DNA from: Candidatus Electrothrix scaldis | GTDB lineage: Bacteria; Desulfobacterota; Desulfobulbia; Desulfobulbales; Desulfobulbaceae | NCBI GenBank assembly: GCA_033584155.1 | Contig: CP138355.1 | Span: forward strand, 4,553,501 to 4,617,500 | Reading direction: 5' to 3' | DNA: 64,000 nucleotides | Shown: piece by piece, positions 1 to 64,000 of the stretch | Numbering within the stretch: position 1 is the first letter of the stretch | Layout of the letters: each line of letters begins with the position of its first letter | The notes under the pieces: model-generated | The model's database searches: none | What the model was told of the DNA's origin: nothing | What the model saw: only the letters and a program-made list of their open reading frames with translations | Program-made: the position numbers and the translations under genes

Positions 1-23
1 AGCACTGGAGCACCCGGAAACAA

Positions 24-1166
24 ATGCTATTCTGCGGAAATTTTTTGGCCCAACAACCTCATAACCAACAGAATCCGACGAGACCTATGACGACACCTTT
101 TCTTAATGTCCCCTTCCTCCCAGAGGAAGACTATATAGAATTTATTAATAGTAACAGCGCCCATATCGACTCTATCCACTTCAGTCTTATGGGCGCAAAG
201 AGACTCGACAACCGGATTAACCCGCAATCAATTGATAACCTTGACACCATTATTCAACTGATGAGACAGGTCAAGGTGCAAAACAAATACCTCCTCCTGA
301 ACAGCATATTCTATGGGCCAGATCTCCTCACAAAAGACGAGCACCTTTCACCTTTGATCGCTTGCATTGAAAAATGCGTCAACGCAGGTGTCGTCAAGGG
401 TATTGTTTATTATGATCAATTCCTGCTACAATCCTTATCTGCCGAGGCACCTGAGTTGGCAAAATCGCTGGAAGCCATCCCCAGCACCAACACCATGCTG
501 GACTCACAGGCAAAAATAAGCTCACACCTTGCCTATATAAGGGAAACAAACTTTCGCTTACCGAGCAAGCTCACTCTGGATCGGGCGCTCAATCGCAATC
601 TGGAAAAACTCACTGACACCATCAACTGGTGCAAAAAAGACTATCCAGAGATCAAAATAGAGCTCCTGGCAAACGAAGGATGCCTCCCCTTCTGCCCATA
701 CAGAAGCTCCCACGATGCATACATTGCCCTCGGCAACCATGAAGGAGACGACAACAGCTCAGATATCAACAACAAACTCGGTTGCAGGCAATTACTGGAC
801 AAACAGCCATACCGCCTTCTTCAGTCGCCGTTTATTCGCCCTGAAGATGTTGATTCCTATTTAAGCCAGACCGATCTTATTCTTCTCTGCGGACGCGCCC
901 AAGGTGTCGATTTCCTCAAAAAAATAATCTCTGCATATATTGCAAAGAACTACGAAGGCAACCTCCTGGGACTTCTCGATTCTATGAACTGGCTCAGCGA
1001 ACAGCTTTATATTGAGAACTCGGCCCTTGCCTTTGATTTCGCCAATATGCTCTCTGTTTGTGATAACCAGTGTCACTCCTGCGGATTCTGCATGGAGCTT
1101 TTCCGGGCGATTGCGCGCCCACTGGATGCAAACAAGAAGGAGCTCCCTGAAAAAGAGGCTATGTAG
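24..1166 (+). CDS. U32-like (collagenase-family) TIM-barrel protein, function unknown
   Basis: 380 aa, no signal peptide or membrane segment. The middle carries ELLANEGCLPFCPYRSSHD, which resembles the Cys-containing core motif of the peptidase U32 family (residues about 212-230), and the C-terminus has a second Cys cluster, CDNQCHSCGFC (about 346-356), which could bind an Fe-S cluster or zinc. U32 relatives act in ubiquinone/tRNA hydroxylation or as putative proteases, so no reaction can be assigned. A GGAG lies 13 bases before the ATG at 24, so the start is not certain; an in-frame ATG at 87 (MTTPFLNV) would give a shorter protein. A hairpin with a T-run follows the stop, so this is the last gene of its transcript. 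Upstream genes are outside the window. Confidence 0.6.
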   Translation: MLFCGNFLAQQPHNQQNPTRPMTTPFLNVPFLPEEDYIEFINSNSAHIDSIHFSLMGAKRLDNRINPQSIDNLDTIIQLMRQVKVQNKYLLLNSIFYGPDLLTKDEHLSPLIACIEKCVNAGVVKGIVYYDQFLLQSLSAEAPELAKSLEAIPSTNTMLDSQAKISSHLAYIRETNFRLPSKLTLDRALNRNLEKLTDTINWCKKDYPEIKIELLANEGCLPFCPYRSSHDAYIALGNHEGDDNSSDINNKLGCRQLLDKQPYRLLQSPFIRPEDVDSYLSQTDLILLCGRAQGVDFLKKIISAYIAKNYEGNLLGLLDSMNWLSEQLYIENSALAFDFANMLSVCDNQCHSCGFCMELFRAIARPLDANKKELPEKEAM

Positions 1167-1199
1167 TTCTGCATCAAGCCTCAATACCACTTCATCCTC

Positions 1200-1246
1200 T
1201 CGCTACCCTTCTCTCTCAAATGGAGGGTAGCGCAAGCCCTTTTTTA
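1200..1246 (+). terminator. Rho-independent terminator after the U32-like gene
   Basis: The arms CGCTACCCT (1201-1209) and AGGGTAGCG (1224-1232) form a 9-bp perfect stem. A short CAAGCCC is followed by a T-run at 1240-1246. It sits 34 bases past the stop codon of the + strand gene. Confidence 0.8.
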
Positions 1247-1327
1247 ACGTATGTTCTTCAGTACATACCACCAATATGTTTCAATACCTGCGCCCCACTC
1301 ACCTCTTCATTTCAGCTGAGCTGAAAA

Positions 1328-1374
1328 CAAAAAAGGCGCTTATAAAGCAACATAAAAGTCACTTTATAAACGCC
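1328..1374 (-). terminator. Rho-independent terminator of the tRNA-Ala gene
   Basis: Arms 1335-1347 and 1362-1374 pair over 13 bp with one G-U. On the minus strand the stem is followed by a run of T (A-run 1328-1334 on the plus strand). It lies ten bases past the 3' CCA of the tRNA, so it ends that transcript. Confidence 0.8.
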
Positions 1375-1383
1375 TCTATATTT

Positions 1384-1459
<76 letters not shown>

Positions 1460-1743
1460 TTGCTTTCTTGTGAGGAGCTTTTACCACGTTCCACACGTTC
1501 CTGTCAAGGAGAAGATCCTTCAAAATCGACAGAGAATGATTTTTTATTTTTTTCCCGATAAGCTCTCTAATAAGATTGCTAATCGCCTCCTTAACTGGTA
1601 GCATATTCTTCAACTAAATGACGGTTTAGACTAAGGCCAAATCGAACGTAATATTTCCCGCCTAACGGAAGTGTTTCTTCTCGCCTCAGGTCTTATCAAT
1701 ACTTATACTCAGCAATGTATTAAAACGATTTTTGTAAAGGTGA

Positions 1744-2787
<1,044 letters not shown>

Positions 2788-2809
2788 TGCCGGACTCTTC
2801 TTCTGAGTT

Positions 2810-3033
2810 GGGTGCGGCTCTTTTAAATCAAAGTTATCGTCTTGAAAAAGTGTCAATACTTCATTTCACTTTAACTGTTATTTGCCTAAACTGTTCCTGT
2901 TAATGCGGTGGTAATTATGGGGTCTATTTTTACCGGATTAAAAGTCGAGCAGTTCGAGCGAATAACGCTCAATTTGAAATCTACAATTGATGTATTATTA
3001 GTTAGCTAGAATTGAATAAGAAGAGCCGCACCC
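2810..3033. mobile_element. 224-bp non-autonomous transposon (MITE) between mreB and mreC
   Basis: Perfect 13-bp terminal inverted repeats: GGGTGCGGCTCTT at 2810-2822 and its reverse complement at 3021-3033. Similarity continues inward (TCAA shared at positions 19-22). The element is flanked by a direct repeat, TTCTGAGTT at 2801-2809 and 3034-3042. If the outer base is counted with the flank the repeat is 11 bp. A 9-11 bp target duplication fits IS4-type transposases. The AT-rich interior has no open frame of coding character, so this is a transposase-less derivative. Both flanking genes are intact. Confidence 0.75.
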
Positions 3034-3074
3034 TTCTGAGTTGCGTTTCCTGTTGTTGATTCACCTCCCATCTG

Positions 3075-3926
3075 ATGAAAAAAAATAGCCGCAGGCAAAG
3101 CAAGAGTAGCATCAACACGTTTCGTTTTTTTCTGTTCATAGGCACAGTTATTACTTTTGCCCTCATTCTTCTCATTATCATCCTGGGGGATCAACAATTC
3201 GGCCCTGTCCATAAAGTCGTTTTTGAAGGGGCTGGCCCTCTTCAAAAAGGCATGGCCAAAATAAGTCGCTCCATCCACTCTGTGAAAAGAAAATACATTG
3301 ATCTTCTCACAGTTCGCGAAGAAAAAGAACGGCTCTGGCGAGAATTGCAGGAGTGCAGGACAACAGCTTATGCCAACCGAGGCGCGGTTGCACTGAATGC
3401 CCGACTCAGAAAACTCCTTGATTTCAAGGAATCTTCCAATCAGCCCACTATCACTGCCCAGATTATCGGCAAAGATCCTTCGCTTTGGTTCCGCAGTGTT
3501 ATCATCGACCGTGGCACCAGCGATGGAGTCGGCAAGGGCATGCCAGTTGTGACAGGTGAAGGAATAGTTGGTCAAGTCTATGCATCATCATCGGATTATT
3601 CCAAAGTACTCCTTGCCATAGCACCTTCCAGTGCGATTGATGTCCTTTTACAGGACTCACGGATACGGGGTATCCTGAAAGGAACCGGAACAAATTTATA
3701 TCACCTTGAATATATCCTCAAAACAGCAGAGGTTTTTGTAGGAGACAGGGTTGTTACAGCCGGATACGGAGGTATGTTTCCCACCGGGCTTCCCGTTGGC
3801 ATCGTGTCAAAGGTTACCAGGAACAGGCGTGGGATGTTTCTTGAAATTGAAGTCGTCCCGGCTGTTGATTTCAAAACCCTGGAAAATCTTTTGGTCATTG
3901 AACGAGAAAAAAAAGAGTTCAACTGA
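3075..3926 (+). CDS. mreC: Rod shape-determining protein MreC
   Basis: 283 aa. One transmembrane helix near residues 17-37 is followed by a charged, probably coiled-coil stretch (about 55-110) and the periplasmic double beta-barrel domain (about 120-275), with the typical VIIDRGTSDGVGKGMPVV segment. MreC links the cytoplasmic MreB filament to PBP2 and RodA in the periplasm. The ATG at 3075 has only a weak ribosome site. The MITE upstream may have moved the gene away from its original spacing to mreB. mreD follows after 61 bases. Confidence 0.93.
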   Translation: MKKNSRRQSKSSINTFRFFLFIGTVITFALILLIIILGDQQFGPVHKVVFEGAGPLQKGMAKISRSIHSVKRKYIDLLTVREEKERLWRELQECRTTAYANRGAVALNARLRKLLDFKESSNQPTITAQIIGKDPSLWFRSVIIDRGTSDGVGKGMPVVTGEGIVGQVYASSSDYSKVLLAIAPSSAIDVLLQDSRIRGILKGTGTNLYHLEYILKTAEVFVGDRVVTAGYGGMFPTGLPVGIVSKVTRNRRGMFLEIEVVPAVDFKTLENLLVIEREKKEFN

Positions 3927-3987
3927 CCTCCTCCGCTCTTATCCCATTCCCTGTTTTCTTATCCCAGCAGCATCATAATTTTGTCCT

Positions 3988-4521
3988 ATGCTCACTCTTT
4001 CATTCATAGCCGTAGGCCTCCTACTTGTTGTCATGCAAACCACCTTGTTCATGCCCTCTCCCCTATGGCTTGCATCCCCTGATTTATACTATATTCTTGT
4101 CGGCTATCTCGCCTATAATTTCACGTTGATCCGGGGTATTGCGGTGCTCCTTCCTATAAGCATGGTACTTGACGTCTATTCCGGGACCATCATCGGCATG
4201 TACCCGGCCCTCTGCTACCTTGGCTATTTTCTTCTCAAATTTATGGTCGCCAAAATGCCAGTTCGCAAGTCACTCTATCAACTCCCCCTTGTTGCACTCA
4301 GTTACCTGATTGTCAACTGGATTCTTCTTCTGCTGCTTAATTTTTTTCAGCCACAGGTTGTCGCTGGTTGGGACTGGTTCCCTATCCTGCTCCGGGTTTT
4401 CCTGATCTATATCTTTTCTTTTCCACTCTTTCGCTTCTTTACCTTTCTTGATAAAAAACTCAGAGGAAAAATTTCTTCTAAACGCTTTTCCCGTTCTCTC
4501 CCCGGAAATCAATTTCGCTAA
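3988..4521 (+). CDS. mreD: Rod shape-determining membrane protein MreD
   Basis: 177 aa, almost entirely hydrophobic with five or six predicted membrane segments, matching MreD in size and place between mreC and the PBP2 gene. Primary sequence of MreD is poorly conserved, so position in the operon carries much of the weight. The C-terminal tail is basic (LRGKISSKRFSRS), as expected for a cytoplasmic end. The gene ends 15 bases before mrdA, so translation is probably coupled. It belongs to the elongasome with MreB, MreC, PBP2 and RodA. Confidence 0.85.
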   Translation: MLTLSFIAVGLLLVVMQTTLFMPSPLWLASPDLYYILVGYLAYNFTLIRGIAVLLPISMVLDVYSGTIIGMYPALCYLGYFLLKFMVAKMPVRKSLYQLPLVALSYLIVNWILLLLLNFFQPQVVAGWDWFPILLRVFLIYIFSFPLFRFFTFLDKKLRGKISSKRFSRSLPGNQFR

Positions 4522-4536
4522 GATTAATAAGCGATT

Positions 4537-6528
4537 ATGAAAAATATCAGAAAACAGAATCGAAAAAGAGAGCCTGCTCAGGACATCAGCGGCTGGCCCC
4601 GTGATACCGGAACACCACGCATCACCCATATTAACGACGGTGAGCTTGATTTTTATCGTCGCCGGGCCATGTATTCCTCTTCTGTTCTGGTCTTTTTTTT
4701 CATCATCATCATTACCCGACTCTGGTATCTGCAAATTCAACAAGGGGATGAATACAATAAACTCGCAAAAAATAACCGAGTACGCTATCTGGAAATTGCC
4801 GCGCCCCGAGGAAATATTCTGGATCGGAAAGGGCGTGAAATTGTTACCAACCGCCCCTCCTTCAACGTTGTCTGGGTCAGGGAAAGTAACCGTGTTGACG
4901 ATGCCCTGCTTAAAAAAATCTCTGCAATTCTCGGGATAGAGATATCTGAGCTGCTAGCAAGAACCCGCAAGATGGTTGGCACACCGGGCCATATCCCCAT
5001 TCGCCTTGCCGAAGAATTGAGTTGGGACAAGGTTGCCTATATTGAAAATAACAGAATGGAACTTCCCGGAATCCAGATAGAGGTTGCTCCGCAAAGGGTA
5101 TATCATTACGGCAACCTCGCCTCACACATCATCGGTTATCTCGGTGAAATCAGCCAAAAAGATCTTTCGTCAGACGCATTTGAGGGCTATAAGTCCGGTG
5201 ATATGGTCGGAAAAATGGGACTTGAAAAAATACGGGAAAAAGACCTTCGCGGAGAAAAAGGGCGTCATTACATGGAAGTGAATGCTCTCGGATTTGAGCA
5301 GCGTAATCTCAAAGGACTGGAGCCCCTCCCAGGTAATGATGTGCAACTCACCATTGATGTTGATCTTCAGCAGGCAGCTGAAGAACTCATGATGAAGGAT
5401 GACAAATCCGGTGCAGTGGTTGCAATCGAGGTCAACACTGGTCGCCTGCTGATGTTGGCCAGCTCTCCTGTTTTGGAGCTGGATAAATTCCTCGGTGGCA
5501 TTTCAATAAAACATTGGAAGGAGATGCTGAATAATCCTCATCATCCTCTGATCAACAAGATTGTCCAGGGTCAGTACCCTCCGGCTTCCACTTACAAAAT
5601 AGTCACAGCCATAGCAGCCCTGGCAGAGGGCGTTATAACGCCCGACAGCTCAGTCTATTGTCCCGGTCATTACCGCTTCGGCAATCGAACCTATCGTTGC
5701 TGGAAAAAATCCGGACACGGCGCTGTCAATCTGAAGCGTGCATTGTCTGAATCCTGTGATGTCTATTTTTACCAGGTCGGGCAACGGCTCGGGGTTAACA
5801 GGCTGGCCAGCTACGCAACTCGGTTAGGACTGGGCCAAAAAACCGGGGTGGAAATGGAGCATGAACGGAGCGGACTTATCCCCACTTCAGACTGGAAGCT
5901 GCAACGCTATAAACGACCTTGGCAGGAAGGCGAGACCCTTTCCATAGCTATCGGGCAAGGATTTAACTTGGTGACTCCCCTTCAGCTCGCTCTCATGACT
6001 GCAACTGTAGCTAATGGCGGCACCTTGTACAAACCAGGTATGATCGAAACTGTACGCGATCCAGATGGTCATATTATTGAGCAATTCCAGCCCACGGTCC
6101 TGGATCGTTTTGATGATCAGGGCCGCAATCTGGAAGTCGTTAAAGAAGGATTAATTGAAGCAGTCAATGGACGTCGTGGTACAGCACGCCGAGCCAAACT
6201 TGAAAACATCATCGTTGCAGGGAAAACCGGGACAGCACAGGTTGTTCGGCTCAAGCAGTATAAACATTTAAAAGAAGAAGATATCCCCTATAAATATCGA
6301 GACCATGCCTGGTTTACCTGCTTTGCACCAGCAGAACGCCCGGAAATAGCGGTCACAGTTCTGGTTGAGCATGGCCTGCACGGCGGATCAGCAGCGGCCC
6401 CCATTGCTAAGGCAGTGTTGGAAAAATACTTCGGACCACGGGGAAAAATGTCGGAAAATATGGCCTCGGTGGTGCTCTTTCAGGAAGAGCTTGCCTCATC
6501 AACAGATTCCCCAGAAATCATACATTAA
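4537..6528 (+). CDS. mrdA: Penicillin-binding protein 2, elongasome transpeptidase
   Basis: 663 aa. Cross-links new peptidoglycan in the lateral wall, working with RodA. One N-terminal membrane helix (about residues 46-65), then the PBP dimerisation domain (about 80-250), then the transpeptidase domain. The three active-site motifs are intact: STYK with nucleophile Ser351, SCD at 406-408 as the SxN-type motif (Asp in place of Asn, as in other PBP2s), and KTGT at 563-566. The start is placed 15 bases after mreD. The short basic N-terminal tail (KNIRKQNRKR) lies in the cytoplasm. rodA follows after about 60 bases. Confidence 0.95.
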   Translation: MKNIRKQNRKREPAQDISGWPRDTGTPRITHINDGELDFYRRRAMYSSSVLVFFFIIIITRLWYLQIQQGDEYNKLAKNNRVRYLEIAAPRGNILDRKGREIVTNRPSFNVVWVRESNRVDDALLKKISAILGIEISELLARTRKMVGTPGHIPIRLAEELSWDKVAYIENNRMELPGIQIEVAPQRVYHYGNLASHIIGYLGEISQKDLSSDAFEGYKSGDMVGKMGLEKIREKDLRGEKGRHYMEVNALGFEQRNLKGLEPLPGNDVQLTIDVDLQQAAEELMMKDDKSGAVVAIEVNTGRLLMLASSPVLELDKFLGGISIKHWKEMLNNPHHPLINKIVQGQYPPASTYKIVTAIAALAEGVITPDSSVYCPGHYRFGNRTYRCWKKSGHGAVNLKRALSESCDVYFYQVGQRLGVNRLASYATRLGLGQKTGVEMEHERSGLIPTSDWKLQRYKRPWQEGETLSIAIGQGFNLVTPLQLALMTATVANGGTLYKPGMIETVRDPDGHIIEQFQPTVLDRFDDQGRNLEVVKEGLIEAVNGRRGTARRAKLENIIVAGKTGTAQVVRLKQYKHLKEEDIPYKYRDHAWFTCFAPAERPEIAVTVLVEHGLHGGSAAAPIAKAVLEKYFGPRGKMSENMASVVLFQEELASSTDSPEIIH

Positions 6529-6589
6529 CAGAAACGTCTCTCTATCTCACCTCCCAGGGGTGAGATGACGAAAAATAAAAGGTGTGCTC

Positions 6590-7702
6590 ATGCTTCGATT
6601 CGACAGACGTCTTGTTCATAATTTCGACTGGGTTATGGTCGTCATTCTCCTGCTCATCTCCACCATGTCCCTGGCCAGCTTATTCAGTGCTACCTGGAAC
6701 GGTGGACCGTCCACGTCACCGGTATTTTATAAGCAGCTGTATTTCTTTCTCTTTGGCTACGCTTTTATTCTGGTTCTTATCAGCATTGATTATGGTGAGC
6801 TTGAAACCCTCTCCTATCTTGGCTATGGCTTAATTTGCCTCCTCTTGCTTTATACCAATCTCTTTGTTGATAGTATTGCCGGAACCCAACGCTGGATCAA
6901 TCTCGGATTCTTCCACCTCCAGCCCTCAGAACCAGCCAAATTGATCCTTGTCCTGGTGCTGGCCAGCTGCTATGCCAGCAATGAATATGTGGAAAACGGC
7001 TATCGCCTGAGGGATATCCTCCGACCAGCCATTATTACAGCAGTCCCCTTTCTCCTCATTCTTATCCAACCGGACCTGGGAACCGCACTCATGTTGGCCA
7101 TTCTTTTTGTTTCCATGACCATGTTCGCCCATCTGCGCTGGTCAACGATCAGCATCCTCGGCGGCACAGGACTTGCTTGTGCCGTATTAGGCTGGTTTTA
7201 TGGTTTGAAAGATTACCAGAGAAGGCGTATTGAAACCTTTCTCAATCCAGAAAGCGACCCCATGAATCATGGGTATCAGATTAAGCAATCAAAAATAGCC
7301 GTGGGCAGTGGGCAGGCATTTGGCAAAGGATTTATGGAGGGAACCCAAGGACATCTGAACTTCCTACCGGAACGACACACCGACTTCGCCTTTGCGGTCT
7401 GGTGTGAAGAACTGGGTTTTGTTGGCTCCTTATTCTTTCTCGTCTGTTTCTTCTTCATGCTGTTCTGGGGGATCAATATCGCCTTAACAGCCAGAGATAA
7501 ATTTGGTGTCTACTTAGCCTTTGGCCTGGTGATGCTCATCTTCTGGCAGACGGTCATTAATCTTTTTATGATCATGGGTATGCTGCCGGTGGTAGGCATT
7601 CCACTGCCTCTGTTTAGCTATGGTGGTTCATCCTTATTGACGACCTTAGTGGCGATCGGCATCCTGATGAATATTCGGATGCGGAGATTTCAGGTGAGAT
7701 AG
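6590..7702 (+). CDS. rodA: RodA, SEDS-family peptidoglycan glycosyltransferase
   Basis: About 370 aa with ten hydrophobic segments, the SEDS (FtsW/RodA/SpoVE) fold. It polymerises lipid II glycan strands in elongation, as partner of PBP2 encoded just upstream. Recognisable signatures are NLGFFHLQPSEPAKL near residue 105, and the C-terminal PVVGIPLPLFSYGGSSLL near 335-352. A GTG at 6584 is in frame two codons earlier, but ATG 6590 has AAGGTG at better spacing and is preferred. It is the last gene of the operon and is convergent with the DUF134 gene, with only 42 bases between and no clear terminator. Confidence 0.95.
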   Translation: MLRFDRRLVHNFDWVMVVILLLISTMSLASLFSATWNGGPSTSPVFYKQLYFFLFGYAFILVLISIDYGELETLSYLGYGLICLLLLYTNLFVDSIAGTQRWINLGFFHLQPSEPAKLILVLVLASCYASNEYVENGYRLRDILRPAIITAVPFLLILIQPDLGTALMLAILFVSMTMFAHLRWSTISILGGTGLACAVLGWFYGLKDYQRRRIETFLNPESDPMNHGYQIKQSKIAVGSGQAFGKGFMEGTQGHLNFLPERHTDFAFAVWCEELGFVGSLFFLVCFFFMLFWGINIALTARDKFGVYLAFGLVMLIFWQTVINLFMIMGMLPVVGIPLPLFSYGGSSLLTTLVAIGILMNIRMRRFQVR

Positions 7703-7744
7703 AAAAAAAAGTAAACAGGAGGAGTAGGAGAAAAGAAGGAGCTA

Positions 7745-8029
7745 TCAGGTATCTTCAGAAAAGATCAAGGCAGCCCCAGAGACCAAGGCTTCAGCAACCT
7801 TTTTGCGTGAACCTGTCAGCAAACGTTGAACCGTCCCCCGAGATATGCCCATGCGCTCTCCAGCCTGTTCCTGGGTTAATCCTTCCAGATCACAGAGCTT
7901 GAGCGACTCCAGTTCATCGCGGTACAGAATAATCTGGTTCAATTTCCGCAAAGGTAATCCTACAGGCTTAAAAGCCTGGCCGCAAAATTCACCTTCGCAG
8001 CATCGTTTTTTCTTCAGACGTGGAGACAT
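7745..8029 (-). CDS. DUF134 / UPF0251 helix-turn-helix protein
   Basis: 94 aa from the start MSPRLKKKR at 8029, the usual beginning of this family; an in-frame ATG at 8101 would add 24 unrelated residues and lie inside an inverted repeat. The core has a Cys pair (CCEGEFC) and a sigma-type helix-turn-helix, LTQEQAGERMGISRGTVQRLL. DUF134 proteins are small DNA-binding regulators commonly found beside NifX/NifB-like domain proteins and MinD-type Fe-S ATPases, as here. The Cys residues suggest metal or cluster sensing, which is inference. It is the second gene of a minus-strand pair, separated from the first by a hairpin leader. Confidence 0.8.
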   Translation of the reverse strand: MSPRLKKKRCCEGEFCGQAFKPVGLPLRKLNQIILYRDELESLKLCDLEGLTQEQAGERMGISRGTVQRLLTGSRKKVAEALVSGAALIFSEDT

Positions 8030-8042
8030 TGGGACAAAAAGA

Positions 8043-8099
8043 GCAGGTTGCAAAAAGTTGGGAGAAATATAACGTTTTTCTTTTCTCTTTGCAACCTGC
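8043..8099 (-). promoter_or_regulatory. Inverted repeat between the NifX-like and DUF134 genes
   Basis: GCAGGTTGCAAA (8043-8054) and TTTGCAACCTGC (8088-8099) form a perfect 12-bp stem, extendable to 15 with one mismatch, around a 33-base loop. On the minus strand it falls just after the first gene and 14 bases before the DUF134 start. It could be an operator, an mRNA processing hairpin or an attenuator. No T-run follows on the minus strand. Confidence 0.5.
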
Positions 8100-8134
8100 A
8101 AGCAAGATCAGCTAATATACAAAAGCTGGGAAGA

Positions 8135-8533
8135 TTAGTGATGGCAGGTACCAGCGCCCTTGCAGGTCTGGTCAGCTCGCATCACCGGGAAACTTCCTTG
8201 CACTATGCCATCCACGGCCTCCTGCACCTTGTTCAGACTACTTTTTTCTGCAAAATAGACATCAATATTTACATCAGCAAGAGCCTGCATAGGACGCGCC
8301 CCCATACCACCAACAACAATTGCCTGCACGCCCTGATCTTTTAATAATTGCACTGGCTCCATACAGCCTCCGGCACCGTGCTCAACATTGGCAACAGTAT
8401 CAACGGAAGCGACTTTGCCCTCTTGAATATCAATCAGGGTAAAAAGCTCACAATGCCCGAAATGTTCAGAAATTTCAGCGTCAAGACCGCCAGGTGTATT
8501 TGAAGGAACAGCGAGAAAAAATGATGAACTCAT
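8135..8533 (-). CDS. NifX/NifB-like dinitrogenase iron-molybdenum cofactor family protein
   Basis: 132 aa, PF02579-type fold. Motifs are the start FFLAVPSNTPGGLDAEISEHFG, here quoted only as its pieces PSNTPGGLD and EHFGHCELF, and the glycine-rich VVGGMGARPMQAL. The C-terminus ends in CKGAGTCHH, a possible metal ligand set. Stand-alone members of this family in anaerobes are thought to bind or carry Fe-S or Fe-Mo type clusters, but the role is not established for this form. It is transcribed before the DUF134 regulator on the minus strand. There is no nitrogenase gene in the window, so involvement in nitrogen fixation should not be assumed. Confidence 0.85.
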   Translation of the reverse strand: MSSSFFLAVPSNTPGGLDAEISEHFGHCELFTLIDIQEGKVASVDTVANVEHGAGGCMEPVQLLKDQGVQAIVVGGMGARPMQALADVNIDVYFAEKSSLNKVQEAVDGIVQGSFPVMRADQTCKGAGTCHH

Positions 8534-8915
8534 GACAGGTATCTCCGGTTAAATTTTATTTTCTCATTGTGCGGAAATTCTTCTCAACCTCAAGAAAAAG
8601 CTTCTTTATGGACCAGAGACGACCCGCACATGTTGCACAACACTATTTTGTGCATTTGTGTATATGCACATTTGATAATTATTTTCTTCTCTACTGTCAA
8701 TGGAAATTTTTCCCGATCATATCTGAAAAAATCACAAGCCATAGACAAGTGAGGAGGAATAGAGTAAATTTATTTGTTAGTTCGTTTGCATTCAATAAAA
8801 AAATCTCAGCAGAGTATTGATCCCCCCTCCTTTCAACTCTGCCATCTGATATTTTAATTTAACAACACAGTTATCCCTCAGGATTCCGTCAAGATACTGA
8901 TCAGGTATTCCTTCC
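8534..8915. promoter_or_regulatory. Divergent intergenic region with a palindrome
   Basis: 382 bases between two divergent genes. It contains the inverted repeat TGTGCAT-N8-ATGCACA at 8649-8670, suited to a dimeric regulator, and AT-rich sequence around it. Open frames here (for example 8569-8820) have no ribosome site or recognisable protein. Promoters for both neighbours are expected but cannot be fixed by eye. Confidence 0.35.
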
Positions 8916-9548
8916 ATGATTTATATTTTTCAAAGTCTCCAAAGTTTCTCTACCTATGCTGGACGTAGACCTATACTACATACAAGCCTTGCCCTCCTCT
9001 TCTTTTTTGCCCTTTTTTTCTCCTTTCCCGTTTTCTCCGCGTCCCAAGCTGAAAAAGAAAAAGAACCAATCATTGATGAAATAGTTATCAGTGCAGCAGG
9101 AGGCAACCTCGTACTCTTTGCAACAGTACGCCATTGTTTCACCGATGAAATGCTTGAAGGCGTGCGAAATGGCATCCCCCTGACCTTCCGCTTTGATATC
9201 CGCCTGGATAAAATACGGAAAAATTGGTTTGATTCCGAGTTGGTCGAGCATAAAATCAACCACACCCTGAGCTATGATCCCCTCAAAGAAGAGTATCAGG
9301 TTGCCTTTGCTGAAAAAGATAGACCCGAAGTCACCAGATCCCTGAATGAGGCGAAGAAGATGATGGCTGACATCAACGGACTTGCACTCCATCCACTGAA
9401 TGAGCTCCAAGCGGGATCCCCCTACTCTCTGGAAATCAAGGCAACCCTGGTTGAGAACACCTTCCCCCTCAGCATGCATTCTATTATCCCCTTTACCTCG
9501 CTGTGGAATTTTGAAACCGACTGGCGCATTGTTGAGTTTAACTATTAG
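8916..9548 (+). CDS. DUF4390 exported protein
   Basis: 210 aa with an N-terminal hydrophobic segment (about residues 22-42, ending FSASQA), likely a signal peptide or anchor, and the rest periplasmic. The body (LVLFATVRHCFTDEML, GIPLTFRFDIRLD) matches the DUF4390 family, which is repeatedly found directly before NtrY-type kinases in Desulfobacterota and Betaproteobacteria. Its role is unknown; the position suggests a periplasmic partner of the sensor kinase encoded 128 bases downstream. That link is inference. Confidence 0.75.
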   Translation: MIYIFQSLQSFSTYAGRRPILHTSLALLFFFALFFSFPVFSASQAEKEKEPIIDEIVISAAGGNLVLFATVRHCFTDEMLEGVRNGIPLTFRFDIRLDKIRKNWFDSELVEHKINHTLSYDPLKEEYQVAFAEKDRPEVTRSLNEAKKMMADINGLALHPLNELQAGSPYSLEIKATLVENTFPLSMHSIIPFTSLWNFETDWRIVEFNY

Positions 9549-9676
9549 CCTCTCATATTCTTCAAAGCCAACACACTTCCCTCCCAAGGTACAATAGTAC
9601 AATATCAGCTACCCGGAACTTCAGATAATTCAGACTATTCAGACTATTTTACCGCTTACCTGAGAGACGACCTCTG

Positions 9677-11944
9677 ATGCTTACCCCTGAACAGCGAAAA
9701 CACAAACGGCGCCTCACCCGCTATGTTATTGTTTTTTGCATGCTATTGATACCCCTTCTTGTCTATACCCAACGCAACCTGCTTAGGGGGGAGCTCAACC
9801 TGCCCATCTCCAGCACGATCCTGATCTTTGCCCTGATTAATATAAACGGCCTCCTGCTCCTCCTCATGCTCTACCTGATCTTACGAAATCTGGTAGAGCT
9901 GGTCTTTGAACGAAAAAACAAGATCATGGGATCACGCCTGCGAACCCGGCTGGTTATCGCTTTTGTCTCGTTGTCCATGATCCCCACGGTGATTTTATTC
10001 CTGGTTTCCCTGGGTTCTGTTTCTACGGCAATGGAGTATTGGTTTAACTCCAACGTCGAGGAATCTCTCCAATCCTCCCTCACCCTTGCCCGCAACCTCT
10101 TTCATGAGACAGAGGACCGGGCTGCAAATATGGGCCGCCAGATCGCCTTATTACTGGAGCAGGGCGAGGTGAGCATGCATGATAATGTGAAATTACAGCA
10201 GCTCTTTGATAAGACCCTTTCCCTCGTTCCGCTTGGTGCTCCTGATGCCCTTTCCTTGATAACTCCGCAATTGGGTATGATAGTCACAGCCAAAGGTGAA
10301 CGCTTAGCAGCAATTTCCCTCCCTGAAATCCCCTCTGAAGCTCTCCGCAGAGCAGCGGAAAGCCAGGAACCGGAAATCATTACCCGTCAGGTTCCAGCAG
10401 GAGAATTGATTCAGGCCATCGTACCCGTCATGTCAGATGAGCCGAACAGACCCTTTCTTGTCACCACCCTGCTCATTCCTGAGGCCAAGCTGGCTCTCAT
10501 GCAATCGGTATCCAAAGGGATCACCGATTACAAGCAACTCGTCATGCTTAAGGCCCCGATCAAACTAAGCATGATCATCATGCTGCTGATTATTACTCTG
10601 CTTATTCTCTTCGGCGCGATCTGGTTTGGTTTTTTCATTGCCCGCTCCATGACCGCCTCTATTAATAAACTGGCAGAGGGCACTCAGCGCGTTGCTGGCG
10701 GTGAGCTTGATTTTACCATAGAAAAAGAATCAGACGATGAGATGGGCTTATTGGTTGACTCTTTCAACTCCATGACCTCAGATCTTCTGAAAAGTAATAA
10801 GGAGTTGGCTGAAACCCATACGGCCCTCCAGCAATCCAACCTGATTTCAGAACAGCGCAGGCGATACCTGGAAACCATCCTGAAAAACGTTGCTGCGGGC
10901 GTTATTGCCATTAATGAGCATAACGAGGTTACCACGATTAATCCCTTTGCAGAAAAACTGCTCAAAATTGATACAGCAAGCTTTCTTCATAAAGATTTCC
11001 ACCAGGCCCTTCCCCGCTCCCATGTTGCTGTTATTGAGAGCTTCTTTAACGATCTACTGGAATCAGGAAAACGTTCTATTGAGCGACATCTCAACCTTAC
11101 AGTGCGCAAGGGCGAGACCTATTCTCTCCTAGTCAATATCACTCGGTTGATTGATGATAAAGAGCGTTCCATCGGCTATGTTATTGTTTTTGACAATCTG
11201 ACTAAGCTGGAAAAGGCCCAACGCCTGGCGGCCTGGCAGGAAGTAGCGCGCAGAATTGCCCATGAGATCAAGAACCCTCTGACGCCGATCCAACTTTCGG
11301 CCCAGAGACTTCGGAAACGGTACATGGACACTATAGAGAATAATCGCGATATCTTTGAGCAATGTACCGGCACTATCATCAGTCAGGTGGATGAGATCAA
11401 ACGACTGGTCACAGAATTCTCTGATTTTGCCCGTATGCCACGGGTCAAAAAACAACAGGCAAATATTATCGCTATTGCTGCTGACACCTTAGTGCTGTAT
11501 CGTGAGGGGCATAAACATATCGACTTTCCCCTGGAATATGATGAGGTACCCCAGTTCGCCTTTGATCCAGTGCAGATCAAACGGGTCCTGATCAATCTAC
11601 TGGACAACGCGGTCAGCGTTCTTGCCCACGGCGGGACGGTCTCTACGGAAATACACCTACACAGAGAAGAAGATACCGTCATGATTATTGTCCGTGACAA
11701 CGGTCCTGGCATGGTCCCCCAGGTGAAACAGCGTCTCTTTGAACCCTATTTTTCCACCCGAAAGTCAGGGACCGGCCTGGGTCTTGCTATCGCCCACACC
11801 ATCATTGCTGAGCATAATGGGGCCATTACGGTGCATGATAATATACCTACCGGTACGATCTTCACCATTGAACTTCCCTTTCATCATGAAAGCAGAACAA
11901 GTAGCGCACCTGAACCGTCTAACCAGAATACATTGCAAACATAA
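9677..11944 (+). CDS. ntrY: NtrY-like membrane sensor histidine kinase
   Basis: 755 aa. Two N-terminal membrane helices (about 15-75) and a third near 95-115, a periplasmic sensor stretch, another helix near 295-320, a HAMP domain (about 320-375), a PAS domain (about 395-510), the HisKA box HEIKNPLTP with phospho-acceptor His529, and a HATPase_c domain with DNAVSVL, DNGPGM and GTGLGLAI. This is the NtrY layout. The partner regulator starts 8 bases after the stop, so the two are co-transcribed. The usual role is control of nitrogen metabolism or envelope/redox responses through a sigma-54 activator; the signal here is unknown. Confidence 0.92.
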   Translation: MLTPEQRKHKRRLTRYVIVFCMLLIPLLVYTQRNLLRGELNLPISSTILIFALININGLLLLLMLYLILRNLVELVFERKNKIMGSRLRTRLVIAFVSLSMIPTVILFLVSLGSVSTAMEYWFNSNVEESLQSSLTLARNLFHETEDRAANMGRQIALLLEQGEVSMHDNVKLQQLFDKTLSLVPLGAPDALSLITPQLGMIVTAKGERLAAISLPEIPSEALRRAAESQEPEIITRQVPAGELIQAIVPVMSDEPNRPFLVTTLLIPEAKLALMQSVSKGITDYKQLVMLKAPIKLSMIIMLLIITLLILFGAIWFGFFIARSMTASINKLAEGTQRVAGGELDFTIEKESDDEMGLLVDSFNSMTSDLLKSNKELAETHTALQQSNLISEQRRRYLETILKNVAAGVIAINEHNEVTTINPFAEKLLKIDTASFLHKDFHQALPRSHVAVIESFFNDLLESGKRSIERHLNLTVRKGETYSLLVNITRLIDDKERSIGYVIVFDNLTKLEKAQRLAAWQEVARRIAHEIKNPLTPIQLSAQRLRKRYMDTIENNRDIFEQCTGTIISQVDEIKRLVTEFSDFARMPRVKKQQANIIAIAADTLVLYREGHKHIDFPLEYDEVPQFAFDPVQIKRVLINLLDNAVSVLAHGGTVSTEIHLHREEDTVMIIVRDNGPGMVPQVKQRLFEPYFSTRKSGTGLGLAIAHTIIAEHNGAITVHDNIPTGTIFTIELPFHHESRTSSAPEPSNQNTLQT

Positions 11945-11952
11945 ACCTTCCC

Positions 11953-13320
11953 ATGCCTTCTACCATTCTCATCATCGACGACGAAGCCCCTATCCGCGAA
12001 GTCCTGTCCGGTATTCTCAGCGACGAGGGATTTCATCCGCTCAGTGCTGCCTCTGCGGAAGAGGGTCTGACCATTTTGGCAGAGCAGGATGTGCATCTGG
12101 TCTTGCTGGATATCTGGCTGCCTGGGATGGACGGAATTGCGGCCCTGGAAAAAATCAAACAGGACGGCAATGAGGTACCAGTGATCATGATTTCTGGACA
12201 CGGCACCATTGAGACCGCTGTCCAGGCCACCCGCATAGGTGCCTTTGATTTCATAGAAAAACCGCTCTCCTACGACAAGGTAGTTCTGGCCATCAACCAA
12301 GGCTTACGGGTTGCCCGACTGGAACGGGAGAACAAACTCCTGCGTGAGGCCAAACCTTCAGAGGCGGTAACCGCTATCATCGGCGATTCCCCGGTGGTCA
12401 AGCACCTCCGTATGCAAATCGAACGAGTCGCTCCTACTGATGCCTCGGTCCTCATCCTTGGCGGACACGGCACCGGCAAGGAATTGGTTGCCCAGGCGAT
12501 TCATAGCCAATCCAACCGAGCTGAAAGCCCTATGGTGGAGGTCAACTGCGCCGCCATCCCGGAAGAGCTGATAGAATCAGAGCTCTTCGGCTATGAAAAA
12601 GGGGCCTTTACCGGAGCGGATAAAGCCAAGAAAGGAAAATTTGATCAGGCACATGGTTCCACCCTTTTTCTCGATGAAATCGGCGACATGAGTCTGAAGA
12701 GTCAGGCCAAAGTTCTGCGCATCCTTCAGGAGCAGAAATTTGAGCGAGTCGGCGGTGCCAAGACCATTGAGGTCGATGTCCGAATCTTAGCAGCCACCAA
12801 TAAAAACCTGGAACAGGAGATTGAAGAGGGGAATTTCCGAGCTGATCTCTTTTACCGGCTCAATGTGGTGCCGATCCAGCTCCCTGACCTGAAGGAGCGC
12901 CTGGAAGACATCCCTGCCCTAGTGGGCAGCTTCCTGGAGCGCTTTCGCAGCAAGGGCCTGGGAGAAAAACGCTTTGCCGGTGATGCCCTAAGTATGCTCA
13001 TGCAACACCCTTGGCCCGGTAATATCCGGGAGCTGCGCAATATGGTGGAGCGGCTGATGATCATGGTGCCAGGAGAACTTATTACAGCTAAGGAAGTGGC
13101 TGTTTTTCTCAATCCCAGCGACTTTCAGCCCCTGACCAGCAGCTTTGAAGCAGGTTACAGTCACTTGGCCTTCAAGGATGCCCGCAAACAATTTGAGCAC
13201 GATTATCTCAAGAAAAAACTTGAGGAAAATGAAGGCAATGTATCCAAAACCGCTGAAACAATCGGCATGGAACGGAGCCATCTCCACAAAAAAGTCAAAG
13301 CATTGGGAATCAAAATCTGA
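11953..13320 (+). CDS. ntrX: NtrX/NtrC-type sigma-54-dependent response regulator
   Basis: 455 aa in three domains: receiver (1-120) with phosphorylation site Asp53 in [14 protein letters not shown]+ domain (about 135-375) with Walker A GGHGTGKE at 170-177 and the sigma-54 contact motif GAFTGA at 217-222; and a Fis-type helix-turn-helix at the C-terminus ([20 protein letters not shown]). All key residues are present, so it should activate sigma-54 promoters. Encoded directly after the NtrY-like kinase. No matching -24/-12 promoter was identified nearby. A palindromic repeat lies between its stop and hemB. Confidence 0.93.
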
Positions 13321-13322
13321 TC

Positions 13323-13400
13323 GTAGGGGCGAACCTTGTGTTCGGCCCGGAACATCCTCTCCGGTGTATACAACGGGCAGGCACAGGGACCTGCCCCTAC
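13323..13400. repeat. REP-like palindromic element upstream of hemB
   Basis: About 78 bases starting GTAGGGGCGAACC and ending GGGACCTGCCCCTAC. The ends are imperfect inverted repeats (GTAGGGGC both ways, then a diverged arm with TTGTGTTCGGCCC against CTGTGCCTGCCC). This motif is a known type of dispersed GC-rich repeat in many Gram-negative genomes. It fills the gap between ntrX and hemB; an effect on expression is possible but not shown. Confidence 0.6.
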
Positions 13401-13468
13401 GGTTCTGGCTCAAACACTATTCCCAAGACCACCGAAATTTCATATCAGAAAAATACAGGAGAACAGAC

Positions 13469-14443
13469 ATGGTCTTTCCAGAATATCGTCCCCGTCGTAT
13501 GCGACGGAATGAAAATTTTCGCGCTATGGTGCGCGAAACCCACCTCACCCCAGATCAGCTCATCTATCCCCTCTTTGTTATGCCGGGCAAGGGCAAAAAA
13601 GAAGAGGTTTCCTCCATGCCGGGCGTCTTCCGCATTTCCGTGGATCAGCTCAAAAAAGAGGCGCAATCCTGCCTGGAAGTAGGAGTAAAATCAGTTATCC
13701 TCTTCGGCCTGCCGGAGAAAAAGGACCCGATGGGATCCGGTGCCCACGCCAGTAACGGCATTGTCCAGCAGGCGATTAAGGAGCTAAAAAACACAGCCCC
13801 GGATCTGACTGTGATCACCGATGTCTGCCTCTGTGAGTACACAGACCACGGTCATTGCGGCTGCCTGAGCGGTAATGAGGTCGATAACGACACCACCCTG
13901 GAGCTACTGGCCCGCACCGCGCTTTCCCATGCTAAGGCCGGGGCAGACATGGTCGCGCCTTCCGATATGATGGACGGACGGGTGAGCGAAATTCGCAGCA
14001 CCCTGGATGAAAATGATTTTCATAATATTCCCATTATGTCCTATGCAGTAAAGTATGCTTCGGCCTTTTACGGCCCGTTCCGGGATGCGGCCGACTGCGC
14101 GCCCCAGTTCGGGGATCGGCGCAGCTATCAGATGGACCCTGCCAACAGCCGCGAGGCCCTGCGCGAGGCCACGCTGGATGTGGATGAGGGCGCGGATATC
14201 CTGATGGTGAAGCCTGCGGTAGCTTATCTGGATATCATCAGCCGCCTGCGGGATGAGTTTGACCTGCCCATCGCGGCCTATCATGTCAGCGGGGAGTACG
14301 CCATGATCAAGGCGGCAGCGGAGAAGGGGTGGATTGACGGGGATCGGATCATGGCCGAGACCCTGCTCTCCATCCGCCGGGCTGGCGCGGATATTATTCT
14401 GACCTATTTTGCGAAGGATATGGCGAAGATGCTGCAAGGATAG
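13469..14443 (+). CDS. hemB: Delta-aminolevulinic acid dehydratase (porphobilinogen synthase)
   Basis: 324 aa. Condenses two 5-aminolevulinate molecules to porphobilinogen in haem, sirohaem and corrin synthesis. Seen: the Cys-rich zinc site [13 protein letters not shown], the first active-site lysine in [16 protein letters not shown], and the Schiff-base lysine in [13 protein letters not shown]. The start at 13469 ([10 protein letters not shown]) has AGGAG at good spacing. The open frame continues upstream into ntrX without sense, so the longer version is rejected. A stem-loop with a T-run follows at 14480. Confidence 0.96.
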
Positions 14444-14479
14444 TTTCCGAAGTATGTTGTACGACGCTATGTAGCCAAG

Positions 14480-14509
14480 GCCGGGACGGAATTTTCTGTT
14501 CCGGCTTTT
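14480..14509 (+). terminator. Terminator after hemB
   Basis: GCCGGGACG pairs with TGTTCCGGC over nine positions including G-U pairs, followed by TTTT. It marks the end of the conserved block before the AT-rich defence genes. Confidence 0.7.
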
Positions 14510-14595
14510 CCAGTTACAGCAGATGGCTAATGTGATATATTACGCAAACATATTTCACTTTAAGCGTTGCATTACGAACTATAAAGGGCCGTCCA

Positions 14596-15801
14596 ATGCC
14601 ACGATCAGCCGACTATACAATTCAAGGGTTCTTATATCAGTTTAACAAGACAATTCTGGAAATTCTAAAGGCAGAACCTGATGCCAGTGTCAATATTGAA
14701 GGATTGATTGAGGATATCGAAATTGTTTCATCGAAAAAGATGACAGGAATACAATGTAAATATCACGAAGCTGCTAAAAAATTTACGCAAAGTGCTATTT
14801 ACAAACCATTACTACAGATGCTCAAGCACTTTTCGAGAAACCCTGATCATAATGTTGAATACGTACTATTCGCTCATTTTCCGGGTACTGGGGAAGAATG
14901 CCCAATCATTGGAAAACAAGAATGCGAAGATGCCTTGGCATCTAAAGATAAAAAATTTAAAGATATTATAGGTGAGATACCTGACCATGTTAATCTGGAC
15001 GAATTTCTCCATCGATTTAAGATGGAGTTTGGTCCAAACTACGACAGTCTTGTCAAGGAAGTTATTCTTTCCTTGAAGGACAACAATATTCCTTCGGAAG
15101 AAATCGAAGCACTTGCTTACCCGAATGCGATTCACATTATTGCCTGTATCTCTATCTTACATGATCCCAGCCGCCGACAAATCACAAAAACACAGTTCTT
15201 AGATCAATTAAACGATATTCGGACTACAGTAATTTCTCGCTGGACGTTAGCCCTGAGTACTCGAAAAAAAATACTTGATGCCCGCCGTAAGCAACTAAAG
15301 GAACATCTTAACGTCAATTCTCGTTGCCGTTATTTTGTTATCGACCCTGATAACTTCAGAGATTTTGACACAAGATTCGTTCTCTTCCTGAACAGCTACC
15401 TTCAAAAATATCATTATAAGCCAACCCATATCAATCCCCCTATCTTTTGTGTCTGCGCATCACGAGAAGACATTCAAAATATCCGAAGCCGACTCTACCA
15501 AAAAAATATTCGGACAACAGATGGATATGTTGGTGGGCAATTTGAGGAATCCCATTTTTTCCGTGAACCCTGTTCAAGAAAAATTAATGGAAGCTCTATT
15601 CATAGGGAATTTGATCTTCGAATTATAGATTGGGAAAGACACGGAGCAGTTATAAACAAAAAGAAGTGCGATGATCTTTTTGTTTTTGGAAATCTAAACT
15701 TAGATTCGATAGAGACAAGCGATGTGAATGTGGAAGAGCTAACAAGTACAACTATCAAAGAAATTGAATATGTTATGGGGATAAGTAATGTCTGCGACTA
15801 A
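14596..15801 (+). CDS. DUF4297/Cap4-like PD-(D/E)xK nuclease of a HerA defence pair
   Basis: 401 aa, no signal or membrane segment, AT-rich compared with hemB. The first 75 residues have the pattern GFLYQFNKTILEIL, then IEGLIEDIEI, then GIQCKYHE, with candidate catalytic residues Glu35, Asp40/Glu42, Gln53 and Lys55. This is the layout of DUF4297/Cap4-type nuclease domains (PD-(D/E)xK with a QxK motif). The remaining 300 residues are not recognised. Its last 14 bases overlap the HerA gene, so the two are made together. HerA with a DUF4297-type nuclease is a known anti-phage pairing; assignment here is by motif and context only. Confidence 0.65.
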   Translation: MPRSADYTIQGFLYQFNKTILEILKAEPDASVNIEGLIEDIEIVSSKKMTGIQCKYHEAAKKFTQSAIYKPLLQMLKHFSRNPDHNVEYVLFAHFPGTGEECPIIGKQECEDALASKDKKFKDIIGEIPDHVNLDEFLHRFKMEFGPNYDSLVKEVILSLKDNNIPSEEIEALAYPNAIHIIACISILHDPSRRQITKTQFLDQLNDIRTTVISRWTLALSTRKKILDARRKQLKEHLNVNSRCRYFVIDPDNFRDFDTRFVLFLNSYLQKYHYKPTHINPPIFCVCASREDIQNIRSRLYQKNIRTTDGYVGGQFEESHFFREPCSRKINGSSIHREFDLRIIDWERHGAVINKKKCDDLFVFGNLNLDSIETSDVNVEELTSTTIKEIEYVMGISNVCD

Positions 15802-17566
15802 AATCGGCCAAGTTTTATCTTGTTCACCAGGTGCTATTATTGTCACTATAGAAAACTTGGAGAAATTCGAAGCTCATAAAACAGAATTACAAGTTGGTCG
15901 GTATTTATGTATTGAACAAGGTAACCACGATTACACTATTGCTTCAATTCGTAATATTCGTGGTGTGTCCGGTGAAGACAAAGAAAATGGAAAGCTTAAC
16001 TGGGAATTTCAAATTGAATGCCAAGCTATCGGGACTCTTGTTGACAAAGAACGCTTCGAGCGTGCCAGCCTGCTCCTGCCTGTACCAACAGAATTTGTAT
16101 ACACCGCTGACACCGAAACTCTTGATAAACTTTTTGCAGAAGACAGCGATTATCAGTTTCCTCTTGGAGTACTTTCATTTAACAACTCTATACCACTAAA
16201 AGTACATGGAGATCGTTTTTTTAGTAAGCATGTCGCTGTGGTTGGGTCAACTGGCTCAGGCAAGTCATGCTCTGTTGCAAACATTCTTCATGAAGTGGTT
16301 GGTATTAGAGAAGAAAAAAACGTTAATGCCAGCAAACAAAATAACTCACATATAGTTATATTCGATATCCATGATGAATATTCAGCAGCATTCACTCTTT
16401 CGGACGCTCAATCATTCACCTTAAATCGACTCGATATTGATACCTTACAGCTTCCGTATTGGCTGATGAATTCCGAAGAGCTGGAGAGCATGTTCATTGA
16501 AAGTAATGAACAAAATTCACATAACCAAGTCAGTCAATTCAAGTTGGCTGTCATTTTAAACAAGGAGCGTTATAATCCCTCAGTCAAAGAGATGACCTAT
16601 GACACCCCTGTATACTTTTCTATTGAGGAAGTATATCGTTACATTGAAAATATGAACAGGGAAGTGATTGGACGCCTTGAAGGAGAAAATCTACCGAAAT
16701 TGGCAGACGGAACGCTAGTTCATGATCGCAAAGAACATTATTTTGACAAATTATGTAACTTTATTCCAACATCCAACGCAAAAGCAGATAAAGCAACGAA
16801 TGGACCTTTTAACGGGCAATTCAATCGATTTGTTTCTAGGCTAGAAAGTAGATTACAAGATAAACGCTTACGTTTTCTGTTACATCCTCAAAAAAATGAT
16901 GGAACCTCGTTTCAAACGGATGATTTTGATGACATCCTCAAACAATTCATAGGATACTTAAACAAAGCAAACGTGACCGTTGTTGACCTCAGCGGTATTC
17001 CTTTTGAGGTCTTAAGCATCACCGTCAGCCTCGTTTCACGTCTCATTTTTGATTTCTGTTTTCATTACTCCAAATTGCGTCATGAGCAAGAGCTGCTCAA
17101 TGATGTCCCAGTAATGTTAGTTTGTGAAGAAGCACATAACTATATCCCTCAACGTGATGAAGTAGCATATCGTTCTTCGCGAAAATCTTTGGAACGAATA
17201 GCTAAAGAAGGGCGTAAATATGGGTTAAGCTTGATGGTTGTAAGTCAAAGGCCATCTGAAGTCTCTGAAACCATTTTTGCACAATGTAATAACTTCATCG
17301 CATTAAGACTTACTAATATTGCTGATCAAAATTATGTACGTAGACTCTTCCCTGACAACTCAAACGGAATCACTGATATTCTCCCCAATCTCTCTCCTGG
17401 AGAATGCGTGATTGTCGGCGACGCTGTCTTGTTACCAACAGTTGTCCAAATGCCGTTGCCTAAGCCATCCCCTCATTCACAAAGCGTTTGTTTTCATAAG
17501 GAGTGGACAGTTCCTTGGCGTGATATAACTTTTTCGGATGTTATCAAACGTTGGAGAAAGGAATAA
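15788..17566 (+). CDS. HerA-type hexameric ATPase/DNA translocase
   Basis: 592 aa. N-terminal HAS-barrel-like domain (about 1-120), then the HerA/FtsK-type RecA fold with Walker A VGSTGSGKS at 152-160, Walker B VMLVCEEAHNY at 443-452 with acidic pair 447-448, and the downstream ERIAKEGRKYGLSLMVVSQRPSE region in pieces (ARKYG-type, VVSQRPSE) containing the sensor and arginine-finger segment. In defence operons HerA assembles as a hexamer with a nuclease or Sir2 partner. The partner here is the overlapping upstream nuclease. GGGGATAAGTA before the ATG is a good ribosome site inside the upstream gene. AT-rich, as is its partner. Confidence 0.88.
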   Translation: MSATKIGQVLSCSPGAIIVTIENLEKFEAHKTELQVGRYLCIEQGNHDYTIASIRNIRGVSGEDKENGKLNWEFQIECQAIGTLVDKERFERASLLLPVPTEFVYTADTETLDKLFAEDSDYQFPLGVLSFNNSIPLKVHGDRFFSKHVAVVGSTGSGKSCSVANILHEVVGIREEKNVNASKQNNSHIVIFDIHDEYSAAFTLSDAQSFTLNRLDIDTLQLPYWLMNSEELESMFIESNEQNSHNQVSQFKLAVILNKERYNPSVKEMTYDTPVYFSIEEVYRYIENMNREVIGRLEGENLPKLADGTLVHDRKEHYFDKLCNFIPTSNAKADKATNGPFNGQFNRFVSRLESRLQDKRLRFLLHPQKNDGTSFQTDDFDDILKQFIGYLNKANVTVVDLSGIPFEVLSITVSLVSRLIFDFCFHYSKLRHEQELLNDVPVMLVCEEAHNYIPQRDEVAYRSSRKSLERIAKEGRKYGLSLMVVSQRPSEVSETIFAQCNNFIALRLTNIADQNYVRRLFPDNSNGITDILPNLSPGECVIVGDAVLLPTVVQMPLPKPSPHSQSVCFHKEWTVPWRDITFSDVIKRWRKE

Positions 17567-17621
17567 TTTCCTTATCAAAGTCAGACGAAAGATATCATTC
17601 CCCCTCTAAGAAAAGAAATTT

Positions 17622-18866
17622 ATGCGCAAAACAGAACTCCTTGAAATAATCCACAACGGCGAGAACTCCGGCGTAGAGTTCAAACGGGATGACATCCGCC
17701 CGGAGCAGCTGGCAAAAGAGATTGTCGCCCTAGCAAATCTCAAGGGCGGATATATCCTGATCGGAATAGAAGACGACGGCACCGTCTCCGGCATCAAACG
17801 CCCAGACATCCAGGAATGGGTGCTGAACGTCTTCCGGGATAAAGTACATCCTCATATCATCCCATTTTACGAGGAAATAGAAATTGATGAAAGAGGCAAA
17901 GTCGCTGTAATCACCCTTTCCCCCGGCATTGCCAAACCCTATGTACTCCGGCATAACGGTCGTGAAGACGTGTACATTCGCATGGGCGACCGGTCCGAAC
18001 TCGCCTCACGGGAGCAGCAGGTTCGTCTTTTTGAAAGCGGCGGTATGCTCCACGTTGAAACCCTGCCCGTTGCCGGAACCTCAATAGATTCCCTGGACCT
18101 GGATCGGCTCAACTTCTATCTTGCCTCAATCATTGAAGACCCGGAAGTACCGAGCAACCAAGAACAGTGGATCGAACGTCTCCTGGGCCTTGGCCTGATG
18201 GCGGAAGACGGACTGGGTAATAAGGTTTGTTCCATTGCCGGGCTGGTCTGCTTCGGCATCCGTCCAAGGCAATACCTACCCCAAGCCGGACTGCGGGTCA
18301 TGGCCTTTACCGGCGGGGACAAGGAATATCAGGCCCGTCTGGACACCGTGCTTGACGGGCCGCTGGTGGGGCGCTGGCGCATGGCGAATAAACGCCGGGA
18401 ACTGGTGGATCAGGGGATAATCGAACAGTTCTCAGCAGCGATCCTTCCTTTTATCTCCTGCGAAGACGATGACATCGACGAAAACATGCACCGGGGCAAA
18501 GAGTTTTTCTACCCCATGCAGGCGGTCCGGGAGACGGTAATCAATGCCTTGGCCCATCGAGACTGGTCGCGGTCCGTGGATATTGAGGTCAGTGGCTATG
18601 CAGACCGACTGGAGATCATCAGTCCGGGAGCCCTGCAAAACTCCATGACTATCGCCAAGATGATCGCCGGTCAACGCTCTCCCCGCAATCCCCTGATCAT
18701 GGAGATTCTGCGCGATTATGGCTACGTTGACGCCAGAGGCATGGGTATACGCACCAAGGTTATCCCTTTAATGCGCCAGCATAACGGGGTGGAACCTATT
18801 TTCGAGGCTAACGAAGACTATCTGAAAACCACCCTGCCCAGGGGAAATAACCAGGATGAAAGCTGA
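17622..18866 (+). CDS. Schlafen-type AlbA_2 domain protein with C-terminal ATPase-like domain
   Basis: 414 aa. N-terminal AlbA_2 (Schlafen core) domain: ENSGVEFKRDDIRPEQLAKEI in pieces (GVEFKRD near 16-22; ALANLKGGYILIGIEDDG near 38-55). Middle region unrecognised; C-terminal part (VRETVINALAHRDWS near 303, then DRLEIISPG near 330) is the HATPase_c_4 type module usual in these proteins. They act as predicted nucleic-acid-binding regulators or defence effectors. It begins 56 bases after herA but has clearly higher GC, so it may be an independent gene. The DUF4139 gene follows 22 bases later. Confidence 0.8.
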   Translation: MRKTELLEIIHNGENSGVEFKRDDIRPEQLAKEIVALANLKGGYILIGIEDDGTVSGIKRPDIQEWVLNVFRDKVHPHIIPFYEEIEIDERGKVAVITLSPGIAKPYVLRHNGREDVYIRMGDRSELASREQQVRLFESGGMLHVETLPVAGTSIDSLDLDRLNFYLASIIEDPEVPSNQEQWIERLLGLGLMAEDGLGNKVCSIAGLVCFGIRPRQYLPQAGLRVMAFTGGDKEYQARLDTVLDGPLVGRWRMANKRRELVDQGIIEQFSAAILPFISCEDDDIDENMHRGKEFFYPMQAVRETVINALAHRDWSRSVDIEVSGYADRLEIISPGALQNSMTIAKMIAGQRSPRNPLIMEILRDYGYVDARGMGIRTKVIPLMRQHNGVEPIFEANEDYLKTTLPRGNNQDES

Positions 18867-18888
18867 ATAAAAAACCAAGGAACGGCCC

Positions 18889-20091
18889 ATGAGAAATAAC
18901 GTCAGAATCCACGTCATCTTAACCCTACTTCTTCTCGCTCTCCCCATAGTCCCGCTTGAGGCCTGGGGGCGCATCAAACTCATCACCCTGCCAATACGGG
19001 AGCGGGTGGAGATCCAGCTTGATCACCCCCAGGCCACCTTAGTAGAAGAAGAACGCATTGTTCCGCTGGTCAAGGGCATCAACCAGGTTGATTTTTCCTG
19101 GGCCAATACTCGTATCTCTCCTGACTCCCTGATCTTTCGGGTCCTGAATGACCCGGATAGCCCTGACCAGGCAGTGAAGGTCCTGTCGGTCAGCTATCCC
19201 CCCAATGAAAATAGCTTGGTATGGGCTGTTTCCTCCACCCATTCCGGTTCAGCTCAGGTACGCATCAGTTATATTCTGGACGGACTGGAGAAAGAGTTCC
19301 ACTATCGGGCAACCGCCACCCATGATGAAAAAAAGCTCAACCTTGCCCAATACCTCCGCCTGAAAAACCTTGCCAATGAAGAGTACAAAGAGAGTAGCAT
19401 CTCAGTTGGTTTCGGAGACCAGCTTACCCGCTCGGTAGGGATTGATGAAACCAAGGATCTCCTGGTGGCAAGATACCCCGAGGTCGTGGTCAGGAAGACC
19501 TACACCGCCGATCTGGCCCAATACGGTTATCTTGATACAGCCAAGAAAAAACTCAAGATCCCCATGCACTATGTGCTCAAGAACGACACAGCCAACGGCC
19601 TGGGTAAAGCATCCCTCCCCTTTGGCAAGACCCGCATCTTCCAGGAGGACGGTCATGGCGGTACCGCCTTTGTGGGTGAGGACTGGGGGAAGTTCACTCC
19701 CCGGGATGACGAAATGTCCCTCTATCTCGGGGTGGCACGCGATATTGTGGTCAAGCGCACCATTGCCCGGAAGGAACGCAAGCGCATTAACGGCAATCTG
19801 TATAATTACGACCTGATCGTGAAATATGAGATAGAGAATTTTAAGGAGAGCCCTGTCACCCTGGATATCGGCGAAACCCTGCGCGGCCTGCGGGCGGAAC
19901 TGGGCTATCAAAATCAACGGGATGTCCAGTGGGAACTGGGGCCAGAAACCACCCTCCTTGGCAAACCGGACGGAGAAAAAAGTGATGCGGATCATCTCCT
20001 TTTCCATGTCGATCTGCCCGCCAAAAAGCCTGAAAGCAAACCGGACAAGCAGATATGCAAGCTCCATATCCTAATGAAAAACGAATGGTGA
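18889..20091 (+). CDS. Secreted DUF4139-type protein, first of two paralogues
   Basis: 400 aa with a signal peptide (residues about 5-26, ending PLEAWG). The body has the DUF4139 pattern: a beta-rich N-terminal part with GINQVDFSWANT near residue 61, and a C-terminal mucoidy/DUF4139-like part with FGKTRIFQEDGHGG and KYEIENFKESPVTLDI. DUF4139 proteins are envelope proteins of unknown function. The second paralogue starts 5 bases after the stop, so they form an operon, and the proteins may work as a pair. AAGGAA precedes the ATG. Confidence 0.7.
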   Translation: MRNNVRIHVILTLLLLALPIVPLEAWGRIKLITLPIRERVEIQLDHPQATLVEEERIVPLVKGINQVDFSWANTRISPDSLIFRVLNDPDSPDQAVKVLSVSYPPNENSLVWAVSSTHSGSAQVRISYILDGLEKEFHYRATATHDEKKLNLAQYLRLKNLANEEYKESSISVGFGDQLTRSVGIDETKDLLVARYPEVVVRKTYTADLAQYGYLDTAKKKLKIPMHYVLKNDTANGLGKASLPFGKTRIFQEDGHGGTAFVGEDWGKFTPRDDEMSLYLGVARDIVVKRTIARKERKRINGNLYNYDLIVKYEIENFKESPVTLDIGETLRGLRAELGYQNQRDVQWELGPETTLLGKPDGEKSDADHLLFHVDLPAKKPESKPDKQICKLHILMKNEW

Positions 20092-20096
20092 TCGCT

Positions 20097-21527
20097 ATGA
20101 AAAGAATACTCTTTCTCGCCCTGCTTGTTCTTACGCCTTTTATTATATTCTTCGGCAGCACGGCAACAGCACGCAACCTGGATCTCTCAACCGTGCCCAA
20201 ACGCAACGCGGTGCAACTCACCATCTATAATTCGGAGGACCTGACCCTGGTCCGCGAAACACGGGTGGTCAGCTTCAAAAAAGGTATCAACCCCTTGCAA
20301 TTCTCCTGGGCCAACACCCTGATTGATCCGACCTCAGTGGAACTCCAGTTCCCAGGCAAGGCACACTCCATCCAGGTGCTGGACACCACCTTCCCCCATG
20401 ACAAACCGCAGATGCTCTATTGGAATGTAGCAAGTGAGCAGGAACAGGAAGCGAAGATTGAGATCAGCTATTTCACCTCCGGTATCAGCTGGTCTGCCGA
20501 CTACACCGCCATTGCCAACCCAGAGGAGACCTTCCTGAGCTTGGAGGGCTTTGTCCGGATACGCAACCAGTCCGGGGAAGAATATGAAAATGCCCAGGTC
20601 CGCCTGGTTGTCGGCAGCATCAACTTAGTGGAGAAAATTGCCGAATTGGCTCAGATCTCGCCAGGAGAAGTGGAGGAACTTGAGGAACAGAACTTCAAGG
20701 TCTATAAGCGCAAGGCGGCTCGGCAAATGATGGAGGCACCATTAGAAACTTTCTACGCCATCGGATCTTCCAGGAAGGATGAAGTGGCAGAAGAACCCAA
20801 AGAGGTAGCCAAAGAGGGGCTGGGAGAATACTTCATCTATACCATCGAAGGCACAGAAACCATCCCCAATGGTTGGGCCAAACAACTCCGCAGCTTTGAA
20901 GCGGCTAAGGTACCCATTAAGGTGGAATATCGCTACCGCCCCAGGGAATATGGTGACCAGTTAGTACGGCTCTACCTCCTGGAAAACGAGATAGCATCAG
21001 GACTCGGCACAACCCCTCTGCCCAATGGCCGGGTGCAGGTGCTGCGGGCCAATGGACGGGGTGGTCTCAGCTTCCTCACCTCCCATGCAATCAAATATGT
21101 TCCCATCGGAGACCGCATTGAACTCAATCTCGGTGCTGATCCAGAGGTTGTCTTTGAACTCATCAGGCTTAAGACCTTCCGGGATAATATCTGGATGCAA
21201 GTCAAAGGGGGTAGCATTTATCACAAGGTGGGCAGCAGGGAGCTCCAGCTGGATGTAAAAAACCGGGTGTCAGGTTGGGATGAACATAAGGAATTCAGTC
21301 AACGCATCCGTAATTACACCGGCAAGCCCATCAAGGTGGCTGTGCGCCGCAGTTACAACGGCGATGTCACCTTTCGCAGCGAACTGAACCCGAAGCTGCA
21401 CGATTACAAAACAGTGGAGTTCTCAGCAGAGGTGCCAAAAGCAGGACGGGTTGACCTCATCCACGAGATCATCACGAGGAACGGCCATAATGCCAAACAG
21501 GATCGGGTGAAGCTGGAAAAGAGGTAA
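20097..21527 (+). CDS. Secreted DUF4139-type protein, second of two paralogues
   Basis: 476 aa from ATG 20097, preceded by GGTGA and starting with a clear signal peptide (MKRILFLALLVLTPF..., ending TATA). A 14-residue longer start at 20055 would overlap the upstream gene and is less likely. It shares with that gene the block KGINPLQFSWANTLIDP, then a distinct acidic segment (EVEELEEQNFK near 200) and a C-terminal DUF4139-like half (IRNYTGKPIKVAVRRSYNGD). Gene duplication followed by divergence is likely. Function unknown; probably periplasmic or outer membrane. Confidence 0.7.
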   Translation: MKRILFLALLVLTPFIIFFGSTATARNLDLSTVPKRNAVQLTIYNSEDLTLVRETRVVSFKKGINPLQFSWANTLIDPTSVELQFPGKAHSIQVLDTTFPHDKPQMLYWNVASEQEQEAKIEISYFTSGISWSADYTAIANPEETFLSLEGFVRIRNQSGEEYENAQVRLVVGSINLVEKIAELAQISPGEVEELEEQNFKVYKRKAARQMMEAPLETFYAIGSSRKDEVAEEPKEVAKEGLGEYFIYTIEGTETIPNGWAKQLRSFEAAKVPIKVEYRYRPREYGDQLVRLYLLENEIASGLGTTPLPNGRVQVLRANGRGGLSFLTSHAIKYVPIGDRIELNLGADPEVVFELIRLKTFRDNIWMQVKGGSIYHKVGSRELQLDVKNRVSGWDEHKEFSQRIRNYTGKPIKVAVRRSYNGDVTFRSELNPKLHDYKTVEFSAEVPKAGRVDLIHEIITRNGHNAKQDRVKLEKR

Positions 21528-21650
21528 TATCTTCTCCGCTCACGAAAAGATACCGCAGAATGACAGGTGACCTCAAACGCACGCTAACCTACTGATTGAG
21601 GGCTATTTACAGGTGGGATTTAATCTGAACAACCGCAGGGACAAATTAAA

Positions 21651-21700
21651 ACCGGGTTACGTACTGAGCACGTACCCGGTCAATTGTAAGAAAAACTTAC
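21651..21700. terminator. Two hairpins downstream of the DUF4139 pair
   Basis: ACCGGGT-T-ACGT at 21651-21662 pairs with ACGT-ACCCGGT ending at 21680, and TGTAAG-AAAAA-CTTACA follows at 21685-21701. No strong T-run, so the terminator call is tentative. They lie between the + strand pair and the convergent toxin-antitoxin operon. Confidence 0.4.
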
Positions 21701-21708
21701 ATAACTGT

Positions 21709-21819
21709 CTAGTGCTAAGTCATGACTAAAGTTTAGGGTTAGCACCTTCAGACCAAATCGAAAGACTGAACAATTATGGAGTAGATCAACCCTAAATTTT
21801 AGCTTTTACAGAGCACTAG
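21709..21819. mobile_element. 111-bp palindromic MITE-like element at the 3' end of the SecB-like gene
   Basis: Outer arms CTAGTGCT (21709-21716) and AGCACTAG (21812-21819) are perfect. After an 11-base diverged spacer, the inner arms AAAGTTTAGGGTT and AACCCTAAATTTT match over 12 of 13. The total is a long imperfect palindrome, typical of a small MITE or a bidirectional terminator. The minus-strand gene's stop codon TAG (21816-21818) lies inside the outer arm, so the element ends that reading frame. No clear target duplication was seen. Confidence 0.55.
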
Positions 21820-22307
21820 TTAATCACCTTTACTTCGATGTCTTTAAGCGCATCTTCAGTTAATTTGTGCAAATTAATTAACGGAAATATGAAAGGAGTA
21901 AAACCTGCGTTAGCCAATAATGACGTTATAGTAGAACGCAAATAAGGCAGTAGCAAAACAGGAAAATGATTTTTTACTATTTTCTCTTCTAGTCCAGCTT
22001 CAAGCCGCTCATCTGACACTTGAAAAAGGCCAGCTATTCCAGCAGATAGCGAGATTGAAGATTCTGACTCTCCATCTGATCTTTCATTGTCAGCTTTCAG
22101 TTCAATTTTAATATCAAGCCCCGCTACGTAACTTTTTTCCTGAGAGAAGAAGGATGGTTGTCTAATAGAGAAAACAATATCCCACATGTCAGCAGGCAGA
22201 TTTCTGGTACTAGCCAACAAGGCCAGATCTGGTTTGATATCAAATTGAAGTCTGTCAACCTTGTATGATACGAACTGAAATTGTGATGTTATGCTGCTAA
22301 TGCCCAT
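21816..22307 (-). CDS. SecB-like chaperone of a toxin-antitoxin-chaperone operon (CmdC-like)
   Basis: 163 aa. The C-terminal half (LLPYLRSTITSLLANAGF and PFIFPLINLHKL) is the SecB family core; the N-terminal half is less conserved. SecB-like chaperones encoded beside toxin-antitoxin pairs protect an unstable antitoxin so that the toxin stays neutralised. Its start overlaps the antitoxin gene by 19 bases on the same strand, showing a single operon. The final codons fall at the edge of a palindromic element that supplies the stop, so the tail may differ from the ancestral one. General SecB is less likely because of the context. Confidence 0.8.
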   Translation of the reverse strand: MGISSITSQFQFVSYKVDRLQFDIKPDLALLASTRNLPADMWDIVFSIRQPSFFSQEKSYVAGLDIKIELKADNERSDGESESSISLSAGIAGLFQVSDERLEAGLEEKIVKNHFPVLLLPYLRSTITSLLANAGFTPFIFPLINLHKLTEDALKDIEVKVIN

Positions 22308-22573
22308 AATGGTTCAGTCGTTACAGAGTAATCATTAGTAGAAGACGAATCCACTGTAAAACCCGAAGGTATAGAGGAAATCATACGCAATTTATTGTCA
22401 TAACGATTGGTTATTTTTCCACACTCATCGAATGAATAAAGCTCTTTCATACTTTTATATACATCCCCTTCGGTACGTGTTTCCAGAAGAGCTTTAAAAG
22501 CCTCAGAGTCCATCTTGCTCAGCTTGTCAAAAACTCGTTTAGCTGCTGCCTTTACCTTCTCGCTGTTTTTCAT
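22289..22573 (-). CDS. Antitoxin of a toxin-antitoxin-chaperone operon (CmdA-like)
   Basis: 94 aa, no family recognised. The N-terminal half is a charged helical segment (KVKAAAKRVFDKLSKMD), the rest is low in structure, and the end is hydrophobic: EPLWALAA. A C-terminal hydrophobic tail with an aromatic residue is what chaperone-addiction (ChAD) sequences look like in SecB-dependent antitoxins. It overlaps the toxin gene by 35 bases upstream and the SecB-like gene by 19 bases downstream. The antitoxin role is inferred from this arrangement. Confidence 0.6.
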   Translation of the reverse strand: MKNSEKVKAAAKRVFDKLSKMDSEAFKALLETRTEGDVYKSMKELYSFDECGKITNRYDNKLRMISSIPSGFTVDSSSTNDYSVTTEPLWALAA

Positions 22574-23126
22574 TTTTCACCCCCACGTTTTCCAACGTTT
22601 TAGCTCCATTTATCAGAATGCATTGCGAATCTCTTGCTACATAACATAGCGGAGACCCGGCAAGCTGAGTAGGGTAGCAGTTTGGTAACGCTTTAGTTGG
22701 TGCATAAGCACGAACTTTATATAGCTTAATGATTACATCAAGCTCTTTTTCCATTAGCTCAATAAACAAATCATAAAATTTTTCACTGCATTCGCGTGAA
22801 TCCTCAGCATTATGCTGTTTGATAAGATTAAGGAATATGCTTTTTACTTCATCTGATTCAATATCAAGATATTGCTCAGGTAACACATCAAATGATGCAG
22901 TTATAACAACACATCTTTTATCTGGGTCTTTACTGAACGTCCCTGCTTTAATGCATTTTAAATACCACCCTACAGCAAGTTCCTCTGCGTAAGCAGATTT
23001 AACCCAAAAATATGCGCCTGCTCCGCGTAAACCAGAATTACGACATTTAAATCCATCTGAACCTATTGATTCGTAGCGTGATACAGTTGTCCCATGTGTT
23101 CCAACTAAGTCCAATGATCCATTCAT
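22539..23126 (-). CDS. ADP-ribosyltransferase-like toxin (CmdT-like)
   Basis: 195 aa. The N-terminus reads VGTHGTTVSRYESI then GLRGAGAYFW, matching the H...Y core of PARP/diphtheria-toxin-type ADP-ribosyltransferases, with His11 and Tyr39 as NAD-binding candidates. The third catalytic residue cannot be placed with certainty. An ART, a small antitoxin and a SecB-like chaperone in this order is the composition of CmdTAC, an anti-phage system whose toxin modifies mRNA. The ATG at 23126 has no clear ribosome site. A possible promoter on the minus strand is TATAAT at 23237-23242 with a weak -35 (TACTTG, 23260-23265, spacer 17). Confidence 0.65.
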   Translation of the reverse strand: MNGSLDLVGTHGTTVSRYESIGSDGFKCRNSGLRGAGAYFWVKSAYAEELAVGWYLKCIKAGTFSKDPDKRCVVITASFDVLPEQYLDIESDEVKSIFLNLIKQHNAEDSRECSEKFYDLFIELMEKELDVIIKLYKVRAYAPTKALPNCYPTQLAGSPLCYVARDSQCILINGAKTLENVGVKNEKQREGKGSS

Positions 23127-24051
23127 ATGATTAAAGTTGAGTACTGCTCATAGTTAAGTACCCGCTTATATTGATTCACTAAACGGATACCGAAACCAAA
23201 GAAAGTTACTCAGTAATACCCGTCAATGAAAGGTATATTATAGTATATAGCAAAGTATACAAGTACAAAAAGGATAAAATTAGCTAAAAGAGATCCCCCC
23301 TTCCGTTATCACAACACAAAATCAAACCACGCAGCTAGCGGAACACAGGTCGGGGTAAGATTTGTACTCAAAAGTGCTGTTTCAGCTAGCTACCAGACTG
23401 GGAAAGTTGATGGTTTCGTAAAAAGTCCAGTTTTGCGAAAAACACCTCGCAACTCATTGAGTTATCGTTATCGATTTGCCGTTTTTTGACTTTTTGCCAA
23501 ACCATCAAAGTTTACTCCGCAAGTATTCTCTACGCCACATAACGACCACCTAGAATCAAGACAAATCCATCTGTCACTCAAAGAACTTTGACGAAACCTG
23601 TAATTTCCCGTATACTGTGCGAGTTATTTTGCAGAACCATCTTATGAACACACCAACACATATGACCGCTTTCTTATACTTTTCTTACTGACTGTGCCGC
23701 AAGGAGCCGCCCCGGGTAGGGTGGACAAATCACAGGCGCATATCCCTCTCCTCTTCCTGAGCTAACTCTCCCAGAGTTTCAGCCCTTCAAGAAGCCGTAG
23801 ATGAGATCTCGCCTGTTCTTTGCAGGCCCATCAAGGTTATTGAAGGATTGAAACAGTCCTTTCTGTTTCATTCATTTTCAGCTGCTGTTCACGACAACAG
23901 GATCAACAAGGAGAGTTACGCCCTTGCGTTGAGACGAACTGCTCCCACCTTGCTCGTTTCTTCACACTGCAAGCGAGCCAAACGATTCCCCTTGTTATCC
24001 TGAACATCCAGCTGAGCACCGTTGAACATCTGAATAAAAAAAGAGAGAAGT
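23127..24051. other. 925-bp intergenic region without a supported gene
   Basis: Holds the likely promoter of the ART operon (around 23237-23265, minus strand), a 100-bp MITE at 23408-23507, and an 8-bp hairpin TGAAACAG-TCCTTT-CTGTTTCA at 23849-23870. Open frames near 23903-24133 on the minus strand lack ribosome sites and family resemblance. The last part is the leader of the Tat-exported binding protein. Confidence 0.5.
23408..23507. mobile_element. 100-bp MITE-like element with 4-bp target duplication
   Basis: Ends TGATGGTTTCGTAAAAAGTC and, inverted, GACTTTTTGCCAAACCATCA, matching at about 17 of 20 positions. It is bracketed by AAGT at 23404-23407 and 23508-23511. The interior has no coding frame. 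TTTCGTAAAAAGTC-type ends are common in dispersed repeats of Desulfobacterota. Confidence 0.6.
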
Positions 24052-24915
24052 ATGGTTGCAAGGAGTAATTCGACCAACGGACAACGAAGAGATTTCCTGA
24101 AAACTGCCGGAGCCGCCATGCTGGCCAGTGCAATTCCCTGGAGTCAGGCCAAAGCCAACGAATTTGCTAGACAGAGCCTCCAGGTTTGGTCCTGCGGTGG
24201 TTTAGCAGAGGCATTTATGCAGGCCAATGCACTGTACGAGGAAAAAACCGGCATCACCATCAGCTATACTGGGGCCTTTGCCGCGGCCCTGGGCAAATCA
24301 CTCCTGGCCAATGGCCGGACAGAGGTCTTTGCCGGACGGGTTTTGGAACTGGCTCAGAAGCTCCGCTCTGCGGGCAAGATGGTCTTTTTCAAGCCCCTTT
24401 GCTTCACCCAGTACGTCATGATCACCCCTAAGGGGAATCCAGCCGGGATCAACACGATCCAGGATCTGGCCCGCCCCGGTGTCAAGGTGGTGCTGGCCCC
24501 GGATGCCTCACCGCCTGGCGGGGCAGCGGTGCTCAAACTGCTGGAAAAGACCGGGGTGAAAGATGCTGCCCTGGCCAATACCGTGGTTCAAGGTTCCTGC
24601 GTGCAGGAAATTATGACAAGTATCATTGATGGCACCGGCGATGTGGCTGTGGTGGAAAAACGCCTGACCCGGATTCCCAATTTCCAGGGACAAACTGAGG
24701 TTGTCCCCCTACCAGACAACCAACAACCGCCTCCTCCCCTGCCCTTTACCATCGGCATGATGGAGGATGCTCAAAATCCTGACTTAGCCCGTGACTATAT
24801 AGCCTTTATCCTCTCGGAACAGGGACAGGCCTGCTTTGAACGACAGGGATTTATCCCGGCCCTCTCTGCCAAGGGACAGGAGTTGGTTGAAAAACTAGGG
24901 GTGAAAGATGCCTGA
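24052..24915 (+). CDS. Tat-exported substrate-binding protein, ModA-like
   Basis: 287 aa. The start carries a twin-arginine signal, GQRRDFLKTAGAAMLAS, usually used for proteins exported folded, often with a cofactor. The body is a type-2 periplasmic binding fold resembling molybdate/tungstate-binding ModA (LQVWSCGGLAEAF near 45; DLARPGVKVVLAPDAS near 145; FILSEQGQACFERQGF near 260). No permease or ATPase gene is adjacent. It overlaps the next gene by 8 bases, a membrane ferredoxin. Substrate is not known: molybdate, tungstate or an organic ligand are possible. A Tat signal on a binding protein is unusual and fits the redox neighbours. Confidence 0.75.
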   Translation: MVARSNSTNGQRRDFLKTAGAAMLASAIPWSQAKANEFARQSLQVWSCGGLAEAFMQANALYEEKTGITISYTGAFAAALGKSLLANGRTEVFAGRVLELAQKLRSAGKMVFFKPLCFTQYVMITPKGNPAGINTIQDLARPGVKVVLAPDASPPGGAAVLKLLEKTGVKDAALANTVVQGSCVQEIMTSIIDGTGDVAVVEKRLTRIPNFQGQTEVVPLPDNQQPPPPLPFTIGMMEDAQNPDLARDYIAFILSEQGQACFERQGFIPALSAKGQELVEKLGVKDA

Positions 24916-25684
24916 GAAAAAGAAAAGCCGTCTGATCCTGTTTCGCCGTACGGTGCAGGGCGGTATGCTCCTGCTGCTCGGCCAATGGTCTTTTTATGGA
25001 GTTTTCCGGTGCCCCTTTGCCGTGCCCTTTATCAACTGCCAGAGCTGCCCGGTCATCACCTGCTGGGGCAGGATTACCAACCTGTTCTGGGGTTTCTGGC
25101 TTTCCCTGCCCATCATCGGCCTGCTCTTTGGCCGGGCCTTTTGCAGCTGGGGCTGCCCTGGTGGACTGCTATCTCAGCTCTCTGCCAAGGTGGCGCCGTT
25201 CAAACTCGCAGGCAAGAACGCATTCAATCGCTTTGCTCCGTACGGAAAATACCTGGCCCTGCTTACGGTTCTGGTGCTCTGGCTCGTATTGAACAATCCG
25301 CGCTGGGCAATACCGATCCGAATCGGCGAGTTCATGAACTCCATCCACCTGACCTTTGAACACGCAAATACCGCTTGGTTGATCCGCAGCCTGACGGTGC
25401 TCGCTTTTCTCTCTGCCGGGCTCATCTTCTCCAATCTCTGGTGCCGGATTGCCTGCCCCACTGGCGGCTTGCTGGAGCTGTTCAGGCGTCCGGCCCTTTT
25501 CAGCTTCTACACCACCGAACAATGCAACAACTGCAATGCCTGTCAAGGTGCCTGCGACATGGGAACCCGACCGGCAAAAAGCAACTGCACCAACTGCGGG
25601 GACTGCCAAAGCGCCTGTCCCCGCAACGCGATTCAATTCGGGCGTCCAAAGCCCAAGAATAAAAATAGAACAACTCAAAAATAA
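24908..25684 (+). CDS. NapH-like membrane ferredoxin
   Basis: 258 aa with about four membrane helices. Conserved segments are CPFAVPF and CQSCPVITCWG in the first loop, FCSWGCPGGLL near residue 78, WCRIACPTGGLL near 178, and two C-terminal Cys sets, CNNCNACQGAC and CTNCGDCQSACP, each suited to a [4Fe-4S] cluster. NapH/CcoG relatives pass electrons from the quinone pool to periplasmic acceptors. It overlaps the Tat-exported protein gene upstream and is 31 bases before the transglutaminase-rhodanese gene, so these three probably form one transcript. There is no nap operon here, so the electron acceptor is unknown. Confidence 0.82.
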   Translation: MPEKKKSRLILFRRTVQGGMLLLLGQWSFYGVFRCPFAVPFINCQSCPVITCWGRITNLFWGFWLSLPIIGLLFGRAFCSWGCPGGLLSQLSAKVAPFKLAGKNAFNRFAPYGKYLALLTVLVLWLVLNNPRWAIPIRIGEFMNSIHLTFEHANTAWLIRSLTVLAFLSAGLIFSNLWCRIACPTGGLLELFRRPALFSFYTTEQCNNCNACQGACDMGTRPAKSNCTNCGDCQSACPRNAIQFGRPKPKNKNRTTQK

Positions 25685-25714
25685 ACCAATGAACCACAAA
25701 CAAAAGGAGTAGCA

Positions 25715-27406
25715 ATGAGGAAGAAAATCGCATTACTCACCCTGCTGTTCTCTGCCCTGTCTGTTGCAGGGGCATGGGGAAAAACAGCCTGTGGGGTCAT
25801 CATGATGGACGTGAATCTGTCCCAGCATGCCCAGGACAAGGAAGTCCAGCTCTGGCTCCCGTATCCTGAGTCAGATGATGATCAAACCATCAGCAACATC
25901 TTCATGCATGGAGACTATGCCGAAGCAAAGGTCTATCGTGATAAGGTCTTCAATACCCCCATGCTCTATGCCCACTGGGACAAGGATGTCACCAGCAGAA
26001 AACTCACTCTTTCCTTCCAGGCAGAGCGCAAGGAAGTCACCCGCCCGGAGTTCCCTGCAAAGGAAGCTGACTGGAATCCAGAAGACTTTGCCAAATATCT
26101 CGCTCCCACCAAGCTAGGGCCTCTTGACGGAGAGGTAAAAAAACTGTCTGACGAGATCACCAAGGGCAAGACCACAGTGTTAGAAAAAGCCAAAGCTATC
26201 TATGACTGGACCGTGGAACACACCTTCCGTGATCCAGAAACCAGAGGTTGTGGCGAGGGAGATGTCTGCAAGCTCCTGAAAAGGCCTGGTGGAAAATGTG
26301 CCGATATCAGCTCGGTCTATATTGCCCTGGCTCGCGCTGCTGGCGTGCCCTGCCGTGAGGTGCTCGGCATTCGTATGGGGAAAAAGGCGGTGCAGGATAT
26401 CACCTCCTGGCAGCATTGCTGGGCAGAGTTCTACCTGCCCGGTCATGGCTGGGTTGCAATTGATCCGGCTGATGTACGCAAAAAAATGCTCGTGGAAAAA
26501 CTGGAGCTGAATGATCCCAAGACCGAGGCATACCGGGAATACTTCTGGGGTGGACTTGATCCTTTCCGGGTAAAACTGGGGGAGGGTCGAGATCTGGTGC
26601 TGAATCCGCCTCAACACGGCGAGCCGGTGAACTACCTTATGTATCCCTTTGCTCAGGTCGGCGAAGATACCCTGGACTGGCTTGCTCCGACAAAATTCAG
26701 CTACACCATCAGCTATCATCAGCTGCACCAGGACGGCTACGCCCTGATTAACACCGCTACTCTGAAAAAGCTCCTTGATATGGAACCGGCTGATCTGCTG
26801 GTAGTGGATGCCCGAAATCCTGAGGAATTCCAGGAAGTGCATATCAAGGGGGCGATCAATGTGCCGCAGAAGAAGTTCAAGAAATATGCCGACCTCCTGC
26901 CCAAGGAGAAATCGGCCCGGATCGTCTTTTATTGCAACGGGGTAAAATGTGGAAAAAGCCGTAAGGCAGCCAAAGCAGCTCTGAAAATGGGCTATAAACG
27001 TATCTTTGTTTACGCCGAGGGCATGCCGGTTTGGGAAGAAGCGGGAATGCCCATCTATGCAGGACCGGATTACGAAAAACGAGTTGAGACGACCAAGCTC
27101 TCTCCGGCGGAACTGAACGCCCTTGTCGAGAGCAAGGCAGATACCTTTATCGTAGTTGATGTGCGGGATCCAGAGGAGTTCAAAAAGGGACATGTTCCCG
27201 GCGCCATCAATATCCCTTCCCCCACCTTTGCCTCCCAGTCCGAGGTATTGGATAAAGACAAGCAGATCATCGTCTATTGCAGCGGTGGCGGTCGAAGCTA
27301 TAACGCCTATCGTAAGCTGATGAAGCTGGGGTATAAAGATATCCGTCAGGCAATTTTCTTTGATTGGCAGGAGGCGGGTTTGCCGGTGGAGAAGTCTGAG
27401 GAGTAG
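25715..27406 (+). CDS. Secreted transglutaminase-like protein fused to two rhodanese domains
   Basis: 563 aa. Signal peptide about 1-22 (ending AGAWG). Transglutaminase-like domain about 150-270 with triad Cys195 (GGKCADIS), His234 (WQHCWAEF) and Asp250 (AIDPAD). Rhodanese domain 1 about 345-450 with Cys407 and a second Cys412 (YCNGVKCGKS); rhodanese domain 2 about 465-560 with Cys522 (YCSGGGRSY). All catalytic residues are present. The fusion suggests a periplasmic enzyme acting on a peptide or thiol substrate with sulfur transfer, but no substrate is known. AGGAG precedes the ATG. A terminator follows. Confidence 0.85.
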   Translation: MRKKIALLTLLFSALSVAGAWGKTACGVIMMDVNLSQHAQDKEVQLWLPYPESDDDQTISNIFMHGDYAEAKVYRDKVFNTPMLYAHWDKDVTSRKLTLSFQAERKEVTRPEFPAKEADWNPEDFAKYLAPTKLGPLDGEVKKLSDEITKGKTTVLEKAKAIYDWTVEHTFRDPETRGCGEGDVCKLLKRPGGKCADISSVYIALARAAGVPCREVLGIRMGKKAVQDITSWQHCWAEFYLPGHGWVAIDPADVRKKMLVEKLELNDPKTEAYREYFWGGLDPFRVKLGEGRDLVLNPPQHGEPVNYLMYPFAQVGEDTLDWLAPTKFSYTISYHQLHQDGYALINTATLKKLLDMEPADLLVVDARNPEEFQEVHIKGAINVPQKKFKKYADLLPKEKSARIVFYCNGVKCGKSRKAAKAALKMGYKRIFVYAEGMPVWEEAGMPIYAGPDYEKRVETTKLSPAELNALVESKADTFIVVDVRDPEEFKKGHVPGAINIPSPTFASQSEVLDKDKQIIVYCSGGGRSYNAYRKLMKLGYKDIRQAIFFDWQEAGLPVEKSEE

Positions 27407-27439
27407 GATTTGCTCTGTTTCTCCCGGAGAAGTAAAAAA

Positions 27440-27476
27440 GAGCCGGGGCAGCTTTGATGCTGTCCCGGCTTTCTTC
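27440..27476. terminator. Bidirectional terminator between convergent genes
   Basis: AGCCGGGGCAGC (27441-27452) pairs with GCTGTCCCGGCT (27459-27470), with one mismatch-tolerant G-U, followed by TTCTTC and preceded by an A-run. It ends the rhodanese operon and can serve the minus-strand gene ending at 27516. Confidence 0.75.
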
Positions 27477-27515
27477 AGACAAAGAGGTTGTAGAATGCGT
27501 CAGTCCGTTAGTCCC

Positions 27516-27990
27516 TCAGCCTTTTTGTAGCAGTAACAGGTACACCGCTGGCAATGCCCCTCCCCTCATACTCCACCCCGTTCCACGGGGTGCATTTCGT
27601 ACAGTGGGATCATATGCCCCCTCTTTGGGATCTGTTTCACCGTTCAGATTATTGAGGTACTCCTGCAAATCCGTATATCCGTCACGGTCATAGTCCGTTG
27701 TCGCATCGGCTGTAGTTAGGTTGCCGAAATATTGCATCTCCCATGCATCGTCAATACCATCCTCGTCACTGTCTAACTCCCTAAAAATGGCAGCCACGGT
27801 ACAATCAGCAGAAGCCGGAGCAATGGTATAGGTATTATTGACCAGGGAACCACCACAGCCCTCCACCTGCTCAATCGCATATCCTCCCAGAGGCATGATC
27901 GTAAAACCTATGGCTGCTCCGTGGGCAAGCACCTGTGGGGTACCAGGACTGATGCTGCCGCCTGTGCCAGCTGAAGGAGTGATGATGTAC
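27516..27990 (-). repeat. 3' duplication shared with the next giant gene, copy 1
   Basis: About 470 bases encoding the last 155 residues (InlB-like repeat, TSP3 tail and C-terminal segment) are nearly identical to 31005-31478. Long identical stretches, such as the segments around 27565-27600 and 27700-27725, show recent duplication or gene conversion. The upstream propeller parts are much more diverged. Confidence 0.75.
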
Positions 27991-30836
27991 TCGTCGCAAA
28001 CATCGCCTATGCCGTCGTTGTCTGAATCTGCTTGGTCGGGATTAGAGATACCCAAACAATTATCTGTGTCATCAGCAGCACCATCACCATCGTCATCATA
28101 GTCACAGGCATCACCAATTCCATCACTATCCATATCTTGCTGGTCCCTATTGGCAATCGCTAGACAATTATCTTGGTCATCGCTGACCCGGTCTCCATCA
28201 ATATCGCCATTGCAGTAACCGAATCCCAAACGATCGTCACAACTGTCACAAAAATCTCCAGTTCCATCAGAATCGAGATCTTCCTGCTCCGCATTTGGAT
28301 ATGTCGGACAATTGTCCTGTTCGTCAAGAATGCCATCCCCGTCACTATCACCGTAAAAACAGGATGCAGGAATCAGGTTGTATGCATAACTTGAGGCATG
28401 CACACCGTAATATCGACCAACTCCAACTACCAAGCTTTGATTATCAAAATCCACGCTGCTTATTATAATATCCTCCCAATCTTCATTAGGTTCCAGCTTA
28501 CGCTGTAAAATCCAAGCGGAGGACGAGCAAGAGCGGGTAAAAATATAGAAAGATCCTGCCGCACCTATTGCCAAGGTATTATGATGCAATAATATAGCAT
28601 CATCAAAATTCCATCTGGCTCCATCTGGAGGAACAAGCCGCTGCTGATACTCCCAACGTGTTCCTGAGTAGATATAAACATAGGCGGCTGCTTGATCATA
28701 TGACCCTATTACAAGTGTATCTCCACTTAATGACACGGATGAACCAAATGAATCATCGTTGTAATTGCCAAAGAAAGCCGAATATTCTGGTATTTTTTGC
28801 TGCAACTCCCAAACAGTGCCGGAACGTGTAAAAACATATACCGAACCATGATAATAAGATTGCGAGAGACCTCCACCCTCCTCTTCTGGAGCAGCTATTG
28901 CAACAGTATTACCGTCGATTGAAATAGAAGCTCCAAATCTATCACCGACAGCTCCATCAGGAGCAATAATTCTCTGCTGCTGAATCCACGTATCTCCTGA
29001 TCTGGTAAAAATATAGACCGCACCAAACTTCCGGCTGTTATCACCATCCCACGGCCCCGGAACACCCACGGCAACCGTGTCGCCATTTAGTGATAAGGAC
29101 GAACCGAACATATCATCCGCATCGGCATCCACTACATTGAGTTTATCCCAGGTTCCGAGTGATAGATTGTAAATATAAGCATCACCGCTAGAGTGCGGAT
29201 ATTCATATTCATATTGACCATCACGATACAAAGCGCTTACGGCAACGCTGTCACCATCAACAGCTACAGAAGTAACAGTTACATAATCAGACTCCCAAGG
29301 GATGGGGATTATTCTTTGAAGTACCCAATCCTGCCCTATTTTTTTGAAAAGATAGAGCATACTTGGAAAATCATAAATCCAGTTATAGACCACCACGGTA
29401 TTCTCGCCATCTACCGATACGAGCGGAAAATACTCATTATTATTTTTAGAGAGTATTTTCCTGGCAGAATCAGGATCAACAGCCAACCAGTCAACATCAC
29501 AGACATCTCCTTTGCCATCCGCATCCTCATCCGCCTGATCGGCATTTGCTGACAGTGGGCAATTATCATTAATGTCGAGGAGTTCATCATTATCATCATC
29601 CTCATCACAGGCATTGCCGATGTTGTCTTTATCGGTATCTTTTTGATCCGGATTAGCAGCTGTCAGACAGTTATCCGCATAATCAAAAATACCATCGCCA
29701 TCATTATCATCACCATCAGCTATGTAGGCTGCACCGGAGTCTGTTCCCTTATCATCATCCAATTTTGCTCCGATCAAAACCGTGCCGCTGTCACCAAGCG
29801 ATACGGATGTTCCAAACCAATCGCCAGCAGCCCCATCACTGGCAATAATTTTTCCCTGCGACTGCCAGGAATTTGCCAAACGACGGAAAATATATGCCGA
29901 CCCTGTGAGCAAAGCTTCAGGATCATCATAATCATACTGCCCAGGCGCTCCGATCAAGGCAACATCATCACGTAATGATACTGATGCTCCGAAAAAACCA
30001 GTATGAGGCAAAACAAGCTTTGCCTGTTGACTCCATGTGCCGTCTTCCCCACGGGAAAAAATATACGCAGATCCATTACCATCCCAAATGAGATCAGGAG
30101 CGGCTCCGATCAGAGCCGTATCCCCATATAAAGACAGAGCGCGACCAAACAGCAAGTTGTTATCAAGCGAAACAAGTTTCGCCTGCTGGCTCCATTCACC
30201 ATTTCCTGCACGGACAAAAACATAAACATTGCCGTCATACTCTGATCCGATCAAGGCTGTGTCGCCAGACACGGCCACAGAATATCCAAAATCATAACTG
30301 CCTTCGGCTGTAAGTGTCGCCTGTTGACTCCATGTGCCGTCTTCCGCACGGATAAAAACACAAGCTTTACCGTCGTGTTCATCAAAGCCAGTACTGTGGT
30401 CTCCAACCAGAGCGGTATTGCCTGACAATGACACTGAATACGCATAACGACAGTCGCTCGACCACCAGTTCATCATAAAAGACGTATCTTCCGTCCATGT
30501 ACCATCTTCTGCACGGACAAAAACTGTTGGATCAGAACCTGCAATCAAAGCGGTATCGCCATCTAATGCCAAGGACTTAATCGAGCGGAAATCGGAATCA
30601 AACAGTGTTCCCCGCTGATGCCACGAACCGTCCTCTGCAGCATGATCAAAAACATAAACATTACTCCCCTTCGCAATTAAAGCCGTGTTGCCAGATATAG
30701 CCACCAACTGACCGAACATATCCTTATCAGTGCTGTCATCAGCGAGCAATTTTTGCATATTTTCCGCATGAGCCATCCCTCCGGCATAAAAAAGTATCCC
30801 GACAATCGCTACGTACAACCACAATCGTTTTTTCAT
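27516..30836 (-). CDS. Secreted double FG-GAP propeller protein with TSP3 calcium repeats
   Basis: 1106 aa from ATG 30836, which has AAAGGAGG seven bases upstream and begins with a signal peptide (MKKRLWLYVAIV..., ending HAEN). Seven blades of the FG-GAP type (each with SGNTALI or DGDTALI-like strands then a VYVF/AYIF strand) are followed by TSP3-type repeats (DDDGDGIFDYADNC), then seven more blades, a second TSP3 group, a bacterial InlB-like repeat ([14 protein letters not shown]), an EF-hand-like tail and a C-terminal segment GGALPAVYLLLLQKG. Fourteen blades make two seven-bladed propellers. It is extracellular or surface-bound; adhesion or calcium-dependent binding is likely but unproven. 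Confidence 0.8.
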   Translation of the reverse strand: MKKRLWLYVAIVGILFYAGGMAHAENMQKLLADDSTDKDMFGQLVAISGNTALIAKGSNVYVFDHAAEDGSWHQRGTLFDSDFRSIKSLALDGDTALIAGSDPTVFVRAEDGTWTEDTSFMMNWWSSDCRYAYSVSLSGNTALVGDHSTGFDEHDGKACVFIRAEDGTWSQQATLTAEGSYDFGYSVAVSGDTALIGSEYDGNVYVFVRAGNGEWSQQAKLVSLDNNLLFGRALSLYGDTALIGAAPDLIWDGNGSAYIFSRGEDGTWSQQAKLVLPHTGFFGASVSLRDDVALIGAPGQYDYDDPEALLTGSAYIFRRLANSWQSQGKIIASDGAAGDWFGTSVSLGDSGTVLIGAKLDDDKGTDSGAAYIADGDDNDGDGIFDYADNCLTAANPDQKDTDKDNIGNACDEDDDNDELLDINDNCPLSANADQADEDADGKGDVCDVDWLAVDPDSARKILSKNNNEYFPLVSVDGENTVVVYNWIYDFPSMLYLFKKIGQDWVLQRIIPIPWESDYVTVTSVAVDGDSVAVSALYRDGQYEYEYPHSSGDAYIYNLSLGTWDKLNVVDADADDMFGSSLSLNGDTVAVGVPGPWDGDNSRKFGAVYIFTRSGDTWIQQQRIIAPDGAVGDRFGASISIDGNTVAIAAPEEEGGGLSQSYYHGSVYVFTRSGTVWELQQKIPEYSAFFGNYNDDSFGSSVSLSGDTLVIGSYDQAAAYVYIYSGTRWEYQQRLVPPDGARWNFDDAILLHHNTLAIGAAGSFYIFTRSCSSSAWILQRKLEPNEDWEDIIISSVDFDNQSLVVGVGRYYGVHASSYAYNLIPASCFYGDSDGDGILDEQDNCPTYPNAEQEDLDSDGTGDFCDSCDDRLGFGYCNGDIDGDRVSDDQDNCLAIANRDQQDMDSDGIGDACDYDDDGDGAADDTDNCLGISNPDQADSDNDGIGDVCDEYIITPSAGTGGSISPGTPQVLAHGAAIGFTIMPLGGYAIEQVEGCGGSLVNNTYTIAPASADCTVAAIFRELDSDEDGIDDAWEMQYFGNLTTADATTDYDRDGYTDLQEYLNNLNGETDPKEGAYDPTVRNAPRGTGWSMRGGALPAVYLLLLQKG

Positions 30837-31004
30837 GAAATATCCTCCTTTCATTCCCTGAAGGTTACCACAAGGGCACAGGCGCTCAACGGTGCCTCAC
30901 ACCTCTCGTACTCTCTCTGGTATCTTCAATTTAACTCGTCAAAAAACTGAAACAAATCCCCCCCAGCTCTTCTCTTGCTCGATTCATAGAAATCGAAATG
31001 ATAC
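30837..31004. other. Gap between the two FG-GAP genes
   Basis: 168 bases holding the ribosome site of the downstream gene. No terminator with a T-run is obvious, so read-through from the upstream FG-GAP gene is possible. Confidence 0.3.
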
Positions 31005-31478
31005 TCAGTTTTTCTGTAGCAGTAACAAGTATACTGCTGGCAATGCCCCTCCCCTCATGCTCCACCCCGTTCCACGGGGTGCATTTCGTACAGTGGGATC
31101 ATATGCCCCTTCCTTCGGATCTGTCTCACCGTTCAGGTTATTAAGGTACTCCTGCAAATCCGTATATCCGTCACGATCATAGTCAGTTGTCGCATCGGCT
31201 GTAGTTAGGTTGCCGAAGTATTGCATCTCCCAGGTATCGTCAATACCATCCTCGTCACTGTCCAACTCCCTGAAACTGGCGGTCACGGTACAGTCAGCAG
31301 AAGCCGGAGCAATGGTATAGGTATTATCGACCAAGGAACCACCACAGCCCTCCACCTGCTCAATCGCATATCCTCCCAGAGGCGTAATCGTAAATTCTAT
31401 GGCTGCTCCGTGGGCAAGCACCTGTGGGGTACCAGGACTGATGCTGCCACCTGTACCGGCTGAAGGCGTGATAATGTA
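31005..31478 (-). repeat. 3' duplication shared with the previous giant gene, copy 2
   Basis: Partner of the copy at 27516-27990; the two code for the same C-terminal 155 residues with few changes (last residue N instead of G). Confidence 0.75.
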
Positions 31479-34400
31479 CTCGTCGCAGGCATCGCCGATG
31501 CCGTCGTTGTCGGAATCTGCTTGGTCGAAATTATCTACGAGCGGGCAATTATCCAGCTCATCAATGATACCGTCATTATCGTTGTCATCGTCACAGGCAT
31601 TACCGATCCAGTCATTATCGACATCACTCTGATCTGGATTAGGTATCAAAAGACAATTATCTTCCCATGCAGTAACTCCGTCCCCATCAATATCGTCGCA
31701 AGTACAAATACCATCAATTTGGTTAAAAACACGAACTGATCCTGCATCAGTACCGATTTCGTCATCACCTGGAAATCCCGCCCAAATAATGCCGTCATCT
31801 ACGGCTACAGCACTGCCGAAATATTCATACCCTCCTATGATATTACTGGGGGCTGTTATTTTCTGCTGTTGTTTCCAGACAGTATCCTCGGGACAGGAAC
31901 GAGTAAAGATATAGATTGACCCAGGTTGCTCTCTCCAATAGGAACTATAAGGAGAGCCGACCACGATGATATCTTTATTGACAGCAACTGCTCTCCCTGA
32001 ATCTTCACCGGAATACTCATCATATATCAATTTCTGTTGATATACCCAGGCCGTACCCAAACGTATAAAGATATTAACTGCATCGATGGAACCAATAACC
32101 AGGGTATCACCATACAATGAGACAGATCCTCCGAAATTGGTTATTTTCTGCTGCAGATACCAAATGTCATTTGAAAGGCTAAAGGAATACACAACATCCG
32201 GGAATAGAGATATATCACCGTCGAAACAAGCAGAGGTATTCGGGAACGGGGTTACAAGAGTATCATGGGGAGAACGAGCATAGACATAAACACCATCAGA
32301 AAATGAAACAACAAGTGTATCTTTTTCCAAGGCCACCTCAGGTTCGCCCAGCCCACCATAGGCATAGCTAGCTCCATCAACTGCAATCTCCTGCTGGAAT
32401 TCCCAACGCCACATTATATCGGCTTCTATAGGCCCTTGTACAAAACCTGAACGTATAAATATATAAACTAAAGAAACAAAGTTACCACCTTCATATCGTA
32501 CAGCAGGGACTGCAAGGGTATCTCCATCAACTGCCAGTGAAAAAAAACCAAAAGGATGGATCGTGGCATCATCAACGGCAAGTTGCTGCTCCAGCACCCA
32601 CATATTTTCCGATCTTACAAAAATATAAACAGAATTAAGAGACAATGAGCCGATTGCTATGGTATCACCATTTAAAGAAACAGCACTGCCAAAACCATCA
32701 TGTTCCATACCATCTGGCGCAACGAGTCTCTGTTGATAAACCCATGTATTGTCAGATCGGGTATAAATATAAGCAGCGCCAGCAGCAGCGAATTCATCAC
32801 CAGAAAAACCTTCATTATAAAAATCTCCCGGAGAACCGACAACAGCAGTATCCCCATCAATTGATACGGAGAAACCGAATTTTTCCAAAGCGTCACCGCC
32901 TTCACTCAATAAATTTTGCACTGTTTCTGGATTAAAACTGCACACCACATCAGAATCACAGATATTTCCTATCCCGTCTTCGTCTCTATCTCTCTGGGTT
33001 GGATTTGCTATCTGCGGACAATTATCCTGGTCATTATCAATGCCATCGCCATCCATATCGCTGTCACAGGTATCACCAACGCCATCGTTATCCATATCTT
33101 TCTGATCCTGGTTGTATGTTGTAGGACAGTTATCGATATAATCGTAGACTTCATCTGCGTCGGTATCAACATCTTGCTCATCAGGACGTGGGTCACAAGC
33201 ATCACCTATGCTGTCACCGTCTGTATCGACCTGATCAGGATTGACTTCCACTGGGCAATTATCTCCTTCATCAATAACACCATCGATATCCGTATCGCAG
33301 ACATCACCTTGGTCATAAGCATAAACCGCATCGGGGTAACTGCCGCTGTAATTATAGGTGGAACCAGGGGCACCAACTATGACATTTTCACCGCTAATGA
33401 CCACAGCATAGCCAAACTCTTCTTCTTGCTTTCCAGAGGACGATGTCAACTTCTGTTGTTGAGTCCAGGTGTTGCCGGAACGAGTAAATATATAGGCAGT
33501 ATCAGCATTGCTTGAAGAAATTACAGCTGTATTTCCACTGACAGATACAGCATGACCAAAATTATAGGAAGAGACATAATCATCATAGGTGGGAAGTTCT
33601 GGAGAATCTATTTTTGCCTTTTGCACCCAACCCGTATCAGAAAGAGAAAAAAAGTAGGCTGAGCCTGAGTTTGGACTAAAAGGGGCTCCGATTACAGCGG
33701 TATCTTTGTCCAGAGATACAGACCAACCGAACCGTCCACTATCACTTGCAGGAGAAGCGACTTTCTGCGGTACCCCCCAGACAGTATCGGTACGGGTGTA
33801 AAAATAAACAGCACCCGAATCCTCACCGTTATCATCATCGCGAGCAGCTCCAATCAGCAATGTATCACCATCCAGCGCAACTGAAGTACCGAAAGAAGTA
33901 TCCTCTGGATCAGGATCTGTTATTTGCTGCTGTAATACCCAGACACCACCAGAACGAACAAAAACATAGACTATTCCATAGTCGTTACCTAATAAATACT
34001 GACGATAAGGATACACACTACCTATGACCACAACAGCAGTATCATTATTGACAACGACAGATTTTACATAATCATATCTTTTAGTAGTATCGGGCGGAGG
34101 ATATGCTGAAATTTTTTGTTGCAGACTCCACACTGTTCCAGAACGGGTATAAATACAAGCTCCCGGAAAATAACTAGCCGTACTTTGATCAGGATTTAGG
34201 ATATCCATACGGCTAACGATAATCGTATCGCCATCAATAGAGACAAACTCTCCAAGCCAACCACGAGTTTCAAACCCATCATCTGTAGTATCTTCAGGTG
34301 GAGTCAATTTTTGCTGAAACTGCCATACAGCGCTGTCAGTACAGGATCGAGTAAAAACGTACACCTCCCCTCCACCCCATTGAGAACCAACAACAGCAGT

Positions 34401-34559
34401 ATTGCCCGAAACGGCAACAGAGTAACCATATCCATCCGTGTCGGCTCCCTCCACCAGCAAGCTCTGCACAGTCGCCGGATCAATATCCGCCTGTGCTCCC
34501 CCGCCCCCAAAAAAACACATCCCCGCTATAATCAAAGACAACCACAATCGTTTTTTCAT
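31005..34559 (-). CDS. Secreted double FG-GAP propeller protein, second copy
   Basis: 1184 aa from ATG 34559, chosen because AAGGAGG precedes it and a signal peptide follows (MKKRLWLSLIIAGMCFF..., ending GAQA). A start at 34643 would add 28 residues without a ribosome site. Seven FG-GAP blades, a TSP3 group (DTDADEVYDYIDNC), seven more blades, a second TSP3 group, then the same InlB-like repeat and C-terminal segment as the neighbour. The signal peptide, tail and domain order show a paralogue of the gene at 27516. No catalytic motif is present; a binding or structural role outside the cell is most likely. Confidence 0.8.
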   Translation of the reverse strand: MKKRLWLSLIIAGMCFFGGGGAQADIDPATVQSLLVEGADTDGYGYSVAVSGNTAVVGSQWGGGEVYVFTRSCTDSAVWQFQQKLTPPEDTTDDGFETRGWLGEFVSIDGDTIIVSRMDILNPDQSTASYFPGACIYTRSGTVWSLQQKISAYPPPDTTKRYDYVKSVVVNNDTAVVVIGSVYPYRQYLLGNDYGIVYVFVRSGGVWVLQQQITDPDPEDTSFGTSVALDGDTLLIGAARDDDNGEDSGAVYFYTRTDTVWGVPQKVASPASDSGRFGWSVSLDKDTAVIGAPFSPNSGSAYFFSLSDTGWVQKAKIDSPELPTYDDYVSSYNFGHAVSVSGNTAVISSSNADTAYIFTRSGNTWTQQQKLTSSSGKQEEEFGYAVVISGENVIVGAPGSTYNYSGSYPDAVYAYDQGDVCDTDIDGVIDEGDNCPVEVNPDQVDTDGDSIGDACDPRPDEQDVDTDADEVYDYIDNCPTTYNQDQKDMDNDGVGDTCDSDMDGDGIDNDQDNCPQIANPTQRDRDEDGIGNICDSDVVCSFNPETVQNLLSEGGDALEKFGFSVSIDGDTAVVGSPGDFYNEGFSGDEFAAAGAAYIYTRSDNTWVYQQRLVAPDGMEHDGFGSAVSLNGDTIAIGSLSLNSVYIFVRSENMWVLEQQLAVDDATIHPFGFFSLAVDGDTLAVPAVRYEGGNFVSLVYIFIRSGFVQGPIEADIMWRWEFQQEIAVDGASYAYGGLGEPEVALEKDTLVVSFSDGVYVYARSPHDTLVTPFPNTSACFDGDISLFPDVVYSFSLSNDIWYLQQKITNFGGSVSLYGDTLVIGSIDAVNIFIRLGTAWVYQQKLIYDEYSGEDSGRAVAVNKDIIVVGSPYSSYWREQPGSIYIFTRSCPEDTVWKQQQKITAPSNIIGGYEYFGSAVAVDDGIIWAGFPGDDEIGTDAGSVRVFNQIDGICTCDDIDGDGVTAWEDNCLLIPNPDQSDVDNDWIGNACDDDNDNDGIIDELDNCPLVDNFDQADSDNDGIGDACDEYIITPSAGTGGSISPGTPQVLAHGAAIEFTITPLGGYAIEQVEGCGGSLVDNTYTIAPASADCTVTASFRELDSDEDGIDDTWEMQYFGNLTTADATTDYDRDGYTDLQEYLNNLNGETDPKEGAYDPTVRNAPRGTGWSMRGGALPAVYLLLLQKN

Positions 34560-34640
34560 GAAATTTCCTCCTTTCCCCCACGACCTTTTACAAAACACAT
34601 ACAGCAAATCAAAGGCTTCCCTTATTTTCAGCGGAGCACC

Positions 34641-34678
34641 CAAAAAAGAAGCCGGGGACGTTACTCCACGTCCCCGGC
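34641..34678 (-). terminator. Strong terminator of the RCC1 gene
   Basis: GCCGGGGACGT (34651-34661) and ACGTCCCCGGC (34668-34678) form a perfect 11-bp stem around a six-base loop. On the minus strand it is followed by TTCTTTTTTG. It lies 16 bases past the RCC1 gene's stop. Confidence 0.9.
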
Positions 34679-34693
34679 CAAAAGAAACTCTGC

Positions 34694-37600
34694 CTATTTT
34701 TTACCTTTCTTCGCTGGCTTTCCTCGATTACCACCGCAACCAGACTGAGCAGCTGCGGAAACAATCTCGTTCTTTTCCGCTTCTGTGATCAATCCTGCCG
34801 CAAGGAAACTCCTTGCAGTCCTGGCGACAGTAGAAACATACGCACCGTGATTCTTCCACTCGTTATCTGTTCCTCTCTGCCCTTCACACGGGCAAAGTTG
34901 AGCAAGCGAGCAACCAGTCGCATCAACGACATCACCGGGCGCAGTTTCCGGGCATTGATCACTCAAATCGGCAACGGAATCTCCATCATCGTCCTCATCG
35001 CAGATATCCCCTTCACCATCTCCATCCCAGTCGGCCTGATCAGGATTGGCAAGCAACGGACAGTTATCCGATATATCAGGGATGCCATCTGCATCCTGAT
35101 CACTCAGGACAAAAGTTGCCGTAACCTCGCAGTCGCCAATAATTTCGCCAGTGGTGTAGGTGTTGCCATCGAGAGTTCCGTTGCAGCCTACAACAGAGGC
35201 AATAACGTACCAAGTATCCGGTGTGACTATGAAGCTGGCTGTTTGACCGTAATCCACTATCTGCTCCGCATCAGGGCTGATACTACCGTGCTCGCCTGCT
35301 GAAGGCGTGACCATATATCTGGTGAGTACAAAATGAGCAGTCACCTCTTTGTGTTCCGACATGGTCACCGTACAGGTTCTGGCGGCGGCATTGGTTGCAT
35401 CGCAGCCGCTCCATGAAGAAAAGCTCGTATTTGCGCTACCTGCTACTGGAGCGGTCAACGTGATAACAGTTCCGCTGGGAATGTTGGTTTTGCTGTAGTT
35501 GGTTATGCCACTATACGCGGAAGGATTGCCTGTGATTGCGACTCCAGATATACCTGACGAATTGACAGAAAGGCTCCAAGTTACAGCAGCAGTTCTGCTC
35601 CAGCAATTGGCATTTTGATCGTTGATGTCCACCCAGAAACGGGAGTCATTAGAGATTTGACCCGGTGCGTAGAATCCCCAACCTCCTGAGCGGGTATTTT
35701 GGGGCCATGTGTCGCCGTAAAAGTTATTCTCATCCATTCCATAAACCCAGCGACCGTCATGGAACTCAGCGACACGATATCCCGGACCAAGTTGCGCCTC
35801 GCAGTATGCATTGACATCATCCAGGGTGGCGAACGCATTGCCCTGCACAGGTGTTGTCAATTCGGCAGTTCCCTCAACCCAACCTGTATAATATTCTTTA
35901 TTCATACCGCCACCAGCAGGAGGAGGTTCATAAGGCGGTCGAGCTGAACCATCCACTTGCACACACAGCACCGGTAATAGAACCGAACAGGAGGTATCGC
36001 CCTGATAAGGATTACAGGGACCTCGATTCGGACCAATTTCGCCATAACAATCCACCTTGGTGATATCAAGGTCAGCATTATAGCTGTAAACTCCCCAAGT
36101 CATCCCATTTCTGGATGTATGCGGTGTAAAACTGGCCGTTACCTCACAGTCTTCGCTGATAGGAGCAGTGGTGTAGGTGCTGCCGCTTAGGGTTCCGCCG
36201 CAACCTTCCACTTTGTCTACGATGTAGCCTGAGTCAGACAACACTGTGAAGGTCATGGTTGCGCCATGATTTACTGACTGTGGTGTGTCTGGATTGATAC
36301 TACCGCCGGTGCCTGCTGAAGGAGTCACGATGTATGATGAGCAATTACCATCTGCTGGTATGATCTGTTCTGGACTTTCCGACCAAGCCGCTCCGTCGCC
36401 TAATTGGCCCGACCAATTGTTTCCCCAAGCCCAGAGAGTACCGTCGTCCTTCAGAGCAACTGTATGAGCAGCCCCAGCAACGGCAGCAGTCCAGTCTGTG
36501 TCTTCTACCTGCACTGGGCGGCGTTTGCCAACAACAGTACCGTCGTCTAACTGTCCGTAATGATTCCTTCCCCAAGCCCAGAGAGCACCATCATTCTCCA
36601 GAGCAACTGTATGATAATTTCCAGCAGAGACAGCTGTCCAGTCGTTACCCTCCACCTGTACGGGGCTGCTTTTGTTAACTGTTGAGCCATCGCCTAACTG
36701 TCCGTAATCATTTCTCCCCCAAGCCCAGAGAGTACGGTCATCCTTCAAAGCAACTACATAACCATATCCTGTAACGACAGAAGTCCATTCAGTGCCTTCC
36801 ACTTGCACAGGGCTGCGTTTGCTGACGGTAGTACCGTCGCCCAACTGGCCAGCCCCGTTGGCTCCCCAAGCCCAGAGAGTTCCATCATCCTTCAGAGCGA
36901 CTGTATGGTAATCTCCAGCAGAGACAGCTGTCCAGCCGTTACCCTCCACCTGTACGGGGCTGCTTTTATTAACTGTTGTGCCGTCTCCCAGCTGGCCTGA
37001 CCAGTTGGTGCCCCATGCCCAGAGAGTTCCGTCATCCTTCAGCGCAACTGTATGAACATATCCAGCAGCGACGGCCATCCATCCGCTGCCTTCCACCTGC
37101 ACAGGACGGCTTTTGCTAACTTCTGTACCATCGCCTAGCTGGCCGTAATAATTCCCCCCCCATGCCCAGAGGGTTCCGTCATCCTTTAACGCAACTGTGT
37201 GACTCCACCCAGCGGCAACCGTCTTCCAGTCAGCGTCTATGTCAACCTGCACAGGGCTGCGTTTACTGCCGGTAGTACCGTCTCCCAACTGGCCTTCTTT
37301 GTTGTATCCCCATGCCCAGAGAGTTCCGTCATCTTTCAACGCGACTGTATGATTCCCCCCAGCAGCAATGCTCTTCCAGTCGGCGTCTATGCCAACCTGA
37401 ACCGAGCTATTTCTACCACTTACTATTCCGTCGCCTAACCGACCGTTTGCGCGGCTTCCCCAAGCCCAAAGTCTATTATTATCCTTCAGCGCGACTGTAT
37501 GAAAAGCCCCAGCGGCAATAGTCTTCCAATCAGTCTCTGCGCCAACCTGCAACGGGCTGCTTATACTAGCTGTTGTACTATTACCTAGCTGGCCGTGCCT

Positions 37601-38551
37601 ATTGTCTCCCCATGCCCAAAGGCTGCCGTCACCCTTCAGCGCAACTGTATGAAAATATCCCGCAGTAACAGTCTTCCAATCAGTGTCTGTGCCAACCTGC
37701 AACGGACTGCGTTTTCTGACGGTAGTACCGTCTCCCAACTGACCTTCTTCGTTATCTCCCCATGCCCATAAGGTTCCGTTAGCCTTCAGCGCAACTGTAT
37801 GAAAAGCTCCAGCGACGACAGTCGTCCAACTACTGCCTGCCACCTGCACTGGACTATATTGATTAGCTGTTGAGTTGTTACCTAACTGGCCGTGGGGGCT
37901 ACCTCCCCATGCCCAAAGCGTACCGTCATCTTTCAAGGCAACTGTATGATAATATCCAGCAGATACAGTCTTCCAATCAGTATCTGTACCAATCTGCAAC
38001 GGGCTGCTTTTATCACTTTTCCTACCGTTACCTAGCTGACCGTAATTATTTCTCCCCCAAGCCCAGAGACTGCCATCATCCTTCAGCGCAACTGTATGAA
38101 AATATCCAGAGGCTATGCTCTTCCAGTCAGAGTCTGTGCCGACCTGCAACGGACTACTTTTGTTGACAGTAGTACCATCACCTAGCTGACCGTGATCATT
38201 TCTCCCCCAAGCCCAGAGGCTGCCGTCTTCCTTCAAGGCCACAGTATGACTATATCCAGCAGATACGATTCTCCAGTCACTATCTGTGCCGATTTGCACG
38301 GGGCTATTTTTACTAACAACTGTACCATCGCCCAGCTGACCGTATCCGTTGTATCCCCACGCCCAGAGAGTGCCATCACATTTGACAATTACGGTGTGGC
38401 TGTATCCAGCCGACACCTGCGCCACCCCAGCCCATGCTCCACCGCCCCAAACAAGTAGCGTAAACAAACAAACCACCCGGACAAGCAAGAGCATTTGCCA
38501 GCAATCCTTATCCGACGCCGTACAATTGTTAAGAAACAATCGCTTTCTCAT
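34694..38551 (-). CDS. Secreted protein with fourteen RCC1 repeats, InlB-like and TSP3 modules
   Basis: 1285 aa, ATG with AAGGAGGAGGA upstream. A hydrophobic signal segment lies near residues 20-41 (ending GGAWAG). Residues about 45-745 hold 14 RCC1 repeats, each with [15 protein letters not shown] and GQLGDGT strands, which is enough for two seven-bladed propellers. Then come InlB-like repeats ([14 protein letters not shown]), a region of unknown fold (about 830-980) and a TSP3 pair before a C-terminal helical region ending [12 protein letters not shown]. It has the same exported, two-propeller design as the two FG-GAP genes beside it. The repeats are very similar to each other. Function unknown; it may bind a surface or ligand. 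Confidence 0.85.
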
Positions 38552-38871
38552 AGTTCCTCCTCCTTCTTATAACGTTTACAAAACGAGCAAAGGCTCTTAC
38601 AAAAGCCTGCCCACCTCCTCCATCCTTTTCCACAACCCGAAAAGAACTGACAGACATAACTCGGCAAAAAGCAGACCATGATTTAAAAAATTTAACCTCA
38701 CTCAATAAAAAAGTACAAAATGCTATACAAAACCAATGAGGTACAAAAAGAGCAGTTCAATCATATCGAGTGCAACAAAAAAGAATTCTGAGAGAAGATC
38801 CCAGGAAGGCAAAACAAAAAAACGTCACCAAGTGACATTTTTACGTCAAAACAACAAGATAAGAATAATTA
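38552..38871. other. Divergent intergenic region upstream of the RCC1 gene
   Basis: About 320 bases. It contains a short hairpin GTCAC-CAA-GTGAC at 38824-38836 flanked by A and T runs. A ribosome site for the RCC1 gene lies at the left end. No supported gene. Confidence 0.4.
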
Positions 38872-38900
38872 TTGAAATTAACAAAAAAGCAGGCTAGTAT
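38872..38900 (+). promoter_or_regulatory. Sigma-70-type promoter for the aminopropyltransferase operon
   Basis: TTGAAA (38872-38877), a 17-base spacer, and TAGTAT (38895-38900). It is about 80 bases before the first gene of the operon, and no other good candidate was seen. Confidence 0.6.
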
Positions 38901-38981
38901 TTTACTCTTAAAAAACAGGATGAAAATGAATCGGCAGCAGGAAAGAAGTGCCGGGAGAGAACTCAAATCACGGGGTGAAGA

Positions 38982-39254
38982 ATGCTGGGAAAAGTTTTTT
39001 GGGGAATGGTGATTCTGCTCTTTATCGCAATATTAGTCATTCCATTTATCCTGCCCTCTTATTATGCAAACCAAGCAGACGCTCAGTATAATAATGAGCA
39101 GTATTATGATGAGAACTATGAAAGCGAGGGAGATGACGGGGACGACATTGACATCGATTTCAAAAAACGCCGTAAGAAGACCTCAACAGGAGGCTTCTTT
39201 TCAAAAAGCGTCCGATCCTCAGGCGGTTCCCGTAGCTTCAGCAGCGGCAAATAA
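38982..39254 (+). CDS. Small membrane protein at the head of the polyamine-type operon
   Basis: 90 aa. One hydrophobic helix at residues 5-27 followed by an acidic, Tyr/Asn-rich stretch, then Lys/Arg/Ser-rich tail ending GGSRSFSSGK. Single-pass membrane protein with a charged cytoplasmic or periplasmic tail. It is 9 bases before the membrane-linked aminopropyltransferase gene, so translation is probably coupled. Not recognised from a known family. Confidence 0.6.
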   Translation: MLGKVFWGMVILLFIAILVIPFILPSYYANQADAQYNNEQYYDENYESEGDDGDDIDIDFKKRRKKTSTGGFFSKSVRSSGGSRSFSSGK

Positions 39255-39263
39255 TCAGCGTTC

Positions 39264-40802
39264 ATGCCTTCCAACCAACTCCGCCTGACCCGATCACGGG
39301 CAGCGGTTCTGCAAATTTCCGTGCTGGTGGTCGCGCTGTGCGGCATTGTCTACGAGCTGCTCATCGCCACGGTGTCTTCCTACCTGCTCGGTGATTCAGT
39401 CCGCCAATTTTCCATCACCATTGGTTTGTTCATGGCGGCAATGGGTCTTGGTGCTTATATCACCCGCTTTGTGAACAGCCACCTCATTGCCCGCTTTGTT
39501 ATCATCGAAATTTTAGTGGCCCTGATTGGTGGCCTTTCCACGGTCATTCTTTTCCTGGTCTTCCCCTGGTCAAGATTTTATCAACCCACTATGTACGGGT
39601 TGATCATTGCCATCGGCACTCTAGTGGGTATGGAAATTCCCCTGCTGACCCGAGTACTCAGCGAAAGCGGAGATATCCGTCGCTCCATCGCTGATGTCCT
39701 TTCCCTGGATTATGTGGGTGCGCTGATCGGCTCTGTTGCCTTTCCGTTGTTCCTCTTGCCCTTTCTTGGCCTGTTCCGGGCGAGCTTTGTTATAGGCTTT
39801 TTCAATGCCGGGGTGGCGCTCTTCAACGTTGCGGTCTTTTCTGCTCTCCTCCGTTTTCCGCGACGATATGCGGCCTTGGCTCTACTGACCTGTGCCATGC
39901 TCATCTCGGTACTGGTGACCAGCGAACAGATTACTGCCTTTGCCGAAGGTCAGCTCTATGCCGACCGCATCATCTTCTCGGAGCAGACCCCGTACCAGAA
40001 GATTGTCCTGACCAGGGAAGCAGGAAACGACCGCCATCGCCTCTACCTTGATGGCCATATCCAGTTTGCCGAATCCGATGAATACCGCTATCATGAGGCC
40101 TTGGTGCATCCTGTGCTCTCTGCGCCAGGTCCTCGGAAAGAGGTACTGATCCTTGGTGGCGGAGACGGGCTAGCGGTGCGGGAAATCCTGAAATACCAAG
40201 ATGTGGAGCGCATCACCTTGGTGGATATTGATCCAGCTATCACCAGGATCTGTTCCACCCTGGCCCCGATTACTCGCCTGAATCAAGGAGCCCTGCAAGA
40301 TCCTCGGGTGCGAATCCGCAATGAGGACGCCTTTGCCTTTCTTCGCCAAAGCAAAGAGGTCTTTGATCGGGTTATTATCGATCTACCAGACCCTCATAAC
40401 GAGGCTTTGAGCAAGCTGTACAGCGTAGAATTTTATACTCTGCTGTCCCGGAGATTAGCACCGAGCGGTTTAGCAGTCAGTCAGTCCACCTCGCCCCTGA
40501 TGACGAAAGAAACCTTCTGGGCTGTCGGTGAAACCATGCATAGTGCGGGTTACGATGTCCTCCGCTACCAGGTCAATGTCCCCTCTTTTTCCGGGGACTG
40601 GGGCTTCACCCTTGCTGCCCGCCCTGGTGCTCTGCCCACCGACTTTCTCATCCCGGAAAACAAAACCCGCTTCCTCACCAGCCGACTCATGGAAGCGGCC
40701 ACCGTTTTTGCCAAGGATGAACAGGTGCAATCAGCCCTGACCAATTCTATTTTTGAACCCAAACTCTATCTGACCTACAACCGGGAAGCAGCCCGTTGGT
40801 AA
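39264..40802 (+). CDS. Membrane-anchored spermidine synthase-like aminopropyltransferase
   Basis: 512 aa. About seven membrane helices in residues 12-225, then a class I methyltransferase fold of the spermidine synthase type (about 240-480) with LILGGGDGLAVREIL (SAM-type glycine loop, near 295), LVDIDPAIT and VIIDLPDPHNEALSKLYS (substrate loop). Such fused proteins are thought to transfer aminopropyl groups from decarboxylated SAM to a membrane-near amine. The SpeD-like gene downstream would make the donor. Substrate is unknown. Confidence 0.8.
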   Translation: MPSNQLRLTRSRAAVLQISVLVVALCGIVYELLIATVSSYLLGDSVRQFSITIGLFMAAMGLGAYITRFVNSHLIARFVIIEILVALIGGLSTVILFLVFPWSRFYQPTMYGLIIAIGTLVGMEIPLLTRVLSESGDIRRSIADVLSLDYVGALIGSVAFPLFLLPFLGLFRASFVIGFFNAGVALFNVAVFSALLRFPRRYAALALLTCAMLISVLVTSEQITAFAEGQLYADRIIFSEQTPYQKIVLTREAGNDRHRLYLDGHIQFAESDEYRYHEALVHPVLSAPGPRKEVLILGGGDGLAVREILKYQDVERITLVDIDPAITRICSTLAPITRLNQGALQDPRVRIRNEDAFAFLRQSKEVFDRVIIDLPDPHNEALSKLYSVEFYTLLSRRLAPSGLAVSQSTSPLMTKETFWAVGETMHSAGYDVLRYQVNVPSFSGDWGFTLAARPGALPTDFLIPENKTRFLTSRLMEAATVFAKDEQVQSALTNSIFEPKLYLTYNREAARW

Positions 40803-40827
40803 ATCATTTTACGAGGAGGAGCATGTC

Positions 40828-41694
40828 ATGATCAACTTCACAGAAACCGCTGAGCTCTATTACGGTATGCTGTATATCATTCTGGGGATTGCCGTCCTAG
40901 CACTCAGTAAAGTCATCGTCAACCTGATGAGCCCATATAAAATCAACAAGGAGCTGGTCCATTCCGATAATCAGGCCCTGGGCGTGACCTTGGCTGGTTA
41001 TTACGCAGGAGTAGTGATCATCTTCCTGGGGGCAGTTATCGGGGAGAGCGAAGCAGAGACCGCAACTTTTGGGAGTCTCTTTCTTGAAGCTGCGATTGAC
41101 TTAGGCTATGCGGTGTTTGGCATCTTTGCCCTGAATCTCTGCCGTAAGGTGGTAGACATGGCCATCCTCTATAAATTCAGTACGGTCAAGGAGATCATCA
41201 CTGATCGCAATATCGGTACCGGCGCAGTAGAGGCAGGAGCCATGATCGCAACGGCCCTGATGATTGCCGGTGCGATCAATGGAGCTGGATCTCTTCTCTC
41301 CACCCTGGTCTTCTTTGTCCTTGGTATGGGCCTGCTCATCCTGTTCAGCCATTTTCACGCCTTCCTTACGCCCTATGATGACCATGACGAGATTGAGAAA
41401 GACAACGTGGCTGCTGGCGCTTATCTCGGCTTTTCCCTGGTGGCCCTCGGTATTATCGTGCTCAAGGCTACAGCCGGGGACTTCATCAGCTGGGGCTATA
41501 ACCTCTCCTGGTTTGCAGGTTATGCTATTATCGGTTTTCTCGGATTGGCGGTCTTACAAAAGCTGATCCTGACCGTCTTCCTGCCTGGCGCCAATATTGA
41601 GGAAGAAATCAGCCGAGACCGCAACATGAACATCGCCTGGATAGGTGGTACCATGAGCATTGGTGTTGCTGCGCTGATCTTCTTTCTGCTGTAA
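40828..41694 (+). CDS. DUF350 membrane protein with two DUF350 modules
   Basis: 288 aa, about eight hydrophobic segments arranged as two similar halves (residues about 15-130 and 140-285), each with the small-residue glycine pattern of DUF350. This family is found in clusters with SpeD, spermidine synthase-like and ATP-grasp enzymes. Its role is unknown, possibly transport or membrane anchoring. GAGGAGG precedes the ATG. The SpeD-like gene starts 5 bases after its stop. Confidence 0.75.
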   Translation: MINFTETAELYYGMLYIILGIAVLALSKVIVNLMSPYKINKELVHSDNQALGVTLAGYYAGVVIIFLGAVIGESEAETATFGSLFLEAAIDLGYAVFGIFALNLCRKVVDMAILYKFSTVKEIITDRNIGTGAVEAGAMIATALMIAGAINGAGSLLSTLVFFVLGMGLLILFSHFHAFLTPYDDHDEIEKDNVAAGAYLGFSLVALGIIVLKATAGDFISWGYNLSWFAGYAIIGFLGLAVLQKLILTVFLPGANIEEEISRDRNMNIAWIGGTMSIGVAALIFFLL

Positions 41695-41699
41695 GAGAT

Positions 41700-42062
41700 A
41701 TGGAGTTCGGAAAAGACCTGCAAATGGCAGAAGGCACGGTGTTCCATGCCGCGCTCTCCTTCACTAATGTGGGGGCGGACCTCGGTGATAAGAAGCTCCT
41801 GCAAAAGGTGGCAGAACGCATCGTGGAGCATTTCCGTCTGGATGTGGTGGATGTGCATTGGCATTACTACTCGCCTATCGGCATCACGGGTGTCTATGTG
41901 CTCCAGCAATCCAGCCTGACCCTGCATACCTGGCCGGAATTCAACAAGCTGGTGATTGACGTCACCACCTGTGGCGCTCAGGTGGATCTGGAGGTTATTC
42001 TGCCAGAGTTAAAGGATACGCTGGCTACGGATACGGTGCAGCTTTCTGCTGAGATCCTGTAG
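41700..42062 (+). CDS. speD: S-adenosylmethionine decarboxylase-like protein
   Basis: 120 aa, class 1B length. Decarboxylated SAM from such enzymes donates the aminopropyl group in polyamine synthesis. The proenzyme self-cleaves before a Ser that becomes the pyruvoyl cofactor. Seen: VLQQSSLTLHTWPE, giving catalytic Ser71, His76 and Cys91 with the spacing of known class 1B enzymes (5 and 15 residues). The residue before the cleavage serine is Gln70 where Glu is typical. Otherwise the family core is intact, so activity is likely but the substitution is notable. Last gene of the operon. Confidence 0.8.
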   Translation: MEFGKDLQMAEGTVFHAALSFTNVGADLGDKKLLQKVAERIVEHFRLDVVDVHWHYYSPIGITGVYVLQQSSLTLHTWPEFNKLVIDVTTCGAQVDLEVILPELKDTLATDTVQLSAEIL

Positions 42063-42201
42063 AGCCACCCCGCATCGTCTCTCTCTATTCCGGCATCGCC
42101 ATCAAACTGACCAGCCTTGGCCTTTAGCTTAACCAAGGATGGGCTTTGCGGATTCCATATAAAACTTCCACTTATTAACACTATTATACAAAAAACAAAA
42201 C

Positions 42202-42741
42202 ATGAGTGATATCAATAGCAAATTATACCAAAGAGCACAAGCTTGTGCTTTATCACAGGATTATTCCGAAGCAATGAGAATAATAGAAAGACTTTTAAAA
42301 TTGACAGATTATTCGCATGAGTTATTGCGTTTCAAGGCAAATGTAATTGATCTCAAAACATCTCAAGAATTAAACGGTAATATCATTTCTGAAAAAGAAT
42401 CGGAAAAACAATATGAATTAGCTTACACCCTTTATTTAAGTATTCTTAAAACAAAACCTGACTATGTACCTGCCATCATTGACATCGGTGATTACTGGGA
42501 ACGTAAAGGCATGCTTGAGCATTCACTAATATTTTACGATAACGCAATAGAACTACTGGAGAAAGGCATTTTCGGAGAGTCACTAAAAGACGAAGTTGAA
42601 GAAGCTTTTTACAATAAAGCCATGGTACTTAAAGAACTAAAGAGACATGATGAGGCTGAATTCTCTTTGGCGAGAGGAAGGAAATACAATCCAGATTCAA
42701 TTTTATTAAAAAACAATGTGCAATCAGTCACTAAACACTGA
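42202..42741 (+). CDS. TPR-like helical repeat protein
   Basis: 179 aa, AT-rich compared with the operon before it. Regular helix pairs with TPR-type spacing: AMRIIERLLKLTDY near 30, AYTLYLSILKTKPDYVPAIIDIG near 75-97, then ALIFYDNAIELLEKG-type and AEFSLARGRKYNPDSILL. No signal peptide. TPR proteins mediate protein contacts; the partner is unknown. No clear ribosome site before the ATG. Confidence 0.5.
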   Translation: MSDINSKLYQRAQACALSQDYSEAMRIIERLLKLTDYSHELLRFKANVIDLKTSQELNGNIISEKESEKQYELAYTLYLSILKTKPDYVPAIIDIGDYWERKGMLEHSLIFYDNAIELLEKGIFGESLKDEVEEAFYNKAMVLKELKRHDEAEFSLARGRKYNPDSILLKNNVQSVTKH

Positions 42742-43284
42742 CAGAGGGAGCAGTCCTACTGCAGGTTAGTTCCACGTTACAAATCCCACAAAAAAAACAT
42801 TCCTCCTCTATCCTCCTGCTTATAGTCAGTATCTCCTCAAAACCAACCACCTCCCCATAGCAAACCTGCACCGTTCAGCATCGTCATAGGTATCACGAAA
42901 AAATCGTTATACGTATAACGGCAAATTCGTTATACGTATCACGGCAAGTTCGTTATACCTATCACGGTAAGTTCGTTATTAGTATAACGGCAGATTCATT
43001 ATACCTATAACGACCAATTCGCATCGAGTATCACGGCCCATCTCCCTATAAAATCCGCGCTCAGCTCCCACTCCACAGAGCGATTCTCCGATGCCCGACA
43101 CCAGCTTCATGATTACATCTCTGTATATCGACTGCTATTTTCCTATTTACTTTTATAATTAAGATGGTAAAAAGTTGACCGTATACAAAAATATGCAAAA
43201 ATGTATTCGAGTCATCTACTCAAGTTTATCGTTTATTGTCCCCAACTGCCGATCCGGGATGAGGGCTTATGTGGAGCAACTATT
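42742..43284. other. Intergenic region with a palindrome array
   Basis: About 540 bases. The left third has no signal that I can interpret. The middle holds a seven-unit 23-bp array (next entry). The right part is AT-rich leader of the PAS protein. The reading frame that starts at 43201 is a possible longer start of that gene, but ATG 43285 is better supported. Confidence 0.5.
42882..43042. repeat. Seven tandem 23-bp units with palindromic cores
   Basis: Units start at 42882, 42905, 42928, 42951, 42974, 42997 and 43020, each exactly 23 bases. The clearest unit contains CGTTATACGTATAACG, a perfect 16-base palindrome, followed by about 7 bases ending ATT or GTT. The outer units are degenerate. 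Equal spacing with a palindromic core fits an array of binding sites for a dimeric protein, or iterons. There are no spacers of the CRISPR kind. Confidence 0.7.
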
Positions 43285-44025
43285 ATGGAAGAAAGCAAAA
43301 GAAACACTGAGGATCTCCTTGCGGAAATACATTTCCTGAAGGGAAAACTTGCTGAGCTGGAAGCTGTCCAACAAGATAAACAAAGAATTGAGAAGGAGCT
43401 TCAGCGATCTAACGAAATTCTCAATATGTTGATCAATAACATACCCAGCCAGGTCTTCTGGAAGAACCGAGCCCTGATCTACACGGGATGCAATAAAGCC
43501 TTTGCAGGGATAGTCGGCATGAACACCCCTGCTGAAGTGATAGGAAAGTCAGATTATGATCTTGCCCGTGATGCCACCCATGCAAACTCGTACAGGGAAT
43601 GGGACAAGAGGATTATGGATAGCGGCGAACCTGTCCTTGATCTGGAGGAATCCTACCATAACTCAGACGGCAGTGAAGGAACCGTCCTGACCAGCAAAGT
43701 CCCGCTTCAGGACCATAAAGGTAATGTCTATGGAATCCTGGGGATCTGCACGGATATATCAGAGCGAAAGAAAATTGAGCTGGAGAATGAGACGCTCATT
43801 GATGAACTCACCAAGGCGATTTCCGAGGTAAGAACCCTGGAGGGCTTGCTCCCCATCTGTTCAAACTGCAAAAAGATACGGGATGATCAGGGCTATTGGA
43901 ATCAGATTGAACACTTCATCGCGGAGCACTCTGATGCGGAATTCAGCCACAGCATCTGCCAGGACTGCGCCTTAAAGCTCTACCCGGAGCTTGTCGATGA
44001 GCGTGGCAACTTTTTACGCCCTTGA
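43285..44025 (+). CDS. PAS-domain sensor protein with C-terminal Cys-rich module
   Basis: 246 aa from ATG 43285, preceded by GGAG at 9 bases. Coiled-coil start (about 1-40), one PAS domain (about 45-165, including PSQVFWKNRALIYTGCNKAF in pieces and ILGICTDISERKKIE), then a conserved tail with ICSNCKKIRDDQGYWNQIE and SHSICQDCALKLYPEL. This CxxC plus CxxC pair is a known appendage of PAS and receiver proteins in Desulfobacterota and is likely a zinc site. No kinase or output domain, so it probably acts on a partner. Confidence 0.7.
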   Translation: MEESKRNTEDLLAEIHFLKGKLAELEAVQQDKQRIEKELQRSNEILNMLINNIPSQVFWKNRALIYTGCNKAFAGIVGMNTPAEVIGKSDYDLARDATHANSYREWDKRIMDSGEPVLDLEESYHNSDGSEGTVLTSKVPLQDHKGNVYGILGICTDISERKKIELENETLIDELTKAISEVRTLEGLLPICSNCKKIRDDQGYWNQIEHFIAEHSDAEFSHSICQDCALKLYPELVDERGNFLRP

Positions 44026-44044
44026 GCTGTAGGTGAAAAATAAG

Positions 44045-44072
44045 AAAGGCAGACCTTGCGGCCTGCCTCTTC
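44045..44072. terminator. Hairpin between convergent genes
   Basis: AGGCAG (44047-44052) pairs with CTGCCT (44063-44068), followed by CTTCTTC. It can end transcripts from both sides. The stem is short. Confidence 0.5.
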
Positions 44073-44106
44073 TTCTCCCCCTGCATCGCCAAGGAAAGCA
44101 GATTTT

Positions 44107-44973
44107 TTACAAGCCCAAATCCTTATGCACCTTATCCAGGGCCTCGGGAAGGCAACGCAGGATTTCCTGCACCTGGGTTGCCGGGGTTGGTCGAGATAAC
44201 TCACCCGCAGCCCGATTCGCCCGTCCGGCGATCCGGCAGGCTTGTACAGGGCTGACACCCGCATAAATCAAACCACTGATCATCCCGGTGATGAGATCGC
44301 CAGTGCCACCAATGGGCTCCATCGTCTCGATACTGGGCTCGCTGATGGTATCAACGATCTCGCCGTCCTGGCAGACATAATCAATCGCACCTTTGACAAA
44401 CATAGTCTTGGTGGCGTTCTTGCCCTCGTAGGCGCGGCGAATCAACTCCGGTACATCTTCTTCCATATTAAAGATAAAGCCCCGGGTAAAGCTGGGGTGA
44501 TCGGCTTTATCATCGGCCAGAAAAGCAGTCTCTCCCAAGTCCGGGGTAAACACATCATAATAATGGGAATCCCCACCGGCCTTAGCCACATACATGCTAC
44601 CTGCATCAGCGATCAAAATTGGCTTCTGCTCCATTGTATCAATGGTTGCCAGGACCTTTTTGTTCAGCTTCAGATCGGGCATGACATAATGCAGGGTCAT
44701 AACCTTGGCGCCCATTTCCGGAAGATGCTCAGCAAGGTGCTTATAGATGGCTTCGCTTCCCTTGCGTTTCCCGATATCTCCAGCCACAACGCCGATAGGG
44801 GCATCCACCCCGTATTTTTGACAGGTAATGCAGGCAGAGGTCATCATGGCCTCATTGCCGCGATTAATGGCAAGCTCGTGGCCATCAATAGTTATTCCCT
44901 TCTCGTTATAGGCAACAGGTCCTATCAGAAGAGGCAGATCTTCGACAGGAACTGCTCCGGCTAACAACAACAT
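44107..44973 (-). CDS. Ribokinase-fold protein related to NAD(P)HX dehydratase
   Basis: 288 aa. The fold has the YjeF C-terminal/ThiD type signature PIGGTGDLITGMISGLIYAG near residue 222 with the Asp that acts as base, VAGDIGKRKGSEAIY near 63, and DLGETAFLADD. Such proteins dehydrate damaged NAD(P)H hydrates or phosphorylate small molecules. The YjeF epimerase domain is absent. TAGGAG lies 8 bases before the ATG, and the DUF3343 gene stops 2 bases upstream, so the two are co-expressed. The exact substrate is open. Confidence 0.65.
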   Translation of the reverse strand: MLLLAGAVPVEDLPLLIGPVAYNEKGITIDGHELAINRGNEAMMTSACITCQKYGVDAPIGVVAGDIGKRKGSEAIYKHLAEHLPEMGAKVMTLHYVMPDLKLNKKVLATIDTMEQKPILIADAGSMYVAKAGGDSHYYDVFTPDLGETAFLADDKADHPSFTRGFIFNMEEDVPELIRRAYEGKNATKTMFVKGAIDYVCQDGEIVDTISEPSIETMEPIGGTGDLITGMISGLIYAGVSPVQACRIAGRANRAAGELSRPTPATQVQEILRCLPEALDKVHKDLGL

Positions 44974-44975
44974 AA

Positions 44976-45545
44976 TTATGCTCCTATTTCCCGGACCAGC
45001 TCTTCCCGGGCAGTGTTCAATGAGTAGGCACAGAGAGAAAAACCCACCTCGGTGAGATCAGGGGCCTCGCTGATATGCTGACCGATGAGTGCCGTTGCCA
45101 GATAGGGCACATCAGGACAACCACCACCGGAAATATTGACGATAATCTTGGTCTCAACATCAACGGTAATCTTCATATTCGCCGCCCTGACCATAAGATA
45201 TTTATCACCGTACCATTTCTTGCGAACAAAATGGAGCGGCTCCATTCCCTCGCAGGTAATCGGAACCACATCCAGAGGCGTAAGGTGGGCAGTATTCAAC
45301 AGCTCGGTAATGGCTGCTTCCGCTTCCATAGGGAATTCCACACTGAGGTCACAGCCAGTCCGGTAGGATGGCGGCGGGCTCACAACCCGAATTTCATACC
45401 CTTCGTCCCGTAGGATATGTTCAACATCAATAACCGTTGTCGGATGGGCAAAGATAAGCAAACCACGGGTGACAGCTTGACTGTCTGTTTCCTCCTGAGC
45501 AGACTTCTCCTCAGAAGGTGTCTCCTTTTTTTTAAACCATTTCAT
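44976..45545 (-). CDS. DUF3343-domain protein
   Basis: 189 aa. A charged N-terminal segment (KKKETPSEEKSAQEE) precedes a DUF3343-type domain (about 25-105, LLIFAHPTTVIDVEHILRDEGY and SPPPSYRTGCDLSVEF), with a Cys at about residue 64. DUF3343 proteins have been proposed as sulfur or selenium carriers. The second half (ANMKITVDVETKIIVNIS near 122) is conserved but unassigned. It is transcribed just before the NADHX-dehydratase-like gene. Confidence 0.6.
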   Translation of the reverse strand: MKWFKKKETPSEEKSAQEETDSQAVTRGLLIFAHPTTVIDVEHILRDEGYEIRVVSPPPSYRTGCDLSVEFPMEAEAAITELLNTAHLTPLDVVPITCEGMEPLHFVRKKWYGDKYLMVRAANMKITVDVETKIIVNISGGGCPDVPYLATALIGQHISEAPDLTEVGFSLCAYSLNTAREELVREIGA

Positions 45546-45761
45546 GGTGCTCTTTTGTACTGAGGGTGAAAGAAAAATATCCTGCTCCTCCTGGAACAGG
45601 ACAAAAATTTATACCAGAGTGTTACATAAGCGCTGAGCCTTTGCAAATAAAAAATACCACAGACCGAGTAACAATCTAATATCCCAACATAAGCAGGGAG
45701 AAGATACAGACATCAGAGCATGTGATAACTTCTATATTCTGCGGATTTATTCTGGAAGAGA

Positions 45762-46883
45762 CTATCCCAAACGAAAAACACGAATGGTTGCCTGGGCTGA
45801 TTTTTTCCAGGTAAATCCTTGGGCCCAGGCTCGGCCCTGAATAACCATCAATTCCCGTTCAGCTGGAGTTTTTTCGACAGTCTCGAGAATAGCCCTGGCA
45901 AAGGACTCAGGGGAGCTCTCTTGTACATAGACAGCACAATTCCCCCCAACTTCAGGCAAGGAGGCCTTCTTCATGGTAACCACGGGCACTCCGGCGAGAA
46001 GCCCTTCCAGAACCGGCAGACCAAAGCCCTCATACTCCGACGGTAACACAAAGACATCTGCCCCTTGATACAAGGAACGTAGGCCCGTGTATTCTAACCC
46101 AGCAAGACGGTGGACCCGCGCCCTTGCCGGACAGGCTGCAAGGCTCTCCTGCACCTGCGTCTCTCCTCGTCTTGCCTTCCCTACGATGACCAAATGATGA
46201 GGAACCTTGTCAGCAAGGAGAGAAAAGGCCTCAATCAACAGATGTACCTGCTTATGCGGATAGGTGTGGGCCACACAAAGGATATACGGTTTCCCCTCGA
46301 CTGGCAGCTCCACGACATCCTCTTCCTTGACAGGGCAGGCAAAATCCGGTTCTACTCCCTCAAGGACCGCTCGAACCTTTTCCTTCCGAGCAAAACCGTA
46401 GCGGAGTATTTCTTCTTTGGAGAATTCTGAAACAGCAATAACCGTCTCACATTGTCGACAAGCCACCCGCACCAGAGCATCCAGGGTGATACGCTCTAAA
46501 GAACTCAGATCATCAGGATGACTTTTGTACTGGAGATCATGAACCGTCACAACCTGCGGGCAAGGACTGAGGGCTGGTGCGGTATAACCGGGAGACCAAA
46601 GTATCATCACCTTGCTCTTCCAGACATACCAAGGCAAGAGCAGCTGTTCATAAATGATCCGTAGCGGCCTGATCGCGGCCCGCAAGGGCAACTGAATATA
46701 CTCCACATTGGGGAAGGCCTTCAGTTCATCACGAAAAAGTTCTTCATTATCTCGTGTGGTAAACAGAACAAAGACATCTCGGGGACTTTCTTCCACCATC
46801 GCAAAAAGATTACGGCGAAGATAGATTTCTGTGCCCCCTACATCCCCTGGCACAAGGAACAGGGTATTGATTCCAATACGCAT
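45762..46883 (-). CDS. Glycosyltransferase family 4 protein
   Basis: 373 aa, two Rossmann-like halves. N-terminus MRIGINTLFLVPGDVGGTEIYLRR holds the glycine loop (quoted only in part: GDVGGTEIYL). The donor site VLPSEYEGFGLPVLEG has the E-x7-E motif of GT4, near residue 280. Adds a sugar from a nucleotide or phosphate donor. Last of four co-directional genes with gaps of 9, 6 and 29 bases, a polysaccharide or surface glycan operon. Confidence 0.85.
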   Translation of the reverse strand: MRIGINTLFLVPGDVGGTEIYLRRNLFAMVEESPRDVFVLFTTRDNEELFRDELKAFPNVEYIQLPLRAAIRPLRIIYEQLLLPWYVWKSKVMILWSPGYTAPALSPCPQVVTVHDLQYKSHPDDLSSLERITLDALVRVACRQCETVIAVSEFSKEEILRYGFARKEKVRAVLEGVEPDFACPVKEEDVVELPVEGKPYILCVAHTYPHKQVHLLIEAFSLLADKVPHHLVIVGKARRGETQVQESLAACPARARVHRLAGLEYTGLRSLYQGADVFVLPSEYEGFGLPVLEGLLAGVPVVTMKKASLPEVGGNCAVYVQESSPESFARAILETVEKTPAERELMVIQGRAWAQGFTWKKSAQATIRVFRLG

Positions 46884-46892
46884 CCGCCCTTG

Positions 46893-47717
46893 CTACCCCT
46901 GATTTTTCTGAAAATCTTTTTGCTGCCCTCTTGTTCGCAACTGCGCCATTGCACTGTATGCCCCGACAATCCCCCAGCGCACAAAAAAATGCAGCACAGT
47001 CTGCAAGCTCAATACACCAGCATCGACCTGAGCAGCCAGGTATTCTTCCTGAAACTGGGTCTGAAAATTCTGCCCACTGATGGATCCCTCATGCCAACGA
47101 AAGGCAGATAAAGGTGCCCCTGCTACCTGAACCGCATCACCAAAATGCCAGAGACGGAGAATAAAATCGTAATCCCAGGCTGCTACCATGTTTTCTGACA
47201 ACAACCCTGCTCTCTCCACAGCCTGACGACGAAAAAACATGGCCGGTTGAGAGAGATAATTAATGCATTGATAGGTGAAACGAGAAGAAAATGGATAAAA
47301 GAACTCCTTAAAACGGGTAATACCTGCCCGAATTTCCTTTCCCTGTTCATCCACGATAGGACAAACACCAAAACAAAAGGCTGCTGCTGGGCGACATTCT
47401 AAAGCCTGACGAACCCGCTCCAAGGTACGAGGATAATAGAGGTCGTCGGCATTCAACCAGGCAATGACATCACCACTTGCCAGCCGCAATCCTTTATTAA
47501 TCGCATTCGCCGGACCAGTATCAGGCTCGATTATCGTATGGGTGATGTACTCCGCATATTGGGCAATAATCTCCTGCGAACCGTCCGTGCTCCCGCCATC
47601 AACCACGATATATTCCAGAGAAACGCCCTCCCCTTCCTGTTGTCGGAGGACACTCTCAATAGTCTGCTCCAGATAGAGGGCACTATTATAGTTTGGAGTA
47701 ATAATGGAAAAACGCAT
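46893..47717 (-). CDS. Glycosyltransferase family 2 protein
   Basis: 274 aa, GT-A fold with ITPNYNSALYLEQTIESV at the start, VVDGGSTDGS near 37 and the metal-binding AWLNADDLYYP near 87. No membrane helices. Co-directional with the GT4 gene downstream and the large membrane protein upstream, 6 and 9 bases away, so translation is likely coupled. Builds part of a surface glycan. Confidence 0.85.
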   Translation of the reverse strand: MRFSIITPNYNSALYLEQTIESVLRQQEGEGVSLEYIVVDGGSTDGSQEIIAQYAEYITHTIIEPDTGPANAINKGLRLASGDVIAWLNADDLYYPRTLERVRQALECRPAAAFCFGVCPIVDEQGKEIRAGITRFKEFFYPFSSRFTYQCINYLSQPAMFFRRQAVERAGLLSENMVAAWDYDFILRLWHFGDAVQVAGAPLSAFRWHEGSISGQNFQTQFQEEYLAAQVDAGVLSLQTVLHFFVRWGIVGAYSAMAQLRTRGQQKDFQKNQG

Positions 47718-47723
47718 ACAATC

Positions 47724-49901
47724 TCAGCAACCGTTTCTTCTTTTCAGCAGGAGGAAACGGCCATCAAGCAATAACAACGGAAGCAAAAAATATCCCCCCA
47801 GGACAACAAAATAGTAGTATCGCCAATTGACTGTTCCAATTAAAAAAAGCAGGGCTACAACCTGCACCAGGTGTACAGAAGAAAACAGCGCAGAAAGTGG
47901 CAACAGCCGATAGAATAGCATACTCAGGGGAAAAAGATATAACAACCAAAAAGGGTTCCAGGAAAAATAGATCCAGGGATACTCTAAGGATGTGTCATAC
48001 ATCTTGCGCATGATTTTCCGTAAAGAGGGAAACAATAAATCTGTTTCTGGGGATGCGTACCTATGGGAATCATTCCAGCCGGTTTCCCGAAGAAAGCCGT
48101 GGGCATAACGATCTCCAAGATAATAATGCCAGAGATCACTCTGTTGTCGGTTCTTTTTCAAGTCCAGTAACCGAGGATAACGAGAAACTCCCTCTTTGAG
48201 ACGAGTAAGCAAGGAGTCCTGATCAAGTTGTTGCAGATAGGAGCGAGTCAAATCCTGAAAATACGAGGCGCTCTTTATCGTTTTGGGAGGAAAGAAAACC
48301 AGCCAGAGGATAAGCACTCCAACACAACAGGAGAGAAGAGTGACAATCTTAGGAATCCTTACCAGACCTCCCAGGACAAACAGCAAAGGAATAAACGCCA
48401 GGTAAATTATTCCATTATGACGAAAAAGAAGCAGAGCTAAGAATAAAAAAAGCAGGGCAAAGCCGGAGCCGAGCGGCAAATGCAGGGATGTCTTCTTCCC
48501 CGCATCCCCTGTTGTTTGATCTTCTCTTTTTCGTAAAAAGAAATAGGCTGGGACGAGCCCCCAGAAAACCACCAACAAGGCAAAAGGGATATCCTTCCAG
48601 AGGGCAATCGTATAGCACCCTACAGGGACAGAAAAAAGCAGTAGGGCATAACATGGCAAGAGCAAAAGCAAGCTGACTTTCCGACTATGGCAATAAGAAA
48701 AAACCGTGGCGATGAGCAGTGCTAACAAAAAAATCTGTGTTATCGGCACCACCGCAGGATGGTTCCAGATATGTTGGAGAAAACTGTACCAGATCAGATT
48801 AATGACAGGATGATCGTTGATCATGACATCAGGCAGCCAGGCGGCACGCCAGATATTCAAAGAATCAACAGACATAACACCTGGCCAAAAAGCCAGCAAG
48901 TACACCGAATAGGCGGCACAGGCTCCGAAAAAAAAGCCCCAAAAAGAACGGAATTCTCTGCCTAAGAGAACGTCTTTCAGTCCTCCTTGTTGCTGAACAA
49001 AACTGCGCAGGGCACAGATCAGCCAGGTGAGCAGCCCTGCAAAAATAACCTGATAGAGGATCCGTTCTTTATGAAAAAAGTGTTTGAGATATCGGGAAGG
49101 ATGAGCAATGGTCACCTGCCCGTCTTTTTGCTCATCAGGCAAAGGGAGTGGAATAATTCGACCTGACTTTGTCTGCAAACTCAACGCAGAAAAGCGCATT
49201 CCTTGGGAAGGGGAAATCTGCAAGGAATCCACCGCATATCGTGGCAACTTCATCCAGACAGAAAACCGCCCCTGTTCATCCAAAAGCCAATAATTGAACC
49301 TCGCCTGGATGATTGCCCAGTTCCCTCGATAGAGGTCATGGTTCGCTATAAAATCATTCATGCCAATCTGGACCTTACCAGAGTGAGCATTAGTGGCCAG
49401 GGAAAAATAGACCTGCTTTTCGACTGGTACGTCTAGAGTAATCTTGGAGTTCTCAGACTCAAGAAGCCAGCCCTTTCCCTGAATACGACGAACCTCATGG
49501 AGATTTTTTGTTCGAAGAGGCTGCCCTCTATCATCAACCCGAATTTCTGTCAGGACAACCCGTGTGCCCTTGGACAGAGCATTCTTTTCACGGCCCCTGG
49601 AAACAACGATTTGTAAAGGCTCATGAGCGTTTCCTCGAAAAGGAAGAAAGGAAAAACGCTCCTTTTCGTAGCTGTTATAGCCATTCCCCGAGTCCCATTG
49701 CACCCCAAGCACGCTCTTTGTGTCTGGAGCGGTTCCCTCAATAAGCAGGCGAGCAGGCTCGTACCAGCCTGTGCTGAAAATAAAATAGGTAAGAAGAGGA
49801 GGAAAGAGCAGAACTGCCAGACGGAGCCCGGGTCTTCGATGGAAAAAATGGGAGAGCTTATCAAACAAAATAAAACGCCTGCAATAATCAATACCCTGCA
49901 A
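47724..49901 (-). CDS. Large multi-pass membrane protein, probable GT-C-type glycan enzyme
   Basis: 725 aa. One helix near 25-43, then a soluble extracytoplasmic segment (about 50-300) and about ten helices (300-720). The segment after the first membrane block has LAFWPGVMSVDSLNIWRAA followed by NDHPVINL, a D-x...-DHP pattern of integral membrane glycosyltransferase-like (GT-C/DUF6020) proteins. It lies between a HAD-like gene and a GT2 gene in one operon. Exact activity cannot be assigned. Confidence 0.55.
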   Translation of the reverse strand: MQGIDYCRRFILFDKLSHFFHRRPGLRLAVLLFPPLLTYFIFSTGWYEPARLLIEGTAPDTKSVLGVQWDSGNGYNSYEKERFSFLPFRGNAHEPLQIVVSRGREKNALSKGTRVVLTEIRVDDRGQPLRTKNLHEVRRIQGKGWLLESENSKITLDVPVEKQVYFSLATNAHSGKVQIGMNDFIANHDLYRGNWAIIQARFNYWLLDEQGRFSVWMKLPRYAVDSLQISPSQGMRFSALSLQTKSGRIIPLPLPDEQKDGQVTIAHPSRYLKHFFHKERILYQVIFAGLLTWLICALRSFVQQQGGLKDVLLGREFRSFWGFFFGACAAYSVYLLAFWPGVMSVDSLNIWRAAWLPDVMINDHPVINLIWYSFLQHIWNHPAVVPITQIFLLALLIATVFSYCHSRKVSLLLLLPCYALLLFSVPVGCYTIALWKDIPFALLVVFWGLVPAYFFLRKREDQTTGDAGKKTSLHLPLGSGFALLFLFLALLLFRHNGIIYLAFIPLLFVLGGLVRIPKIVTLLSCCVGVLILWLVFFPPKTIKSASYFQDLTRSYLQQLDQDSLLTRLKEGVSRYPRLLDLKKNRQQSDLWHYYLGDRYAHGFLRETGWNDSHRYASPETDLLFPSLRKIMRKMYDTSLEYPWIYFSWNPFWLLYLFPLSMLFYRLLPLSALFSSVHLVQVVALLFLIGTVNWRYYYFVVLGGYFLLPLLLLDGRFLLLKRRNGC

Positions 49902-49930
49902 AAATTATAACGGTCCCTCCCCCAGCAGGC

Positions 49931-52078
49931 TTAGGAAGGAAACTCTCGGCGATAGCGCCTGTACCCGTTGATATGGCGATAGAAGTCCAGGCCAAGACGA
50001 CGCAGGATAATCGGAGGCCAGGTTCCCATTTCCAGGATGGCGGGGTTCTTCCGCATATTGATAAAATTACGATACCGATCTTTCAGCGAGAGATGGGTAT
50101 CTGTGCAGAAGTCAGTATATTCAAAGACACCGAAATTTTCCAAATGATAAAGGCGCTCAAAGAATTCTATTTCTTCATTGGTCGGAGTAAAAACCATGCG
50201 GGCATGACGGCGGGCAAACCACTCTGGATCAGGAACAGTACAGCCTGAGCGTAAAAAGGCCTGATTCAACTGGCAGACATCTGCAAAAAACTGCTCCTGC
50301 AAGGGCTGAATCTTCTCAGCAAAGAGCTTTCGCTCTTTAGGCAAATCCAGGGTCGTGACCAGCACTTCTTTGTTTTCAGGCTCCACAACTCCTGCCATCC
50401 CGACAGGCCCCACCCATCTCACACGCTCTCTGACTTCCCGTTGGTGATCATCCGGCAATTGTGCAAACTGCTCTGGGGTGAAATAACCGTCCGCACTGCC
50501 GTGGGAGGCACCGAGCATCATCTCAAACAGAGAGCGATTATTATTATAGACATTAAAATGGGGGAGATGTCGGGTATTATCGAACAGGAAACCTTGCTTT
50601 TGATTCTTTTTCTGTGGCTCTGCTGCCCTCAAAAAGCCAGCAAAATAGCCCTGGACAGCAACACGTCCTTCCAGGATATTATAGACATTATCCTGAATAG
50701 AGCCCTTCCAGCCCACATCAACAATAGTCAGTCCTTCCTGTTCATAGGGAATCCCCAGAGAGTCAAGATAGACCAGAAAATTACTCCGCTGCTGTAGCCT
50801 CCGTTCTTCGTAGACCTGCTGAAAGGAATCCGCAGCAAGCAGACGTGCAAACTCAGCGCTCCCGGCAAGATTGGGCACCCGAGCCTCATAATCAATACCG
50901 ATCTCAACACAAAGTAAGCGGGCCAGGGATTCTTCAAAATTCAGACTCAGCAGAAAATCCCGAGGTGCTATATCTCGATAATAGGCGAACAGACGCGCAA
51001 AATCTTCTTCTGCCAAGGGACGCAAGGAGGCTAGGAAGGTGGCCTTACGGGAAACCAGAAGATAATGGGAACGGATCACCCGAGAACCAAAGAGATCATC
51101 CTGCATCCGATCAAAGAGTTTTTTCAGAAACTCCCCTTCCTTGGAAAAGAAGACAACATCCTGGACTTTCTTCTCCAGTACGTTTTCCAGCAGCTTGTGG
51201 GTGAAATACCAAAACGTTGTGCTGATTTCCTTAAACACTCCTTCCTGAGAAACAGCCTGACCAAAACGCTGCCGCACCCTGGTGGATTCGCTCTGCATCT
51301 CCGGCTTCCAGCACCGGTATAATGTCTTCTGCTGTGGGTTAACAAGATATAGAGACTGCATCCTCAGGTCATCAGGGCGTGTCACGTCGGAAGTGAGATT
51401 ATCTCCGATCATCAGCATCTGTTCCGGCGTACATCCCAACTCCGCACAGACCTTCTGATACAACCTCCCGGAGCTTTTGGCCACGCCATGATCCGCCGAG
51501 ATATAAAAATGATCAAAGTAGTTGCGAATGCCCATGCTTTCAAGCATGACATGGAACCAGGGGCTAGGCAGATAAAAATCCGAGATGAGCACGGTGGTCA
51601 TTCCCTGATTCCGCAACCAGACAAGGACCTGGATACTCTCTTCGCAGGGTTGCTGTACTGCTCTCTCCACCACGGTTTCTATAGACAAAATCCGTTGGGC
51701 AAAAAGGGCGGCATCTCGTAGCGGGGGGATATCTCCCAGTTCCTGCTGCAAGGCGGCACAATAGGGAGGGATAAAAGTGTGGAGGTAGAATTCCAGCTCG
51801 CCACCAGCAGCCTCGCTCTGCGCACAGAGTTCTCGCTCTAACTGCTGACGCAGAGCATAGAGCTGTTCTGGGGAGATGAGGTTATTGAGAAGCTGACTAT
51901 GGAGCTTAGCGGCAAGCTGCTTGGTGTATTCCGGCTCAATCTCGCGAACAACCAAGGTATCGAAATAATCAAAGCAGAAATACTGCACCCCGGCATCCGC
52001 CTGTTGCAGGAGGTATTCACCGACGGTCTCCGGGCGGTCCTTTCCTATTGTCCAGGTAACGAGCCTATCTCTGCTCAT
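49931..52078 (-). CDS. Large HAD-family protein of the polysaccharide operon
   Basis: 715 aa. An N-terminal HAD domain has FDYFDTLVVRE near residue 36 (nucleophile-type Asp pair) and MIGDNLTSDVTRP near 223, with a helical cap. The remaining about 450 residues are the conserved extension of polysaccharide-cluster HAD proteins (DVVFFSKEGEFLKKLF near 300; GLTIVDVGWKGSIQDN near 450). Likely a sugar-phosphate or polymer-modifying enzyme. First gene of the four-gene operon, 29 bases before the membrane protein. Confidence 0.75.
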   Translation of the reverse strand: MSRDRLVTWTIGKDRPETVGEYLLQQADAGVQYFCFDYFDTLVVREIEPEYTKQLAAKLHSQLLNNLISPEQLYALRQQLERELCAQSEAAGGELEFYLHTFIPPYCAALQQELGDIPPLRDAALFAQRILSIETVVERAVQQPCEESIQVLVWLRNQGMTTVLISDFYLPSPWFHVMLESMGIRNYFDHFYISADHGVAKSSGRLYQKVCAELGCTPEQMLMIGDNLTSDVTRPDDLRMQSLYLVNPQQKTLYRCWKPEMQSESTRVRQRFGQAVSQEGVFKEISTTFWYFTHKLLENVLEKKVQDVVFFSKEGEFLKKLFDRMQDDLFGSRVIRSHYLLVSRKATFLASLRPLAEEDFARLFAYYRDIAPRDFLLSLNFEESLARLLCVEIGIDYEARVPNLAGSAEFARLLAADSFQQVYEERRLQQRSNFLVYLDSLGIPYEQEGLTIVDVGWKGSIQDNVYNILEGRVAVQGYFAGFLRAAEPQKKNQKQGFLFDNTRHLPHFNVYNNNRSLFEMMLGASHGSADGYFTPEQFAQLPDDHQREVRERVRWVGPVGMAGVVEPENKEVLVTTLDLPKERKLFAEKIQPLQEQFFADVCQLNQAFLRSGCTVPDPEWFARRHARMVFTPTNEEIEFFERLYHLENFGVFEYTDFCTDTHLSLKDRYRNFINMRKNPAILEMGTWPPIILRRLGLDFYRHINGYRRYRREFPS

Positions 52079-52191
52079 AATAAGCTCTCACGGCTGTCAC
52101 AGGCACCTTCCATACAGTCCGCTCTGCAACAGAGATTCTGCGGCGCACAAATCTTCCCCGCATGCCTCAATCCAGGCAGATACAGAGGGTT

Positions 52192-52545
52192 TCATACCAG
52201 AACTTTCCCCTTTTCCAGCACTTCTCTGGTGAAAGAGTTATCAGCTTTCATAAAATTATCCCATTCCTGCCTTGTATACACGATCAGATCCATAGGAACC
52301 TTACGTTTCAAAAAAGTGAAATATTTTTTTACCGAAGAATAATTCGCGACTCTTTCGTCAAAATCCTTCGGTATACCGTCTTTATCCAGCACCACGATTA
52401 AATCTATATCGCTGTCGTCGCCGACTTCTCCGTACGCATACGAACCGAACAGTACGGCTTTATACGGATTCAGCTCGGTCAGAATATTTTTCAATTCAGT
52501 CAGGTAATTCCGCAACATGCTTTTATGCTCCATAATATATTTCAC
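52192..52545 (-). CDS. Stand-alone minimal nucleotidyltransferase (MNT)
   Basis: 117 aa. Motif AVLFGSYAYGEVGDDSDIDLIVV gives the GS-x10-DxD nucleotidyltransferase signature. MNT proteins are usually the antitoxin partner of a HEPN toxin, but no HEPN gene is directly adjacent here; the nearest HepT is 240 bases upstream and has its own MntA. The first codon is GTG; an ATG four codons later is an alternative. It may be an orphan from a decayed pair. Confidence 0.7.
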   Translation of the reverse strand: MKYIMEHKSMLRNYLTELKNILTELNPYKAVLFGSYAYGEVGDDSDIDLIVVLDKDGIPKDFDERVANYSSVKKYFTFLKRKVPMDLIVYTRQEWDNFMKADNSFTREVLEKGKVLV

Positions 52546-52699
52546 AGAAGCTCTTTCATTTAAACCTGTTCATGCGTTTCATCATACCATGTATCCCGGC
52601 TCTGCAAACATTATTTTTGCACCACACAGGAAAGACAGGGAGATGCTTTTGATATTAAAAAGCCCAAGCATTGCCGCGATGATCAGGGGGCATTTTCCA

Positions 52700-52784
52700 T
52701 AAGAGGGATATTACCTGATGCGGGGAGAAGGGGCAAGGGGGATGGCGGAGAGTGCGAAGGAATGCCCTGAAACCGGGCGGTGAT
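52700..52784 (-). repeat. Dispersed 85-95-bp repeat, copy A
   Basis: Contains ATATTACCTGATG, then GGGCAAGGGGGATGGCGGAGAG, shown here as GGGCAAG and ATGGCGGAG, then GCCCTGAAACCGGGC. Ends directly at the HepT stop codon. The 3' hairpin is reduced in this copy. Confidence 0.6.
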
Positions 52785-53150
52785 TTACTTTCCTTTTTTG
52801 TCCTTATCCTGCAACACCTTTTCAATGTTGCGTATATGCAGAAGCAGTTGCGGCAATTCTTTCTTTGCAACATCCCAGACGATATCAAGATTCACGCCGA
52901 AATACTGATGGATAAGCCGGTCTCTCATTCCGGCAAGATTTTTCCAGGGAATTTCAGGATGATTCTTCCTGATCGTCTCGGAAAGATTTTTCGTGGCCTC
53001 TCCTATAATCTCAAGGTTTCGGATAACGGCATCCTGTGTTTTTATATCCTCAAAGAAACCACTACTGCTCATTGTTTCAGTATAGGCAGTTATTCGCTGC
53101 AACGCCTCTCTGATATGACTCAAAAAGTCGCTGTCCGTTCTTTCAGACAT
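52785..53150 (-). CDS. hepT: HepT, HEPN-domain ribonuclease toxin
   Basis: 121 aa, DUF86. The active-site motif R-x4-H-x-Y is seen as RDRLIHQYFG near residue 80. HEPN toxins cleave RNA and are neutralised when MntA adds AMP to the motif tyrosine. ATG 53150 has GGAG at 9 bases; a TTG six codons earlier is the only longer start. It overlaps mntA by 8 bases, which is transcribed first. Copy A of a dispersed repeat begins right at its stop. Confidence 0.85.
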   Translation of the reverse strand: MSERTDSDFLSHIREALQRITAYTETMSSSGFFEDIKTQDAVIRNLEIIGEATKNLSETIRKNHPEIPWKNLAGMRDRLIHQYFGVNLDIVWDVAKKELPQLLLHIRNIEKVLQDKDKKGK

Positions 53151-53445
53151 AAATAATGCTCCGCTCAATATCCCGGGCGATTCTTTTCACGGTTATCCTT
53201 CGTACACCTTCCGGTGTCAGAACGTCGGCCTTCTTTCCCAGAATATTCTCAAGATACTCTGTAAACTCGACGAATCGGAGACCGATCGGGCGTTCAAATT
53301 CCGCCACAAGGTCAACATCGCTTTCTTCCGTCTGCTCGTCCCTGGCATAAGAACCGAACAGGCCCAGCCTTTTTACGCCGTACTCTGCCATAAGATAGGG
53401 ATATTTTCCTCGGAGAATTTCAGTAATCTTTTCTTTCGTCAGCAT
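53143..53445 (-). CDS. mntA: MntA, nucleotidyltransferase antitoxin
   Basis: 100 aa from MLTKEKITE at 53445. LGLFGSYARDEQTEESDVDL has the GSY-x10-DxD nucleotidyltransferase site near residue 30-45. It polyAMPylates HepT, encoded next. An upstream reading frame continues to 53520 but has no start with a ribosome site. Most of the gene (53216 onward) is duplicated 1080 bases away, at 54296, where the C-terminus is lost. Confidence 0.85.
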   Translation of the reverse strand: MLTKEKITEILRGKYPYLMAEYGVKRLGLFGSYARDEQTEESDVDLVAEFERPIGLRFVEFTEYLENILGKKADVLTPEGVRRITVKRIARDIERSIIYV

Positions 53446-53505
53446 GATTCCGTTACAGTGTTCTATTTTTCCGTAGGATTTCCACAAGAGAATATTACCT
53501 GATGT
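53216..53505 (-). repeat. Direct repeat flanking hicAB, copy 1 (inside and upstream of mntA)
   Basis: About 290 bases match 54296-54585 at a constant offset of 1080, with about four differences (for example C/T at 53339 against 54419 region). It covers most of mntA and its leader, including the ATATTACCTGATG start of copy B. Confidence 0.8.
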
Positions 53506-53578
53506 ATGCAGGCAGGGCAAGGATATGGCGGATATAAAGGCAAGACCCTGAATCGTGACGACTCAGGGCCTTGCCTGT
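53486..53578 (-). repeat. Dispersed repeat, copy B
   Basis: AATATTACCTGATG, GGGCAAGGATATGGCGG, then CCCTGA-ATCGTGACGAC-TCAGGG, a 6-bp hairpin near 53546-53568. It lies between the mntA start and the HicB stop and may act as a terminator for the hicAB transcript. Confidence 0.65.
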
Positions 53579-53631
53579 CAACGAAGAGGAGAAAACCTAT
53601 TTGTCCAACATCTCCTGTCCCGATTTTTTAT

Positions 53632-53961
53632 TCAGTTAATAAGTCTTGAACTAACGAGTCTATTGATACTTACTCCTGACTCTGCAGCTTGTATTGCTAA
53701 ATCTCTATGAACTTCCGGTGGAACACGAACCATAAATTTACCACTGTAATTCTTTGAGGCAATTGGTCGTGGAATTTTTTCATTATTTGCTACCATATCA
53801 TCAACAACAGATTTGACAGTTTTTCGAATACCTTTGAGTGCCGATTCTGGAGATGTAGCGAGCCAACTTAAGCTTGGAAACTCAGCACATAAACCGACAT
53901 ACTCTTCATCTTCTGCAGACCAAGTAACTCTATATGTATAATGATCATTTTTTAACGCCAT
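53632..53961 (-). CDS. hicB: HicB-family antitoxin
   Basis: 109 aa. N-terminal degenerate RNase H-like HicB fold (YTYRVTWSAEDEEYVGLCAEFP) and a C-terminal ribbon-helix-helix DNA-binding part (KFMVRVPPEVHRDLAIQAAE and GVSINRLVSS). It binds HicA and the operon promoter. It overlaps hicA by 17 bases, so both are made from one message with hicA first. Confidence 0.8.
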   Translation of the reverse strand: MALKNDHYTYRVTWSAEDEEYVGLCAEFPSLSWLATSPESALKGIRKTVKSVVDDMVANNEKIPRPIASKNYSGKFMVRVPPEVHRDLAIQAAESGVSINRLVSSRLIN

Positions 53962-54205
53962 TTTTTACCTCCAACTTTTCAATAGCTTTCAGCACTTGCT
54001 TAACCTGGTATGCTTTTGCTTTACCTTTTTTATTCTGAATATTTACTCTAGGATCTCCTTGCCAAGGTGTTTTGTAGATCCGATGACTGCTACCAGATTG
54101 GCGTGCTTTACCAAAATAAAAATCACAAATTTTGCATAAATCTGTGAACTTCACATCATTTGGATTTTTGTTAATATCAAACAGAGTTTTTTCTATTTTG
54201 CCCAT
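53945..54205 (-). CDS. hicA: HicA-family mRNA interferase toxin
   Basis: 86 aa, small dsRBD-like HicA fold with the catalytic histidine in SGSSHRIYKTPWQGDPRV near 40. Cleaves mRNA and tmRNA when not bound by HicB. Basic C-terminus (NKKGKAKAYQVKQVLKAIEKL) is typical. It has its own TTGACA promoter with an overlapping palindrome, as expected for autoregulation. Confidence 0.75.
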   Translation of the reverse strand: MGKIEKTLFDINKNPNDVKFTDLCKICDFYFGKARQSGSSHRIYKTPWQGDPRVNIQNKKGKAKAYQVKQVLKAIEKLEVKNGVKK

Positions 54206-54211
54206 GCTTAA

Positions 54212-54239
54212 ACGATATCACTATTGATACTATTGTCAA
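54212..54239 (-). promoter_or_regulatory. Promoter and operator of hicAB
   Basis: On the minus strand: TTGACA (54239-54234), 16-base spacer, TATCGT (54217-54212). The spacer and -10 contain TATCA-ATAG-TGATA, an exact 5-4-5 inverted repeat (54216-54229), suited to HicB binding. The ATG at 54205 is about 7 bases from the -10 end, so the transcript is probably leaderless or has a very short leader; this is inference. Confidence 0.55.
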
Positions 54240-54267
54240 GGTTCTTTATGATGCCTAACGACCTGCA

Positions 54268-54525
54268 TCACCAGCGGCTCACCAGAGCCTGCCGCGTCAG
54301 AACATCGGCCTTCTTTCCCAGAATATTCTCAAGATACTCTGTAAACTCGACGAATCGGAGACCGATCGGGCGTTCAAATTCCGCCACAAGGTCAACATCG
54401 CTTTCTTCCGTCTGCTCGCCCCTGGCATAAGAACCGAACAGGCCCAGCCTTTTTACGCCGTACTCTGCCATAAGATAGGGATATTTTCCTCGGAGAATTT
54501 CAGTAATCTTTTCTTTCGTCAGCAT
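54268..54525 (-). pseudogene. Truncated second copy of mntA
   Basis: 85 codons from MLTKEKITE at 54525. Identical to the functional copy to KKADVLT except one R/G change at SYARG, then ends with RQALVSRW instead of the last 20 residues, because the duplicated segment stops there. The nucleotidyltransferase motif is kept. No HepT gene is present beside it, so it is likely non-functional, or an orphan antitoxin. Confidence 0.7.
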
Positions 54526-54585
54526 GATTCCGTTACAGTGTTCTATTTTTCCGCAGGATTTCCACAAAAGAATATTACCTGATGC
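54296..54585 (-). repeat. Direct repeat flanking hicAB, copy 2
   Basis: Second copy of 53216-53505, 1080 bases away. The pair brackets hicB, hicA and their promoter, as in a duplication that enclosed them or an insertion by homologous exchange. Confidence 0.8.
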
Positions 54586-54655
54586 GGGAAGGTGGGGCAA
54601 GGAGGATGGCCGAGAGTGCGAAGGAATGCCCTGAAGTTGATGGGATTCAGGGCGG
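54566..54655 (-). repeat. Dispersed repeat, copy C
   Basis: AATATTACCTGATGCGGG, GGGCAAGG, ATGGCCGAGAG, then GCCCTGAA-GTTGATGGG-ATTCAGGGC, a 8-bp hairpin near 54628-54652 with one mismatch. Lies upstream of the truncated mntA. Confidence 0.65.
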
Positions 54656-54725
54656 TTTGCTTCATTCGGTATAACGTGGACATAACCGGCGCGGGTCACC
54701 GCGTCCGTGTTGATGGATTTGTTAT

Positions 54726-55367
54726 CTAAATATCTATAATCTTTAGTTCGCTTTTTATGTTGTTCTTGTCAATTTCGTGCAAAAGAAAAGCAGAACTCCA
54801 AATACCATTTTGCTTTAATGTTAGACCATGTTTTGGTGAACTGGTGGCCGAAAAGCCATTGGCAATTTCTTCTTTTTTTAAACGTGCTAAAGGATTTCTT
54901 GATAATATTTTATGATAAATTCGTTCATCACTGTAACAGAGGTCAGGTACTTGGCCAGAATAGTAATCCTTTTCATATACACCATGCCGCCTATTGACTC
55001 CACTTGAAATAACACTTAGTAGCACATAGTTGTACCCTAATTTGTTGGCTAGGTTTCTTGATAGAACATGATCTACATCTAACTTCATATCTATTTGACC
55101 CGATACCTTTCTGAAAAAATTACGATATCCAGTGTATTGAGGTCTTACATAGAGATAATAAGATTTTGAATCATCGTGTAGGACAATTGCATTGTTAGTC
55201 CTAAATCTTCCGAATCTGTATGCATTATATCCATCAATATTATTTACTAAGGATTCTATATTTTTAGAACCTACAGGTAATTTTTGTGGCGATAAACCTT
55301 TATAATTTTGGCCTATCCATCTAAGGCTTCCCTCAGGGAGTGGATATTTGCTTAAATCAATGGTCAT
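54726..55367 (-). CDS. Uncharacterised protein with a DH/N/H motif
   Basis: 213 aa, no signal or membrane segment, AT-rich. The centre has LDVDHVLSRNLANKLG then SSGVNRRHGVYEKDY, a D-H...N-R-x-H spacing reminiscent of HNH-type nucleases, but no full family match is evident. It could be an orphan toxin or nuclease in this toxin-antitoxin region. The ATG at 55367 has no strong ribosome site. Confidence 0.45.
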   Translation of the reverse strand: MTIDLSKYPLPEGSLRWIGQNYKGLSPQKLPVGSKNIESLVNNIDGYNAYRFGRFRTNNAIVLHDDSKSYYLYVRPQYTGYRNFFRKVSGQIDMKLDVDHVLSRNLANKLGYNYVLLSVISSGVNRRHGVYEKDYYSGQVPDLCYSDERIYHKILSRNPLARLKKEEIANGFSATSSPKHGLTLKQNGIWSSAFLLHEIDKNNIKSELKIIDI

Positions 55368-55401
55368 TTTCGTAATATATTGTGTTGAGATAACAGTATT
55401 A

Positions 55402-55458
55402 ATAAGTGGAAACTTTCCATGCTATTGACAGTAATAGTTCACGGCATTTTCCACTTAT
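55402..55458. promoter_or_regulatory. Inverted repeat upstream of the DH-motif gene
   Basis: ATAAGTGGAAA (55402-55412) and TTTCCACTTAT (55448-55458) are exact complements. A third, diverged copy (TTTTCCCCTTATCAC, near 55488-55502) follows. Possibly an operator; no function shown. Confidence 0.3.
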
Positions 55459-55530
55459 CACGATATTAAGGCGAAAAAACGGAAAACTTTTCCCCTTATC
55501 ACGCTATACAGCGTCTAACATGGAAAAGCC

Positions 55531-55914
55531 TTACCGACTCTCTCCTTCCCCCTCATCCTCCGGCTTGTTCCCACTTTTACGCGGATGATGATTGATTTCA
55601 CTCAACCGCTTACCGCCCGCCATCTCGTACTCATTGCTGTCCCTGCCGAACTTCACCTTCACCCCGGAGAGCATCTGCGAAGACATATCGCGAAGATCCT
55701 TTTCATCCGTATCGAAGTTATTGCCCGCCGCATCAGCCTGGGCAAGTATCCCGTTATAGGTATCTTCGGATGTCTGTGTTTTGTTTATCCGGGCTTCAAA
55801 AGCACCAACGGTAAGGCCATTGCCTAAATCCAGGTTCGGGTCAATTGCCTTGAGATTGGCGAGACGTTCAAGGGCTTCTGCGATGATGCGTGAGGATCTG
55901 CGACGAAATGCCAT
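55531..55914 (-). CDS. Small conserved protein of unknown function
   Basis: 127 aa, acidic, predicted helical. C-terminal block KFGRDSNEYEMAGGKRLSE resembles a motif seen in small proteins that occur in several copies in filamentous and multicellular bacteria; I cannot name a family. No signal peptide. AGGAGG precedes the ATG on the minus strand (CATGAGTGGGCCTCCT on the plus strand, in part), supporting the start. Confidence 0.55.
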   Translation of the reverse strand: MAFRRRSSRIIAEALERLANLKAIDPNLDLGNGLTVGAFEARINKTQTSEDTYNGILAQADAAGNNFDTDEKDLRDMSSQMLSGVKVKFGRDSNEYEMAGGKRLSEINHHPRKSGNKPEDEGEGESR

Positions 55915-56391
55915 GAGTGGGCCTCCTTTGGGAAGAATTATTCTTTTCAGGAAAGGGAGTTGCAGTGGAAAGTAAATAAGCTGTAAAATGTCTGCTGTCT
56001 TTTGTCAATCGGAAAAAAACGTGAGCAAAGGAAATCCTGCCCGATCAGACTTCCTGAACGACAGACAACAAAGGAGCCTTGATAAACAAAATTCCTTTGC
56101 TGTCTATCAAGACTCCTTCCCGGTTTAACAAAACTTCTTCCTTGGTAATCAACGTTCCTCTGTTGTTAAACAACGTTTCTTCGTTGTTTAATAAAACTCC
56201 TCCGTTGTTTATCAAGGTTCCTTCATGGATAATCAGGACTCCTTGCTTGATAATCAACGCTTCTTCGTTGATGAGCAGGAATCCTTGGTTGTTTGATAAG
56301 ACTTCGTTGACAGCGAACAGAACTCGCTGTCAGGCAGGACGATCTCTCTACGGGAATTTCCTCGACCTTTCTTTGAAAACCAAAACTCAGA
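55915..56391. other. Intergenic region with a 21-bp satellite
   Basis: About 480 bases. The left part is the promoter region of the 127-aa gene. 56082-56312 is a tandem array of 21-bp units (next entry). The right part is the end region of gatA. Confidence 0.6.
56082..56312. repeat. Eleven tandem 21-bp degenerate units
   Basis: Units start every 21 bases from 56082 to 56292. Consensus is roughly TTTATCAAGACTCCTTCGTTG. Because 21 is a multiple of three, both strands stay open: the minus strand reads as repeats of seven residues (GVLIIHE, GTLINNG, GVLLNNE and so on). It has no ATG or ribosome site, so it is probably not a gene, or is a remnant. A 21-bp period is two DNA turns. Confidence 0.65.
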
Positions 56392-57849
56392 TTATAACTC
56401 AGGACACTTCCCTTTCACCCCAGCCCGCAACTCCACATTCCAGGCAGCGCGCAACAGGGCCTCTTCCTGGAAATGGCTTGCCTGCAACTGCATTCCAATG
56501 GGCAGGCCATCAGCGGAGAATCCACAGGGAACTGAAAGTCCTGGGATCCCGGCAAGGTTCGCAGAGATGGTGAGAATGTCCGAGAGGTACAGGGACAGCT
56601 GGTCGCCAGCCTTCTGACCGATCTGCCAAGCCGGGGTCGGGGCAACCGGTGAAGCAATCACATCACATTGAGTAAAGGCCTTGGCAAAATCATCCTTGAT
56701 CAGGGTACGAACCTGAGAGGCCTTTTTATAATAGGCATCATAATACCCGGCAGAAAGGGCGTAGGTACCGATAAGGATGCGCCGCTTCACCTCTTCACCA
56801 AAGCCCTGAGAACGAGTCTGCTTATACATATCAATCAGACTGTCCGCATCAAGATCGCGCATACCGTAGCGCACCCCATCAAAACGGGCCAGGTTAGAGC
56901 TGGCCTCAGCCGGGGCGATGAGGTAATACACCGCCACACAGTACGGGGTGTGGGGCAAGGAAACCTCGACGATCTCTGCTCCAGCCTCCTTGAGCATATC
57001 AATACCGGCACGGACCGACTTGTCTACCTCGGGATCCAGTCCTTCCCCAAAATATTCCTTGGGAATACCTACCCGGACACCCTGCATATCATCCTTGAGG
57101 GCGGCAGTATAATCCGGTACATCCTGTTTGATAGAGGTAGAATCACGGGCATCATGACCGGCAATGACGTTCATCACCAGGGCGCAATCCGCAACATCCT
57201 TGGTCAGCGGTCCGATCTGATCCAGCGAGGAGGCAAAGGCGATCAGCCCGTAACGAGAAACCCGACCATAGGTGGGTTTCATACCCACAACGCCGCAAAG
57301 CGAAGAGGGCTGACGAATGGAACCACCGGTATCTGAACCGAGCGAACCCAAGCATTCTCCGGCAGCAACCGAGGCCGCAGAGCCACCACTGGAGCCACCA
57401 GCCACATAGCCAGCCTTCCAGGGATTTTCAGGAACACTATAGGCACAGTTTTCATTAGTGGAGCCCATTGCAAACTCATCCATGCTCACCTTACCCAGCA
57501 AGACCGCACCGGCATCACGCAGCTTCTCGACCACAGTGGCATCATAAGGGGGCACAAAGCCTTCCAGCATCTTTGAACCGCAGGTGGTGGGCATCGTTGA
57601 GGTGCAGAGTACATCCTTGACGGAGAGCGGCAGCCCGCAGAGCATCCCCCCCTGCCCTGCCTGCAATTTCTTATCCGCCTCTTGTGCGGCAGCCATTGCC
57701 TGATCCTTATGCAGGCTCAGGTAGGCCTTGACCTTGCCCTCGACCTGATCAATACGATGCAATATGGATTCGGTTAAGGCAACCGAGGTAATTTCACGCG
57801 CAAGCAGTTTGTCTTTTGCCTGTTGCAGGGTAAGGTTATATAAATCCAT
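56392..57849 (-). CDS. gatA: Glutamyl-tRNA(Gln)/aspartyl-tRNA(Asn) amidotransferase subunit A
   Basis: 485 aa, the family length. It releases ammonia from glutamine for GatB to amidate misacylated tRNAs. Catalytic triad features are Lys in PLSVKDVLC near residue 78, the GGSSGGSAASVAAGE signature near 150-165, and TGGSIRQPSS near 175. gatB and gatC are not in the window. Neighbours are repeats and toxin-antitoxin genes, so this essential gene sits in an otherwise accessory stretch. Confidence 0.95.
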   Translation of the reverse strand: MDLYNLTLQQAKDKLLAREITSVALTESILHRIDQVEGKVKAYLSLHKDQAMAAAQEADKKLQAGQGGMLCGLPLSVKDVLCTSTMPTTCGSKMLEGFVPPYDATVVEKLRDAGAVLLGKVSMDEFAMGSTNENCAYSVPENPWKAGYVAGGSSGGSAASVAAGECLGSLGSDTGGSIRQPSSLCGVVGMKPTYGRVSRYGLIAFASSLDQIGPLTKDVADCALVMNVIAGHDARDSTSIKQDVPDYTAALKDDMQGVRVGIPKEYFGEGLDPEVDKSVRAGIDMLKEAGAEIVEVSLPHTPYCVAVYYLIAPAEASSNLARFDGVRYGMRDLDADSLIDMYKQTRSQGFGEEVKRRILIGTYALSAGYYDAYYKKASQVRTLIKDDFAKAFTQCDVIASPVAPTPAWQIGQKAGDQLSLYLSDILTISANLAGIPGLSVPCGFSADGLPIGMQLQASHFQEEALLRAAWNVELRAGVKGKCPEL

Positions 57850-58189
57850 GTCGTCTTTATTATGTATTCTCAGCTCCGGGAGCTGTTCTTGTGCAAAAAA
57901 AAATTAGGCCCCGGAAATATCTCTCTCACGGGTTGTTGAACAAGCCACTCCTACAATACCAGCACCTTGCTGTCAACACAACCTCTTTGCTGCAAGTTTT
58001 TGTCCCTGGTGATCTTTGCCAAGCAGGCAGAGAGGGATGTAAAAGAAGTTGCGCCCCCTACCTGATGAGAACAGGGTGGGCAAGATAAATGGGCGGACAT
58101 AAAAACGCCCTGAATCATGCGAGACCCAGGGCATTTCATCTCTCTTAACATCAAACAGCCGGAGCGGCAAGCCTCTACTCTTTTTGTTC
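57850..58189. other. Intergenic region upstream of gatA
   Basis: About 340 bases. Contains repeat copy D at 58056-58133. No supported gene. The gatA promoter should lie near 57850-57950 on the minus strand but no clear -35/-10 pair was picked. Confidence 0.4.
58056..58133 (-). repeat. Dispersed repeat, copy D
   Basis: TACCTGATGAGAACAGGGTGGGCAAGAT, quoted in pieces TACCTGATG and GGGCAAGAT, then ATGGGCGGACA and GCCCTG-AATCATGCGAGACC-CAGGGC hairpin ending near 58133. Confidence 0.6.
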
Positions 58190-58522
58190 CTACTCTTCTA
58201 TATGCGCTTGCGCAACGTGGAGAGCATGCTCCTTATCTTTTGTAAAGAGCCGCCACTTCATTTTTGCAGAATGAATACCTGCCTTCTTCTCCTGACCTTG
58301 ACAATAATACCAGTGCCCAAAGCGTTCGACCTTAGAAAAAGGGTGATTTTCAGTGCAAAGAAAACTGCAAGGACGGATCTCTTTGAAATAGATCATTTCA
58401 TCAGAATCTTCATCAAAGGCCATATTTTCGGGCAATTCGATCTGAGACACATCTACGCCAGCTGCTTCCTTTTTATCCAACCAATCAGAAACAGACAGAT
58501 GTTGTTCTTCTTTAAAGCTCAA
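58190..58522 (-). CDS. Small soluble protein of unknown function
   Basis: 110 aa, acidic start (MSFKEEQHLSVSDWLDKKEAAG) and aromatic, Cys-containing middle (IRPCSFLCTENHPF, GHWYYCQGQEKK). No signal peptide. A short Cys-Cys pattern could bind metal. Function not recognised. Genes on either side are unrelated. Confidence 0.5.
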   Translation of the reverse strand: MSFKEEQHLSVSDWLDKKEAAGVDVSQIELPENMAFDEDSDEMIYFKEIRPCSFLCTENHPFSKVERFGHWYYCQGQEKKAGIHSAKMKWRLFTKDKEHALHVAQAHIEE

Positions 58523-58644
58523 GGAAGGAAACCTCTCATGGCTGGGATGATTTTATCGGGAATAGAGGCCACTGCCACCAGGAGAATGTGAGTCTGCATT
58601 GCAACAGACTCACACAATACCTTGCCGAACCCCTTGCCGAAACG

Positions 58645-58893
58645 TTATTTCTTTATAACACGATACAAAGCCAAAAGAACAACACCACCACCAGTAGCCA
58701 AGAGGAGACTGCCAAGATTAAATCCGGTCACCCTTCCAAGCCCCAGAAAGGTCCCGATGTACCCACCCACGAAAGCACCTGCTATGCCTATCAGGATAGT
58801 GACAATAATTCCTCCAGGATCTTTCCCTGGCATGATGAATTTTGCGAGCGCACCAACAATCAGCCCCATTATGATCCACGATAGAATTCCCAC
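58645..58893 (-). CDS. GlsB/YeaQ/YmgE family small membrane protein
   Basis: 82 aa with three hydrophobic segments: ILSWIIMGLIVGALAKFIM, then GGIIVTILIGIAGAFVGGYIG in parts, and GSLLLATGGGVVLLALY. The start is GTG 58893 with AAAAGGAG at 8 bases; an ATG-led frame to 58965 has no such site. GlsB-type proteins are stress-related and of unknown mechanism. It is 120 bases downstream of the 110-aa gene, probably independent. Confidence 0.75.
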   Translation of the reverse strand: MGILSWIIMGLIVGALAKFIMPGKDPGGIIVTILIGIAGAFVGGYIGTFLGLGRVTGFNLGSLLLATGGGVVLLALYRVIKK

Positions 58894-59106
58894 GGTTCGT
58901 CTCCTTTTTTGCTGTTCAGCTTTACTTCCCGCTGAACTCTTTATAAGCAGCCTGTAGCAGCACAAGTGAATACAGGCTGTGGTACTGAATATTGCTAATT
59001 ACAACTCTTCCTGCTCAATATCTTCCGTGACAGATGCGTCAGTCATCGAAGATGTATCTGACATCATCATTTTGCTCTGTTCTCTCTTAATTTTCGACAA
59101 AAGAAG

Positions 59107-59190
59107 GTTACCTTATGTGAGCAAGGAGGGCAAGATGAATGACGGAGAGACAAGAAAGGCCCTGAATCATGCTCGACTCAGGGATCGCCC
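59107..59190 (-). repeat. Dispersed repeat, copy E
   Basis: GTTACCTTATGTGAGCAAGG, GGGCAAGATGAATGACGGAGAG in parts, then CCCTGA-ATCATGCTCGAC-TCAGGG hairpin near 59160-59183. It is followed directly by the 86-bp repeat. Confidence 0.6.
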
Positions 59191-59269
59191 AGCAGGAATT
59201 TGAAAACAACGTTGTATATGGGGTTGGCTACTCGCATGGTTGATCGGCTTGTTCGGAGTATCTTGGGGA
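59184..59269 (-). repeat. Direct repeat flanking the PIN module, copy 1
   Basis: Starts ATCGCCCAGCAGGAATTTG and is about 88% identical to 60211-60296 over 86 bases. The two copies bracket the PIN/UPF0175 genes at a distance of 1027 bases. Confidence 0.65.
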
Positions 59270-59324
59270 AGCATGACGTCGTAATGTCAAGGTTGGAGAC
59301 GCGAACACAAAGCACACCTGCCGC

Positions 59325-59807
59325 CTATTTCGCAGCTTCGTTTGCCATTTTCAGAGCATGGTCAAGCAAAGCTGAACTGAAATAAATAGAGGATGCTCTC
59401 AAAATTTCGACATGGGGTTTGATGGATGGAACGATACCCTTTTTCTTCGCTTCAATCAGTACGCCGAGGCTGCCGATCACTTTGATGTTGTTTAATTTCG
59501 CAATTTTTCTCCCAAGTTTTTCATCTATCAACAGAAAGTCAGCCCCAATTTTTTTATATAAAATCATCGAACTCAACTCTCCTCTGTCCAAAGAGCCGCC
59601 CTCAATGACCAACGTGGTCGGTTCATCATCGACGACTTTTCCTTGCAGATATTTCAGGAGTTGAGCCGAACCTGATCTGTTTTTGATGGTGACCTCTTCG
59701 TATACAGTTGCGGATACTTTAACTTCACCGAAAAGTTTTTCTAAAATATGCAGGCAATCACAGCAGGCCAAAGCTATGAGAGGAGACGCATCAGCCACCA
59801 GTATCAT
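59325..59807 (-). CDS. PIN-domain (DUF3368) toxin
   Basis: 160 aa. The PIN fold shows acidic residues of a nuclease centre: Asp in LVADASPLIALAC near residue 5, Glu in VYEEVTIK near 37, Asp in DRGELSS near 72-78 and FLLIDEKLGRKIA near 92. DUF3368 PIN proteins are toxins with UPF0175 antitoxins. It overlaps the antitoxin gene by 4 bases at its start. Confidence 0.8.
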   Translation of the reverse strand: MILVADASPLIALACCDCLHILEKLFGEVKVSATVYEEVTIKNRSGSAQLLKYLQGKVVDDEPTTLVIEGGSLDRGELSSMILYKKIGADFLLIDEKLGRKIAKLNNIKVIGSLGVLIEAKKKGIVPSIKPHVEILRASSIYFSSALLDHALKMANEAAK

Positions 59808-60067
59808 AATAATTCCCGATCAAGCATAGCTACTTCAGCTTCCAACTCTTCGGTGTTTTCATAGCTTTGTGGCTTAACGCCTCTTTTTCTGCATTCATAA
59901 AGAAATTCAGCGCGGTCTATTTCTCCTATGAATTCAACGGCGGCTCCGGAAGAAATCTGTCCTGACCTATACATGTCTATGGCTGTATTCAGTTTGAGCA
60001 GTAATCTCAACTCGTCGGGGGAGCGGCTGATAGTGTATTTCTCCGGGATATTCACAGTTAATTCCAT
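59804..60067 (-). CDS. UPF0175-family antitoxin
   Basis: 87 aa from ATG 60067, preceded by CAGGAG at 8 bases. UPF0175 pattern: MELTVNIPEKYT, then LKLNTAIDMYRSGQISSGAAVEFIG in parts, and YECRKRGVKPQSYENTEEL. It is thought to bind DNA and the PIN toxin. Its promoter carries an exact inverted repeat. An eight-residue longer frame has no ribosome site. Confidence 0.8.
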   Translation of the reverse strand: MELTVNIPEKYTISRSPDELRLLLKLNTAIDMYRSGQISSGAAVEFIGEIDRAEFLYECRKRGVKPQSYENTEELEAEVAMLDRELL

Positions 60068-60098
60068 TGCGGTGCTCCTGTTTTTGATCAATCTGATA

Positions 60099-60134
60099 AC
60101 TGATATTCTATCAGTAGGATAGGCGTTACGTCAA
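60099..60134 (-). promoter_or_regulatory. Promoter with operator of the PIN module
   Basis: On the minus strand: TTGACG (60134-60129), 18-base spacer, TAGAAT (60110-60105). ACTGATA-TTC-TATCAGT (60099-60115) is a perfect 7-3-7 inverted repeat that covers the -10 box, as for an autorepressor. The start codon is about 32 bases downstream. Confidence 0.65.
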
Positions 60135-60210
60135 TCGGTTCCGAAGCAGCACAAAAAAACGGGATAATCAAGTACCAGAAGAGTTAAAAGGTCAGCTTAG
60201 CGATGCGCAT

Positions 60211-60296
60211 ATCGCCCAGAAGGAATTTGAAAACAACGTCGTATATGGGGTTGGCTACTCGCATGGTCGATCGGGTTGTTTGGTCTGTCTTGGAGA
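60211..60296 (-). repeat. Direct repeat flanking the PIN module, copy 2
   Basis: Second copy of 59184-59269. It is not preceded by a copy of the dispersed repeat family, unlike copy 1. Confidence 0.65.
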
Positions 60297-60623
60297 TCGG
60301 GGACGGTAGAGTTGACGAAACATCAGGCCGACGCAGTATACTCGGTAATGGGGAAGGGGGCAATTGGGAGTTGGGCTACGAGGGATTGTAAAATAAATCC
60401 GTCCCCTTTTTCATGTCTGGGCATCAAGCAACCAGAGATCATACATGTCATCACCAAAACCTTGGGGACAAGGTCATCCCCGAGGCGGGGATGATTTAAG
60501 ACGAGTTTTAGCGGATAAAGAAGAGGACTGAGAAGGTAACGAAGAAGAGATCAATTAGCCAATATTCCTTCTTATTTTGGAGAATAATTATTATACGCGC
60601 AGGGAAGGCTACTCTACATTGAA
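60297..60623. other. Intergenic region without a supported gene
   Basis: About 330 bases. Contains hairpin TCATCCCC-GAGGC-GGGGATGA (60474-60494) lacking a T-run. It may act as a weak terminator for the upstream minus-strand pair. No gene. Confidence 0.4.
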
Positions 60624-61028
60624 TCAAACGGTTATTTTCGTACTCGTCGGATTTGATATTTTCTGTCGCACCCCTTCTCCTGTAGTAACGGTAAAAAACA
60701 CCGTAATTTCTCCCTTATCCACCATATCAGCGGCAGTTATTTCAAGCCCGCTAAATTCATATAGCGTTATCCCTTTATCATTCTGAATAATCCAAGCGGC
60801 TGAAACAAAAGGATCGTTATCATCATCTTTAAAATGCCCCTGTAAGGTAATCGTACCGTCCTTGACCACCACCGAATCAATAAATGCCTTTGGAGCCACA
60901 TTTCTGCTCTCATCCAAGGGAGATGAAATTATCGCAGGTAGAAAAAGCAAAAAAGATGAACTCGCCTTTGCATAAGCTGGCACAGCAAAAACAATAAACA
61001 ATAAAATAACTTTAACGAGATAATTCAT
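60624..61028 (-). CDS. Secreted small protein
   Basis: 134 aa with signal peptide (MNYLVKVILLFIVFAVPAYAKA). The mature part is beta-rich, with IDSVVVKDGTITLQGHFKDDDNDPF in parts and ITVFFTVTTGEG, reminiscent of an Ig-like or cadherin-like calcium-binding fold (DDDNDPF). Overlaps the HEAT-like gene by 4 bases. Function unknown. Confidence 0.55.
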   Translation of the reverse strand: MNYLVKVILLFIVFAVPAYAKASSSFLLFLPAIISSPLDESRNVAPKAFIDSVVVKDGTITLQGHFKDDDNDPFVSAAWIIQNDKGITLYEFSGLEITAADMVDKGEITVFFTVTTGEGVRQKISNPTSTKITV

Positions 61029-62215
61029 ATCGATTCGTATTCAGAACGTAATGTAGTCACTGTAGTCTCAACTTCAGGGCTGTCAAATTTTTTATTAACA
61101 CTCTCCTTCAGAAGAAGATTAATAGCCGTAGGATTATTCTCCACCGCTGCCCGCAACCACTCCTCAACAAGAACACTATCTCCACCTGAAGCATTACTTG
61201 TCCAGTCAAGCAAAACCCTGATGGACTGCTCTTGATTATTATGCGCCAACGCATACCCAGCTACATAAGCGGCTCGACTCCTGCTATCCCCTCTCCTTAA
61301 TGTCTCACCCAACAGCTGTATCGCTTCTGAGTCACTTGTTTTTGCAAGCGAATTACCAATAGCTTGAGCATTTTCCTCCGAATATGTCGAATCATCATCC
61401 AAAGATTTTAAAAGTAAATCAATACCATTTGTTGTTCCGATCCCTGCAATGGCATCGGCTACAGCTCCTTTTATTACCTCATCGTCAGAGGCCATTTTCC
61501 ATGCCTCCTCCAAGGGATGGGGATTTTTGGCAAACATGCCAGCATCCCATTGCGTATTACCAAGATCCGAAAAAACCTGGGCCAACTGTTCCTTGCCTGC
61601 ACCATCATTCAGCTGAGGAATAAGCGATGTTAACGCTTTTATAGCATCCTGCGTTCCCAACTTCCCTAGGAAACTGAGGAGGGAAGCTTGCTGCTCATCA
61701 GAAAGAGCATTGGAGGCAAGCAGCTCGGCGATACGATCGGTTATTGCAGAATCAGCAGTTTTCCGCAAACGCTCAGTCAATTCCACCATAACCTGGTCCT
61801 GAACCACCAACTCGCTATCTCCCCAGAGGGCATCCTCCAACTGTTCCAGCAGTTCAAGATCAGTATATTGTCCGACGGCGTTAAAAAATTCCTCATTTAC
61901 AGTTACCTCTTGTTCGGCAGTACTCTGTTGGGAATATCTTTTTCTCTGCTCAGAGGGGGCTGTTGAGGAAACTACCGCTGTTTTTTTGACTGTGTTCTGA
62001 ACTGAATGTTTCTTTTGCGGTAAGGCTGATTCATTATTCAGCACAGTGGTTATAGACTGTCCAGAAAGTCTCTGCGGTTGCTCGACAGTAGCTTTGCTGT
62101 TTTCTTCAGAGGAGATCTCTGGGGATTCAGCCGACTGATAAACAAAAAAGAATGTGCCCAACCCTGCTACAAGCAGAGTCGGGATAAGATAAAATCCGAC
62201 TTTTCTACTATTCAT
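61025..62215 (-). CDS. Membrane-anchored HEAT-like repeat protein
   Basis: 396 aa. One helix near residues 7-27, then a low-complexity linker (Ser/Gln rich) to about 115 and HEAT-like helical pairs with short regular repeats (QDAIKALTSLIPQL, GTTNGIDLLLKSLDDDS, SEAIQLLGETLRRGD). Probably periplasmic scaffold. The secreted small protein gene overlaps its 3' end by 4 bases, so they are translated together. Confidence 0.6.
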   Translation of the reverse strand: MNSRKVGFYLIPTLLVAGLGTFFFVYQSAESPEISSEENSKATVEQPQRLSGQSITTVLNNESALPQKKHSVQNTVKKTAVVSSTAPSEQRKRYSQQSTAEQEVTVNEEFFNAVGQYTDLELLEQLEDALWGDSELVVQDQVMVELTERLRKTADSAITDRIAELLASNALSDEQQASLLSFLGKLGTQDAIKALTSLIPQLNDGAGKEQLAQVFSDLGNTQWDAGMFAKNPHPLEEAWKMASDDEVIKGAVADAIAGIGTTNGIDLLLKSLDDDSTYSEENAQAIGNSLAKTSDSEAIQLLGETLRRGDSRSRAAYVAGYALAHNNQEQSIRVLLDWTSNASGGDSVLVEEWLRAAVENNPTAINLLLKESVNKKFDSPEVETTVTTLRSEYESI

Positions 62216-62256
62216 TAGGAGAACCTTAATAATCTATAGGTCATTAGGTTACCCAA

Positions 62257-62342
62257 AAGGGCCATGTCCATGAAAGTACGGAGCATGGCCCTTCTTGAGT
62301 TTTCTCTCACTGAAAAACCGCTAATGTAAACACTCAGTGAGA
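62257..62342 (-). terminator. Hairpins after the PPC/M23 gene
   Basis: AAGGGCCATG (62257-62266) pairs with CATGGCCCTT (62284-62293) exactly. A second stem, CTCTCACTG (62303-62311) with CAGTGAGAG (62334-62342), is closer to the gene. On the minus strand the first ends in CCTTTTGG. These end the transcript of the gene stopping at 62380. Confidence 0.75.
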
Positions 62343-62379
62343 GTTTAGACCGTTATACAACGCAGTATCTATCTATATC

Positions 62380-64000
62380 CTATTCGACAAATGTGACAGG
62401 CACAGATTGACACCACCACGAACTGCATGTTTGCTGCACCTGAAAATGCAGATGCGCGCCACAAACCCATCCACTTAATCCAACCTGTCCTATCACCTGT
62501 CCTTTGCTTACGCTAGAGCCAACATTAACAGTGACAGAGTCTGCCTGCAAATGCAAATACAGGGTAGATTCTCCGTTACCATGATCAATCACAACGTAAT
62601 TTGCGTCGTTAGCATATGCGCTGTCGCAGCCAGACAACGTAGAATCTTGTTTGATTCTACTTACAACTCCTCCTGCTGATGCTACAACACTAGTTCCTAC
62701 GGGCATTGCAAAATCATAGGCATACGCCCCTATTCCTGTATGACTACCGGTATTGTTGCCTTGACTTATACTGTACCCTCCTTGATGCGGATAACCATAA
62801 GTAACTGATTGTGACAGCATGGCTTTAAGATCGTAACTACCCGCTTGATACCCATACACACTAATATACCAATCTGTATTTCCAGTATTTGTCAAAGTAC
62901 AGCTTTCTGATAATGTACTGCCCATATATGGTCTACAGTCATAGGAAGACAAGGTAGGCATAGCCCCCTGTTTGACATATAAATCAACATCCGCAGATAA
63001 GTTCGTCAGATCAACCAGCAGCTGCGTATCAGAAGACGATGCTTCAATTTTATAGTTTGCCCAAGTTTGGTACTGAACAAAATCGGAAACCTGCTCGTCA
63101 GATGTAAGTATCGTTATATTACTACTAGTACTTCCAGATAAGGTTGCTTCAAGATCGAAGTTCCCTGCCTGATACCCATACACACTGATATACCATTCTG
63201 TTGCACCACTATTAGTCAGGGTGCAACTTTCCGAAGCTGTATTGCCGTGATAGGGTCTGCAATCATAGGAGGTCAGGGTTGGTTCGGCTCCCTGCTGAAC
63301 ATAGAGATCAAGATCAGCGGAAAGACCGCTCATATCAACCTGTAATTCTGTATCAGAGGACGAAGAGACTATCTTGTATTTCTTCCACGCATGATAGCCT
63401 GCTGAATCAGAAACCTGCTGGCCAGATGTAAGTTCAGTTACAGAACTGCTTCCGCTTCCTGACAGAGTCGCCTCAAGGTCGAAGCTACCTGCCTGATATC
63501 CATACACGCTGATGTACCAGGTTGTTTCTCCACTGTTGGGCAGAGTACAGCTTTCAGAGGATGTCCCTCCGTTATATGGTCTACATGCGTAAGACGATAA
63601 AGTCGGTTCCGCTCCCTGCTGAACATAAAGATCCATATCTGCGGAAAGGCCGCTCATAGCAACCTGCAATTCCGTATCAGAAGACGAAGAGACTATCTTG
63701 TACTTCTTCCAGGCATGATAGCCCGCTGAATCAGAAACCTGCTGGCCAGATGTAAGTTCGGTTACAGAACTGCTTCCGATTCCTGACAGAGTCGCCATAA
63801 GATCAAAGCTACCTGCCTGATATCCATATACGCTGATGTACCAGGTTGTTTCTCCACTGTTGGGCAGAGTACAGCTTTCAGAAGACGTACTACCAAGATA
63901 TGGCCTACATGCGTAAGACGATAAAGTCGGTTCCGCTCCCTGCTGAACATAGAGATCAAGATCTGCGGAAAGACCGCTCATAGCAACCTGCAATTCCGTA
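62380..64000 (-). CDS. PPC-repeat protein with C-terminal M23 peptidase domain (5' end outside the window)
   Basis: Partial; the reading frame continues beyond 64000, so the start and any signal peptide are missing. The seen part has at least four PPC (pre-peptidase C-terminal) domains of about 110 aa, each with SADLDLYVQQGAEPTL, a Cys pair (CRPY...SCTL) and WYISVYGYQAGSFDL. Repeats differ at few positions, so they expanded recently. The last part (near residues 400-537 of the seen portion) is an M23 metallopeptidase: GAYAYDFAMPVG, IDHGNGESTLYLHL and GAHLHFQVQ supply zinc ligands (Asp and two His). Likely a secreted endopeptidase acting on peptidoglycan or a protein. Confidence 0.85.
   Translation of the reverse strand, partial: TELQVAMSGLSADLDLYVQQGAEPTLSSYACRPYLGSTSSESCTLPNSGETTWYISVYGYQAGSFDLMATLSGIGSSSVTELTSGQQVSDSAGYHAWKKYKIVSSSSDTELQVAMSGLSADMDLYVQQGAEPTLSSYACRPYNGGTSSESCTLPNSGETTWYISVYGYQAGSFDLEATLSGSGSSSVTELTSGQQVSDSAGYHAWKKYKIVSSSSDTELQVDMSGLSADLDLYVQQGAEPTLTSYDCRPYHGNTASESCTLTNSGATEWYISVYGYQAGNFDLEATLSGSTSSNITILTSDEQVSDFVQYQTWANYKIEASSSDTQLLVDLTNLSADVDLYVKQGAMPTLSSYDCRPYMGSTLSESCTLTNTGNTDWYISVYGYQAGSYDLKAMLSQSVTYGYPHQGGYSISQGNNTGSHTGIGAYAYDFAMPVGTSVVASAGGVVSRIKQDSTLSGCDSAYANDANYVVIDHGNGESTLYLHLQADSVTVNVGSSVSKGQVIGQVGLSGWVCGAHLHFQVQQTCSSWWCQSVPVTFVE

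What the first reader, a model, noticed from the sequence alone, without database searches (positions are those of the whole stretch)
14596..17566. HerA translocase overlapping a DUF4297-like nuclease
Two AT-rich genes overlap by 14 bases. The first has a GIQCKYHE-type QxK motif after an acidic residue set, and the second a full HerA ATPase. This is a two-gene anti-phage design known in other forms, but the 300-residue C-terminal part of the nuclease is not one I recognise.
Basis: partly seen in the sequence, partly recalled or inferred. Interest (0 to 1): 0.6.

Follow-up and report, generated by a model that had tools for sequence, protein, structure and literature searches.

The report
Known DUF4297-HerA anti-phage gene pair
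Two overlapping genes encode a DNA-cutting enzyme and a ring-shaped DNA pump that match an already described bacterial self-sacrifice defence against viruses, so the find is a sound but ordinary new copy of a known system.

Summary
In detail: two AT-rich ORFs at 14596-15801 and 15788-17566 overlap by 14 bases and encode a Cap4/DUF4297-type PD-(D/E)xK nuclease and a HerA ATPase. Both proteins match, nearly end to end, the solved DUF4297-HerA anti-phage complexes (PDB 9c1m, 8ziq; more distantly 8xav), and these are the best PDB matches of the predicted nuclease fold. Catalytic residues (D40, Q53, K55; HerA K159, E447/E448, R476/K477) map onto those of the studied E. coli system. In 79 of 80 relatives examined a HerA gene follows; the exception is a contig end. 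No other neighbour cluster covers more than 7 of the 80 loci, and only 2 of 73 genomes of the host family carry the nuclease. So this is an accessory defence module, not a repair operon: a new member of a known kind, on the 9c1m/8ziq branch. Two small extras: the hemB-to-AlbA_2 slot holds three different contents in four congeners, and against its one close relative the pair is a mosaic whose most divergent stretch spans the published contact surface of the two proteins.

The parts
14596..15801 (+). DUF4297/Cap4-type PD-(D/E)xK nuclease gene, 401 aa
   Evidence: PADLOC DUF4297 7.9e-48; PDB 9c1m_A 3.5e-76, 8ziq_A 6e-75; fold
14713..14760 (+). catalytic residues D40 (14713-14715), Q53 (14752-14754), K55 (14758-14760) of the nuclease
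   Evidence: same letters and numbers as in E. coli DUF4297; identical in 48 of 48 rows of A3
15259..15798 (+). DUF4297 C-terminal assembly domain (about residues 222-401; the border is mapped from published G224)
   Evidence: alignment to 9c1m and 8ziq; PMC11291478
15788..17566 (+). HerA hexameric ATPase/translocase gene, 592 aa
   Evidence: PADLOC HerA 9.2e-170; PDB 9c1m_M 2.1e-225, 8ziq_M 5.2e-221
15788..15801 (+). 14-base overlap of the two genes
   Evidence: overlap of the same length in 16 of the 79 relatives with a HerA ORF downstream
16244..16267 (+). HerA Walker A GSTGSGKS (K159, S160)
17126..17131 (+). HerA E447/E448 (E. coli E426/E427)
17213..17218 (+). HerA R476/K477, the trans-acting finger (E. 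coli R455/K456)

Best explanation
This is a chromosomal copy of the DUF4297-HerA abortive-infection system. Expected mechanism, by homology: six HerA subunits form a ring and twelve DUF4297 subunits stack on its HAS face in two layers through their C-terminal domains. Assembly makes HerA planar and ATPase-competent and pairs the upper nuclease domains, which then cut double-stranded DNA of phage and host without specificity, so that the infected cell dies. Shown here: the two genes, their order and overlap, the predicted fold of the nuclease, the conserved active-site residues, the conserved pairing and the patchy distribution. Inferred from studied relatives: 12:6 stoichiometry, activation by assembly, dsDNA cleavage and cell death. 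The trigger is unknown here, and the 2025 review calls it unclear for the studied systems.
For: Near full-length matches of both proteins to solved DUF4297-HerA complexes. PADLOC models for both partners. Predicted structure with mean pLDDT 88.6 and the PD-(D/E)xK order of elements; its first 18 PDB matches come from DUF4297-HerA entries or DUF4297 itself. E39, D40, Q53, K55 identical in 48 of 48 aligned sequences, and HerA active-site residues map to those described in E. coli. HerA ORF downstream in 79 of 80 relatives. Nuclease absent from 71 of 73 genomes of the family, and from 38 of the 40 that are at least 90% complete and at most 5% contaminated. AT-rich island between GC-richer genes. 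Plasmid relatives beside methyltransferase and helicase, AbiE or integrating-element genes.
Against: No expression, activity or phage data for this copy. It scores below the curated cut-offs of NF042945 (183 of 300 bits), NF042944 (620 of 850) and Pfam Cap4_nuclease (22.3 of 26.2); the E. coli pair that bears those NCBI names is 28.7% and 43.2% identical. Of the two DNA-contacting basic residues of the E. coli HerA insertion, R284 aligns with V293 here and K287 with R296. Whole-chain TM-scores to the full-length solved chains of the same branch are only 0.46-0.69; I take this as a different angle between the two domains, which pTM 0.65 would allow.
Confidence: 0.94

Rival explanations
1. A three-gene system: the AlbA_2/HATPase_c_4 gene at 17622-18866, 55 bases downstream on the same strand, belongs to the module as a regulator or third effector.
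For: Same strand, 55-base gap; the gene also follows the pair in G059.
Against: It follows other genes in the same slot in G060 and G063; homologues occur in 8 of 8 genomes of the genus, of which only 2 have the pair; it differs in G+C; no AlbA_2-like cluster is among the neighbour clusters present in 4 or more of 80 loci; none is annotated next to the pair in the five plasmid regions of this branch that I opened.
Confidence: 0.04
2. A DNA-repair pair of the HerA-NurA kind that resects DNA ends as a housekeeping function.
For: HerA is also the motor of archaeal HerA-NurA; the archaeal HerA NCBIfam models match at 4.1e-36 and 3.9e-33.
Against: No NurA match in Pfam, PADLOC or NCBIfam; HerA scores far below the archaeal cut-offs (125 of 970 and 115 of 800 bits); found in 2 of 73 family genomes; no conserved repair neighbours.
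Confidence: 0.02
3. A silent or decaying copy of the system that no longer defends.
For: The locus is recombining: mosaic against G059 and variable contents in congeners; the host's expression of it is unknown.
Against: Both frames are open over their full length with active-site residues intact; dN/dS between G000 and G059 is 0.21 and 0.08, so amino-acid changes are held back.
Confidence: 0.05

Closest known systems
HerA-DUF of PDB 9c1m/9c1n/9c5x (by title Rish et al. 2025, Mol Cell; seen only in a reference list, and as PDB titles; the pairing of paper and entries is my inference)
   Same: Both proteins nearly full length: nuclease 3.5e-76, HerA 2.1e-225; best structural match
   Different: That nuclease chain is 436 aa, with extra residues between its positions 119 and 154; another host
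DUF4297-HerA of PDB 8ziq/8zir/8zit (by title Tang et al. 2025, Mol Cell; reference list only; pairing inferred). By eye the aligned letters agree with the Agrobacterium pAt pair L043, also 397 aa
   Same: Matches 6e-75 and 5.2e-221; same gene order with overlap in pAt
   Different: 36.7% (nuclease) and 57.1% (HerA) identity between the pAt pair and the window
E. coli DUF4297-HerA, PDB 8xau-8xay (An et al. 2024, PMC11291478: abstract, all Results, first part of Methods, found passages)
   Same: Same active-site residues at the same numbers in the nuclease; same HerA active-site residues
   Different: The other branch: 28.7% and 43.2% identity, measured on the pair of E. coli KCJ3K291; 8xav_G at 4.4e-23
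Sir2-HerA (table and text in PMC12198126)
   Same: HerA hexamer under a two-layered twelve-fold effector stack
   Different: Effector is Sir2, not a PD-(D/E)xK nuclease
LmuA of Lamassu, Avs3, Cap4 of CBASS, Hachiman
   Same: Appear in the fold search after the DUF4297 chains
   Different: Whole-chain TM-scores by query 0.23-0.37; other partners and sensing parts (recalled)

Membership tests
DUF4297-HerA defence system | N-terminal Cap4-like PD-(D/E)xK nuclease with intact catalytic residues | tested here: met
   Predicted fold; E39/D40/Q53/K55 as in E. coli and in 48 of 48 rows
DUF4297-HerA defence system | DUF4297 C-terminal assembly domain | tested here: met
   Aligned to residue 395-396 of 401 with 9c1m and 8ziq
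DUF4297-HerA defence system | Adjacent HerA with Walker motifs, finger residues and a C-terminal hook | tested here: met
   the hook is judged only from the alignment with 9c1m_M, which runs to residue 592 of 592 here
DUF4297-HerA defence system | Curated NCBIfam equivalog cut-offs of NF042945 and NF042944 | tested here: not met
   183 of 300 and 620 of 850 bits. In the plasmid table this name goes to the more distant hits (8 of 19), not to the 11 of 19 nearer ones, so I read it as a test of branch, not of system
DUF4297-HerA defence system | 12:6 complex, activated by assembly | not testable with these tools
   No prediction of complexes on hand; known for relatives
DUF4297-HerA defence system | Protection from phage by abortive infection | not testable with these tools
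   Needs a bench test; shown for the E. coli pair
HerA-NurA repair pair | NurA nuclease next to HerA | tested here: not met
   No NurA match for the partner in Pfam, PADLOC or NCBIfam
CBASS Cap4 | SAVED receptor domain behind the nuclease | tested here: not met
   No SAVED match; the C-terminal part aligns with DUF4297
CBASS Cap4 | Cyclase gene nearby | tested here: inconclusive
   Only the AlbA_2 gene and the ORF at 22539-23126 were scanned in both Pfam and PADLOC, neither with a cyclase match; other neighbours were not scanned

The most novel reading that the evidence does not exclude
The docking surface of the system (DUF4297 C-terminal domain plus HerA HAS domain, encoded side by side across the gene overlap) is exchanged between alleles as one cassette, separately from the nuclease domain, perhaps to escape phage inhibitors that act on assembly.
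Probability: 0.13. Interest if true: 0.4.

Novelty: new member of a known kind. Interest (0 to 1): 0.17.

Why it matters
It adds a lineage to a structurally solved defence system. It also shows that the branch to which this copy and two of the three solved sequence sets belong goes largely unnamed in annotation: the 11 nearest plasmid hits of 19 (36-50% identity) are all labelled 'hypothetical protein'. The mosaic against G059 suggests a testable idea about how the assembly surface evolves. Otherwise it is ordinary.

Tried and rejected
Rejected: the C-terminal part as a new domain. Rejected: a conserved repair operon; besides the pair, five neighbour clusters reach 4 or more of 80 loci, the largest 7. 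By my reading of the first letters (recalled, not scanned) they look like a serine recombinase, an RNA methyltransferase, a small transposase, a tyrosine integrase and one that I cannot name. Rejected: the AlbA_2 gene as a conserved third part.

Led nowhere or gave little: a genome-contig scan with the single protein found no relative; the same collection scanned with alignment A1 gave 115 relatives, of which the tool kept 80. A phylum search with NF042945 found the window copy and two weak N-terminal matches, one in G104 and one elsewhere in this genome. No phage record matched; two viral contigs did and were not examined further. In E. coli, a query from Cedecea neteri (L060) found only a 365-base piece of herA in 9 of 5426 genomes, so alleles within E. 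coli could not be used to test the mosaic idea. Selection on the interface alone was set aside as the cause of the mosaic, because synonymous divergence rises together with the amino-acid changes. The paper of Rish et al. is not held; that of Tang et al. was not looked up. The window found no Rfam family but one tRNA.

Full report
What is there. The ORFs 14596-15801 (401 aa) and 15788-17566 (592 aa) are on the + strand and share 14 bases. They are AT-rich against both neighbours (37.7% and 39.2% G+C; hemB 57%, AlbA_2 gene 54%). Upstream lie ntrY/ntrX-like genes and hemB (names recalled from the translations, not scanned). Downstream, 55 bases after the HerA stop, comes a gene with SLFN_AlbA_2 and HATPase_c_4 domains.

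What it is. The first protein matches PADLOC's DUF4297 model at 7.9e-48 and three solved DUF4297 sequences: 9c1m_A 3.5e-76, 8ziq_A 6e-75, 8xav_G 4.4e-23. The second matches PADLOC's HerA at 9.2e-170 and 9c1m_M at 2.1e-225, 8ziq_M at 5.2e-221 and 8xau_A at 2.8e-128. The alignments run nearly end to end, for 9c1m_A in two pieces. Curated cut-offs are not reached: Pfam Cap4_nuclease 22.3 of 26.2 bits, NF042945 183 of 300, NF042944 620 of 850. The E. coli pair, which carries those NCBI names, is 28.7% and 43.2% identical to the window pair over the aligned residues, while the Agrobacterium pAt pair is 36.7% and 57.1% identical. I conclude that the window belongs to the 9c1m/8ziq branch of the same system; I built no tree.

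Structure. An AlphaFold2 model from 48 aligned sequences has mean pLDDT 88.6 and pTM 0.65. Its N-terminal order, helix 3-25, strands 31-34, 41-44 and 49-56, helix 65-81, strand 87-94, is that of a PD-(D/E)xK core (established knowledge), with Q53 and K55 on the third strand. The first 18 PDB matches come from DUF4297-HerA entries or DUF4297 alone; later ones include LmuA, Hachiman, Avs3 and Cap4. Whole-chain TM-scores by query to the full-length chains of 9c1m, 8ziq, 8zir and 8zit are 0.46-0.69 with rmsd 7.0-15.7, and 0.51 to the E. coli crystal structure 8zgi; partial chains of 167-180 residues of the same entries and 9c5x fit at 1.8-2.0 A with TM-scores by target of 0.89-0.91. I read the difference as domain placement (inference).

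Active sites. Residues E39, D40, Q53 and K55 of the E. coli nuclease fall on the same letters and numbers here. HerA K157, S158, E426, E427, R455 and K456 fall on K159, S160, E447, E448, R476 and K477; R284 falls on V293 and K287 on R296. In the E. coli system the mutants D40A/Q53A/K55A and HerA K157A lose defence. E35, E39, D40, Q53 and K55 are identical in 48 of 48 sequences of alignment A3, which holds the window and 47 of the 80 loci, chosen by me for clean ends. Of 63 nearly full-length HerA ORFs from the 80 loci, 59 have GSTGSGKS, 62 EEAH and 63 EGRK.

Distribution and pairing. The nuclease is found in 2 of 73 genomes of the host family (2 of 40 among the more complete ones), both of one genus. 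HerA matches 5 of 73; in the three outside the genus identity is 25-37%. In a phylum sample of 297 genomes the NF042945 model found the window copy and two weak N-terminal matches. Yet 115 relatives came from the GTDB collection, 80 kept, over many phyla by their record titles. A HerA ORF lies within 1500 bases downstream in 79 of 80; the remaining one, L085, ends with its contig. In 68 of the 79 the two ORFs overlap, in 64 of these by 4, 8, 11, 14 or 17 bases. In 11 they do not: seven gaps of 0-12 bases, one of 168 (L054, HerA ORF short at its start), and three of 289-1154 bases where the nuclease ORF is short (L112, L115, L120). Apart from the pair, no neighbour cluster covers more than 7 of 80 loci, though contig ends shorten many flanks. 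Of 19 plasmid records with a match I opened six: five of the window's branch, all with a HerA-like ATP-binding protein gene directly downstream, and one of the other branch (L127), where transposase genes follow the nuclease. This is the pattern of an accessory defence module, not of a housekeeping operon.

How it most likely works. From PMC11291478 (abstract, all Results, first part of Methods and found passages) and the review PMC12198126 (whole text): twelve DUF4297 and six HerA subunits form a complex of about 1 MDa; assembly makes HerA planar and pairs the upper nuclease domains; the complex cuts dsDNA without specificity for phage DNA, and infected E. coli cells lose phage and host DNA. 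The review calls the trigger unclear. For the window pair all of this is inference by homology.

The slot. Between hemB and the AlbA_2 gene, G000 and G059 carry the pair. G060 carries a gene for a 701-aa ATPase (AAA_15 2.5e-20; PADLOC AriA 6.6e-20, Old 5.9e-19); G063 carries a gene for an 814-aa protein with an AAA domain and only one PADLOC match, at 0.012. The intervals are 3178, 3408, 3101 and 2659 bases. In G064 hemB is followed by a GDSL lipase gene, and the full-length AlbA_2 gene lies on another contig. G058 and G061 could not be judged, because hemB and the AlbA_2 gene lie on different contigs, and G062 gave no hemB match. So there are three contents in the four genomes with both borders in place.

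The mosaic. Compared with G059, the window has 4 differences in the first 700 aligned columns after hemB (0.6%), 19.3% in 15144-16124 and 8.9% from there to the HerA stop. The gain in log-likelihood from two breakpoints is 96.7, against at most 10.9 in 100 shuffles searched on a coarser grid. Per 40 codons dS is 0-0.04 in DUF4297 residues 1-160, 0.2-0.5 in 161-280, 0.96-1.15 in 281-400, 0.5-0.9 in HerA 1-120, 0.14-0.36 in 121-320 and 0.4-1.1 from there to the end. Synonymous sites diverge with the rest, so recombination is the better reading. The most divergent segment covers the DUF4297 C-terminal domain and the HerA HAS domain, which contact each other in the E. coli complex. Against over-reading: it is one comparison of two genomes; the later part of HerA is also more divergent than the flanks, and the AlbA_2 gene is uneven too (dS 0.3-0.7 in its first 200 codons, then 0-0.13); and the nuclease end (dS 0-0.04) lies below the flanking genes (ntrY 0.10, ntrX 0.09, hemB 0.19), so it may be the nuclease end that was exchanged recently. 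I did not search the literature for such exchanges, beyond a word search in PMC11291478, where 'recombin' does not occur.

Verdict. A correct observation, a mostly correct interpretation, and a known kind of system. Interest is low; the mosaic and the variable slot are the points a specialist might follow.

Noticed in passing
window 14444-17621, with L006, L031, L032: The interval between hemB and the AlbA_2 gene holds three different contents in four congeners: DUF4297-HerA (two genomes), an AAA_15/OLD-like ATPase gene, and a gene for an 814-aa AAA-domain protein. A likely exchange slot for defence genes.
   Followed up: partly
window 15144-16124: Most divergent stretch of a mosaic against G059, spanning the DUF4297 C-terminal domain and the HerA HAS domain.
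   Followed up: partly
window 17622-18866: AlbA_2/HATPase_c_4 gene downstream of the pair; it also follows the other inserts in G060 and G063, and a 38-residue match lies on the hemB contig of G064, whose full copy is on another contig.
   Followed up: partly
L005 (same genome, outside the window): A 988-aa open frame that matches the first 80 positions of the DUF4297 model weakly (2.3e-4), perhaps another Cap4-type nuclease fusion.
   Followed up: no
window 42881-43037: Tandem array of a 23-bp unit that is itself largely palindromic by eye.
   Followed up: no
window 36393-38378: Tandem repeats of about 147-150 bases inside a 1285-aa ORF on the - strand.
   Followed up: no
window 63081-64000: Tandem repeats of 324 bases running to the window end, largely within a 537-aa ORF on the - strand.
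   Followed up: no
window 21816-23126: AT-rich stretch with three short ORFs on the - strand, one with a SecB match just over the Pfam cut-off (28.7 of 26 bits), the other two with no Pfam family at or over its cut-off. Possibly a SecB-linked toxin-antitoxin-like unit (guess).
   Followed up: no
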